Part shown: piece after piece, positions 1 through 7,234 of the stretch | Numbering within the stretch: the stretch's first letter is position 1 | Layout: each line of letters starts with the position of its first letter | Notes under the pieces: model-generated | Told to the model about the DNA's origin: nothing | Database searches by the model: none | The model's input: the letters and a program-made list of their open reading frames with translations, nothing else | Assembly (NCBI GenBank): GCA_947623845.1 | Contig: CANQHM010000053.1 | Span: 1-7,234 of the forward strand | Direction: 5' to 3' | From: an uncultured Bacilli bacterium | GTDB taxonomy: Bacteria; Bacillota_I; Bacilli_A; RF39; UBA660 | DNA length: 7,234 bases | Program-made: the position numbers and the translations under genes

Positions 1-6
1 GATATT

Positions 7-396
7 ATGAATTTAATACCAAGAGATTTTTATCTAGATGATATTTTTGATGACTTTATGCCTAGTAAGGAGAATAGCATGAAATGTGATATCTACGAAA
101 AAGATAATACTTATCATGTTGAAGTAGATGTACCAGGATTTGCTAAAGAAGATATAAAAGTATCTGTTGATAACGGTTATATCAATATTAGTGCTAAAAA
201 AGAAAACAAAGAAGAAGACCACAAAGATAAGAAATATTTAAGAAGAGAAAGAAGTTACCATAAAGTAAGTCGTTCTTTCTATCTTGGTGATATCGATGAA
301 TCTAAAATCGATGCTAAATTTAATAATGGTACATTAAAGTTATCAATTCCTAAAAAACAAGAAGAAAATAAACAAAAATATATCGAAATAAAATAA
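7..396 (+). CDS. hsp20: Small heat shock protein (Hsp20/alpha-crystallin family)
   Basis: This is an ATP-independent holdase chaperone of the cytoplasm that binds unfolding proteins and passes them to ATP-dependent chaperones. The 129-aa length is normal for a bacterial Hsp20. A short N-terminal arm opens with MNLIPRDFYLDDIF. The alpha-crystallin domain covers about residues 25-117: DVPGF at 41-45, a charged Lys/Glu-rich loop at 64-80, and the family signature NGTLKLSIPKK at 107-117. The C-terminal I-x-I motif (Ile126-Glu127-Ile128), which docks on neighbouring subunits in sHSP oligomers, is present. The ATG at 7 is chosen because the N-terminus is typical. Only six bases lie upstream, so the ribosome binding site, promoter and any heat-shock operator (CIRCE or other) are outside the window. 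It converges on an XRE regulator and shares a terminator with it; the last codons lie inside that palindrome. Family assignment is secure; the client proteins are unknown. Confidence 0.95.
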   Translation: MNLIPRDFYLDDIFDDFMPSKENSMKCDIYEKDNTYHVEVDVPGFAKEDIKVSVDNGYINISAKKENKEEDHKDKKYLRRERSYHKVSRSFYLGDIDESKIDAKFNNGTLKLSIPKKQEENKQKYIEIK

Positions 397-423
397 GTTA
401 ACGTGCGTTAACTTATTTTATTT
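386..423. terminator. Bidirectional intrinsic terminator shared by convergent genes
   Basis: Perfect inverted repeat with 18-bp arms (386-403 and 406-423) around a two-base centre (TG). A core of GTTAACG/CGTTAAC is flanked by A-rich and T-rich ends, so each direction gives a stem followed by T residues. It contains the stop codons of both the Hsp20 gene (394-396) and the leftward regulator gene (413-415). With arms meeting at the centre, the real RNA loop must open a few base pairs. Confidence 0.85.
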
Positions 424-664
424 TGACATATTTACTAGTAATATTAGATTTAGGATATGCTTGTCTTATATCAGTTCTTGATAATAAATAATCTATAGAA
501 GTATTATAAAAATTTGCTAAAGTATTTAATTTATCAATAGGTATAAGATTAATACCTTGTTCGTATCTAGAATATTGAGCTTGGGTAACTTTAAGAAGTT
601 TAGCAATTGATACTTGGCTATAATCTCGATCTTCTCTAATTTCTTTTAATCTATTTATATTCAT
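413..664 (-). CDS. XRE/Cro-C1-type helix-turn-helix transcriptional regulator
   Basis: Small cytoplasmic DNA-binding protein of 83 aa, consisting almost entirely of an HTH_3 (Cro/C1) domain at about residues 5-62. The recognisable core is SQVSIAKLLKVTQAQYSRYE at 16-35, with the usual YSRYEQG turn, followed by DKLNTLANFYNTSIDYLL. A short basic tail ends in KYVKIK. There is no sensor or catalytic domain. The frame stays open to a GTG at 673, but the ATG at 664 is preferred: TAGTGAT sits just upstream of it as a weak Shine-Dalgarno, and nothing resembling one precedes the GTG. The gene is divergent from the surface-protein gene at 818 and convergent with hsp20. Inverted repeats overlap its own promoter, which suggests autoregulation and possibly control of the divergent gene; that is inference. 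Single-domain regulators like this occur in both host and prophage contexts, and nothing here shows phage origin. Confidence 0.88.
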   Translation of the reverse strand: MNINRLKEIREDRDYSQVSIAKLLKVTQAQYSRYEQGINLIPIDKLNTLANFYNTSIDYLLSRTDIRQAYPKSNITSKYVKIK

Positions 665-690
665 AAAAATCACTATCTAAATTATATATT

Positions 691-709
691 CGTTAGCTTA
701 TAGATAACG
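691..709. promoter_or_regulatory. Imperfect inverted repeat, candidate operator 1
   Basis: CGTTA and TAACG form the outer arms (691-695, 705-709), with two further inner pairs (C697-G703, T698-A702), so the site reads CGTTAnCTnnnAGnTAACG. It covers the predicted -10 of the leftward regulator gene. This size and symmetry suit a dimeric XRE-type repressor, but binding is inferred only from position. Confidence 0.45.
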
Positions 710-725
710 TCCATTTATACGTAAA
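697..725 (-). promoter_or_regulatory. Predicted sigma-A promoter of the XRE regulator gene
   Basis: Read on the minus strand, TTTACG (720-725) is separated by 17 bases from TATAAG (697-702), matching 4/6 and 5/6 of the housekeeping consensus. Transcription would start near 690, leaving a leader of about 25 bases before the ATG at 664. One candidate operator overlaps each hexamer. Confidence 0.5.
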
Positions 726-732
726 ACGTATA
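716..732. promoter_or_regulatory. Perfect 6-bp inverted repeat, candidate operator 2
   Basis: TATACG (716-721) and CGTATA (727-732) flank a TAAAA spacer. The repeat overlaps the -35 hexamer of the regulator gene and ends 30 bases before the TTGACG of the divergent promoter. Its arms resemble operator 1 only in containing a CG-centred motif, so the two need not bind the same protein. Confidence 0.4.
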
Positions 733-761
733 TAATTGTTAAAAAAATTTAGACTTATGTA

Positions 762-792
762 TTGACGGGGGGGGGGTATAATTTGCTATGAT
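762..792 (+). promoter_or_regulatory. Predicted phase-variable promoter of the surface-protein gene
   Basis: TTGACG (762-767) is a near-consensus -35 whose last base opens a G tract (767-776). A perfect TATAAT lies directly after the tract (777-782), only 9 bases from the -35. A second, extended -10, TGCTATGAT (784-792), lies further on, with 19 bases between TTGACG and TATGAT. Sigma-A prefers about 17 bases. Changing the G count would move either -10 into or out of register: 8 G would give 17 to the second box, and 18 G would give 17 to the first. No good -35 lies 16-18 bases upstream of TATAAT. Confidence 0.7.
767..776 (+). repeat. Homopolymeric G tract (10 G)
   Basis: Ten consecutive G residues in otherwise strongly AT-rich DNA, placed exactly between the -35 and -10 elements of the downstream gene. 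It is the longest G or C run I see in the window. Long G/C homopolymers are prone to slipped-strand mispairing and are the usual switch in contingency loci. The exact count may also be affected by sequencing or assembly error. Confidence 0.93.
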
Positions 793-817
793 TATTATGA
801 AAGTAAGGTAATCATAT

Positions 818-2437
818 ATGAGAGTATTTAATCCTGAAAAAGAACTAAGTAAAATAAGAAATGGTAATAAGAATAAAATCATAGTAGGTTTATGTACCTT
901 GTTATTAATTGTAATAGTAGGGTATTCCTTTGCGCTATACCAAGTACGCCACACTCAAAAATTAGTCTTTAATACAGTAGGTGAATTTAAGAAAAGAGAT
1001 ATTATTTTATCAGTTTTAGTAGATGGAGAAAATAAAACAGAGTTTCCTGGTAAAGATGATGGTTATGTGTTTGAAAGATTAGATTGTGATAAAGAGGGAA
1101 CAAGTGCTACTTTCGATAAAGTAACATGGGAACTAGTTTTAAGAACTGATAAACCTAATAAGTGTACTGTTGTTTTTGGAACTAAACCAAATGAACCAGA
1201 ATTATTTCAAGGCTTAATTCCAATTACTATAGATGATGATGGAACAATAAAAGTCGCTGATATTGATGCTGACTGGTATGATTATGGAGAACATAAATGG
1301 GCGAATGCTGTGTTAGTAACAACTGCAAAATATAATGAATTAACCCAAGATAATCAATTAAGAAAAGATAAAGCAGGAACGATTCTTAATTTAGATATTG
1401 ATATACTTCAAATGTATGTGTGGATACCAAGATATAAATATCAATTATTTAATGTTAATAATGAAGCTGTACCGGAACAAATGATAAATATTCAATTTGA
1501 AAAAGAAACAAAAAATACAGGAGATATAACATGTATATATAACAATTTAAATAATGGAGTAATTGAAGAAAAATGCATTGATAAAGAAAGCAAACTTGCA
1601 GAAAATGGAGATTGGTATACGCATCCTGCTTTCACCTTTGGTGAAACGGATTTAAAAGGTTTATGGGTAGGAAAATTTGTAAATAGTGGGAATAGTAACA
1701 CACTAAAGATATTACCCAATGTTGTACCTGTAAAATTGGCACATTATTCGTCATTTACAGCAATAAGGAATATTGAACTAGAAACAGCTGAAAATTATAA
1801 TCTAGATGCACAAAAAATTGATACTCATATGTTAAAAAATATAGATTGGGGAGCGATTGCTTATTTAACACAGTCTAAATATGGAAGATTTAATGGTGAT
1901 GGTAATTCAATAATTTATGGAGCTGAAGTATATGTGAATAATACAACTAATACAGGTTGTGCTGCTGAGGAAAAATATTTGACTGCTGTTATTGAATGTA
2001 CGGAACAAAATCGTTGGAATCAAAATGGAGTAAAGTCGTCAACTACCGGAAATATGTATGGTATATACGATATGGTAGGGTTAGATGAAGCTGTTATGGG
2101 ATTTGGAACAACTGAAAATGGTTCGTTTTGTTCAGATAAATGTAATTTTTCTGGTGTTAATCCGGATTTAAAATATTACGATATATATACATTTGAAAAC
2201 AGAAATGGAAATTTATCTCGTGGCCATTTAGGAGATGCAACTAGGGAAGTTTTAAATACAAATAGTAGGTTATGGTATGATGGGTATCGAGATTTACCAT
2301 ATGCAACCAGTTATTTAGTAAGAAGAGGGGGCGCTGTATCATTTGGTACTGGAGCATCACTTTTTACAATAAGTTTTACAAATAGTTGGGTATTTTCTTC
2401 ACGGACTGTAATAACTGCTCAAGATGGAGTGCATTAA
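818..2437 (+). CDS. Membrane-anchored surface protein with FGE/C-type-lectin-like C-terminal region
   Basis: Predicted exported protein of 539 aa; no specific function is recognised. A basic N-terminus precedes one membrane segment (about 21-40, IIVGLCTLLLIVIVGYSFAL) followed by YQ, acting as an uncleaved anchor or signal. A small beta-rich domain follows (about 45-121, DIILSVLVDG, with C90 and C116). The C-terminal region (about 195-535) carries MYVWIPRYKYQ at 199-209, GLWVGKF at 281-287, HMLKNIDWGAIAYLTQSKYG at 337-356, YGIYDMVG at 414-421 and RRGGAVSFGTGASLF at 502-516. This order (D-W-GA-AYL, then YDM.G, then RGG....G..A.LF) resembles FGE-sulfatase/C-type-lectin-fold proteins of gut Firmicutes as I recall them. 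Further Cys pairs (239/253, 381/394, 438/442) suggest extracellular disulfides. The ATG at 818 has TAAGGT eight bases upstream. The promoter contains a G tract, so expression is probably phase-variable. A role in adhesion or as a surface antigen is inference. The pattern of C-terminal variation, as in targets of diversity-generating retroelements, cannot be judged from one allele. Confidence 0.75.
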   Translation: MRVFNPEKELSKIRNGNKNKIIVGLCTLLLIVIVGYSFALYQVRHTQKLVFNTVGEFKKRDIILSVLVDGENKTEFPGKDDGYVFERLDCDKEGTSATFDKVTWELVLRTDKPNKCTVVFGTKPNEPELFQGLIPITIDDDGTIKVADIDADWYDYGEHKWANAVLVTTAKYNELTQDNQLRKDKAGTILNLDIDILQMYVWIPRYKYQLFNVNNEAVPEQMINIQFEKETKNTGDITCIYNNLNNGVIEEKCIDKESKLAENGDWYTHPAFTFGETDLKGLWVGKFVNSGNSNTLKILPNVVPVKLAHYSSFTAIRNIELETAENYNLDAQKIDTHMLKNIDWGAIAYLTQSKYGRFNGDGNSIIYGAEVYVNNTTNTGCAAEEKYLTAVIECTEQNRWNQNGVKSSTTGNMYGIYDMVGLDEAVMGFGTTENGSFCSDKCNFSGVNPDLKYYDIYTFENRNGNLSRGHLGDATREVLNTNSRLWYDGYRDLPYATSYLVRRGGAVSFGTGASLFTISFTNSWVFSSRTVITAQDGVH

Positions 2438-2446
2438 AATATAAAA

Positions 2447-2484
2447 AAGAGAAGCGCCCTCTGATCAACAGTGGGACTTCTCTT
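2447..2484. other. Long inverted repeat after the surface-protein gene
   Basis: Outer stem AAGAGAAG/CTTCTCTT (2447-2454, 2477-2484) and inner stem CCCtCTG/CAGtGGG (2457-2463, 2469-2475, one T-T mismatch) enclose an ATCAA loop. It starts ten bases after the stop codon. No T run follows on the + strand (the next bases are AAACTACAG), but the minus-strand side runs into T residues. It could act as an mRNA 3' stabilising hairpin, an imperfect terminator, or a recombination-associated structure. Confidence 0.6.
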
Positions 2485-2493
2485 AAACTACAG

Positions 2494-2534
2494 AGAAATT
2501 GATTATAGCTCCTAGCGGAGCGAAACCAATTTCT
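2494..2534. other. Two-tier inverted repeat upstream of obgE
   Basis: The outer stem AGAAATTG/CAATTTCT (2494-2501, 2527-2534) encloses an inner hairpin GCTCC-TAGC-GGAGC (2508-2521), separated by asymmetric internal bases. The inner stem is GC-rich against an AT-rich background. Together with the repeat just upstream it forms a compact structured segment of about 90 bases. No known riboswitch or RNA family is recognised. Confidence 0.5.
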
Positions 2535-2562
2535 AATAAGATTCTACAATAATTAAAAAAAT

Positions 2563-2592
2563 ATGTCAAATTTATCTAAAATATGGTATATT
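2563..2592 (+). promoter_or_regulatory. Predicted promoter of obgE
   Basis: ATGTCA (2563-2568, 4/6 match to TTGACA), an 18-base gap, then TATATT (2587-2592) preceded by TGG, an extended -10. The start point would be close to 2599, within or just before the Shine-Dalgarno GAGGTGAT (2599-2606), giving a very short leader. The same TATGGTATA string recurs in the tkt promoter. Confidence 0.45.
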
Positions 2593-2605
2593 ACTAATGA
2601 GGTGA

Positions 2606-3883
<1,278 letters not shown>

Positions 3884-3885
3884 AA

Positions 3886-3908
3886 AAAACTCACGAAATG
3901 TGAGTTTT
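3886..3908. terminator. Bidirectional terminator between obgE and lexA
   Basis: Stem AAAACTCAC/GTGAGTTTT (3886-3894, 3900-3908) with a five-base loop (GAAAT). Rightward it ends in TTTT after obgE. Leftward, after lexA, the stem runs into eight T (the A run 3882-3889). It lies three bases after the obgE stop and 15 before the lexA stop, serving both convergent genes. Confidence 0.9.
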
Positions 3909-3922
3909 AATATGCTTTAAAA

Positions 3923-4543
3923 TTAAATTTTACGATATAACCCAATAGCTTTTCCTAAAATTGTACAAGTACTTAAAATAATTGGGGCCATCGTATCATT
4001 TTCAGGTTGTAATCTAATATAACCATCTTCTTTATAAAATCTTTTTAGGGTAACTTCATTTTCTTCGGTCATGGCTACCACAATTTCCCCATTCTTCGCC
4101 ATCTTTTGTTTTTGGACGATAACAATATCCCCATCATAAATACCGGCATTAATCATACTCATACCACTAACTTTTAAAGTAAATATTTCTTCTTTACTAG
4201 GAACTAAAGATACTGGTAAATCAAAATATTCTCCGGGATTTTCAATCGCTTCGATAGGACTTCCAGCGGTAATTTTACCAAGTAGGGGAACTTTTACAAT
4301 ATCTTCTTTAACATCTGCATATTCATTTTCCCCAATAACCTCAATTGTTCTAAACTTCGCATTCGTCTTTCTAATAAGCCCCATATCTGCTAAATGTTTT
4401 AAATGCACATGGACCGTGGCCGGACTGCTTAACCCAACGGCAGCACCTATCTCTCTTGTAGCAGGGGGATATCCATGTTTGACAATATATTTTTTAATAT
4501 AAGTTAATATTTCTTCTTGTCTTTTCGTAAGTTCTTTTTTCAT
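3923..4543 (-). CDS. lexA: LexA repressor, SOS regulator
   Basis: SOS master repressor and self-cleaving serine peptidase (S24 family). As a dimer it occupies SOS boxes until RecA filaments on single-stranded DNA trigger autocleavage. The 206-aa length equals typical Gram-positive LexA. The winged-helix DNA-binding domain spans about 1-70, with the recognition region ATREIGAAVGLSSPATVHVH at 28-47. The cleavage site is Ala93-Gly94 (ITAGSPI). The catalytic Ser129 is in VSGMSM (125-130) and the general-base Lys167 in EVTLKRF (163-169), so the protein should be cleavable. The ATG at 4543 has GGAGGT five bases upstream (complement of 4549-4554). It faces a small divergent membrane gene across a shared control region, the same arrangement as lexA/yneA in Bacillus. 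Autoregulation is probable, given a weak LexA-box-like palindrome over its -35. Confidence 0.97.
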   Translation of the reverse strand: MKKELTKRQEEILTYIKKYIVKHGYPPATREIGAAVGLSSPATVHVHLKHLADMGLIRKTNAKFRTIEVIGENEYADVKEDIVKVPLLGKITAGSPIEAIENPGEYFDLPVSLVPSKEEIFTLKVSGMSMINAGIYDGDIVIVQKQKMAKNGEIVVAMTEENEVTLKRFYKEDGYIRLQPENDTMAPIILSTCTILGKAIGLYRKI

Positions 4544-4560
4544 TTTCTACCTCCAAATTA

Positions 4561-4589
4561 ATTTTAGCAAAAAAAGTGTCAAATGTCAA
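4561..4589 (-). promoter_or_regulatory. Predicted sigma-A promoter of lexA
   Basis: On the minus strand a perfect TTGACA (complement of 4584-4589) and TAAAAT (complement of 4561-4566, 5/6) are separated by exactly 17 bases. The plus strand also shows a tandem 7-bp repeat of TGTCAAA at 4577-4590, so a second TTGACA copy lies inside the spacer. Confidence 0.7.
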
Positions 4590-4600
4590 ACAATTGTTTT
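4587..4600. promoter_or_regulatory. Weak LexA-box-like palindrome at the lexA promoter
   Basis: CAAACAATTGTTTT matches 7 of the 10 fixed positions of the Bacillus-type SOS box CGAAC-N4-GTTCG and contains a perfect 12-bp palindrome (4588-4599). It overlaps the lexA -35 hexamer, so occupancy would block lexA transcription. The match is modest and AT-rich palindromes arise easily here. Confidence 0.45.
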
Positions 4601-4609
4601 AAAAACTTA

Positions 4610-4638
4610 TTGACACAAATATATGTTCGTATTAAAAT
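4610..4638 (+). promoter_or_regulatory. SOS promoter with LexA box in the spacer
   Basis: A perfect TTGACA (4610-4615), 17 bases, then TAAAAT (4633-4638). The spacer contains CAAATATATGTTCG (4616-4629), matching 8 of 10 fixed positions of CGAAC-N4-GTTCG and 12 of 14 bases of the often-seen version CGAACATATGTTCG, with a perfect right half-site. A repressor there would sit between the two hexamers and shut the promoter until LexA is cleaved. Confidence 0.8.
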
Positions 4639-4659
4639 GGTATCAAGAGGTGAAGGAAA

Positions 4660-4806
4660 ATGAAAAAAGTTTTAAAAAATAATATAGGAGGGTTAATTTT
4701 CTATGGTGTAATTATCTTAGCAATAATTTGTGTTAATTTAAGATATGAATATTTAAATAATACGTCTGATTCTAAAGTTATAAACAATGTAGTGGCTAAA
4801 AATTAA
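4660..4806 (+). CDS. 48-aa single-pass membrane peptide, candidate SOS cell-division inhibitor (YneA/SosA position)
   Basis: The protein has a basic N-terminus (MKKVLKNN), one hydrophobic segment at about residues 10-27 (GGLIFYGVIILAIICVNL) and a polar tail (RYEYLNNTSDSKVINNVVAK) predicted to lie outside the cell. It starts at an ATG behind AGAGGTGAAGG (4646-4656) and ends in TAA. It is transcribed from the LexA-box promoter, divergent from lexA and upstream of tkt, exactly where Bacillus yneA and staphylococcal sosA lie. Those proteins have an N-terminal membrane segment and halt septation after DNA damage. This one is much shorter and lacks the LysM domain of Bacillus YneA. Function is inferred from position, regulation and topology; sequence alone would not identify it. 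It could instead be an unrelated small SOS membrane protein or a type I toxin-like peptide. Confidence 0.72.
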   Translation: MKKVLKNNIGGLIFYGVIILAIICVNLRYEYLNNTSDSKVINNVVAKN

Positions 4807-4808
4807 TA

Positions 4809-4837
4809 TAGTAATAATAACTAATTTATGGTATACT
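4809..4837 (+). promoter_or_regulatory. Predicted extended -10 promoter of tkt
   Basis: TATACT (4832-4837, 5/6) is preceded by TGG, giving an extended -10. The -35 region is weak (TAGTAA, 4809-4814, 17 bases upstream). It begins just after the stop of the small SOS gene, so tkt can be transcribed independently of DNA damage. The string TATGGTATA is shared with the obgE promoter. Confidence 0.5.
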
Positions 4838-4862
4838 ACTTTATAGTAGGGAGTTGCTAGTT

Positions 4863-6839
4863 ATGAATGAAGAGCAAAAAAATATAATTAATACGATTAA
4901 GTTATTAGGTGTTGATATGATTAGTAATGCTAAGAGTGGGCACCCAGGTATTGTTTTAGGAGCAGCTCCTATTATGTATACGTTATATGCTAATCATTTA
5001 AAATTTGATACTACTAATCCTAATTGGATAAATCGAGATCGTTTTGTGTTATCAGCAGGGCATGGTTCTGCTTTGTTATATGCTACTTTATATGCAGCGG
5101 GGTTTGGTATTGATATTGAAGATATTTATGCTTTTAGAAGTCTTAATTCTAAAACACCTGGACACCCAGAGTATGGTGTAACCCCAGGTGTTGATATGTC
5201 GACTGGTCCATTAGGCCAAGGTCTTGCAACTGCTGTAGGTATGGCCATGGCCGAAAAATATTTAAGTGCTTTAGTTTCTAAAGAAATAAAGAAACAAAAA
5301 TTAATTGATTATTATACCTATGTTTTATGTGGCGATGGTGATTTAATGGAAGGTATTTCCTATGAAGCGGCATCTCTAGCAGGTTTATTTGGTTTAGGAA
5401 AGTTAATTGTTTTATATGACTCTAATAATATTACCTTAGATTCTACCAAACAAAAAACGACGCGGGAAGATATTATTAAAAGATTTACCTCTATTGGTTG
5501 GGACGTTGATTACGTTAAAAATGGAGAAGACGTCACCGCGATTGATAAAGCTATAAATAGAGCGAAAAGAAACCTTAATCGGCCGACTTTAATTGAAGTA
5601 AGAACAGTTATTGGGCGGGGTTCTTATAATGAAGGTACTAATATCGTTCATGGTAGTCCACTATCTAAAGATGATGTTGAAAACTTAAGACGTAATATGA
5701 AAATGGATACTAAACCGATGGAAGTGTTAGATGAAGATATTGATAAATTTCGGAATATTATTAATAAACGTTTAAAGAAAAAGAATGCTTTATGGTATGA
5801 ATATTTTGAAGAAGTTAAAAAGACCAATACCATTGATATTCAAAAACTAGTTTCTTTCTTTACGGAAGGTATGATTTCTTTAAACTTTAATGCCGAAAAC
5901 TTTAAAATCGCTGATAATTATCATGAAGAATTACGGGAATCTAATTCGAAGATTATGAATATTATCGCGGATCGGACACCGTTTTTCTTAGGTGGTAGTG
6001 CCGATTTAGGTTCATCTTGTAAAACGAATCTTATTAAAGAAAGTGATTTTTCCAAAAATAATCCTTTAGGAAGAAATATTTATTATGGAGTTCGGGAACA
6101 TGCGATGGCAGCGATTACGTCAGGACTTGCAATGAGTGGTTTAAGACCTTTTTGTAGTACTTTCCTAGCATTTGCGGATTACCAAAAACCCGCCATTCGC
6201 CTTGCGGCTTTAATGAATTTACCAGTAATTTATATCTATACCCATGATTCCATCGGGATAGGGGAAGATGGACCAACCCATCAACCCGTTGAACAATTAC
6301 TAATGTTACGTAGTATACCTAATTTAGATGTCTATCGTCCGGCCGATATTAACGAAGTAATTGGGTGTTGGGAAACGATAATGAGTAAGAGAAGTCCTAG
6401 TGCTTTAGTAATTTCCCGAAGTGATTTACCAATCATTGCTGGTACTAATGGATCAAAAATCGCTTTCGGTGGTTATGTTATTGGGGAGTCCACCCCTTGT
6501 GATGGGGTAATCATCTCTTCGGGTAGTGAATTATCTTTAGCCGCTAAAGTCGTTGAAGACTTAAGAATTCGAGGTAAAAATATCCGTCTAGTTAGCATGC
6601 CATCTATTTCGTTATTTAAACAACAAGATAAAGTATACCAAGATAGTGTTTTACCACCTAATGTTAAAATCGCGGTTATTGAAGCATCCCATCCATCTTC
6701 TTGGACTTCGTTTACTGATGAAGAAAATATCGTTGGAGTAAATACCTTTGGTTTAAGTGGCCATAAAGAAGAAGTCTTAACCCATTTTGGTTTTGCATTC
6801 CAACCTTTACTAGAAAAAATGTTAGAAATATTTAAATAA
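4863..6839 (+). CDS. tkt: Transketolase
   Basis: Thiamine-diphosphate enzyme of the non-oxidative pentose phosphate pathway. It moves two-carbon ketol units between xylulose 5-phosphate and ribose 5-phosphate or erythrose 4-phosphate in the cytoplasm. The length of 658 aa is normal (E. coli 663). The N-terminal TPP domain has SGHPG at 25-29, AGHGSA at 65-70, GPLGQG at 115-120, the metal/diphosphate motif GDGDLMEG at 157-164 with Asn188, and HGSPLS at 263-268. The pyrimidine domain has GSADLGSS at 378-385, catalytic Glu412 in YGVREHAM, and HDSIGIGEDGPTHQP at 461-475. The C-terminal domain begins near 530 (SSGSE at 552-556). The frame opens at a TTG (4854), but the ATG at 4863 is chosen because AGTAGGGAG (4845-4853) lies nine bases before it and would abut the TTG. 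A sirA-like gene follows after 54 bases with no hairpin terminator between them, so co-transcription is likely. Confidence 0.97.
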   Translation: MNEEQKNIINTIKLLGVDMISNAKSGHPGIVLGAAPIMYTLYANHLKFDTTNPNWINRDRFVLSAGHGSALLYATLYAAGFGIDIEDIYAFRSLNSKTPGHPEYGVTPGVDMSTGPLGQGLATAVGMAMAEKYLSALVSKEIKKQKLIDYYTYVLCGDGDLMEGISYEAASLAGLFGLGKLIVLYDSNNITLDSTKQKTTREDIIKRFTSIGWDVDYVKNGEDVTAIDKAINRAKRNLNRPTLIEVRTVIGRGSYNEGTNIVHGSPLSKDDVENLRRNMKMDTKPMEVLDEDIDKFRNIINKRLKKKNALWYEYFEEVKKTNTIDIQKLVSFFTEGMISLNFNAENFKIADNYHEELRESNSKIMNIIADRTPFFLGGSADLGSSCKTNLIKESDFSKNNPLGRNIYYGVREHAMAAITSGLAMSGLRPFCSTFLAFADYQKPAIRLAALMNLPVIYIYTHDSIGIGEDGPTHQPVEQLLMLRSIPNLDVYRPADINEVIGCWETIMSKRSPSALVISRSDLPIIAGTNGSKIAFGGYVIGESTPCDGVIISSGSELSLAAKVVEDLRIRGKNIRLVSMPSISLFKQQDKVYQDSVLPPNVKIAVIEASHPSSWTSFTDEENIVGVNTFGLSGHKEEVLTHFGFAFQPLLEKMLEIFK

Positions 6840-6893
6840 TCGACAAATTTTTTGCACCTCTTATGTTAATCTTTAACTTAAGGAGTTGAGCAT

Positions 6894-7234
6894 ATGCGAA
6901 AATTTTATATTTTTAATATTAATAAAGAATTTGCAATTCTTACCAAAGAATTACCTTATAATCTTTATAAAACTTTAGAAGAATTATATTATTTAAAAAA
7001 ACAAGATTATAATTTGGGTGTTGCTATATTTGAAAAAGTGGCGATACCTATAGATAAAAAATTACTTAATATTACATTATTTAACGATTATAAAAATAAT
7101 CAATATTATACTAAGTTTAACAATATTCATATGATTAATAACTATTATAGTAATGAGAAGACTAAATTAGCAGTGAATAAAGCTTTCTTAACTTTAGAAA
7201 CCACCATTATTCATCCCTCTTTTTTAAAAGAACT
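6894..7234 (+). CDS. sirA: SirA-like protein (inhibitor of DnaA-dependent replication), 3'-truncated by window end
   Basis: The first 113 residues are in the window and no stop is reached. It starts at an ATG with TAAGGAG eight bases upstream. In Bacillus, SirA binds domain I of DnaA and blocks new rounds of chromosome replication on commitment to sporulation. The N-terminus MRKFYIFNINKEFA resembles the Bacillus start (Y-x-Y-x-IKEEFA). A central IPI-x-K/R-L segment (51-57) and the C-terminal HPSFL (107-111) also fit the family as I remember it. The gene lies directly after tkt, as sirA (yneE) does in Bacillus, and this synteny carries much of the weight. A weak possible promoter (TCGACA 6840-6845, TATGTT 6862-6867) lies in the gap, but read-through from tkt seems more likely. 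Nothing in the window shows whether this organism sporulates, so the signal controlling the gene is unknown. Confidence 0.68.
   Translation, partial: MRKFYIFNINKEFAILTKELPYNLYKTLEELYYLKKQDYNLGVAIFEKVAIPIDKKLLNITLFNDYKNNQYYTKFNNIHMINNYYSNEKTKLAVNKAFLTLETTIIHPSFLKE

Follow-up and report, generated by a model that had tools for sequence, protein, structure and literature searches.

A G tract in a putative promoter spacer as a candidate switch for surface-protein expression in an uncultured gut lineage of Bacilli

The window analysed here, a 7,234-bp stretch of AT-rich bacterial DNA, holds genes for HSP20, an XRE-type regulator (minus strand), a surface protein (818-2437), ObgE, LexA and transketolase, and a run of ten Gs lies just upstream of the surface-protein gene. 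The question raised by the locus is what such a tract does there. Our preferred answer, to which we give a probability of roughly 80%, is that the tract serves as the variable spacer in a sigma-70-type promoter that drives one gene of a large surface-protein family, and that its length switches expression. Slipped-strand mispairing would add or remove Gs, and each gain or loss would shift the distance between the -35 and -10 boxes around the 17-nt norm, raising or lowering its expression cell by cell. A genome with many cassettes, as found in relatives, would let cells display differing subsets of surface proteins, and in three relatives DGRs may also rewrite the C-terminal tips of family members.

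The tract and its promoter elements

A search with ObgE gave 20 loci in relatives, 15 at 64-71% identity and 5 more distant, the 15 nearer ones coming from MAGs titled uncultured Tenericutes, Bacilli or Erysipelotrichaceae; the ObgE of G063, a genome of the nearest genus, is 73% identical. Genome-wide use of the cassette was assessed in relatives' genomes, and two of these, G195 and G255, belong to one genus in the taxonomy used. The features of the window that bear on the question are the following.

413..673, minus strand: gene for an XRE-type HTH regulator, divergent to the surface-protein gene (HTH_3, E 4.2e-13)
708..736, plus strand: likely remnant of a repressor-type promoter, with palindrome TATACGTAAAACGTATA (716-732), TATAAT (731-736) and CGTCCA at the -35 position (708-713)
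762..767, plus strand: -35 hexamer TTGACG, whose final G is the first G of the tract; the same TTGAC-tract layout occurs in G195 and G255
767..776, plus strand: G10 tract, read in the sequence, the proposed variable spacer; homologous cassettes have 9-12 G
777..782, plus strand: TATAAT named in the earlier note on this DNA, probably a chance spelling inside the spacer
784..792, plus strand: putative extended -10, TGC (784-786) followed by TATGAT (787-792), 19 nt after the -35
805..809, plus strand: probable ribosome-binding site AAGGT; G195 has ATAAGGTAGG at the same place
818..2437, plus strand: surface-protein gene (539 aa), with a hydrophobic stretch near residues 20-40 and a predicted FGE-type C-type-lectin domain at 130-534

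The ten-G run reported earlier is present at 767-776 and is far beyond chance, judged both by dinucleotide shuffles and by relatives' DNA. Shuffled versions of the window held a mean of 0.27 G7 matches, and a 10-G run's four overlapping matches were not attained in any of the 200. Around ObgE in 15 relatives (260,098 bp, chosen solely by closeness to that gene), G runs of length 3, 4, 5, 6 and 7 numbered 1006, 238, 43, 4 and 1, respectively, and no run longer than 7 was found. Across the genomes of the same 15 relatives, 123 runs of at least 8 G occur in nine, and G9 is absent from six.

The earlier note had placed the tract between TTGACG and a perfect TATAAT. All three elements are there, and the location of the tract in a promoter spacer is borne out, provided that the -10 is taken as TATGAT at 787-792; position 792, at which the earlier finding ended, is in fact the end of this likelier box. 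A 9-nt spacer is too short for a sigma-70-type polymerase, and since TTGACG and TATAAT lie only 9 nt apart they are unlikely to be a working pair at the current tract length. The window cassette reads TTGAC-G10-TATAATTTGC-TATGAT. Its counterparts are TTGAC-Gn-TGTCATTTGA-TATGAT in G255 (n = 9, 9, 10 and 11, with one further copy in which 12 Gs are followed by two bases fewer) and TTGAC-Gn-TGTAAAATGA-TAAGAT or close variants in G195. At the position of the window's TATAAT, G255 has TGTCAT and G195 mostly TGTAAA or TATAAA, which makes the window spelling probably fortuitous. The extended box is kept at its place in these cassettes, as TGA-TATGAT in G255 and TGA-TAAGAT in G195, and the working -10 is therefore most likely TATGAT at 787-792 with its extended TGC, giving a spacer of 19 nt. 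One caveat is that TAAGAT of G195 matches the consensus at four of six positions and that a TAAAAT sits closer to the tract. Because 19 nt is two above the 17-nt norm, the assembled G10 copy probably represents a weak or OFF state. A generic promoter scan of the window returned no site at the tract; that scan accepts spacers of 16-18 nt alone. Two marks of porA-type contingency loci are present in the window: a homopolymer between -35 and -10, and a spacer close enough to 17 nt for a change of one or two bases to cross the optimum.

An alternative source of transcription is the upstream promoter with TATAAT at 731-736, which would be controlled by the HTH protein and would leave the tract as a mere part of the leader. 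The operator-like palindrome and this TATAAT are kept, and relatives with a related HTH gene use such promoters without a tract: relatives of the window HTH adjoin family genes at several loci, with palindromes over the promoter, and the G195 paralogue L251, whose N-terminus is nearly identical, has a repressor-type promoter and no tract. However, the -35 position of the upstream promoter reads CGTCCA in the window, where L041 and L026 have TTGACA, and the tract cassette brings a -35, a -10 and a ribosome-binding site of its own, laid out as they are before many genes, so that we regard control from upstream as unlikely. The position of the poly-G promoter, a short way downstream, would suit a replacement of, or an addition to, a repressor-controlled promoter. 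The arrangement of a divergent XRE gene and a family gene was seen in the window (413-736) and at L041, L026, L251, L276 and L254, and the palindrome sequence varies by locus.

Recurrence, spacing and length of the tract in relatives

The idea that the same cassette might stand ahead of other surface genes holds for relatives, and fails for G063, where no TTGAC-G8 match was found. G195 and G255 carry repeated copies of TTGAC-G9 to G12 followed by TGN-TATGAT or TGN-TAAGAT, with 21 matches in one genome of ~1.2 Mb, and cassette, boxes and gene type are common to both. In a family sample of 243 genomes, 82 carry the pattern TTGACN{0,12}G8+, with 539 matches compared with 16 for the reversed pattern; 32 genomes hold at least five matches, and 161, including G063, hold none. 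It was also found in 142 of 385 genomes of an order sample and in 23 of 159 of a class sample, the three samples overlapping. Comparison of these sequences shows a conserved cassette made up of TTGAC, a G tract and a short segment with a putative extended -10 at its end. The earlier proposal was thus right in kind and understated in scale, with its -10 box in need of correction.

The position of the best -10 was scored in 83 fetched cases, a set restricted to tracts that have TTGAC within 18 nt and 40 nt of sequence downstream, and that is non-independent because 15 cases come from G195 and five from G255. When distances of 15-21 nt from the -35 were scanned, the best box lay at 18-19 nt in 49 of the 83, and its mean score was 5.52, compared with 3.14 for shuffled DNA and with 3.30 and 3.16 for sequence farther downstream. 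The score is ad hoc, counting matches to TATAAT with a penalty of 1.5 if A2 or T6 is absent and a bonus of 1 for TG, and is the best of seven positions, with the identical rule in the controls. Ordinary pairs of TTGAC[AT] and TATAAT-like boxes in 1.0 Mb of loci peak at a spacing of 17 nt (23 pairs), the other spacings from 8 to 29 nt having 1-8 each. The tract adjoins the -35 in some of the 83 cases and the -10 in others, the latter in the layout TTGACA-(6-9 nt)-Gn. Among 117 tracts fetched by G8 alone, TTGAC stands upstream of 29 G-runs and of no C-run. Similar layouts occur in G007, L178 and L186, and in G009 with CCTTGC replacing TTGAC. Two pattern matches in viral contigs were in unrelated DNA and were taken as chance.

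Near-identical cassettes within one genome differ in G count, as in G195, where 16 cassettes among the matches listed comprise twelve of G10 and others of 9, 9, 11 and 12 G. Four promoter-type orthologue groups across species (protein identity 72-90%) keep the -35, tract and -10, with tract lengths of 10/10/11, 9/10, 10/8 and 9/9, so that three of the four differ; the bases separating the -35 from the tract also differ in these groups. In two coding-tract orthologue pairs the lengths are equal, 10/10 and 8/8. This spread bears on the possibility that the tract is a fixed spacer element which sets promoter strength or binds a protein, with no switching. Such a role would suit the predominance of a single length, 10 G being the commonest (86 of 180 distinct fetched tracts, a set that, like the 83 spacer cases and the downstream-ORF set, was picked for holding tracts and is thus uninformative on tract frequency). 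It sits poorly with lengths of 8-12 G among near-identical cassettes and orthologues, and with the hypermutability of poly-G runs of such size in bacteria studied, and we consider it very unlikely. In the available part of PMC6735796, meningococcal repeats are given rates over 1e-5 per division.

The same lengths weigh on the view that TATAAT at 777-782 is the -10 after all, with a promoter active only once the tract reaches about 17-18 G. That box is a perfect match and adjoins the tract, as the -10 does in the TTGACA-(6-9 nt)-Gn layout. Nevertheless, the spacer is 9 nt, the fetched tracts do not exceed 12 G apart from artefact-like runs in G005, and G255 and most G195 copies lack TATAAT there, yet keep the TGN -10 farther down, which together make this arrangement highly improbable. 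That the window tract is a sequencing or assembly artefact, as the odd G005 runs and the clustering of tracts at contig ends could suggest, is scarcely credible, given that it is internal, that matching cassettes occur in other genomes and that strand, boxes and spacing preference are not expected of artefacts. The G005 runs (L092, L113 and L119) are of 17, 18 and 48 G, and two of the three lie at contig ends. A contig end was found within 100 bp for 37 of the 93 tracts examined, compared with 2.0 expected, an excess of which repeated flanks could be the cause as well as length heterogeneity.

The downstream gene and tracts inside coding regions

The gene downstream of the tract had been read as coding for an anchored exported protein, and the prediction of one N-terminal hydrophobic stretch and a lectin-fold ectodomain agrees with a membrane-anchored product. 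The protein belongs to a large paralogous family, its N-terminus MRVFNPEKEL being mirrored by MRTFNPEKEL in the G195 genes. It matched no Pfam family, and its NCBIfam match was weak and far below cut-off. The best match of the predicted ectodomain is TaqVP, a DGR variable protein, and the CLec scaffold of known DGR variable proteins is predicted for it. Among ORFs of at least 150 aa that follow tracts, 41 of 57 have a hydrophobic N-terminus, compared with 41 of 153 in control DNA. About a quarter of the downstream ORFs are not obviously surface proteins; an ABC ATPase is among the tract-bearing genes, with its tract present in three species.

A second class of tracts lies in the 5' coding region, often after a short MKK...LPT segment. 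Of the 117 tracts, 36 of promoter type, 32 close to an edge and 13 whose frame was not clear were set aside before frame scoring. This left 36 coding tracts, of which 27 were out of frame, where about two-thirds would be expected by chance, and nine in frame. Family genes with 5' coding tracts were seen at L084, L086, L125, L141, L143 and L184. The MKK...LPT segment recalls a sortase-type motif, but at the wrong end of the protein. By eye, further tracts lie within short-chain dehydrogenase-like (L101 and L175), CDP-alcohol transferase-like (L120 and L145) and acyltransferase-like (L158) genes, those of the first two kinds being kept between species.

Known switches and the DGRs of relatives

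Switching through the spacer has been described for individual genes, chiefly those of pathogens. The vlp genes of Mycoplasma hyorhinis, the parallel drawn in the earlier note, have a homopolymer spacer ahead of a surface-protein family, as proposed here, with poly-A in place of poly-G and in another lineage. In Neisseria meningitidis an unstable homopolymer between the -10 and -35 of porA, fetA and opc alters spacing and surface-protein expression, according to the accessible portion of PMC2791445, and porA repeat numbers and expression states are reported in that of PMC6735796. The window is alike in having a homopolymer in the spacer ahead of a gene for a protein predicted to be at the surface. 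The meningococcal examples are single genes of a cultured pathogen with measured switching, whereas the cassette in the window lineage stands before many paralogues of uncultured gut bacteria and its switching is proposed from sequence; no homology of promoter or protein is implied. At nadA, one promoter is subject both to the repressor NadR and to a repeat tract (PMC2791445, same portion), and the window likewise has an HTH gene and an operator-like palindrome adjoining the tract. The nadA repeat, however, is upstream of the promoter and the window tract inside the spacer, and any action of the HTH protein on the window promoter is conjectural. In the uncultured mollicute Candidatus Mycoplasma girerdii, repeat-length variants, including those of BspA-like surface proteins, were counted in metagenomic reads; these are mostly dinucleotide repeats with effects read as frameshifts, and the word 'promoter' does not occur in the text of PMC5476646 as far as it was available. 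No report of poly-G or phase variation in RF39, gut Tenericutes or MAGs, or together with DGRs, appeared among the matches listed, which were mainly from non-subscription literature. The poly-G spacer appears to be a standard promoter type in an uncultured gut lineage with genomes of ~1 Mb, placed before many paralogous surface genes, and bears on how reduced-genome gut symbionts cope with phages, host immunity and partner choice.

RVT_1 was found in seven of nine relatives' genomes tried, and three loci are DGR-like.

L317 (G010:C25): RT, Avd-like protein and small MutS_I protein
L337 (G255:C63): RT, Avd-like protein and small MutS_I protein
L338 (G063:C18): RT, Avd-like protein and small MutS_I protein

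The RTs of all three genomes score above the RVT_1 cut-off. Avd passes its cut-off in G010 with both NCBIfam and Pfam and in G063 with Pfam, and falls below it in G255, and an NCBIfam scan of the G010 and G255 RTs gave no match to the DGR-specific RT model. The text of PMC7517822 contains no occurrence of a MutS-like or Avd accessory. Repeats adjoining the RTs match the 3' ends of surface-protein family genes, with mismatches concentrated at template adenines: 218 of 426 A compared with 234 of 1372 other bases in G010 (14 non-independent targets, p 1e-41, the count leaving aside another copy of the repeat within the RT locus, L336 298-436), 98 of 172 compared with 70 of 381 in G255 (six non-independent targets, p 4e-19) and 35 of 65 compared with 31 of 186 in G063 (two non-independent targets, p 2e-8). 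The bias is diluted by distant targets, which in G010 and G255 mismatch also at other bases, chiefly C; the adenine share in the two closest G010 targets is 12/14 and 20/22. Two of the six targets of the G255 template (L303 and L306) belong to G195, and the G255 targets have the family N-terminus and a different C-terminal type. Family genes in G010, G063 and G255 thus look like DGR targets. The RT of G195 (L318, G195:C6) is accompanied by Avd-like, holin-like and lysin-like proteins (by eye) and a WLRSP-type target; it looks like a prophage DGR with another target and was left out of the family's DGRs.

We lean, by a little, towards a repertoire with two layers, in which G tracts in promoters or 5' coding regions would randomly switch many surface proteins, a large share of them with lectin-type tips, and a DGR would rewrite the binding tips of proteins within that family. 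Slippage would then pick the receptors displayed and retrohoming would alter what they bind, joining two diversification mechanisms on one gene. Both layers, each from the gene's own genome, come together in two genes. G255:C50 combines a G10 promoter with a variable region on the minus strand of L292 (2833-2928), in an ORF that extends as far as the sequence fetched. G010:C3 combines a G10 tract in the coding region with a variable region that lies last in the downstream frame. G195:C47 would be a third, provided that the template of G255 can represent that of G195. A poly-G switch on a DGR target gene is not mentioned in the DGR literature among the matches listed, as far as the available portions of those texts go.

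The variable regions of the relatives' CLec-type genes are at the C-terminus, and that of TaqVP is at the very C-terminus (PMC6328139, part of the text). The predicted fold of the window protein resembles the CLec-fold DGR variable proteins TaqVP, Mtd and TvpA, as described in the portions available, TaqVP being the closest. Unlike these, the window gene had no template repeat among those compared: its 3' end gave weak gapped alignments only with the G010 and G063 template repeats and no match with that of G255. Following the surface-protein gene, the segment 2438-2550 contains two inverted repeats (one of them GCTCCTAGCGGAGC), perhaps terminators or a DGR-type hairpin.
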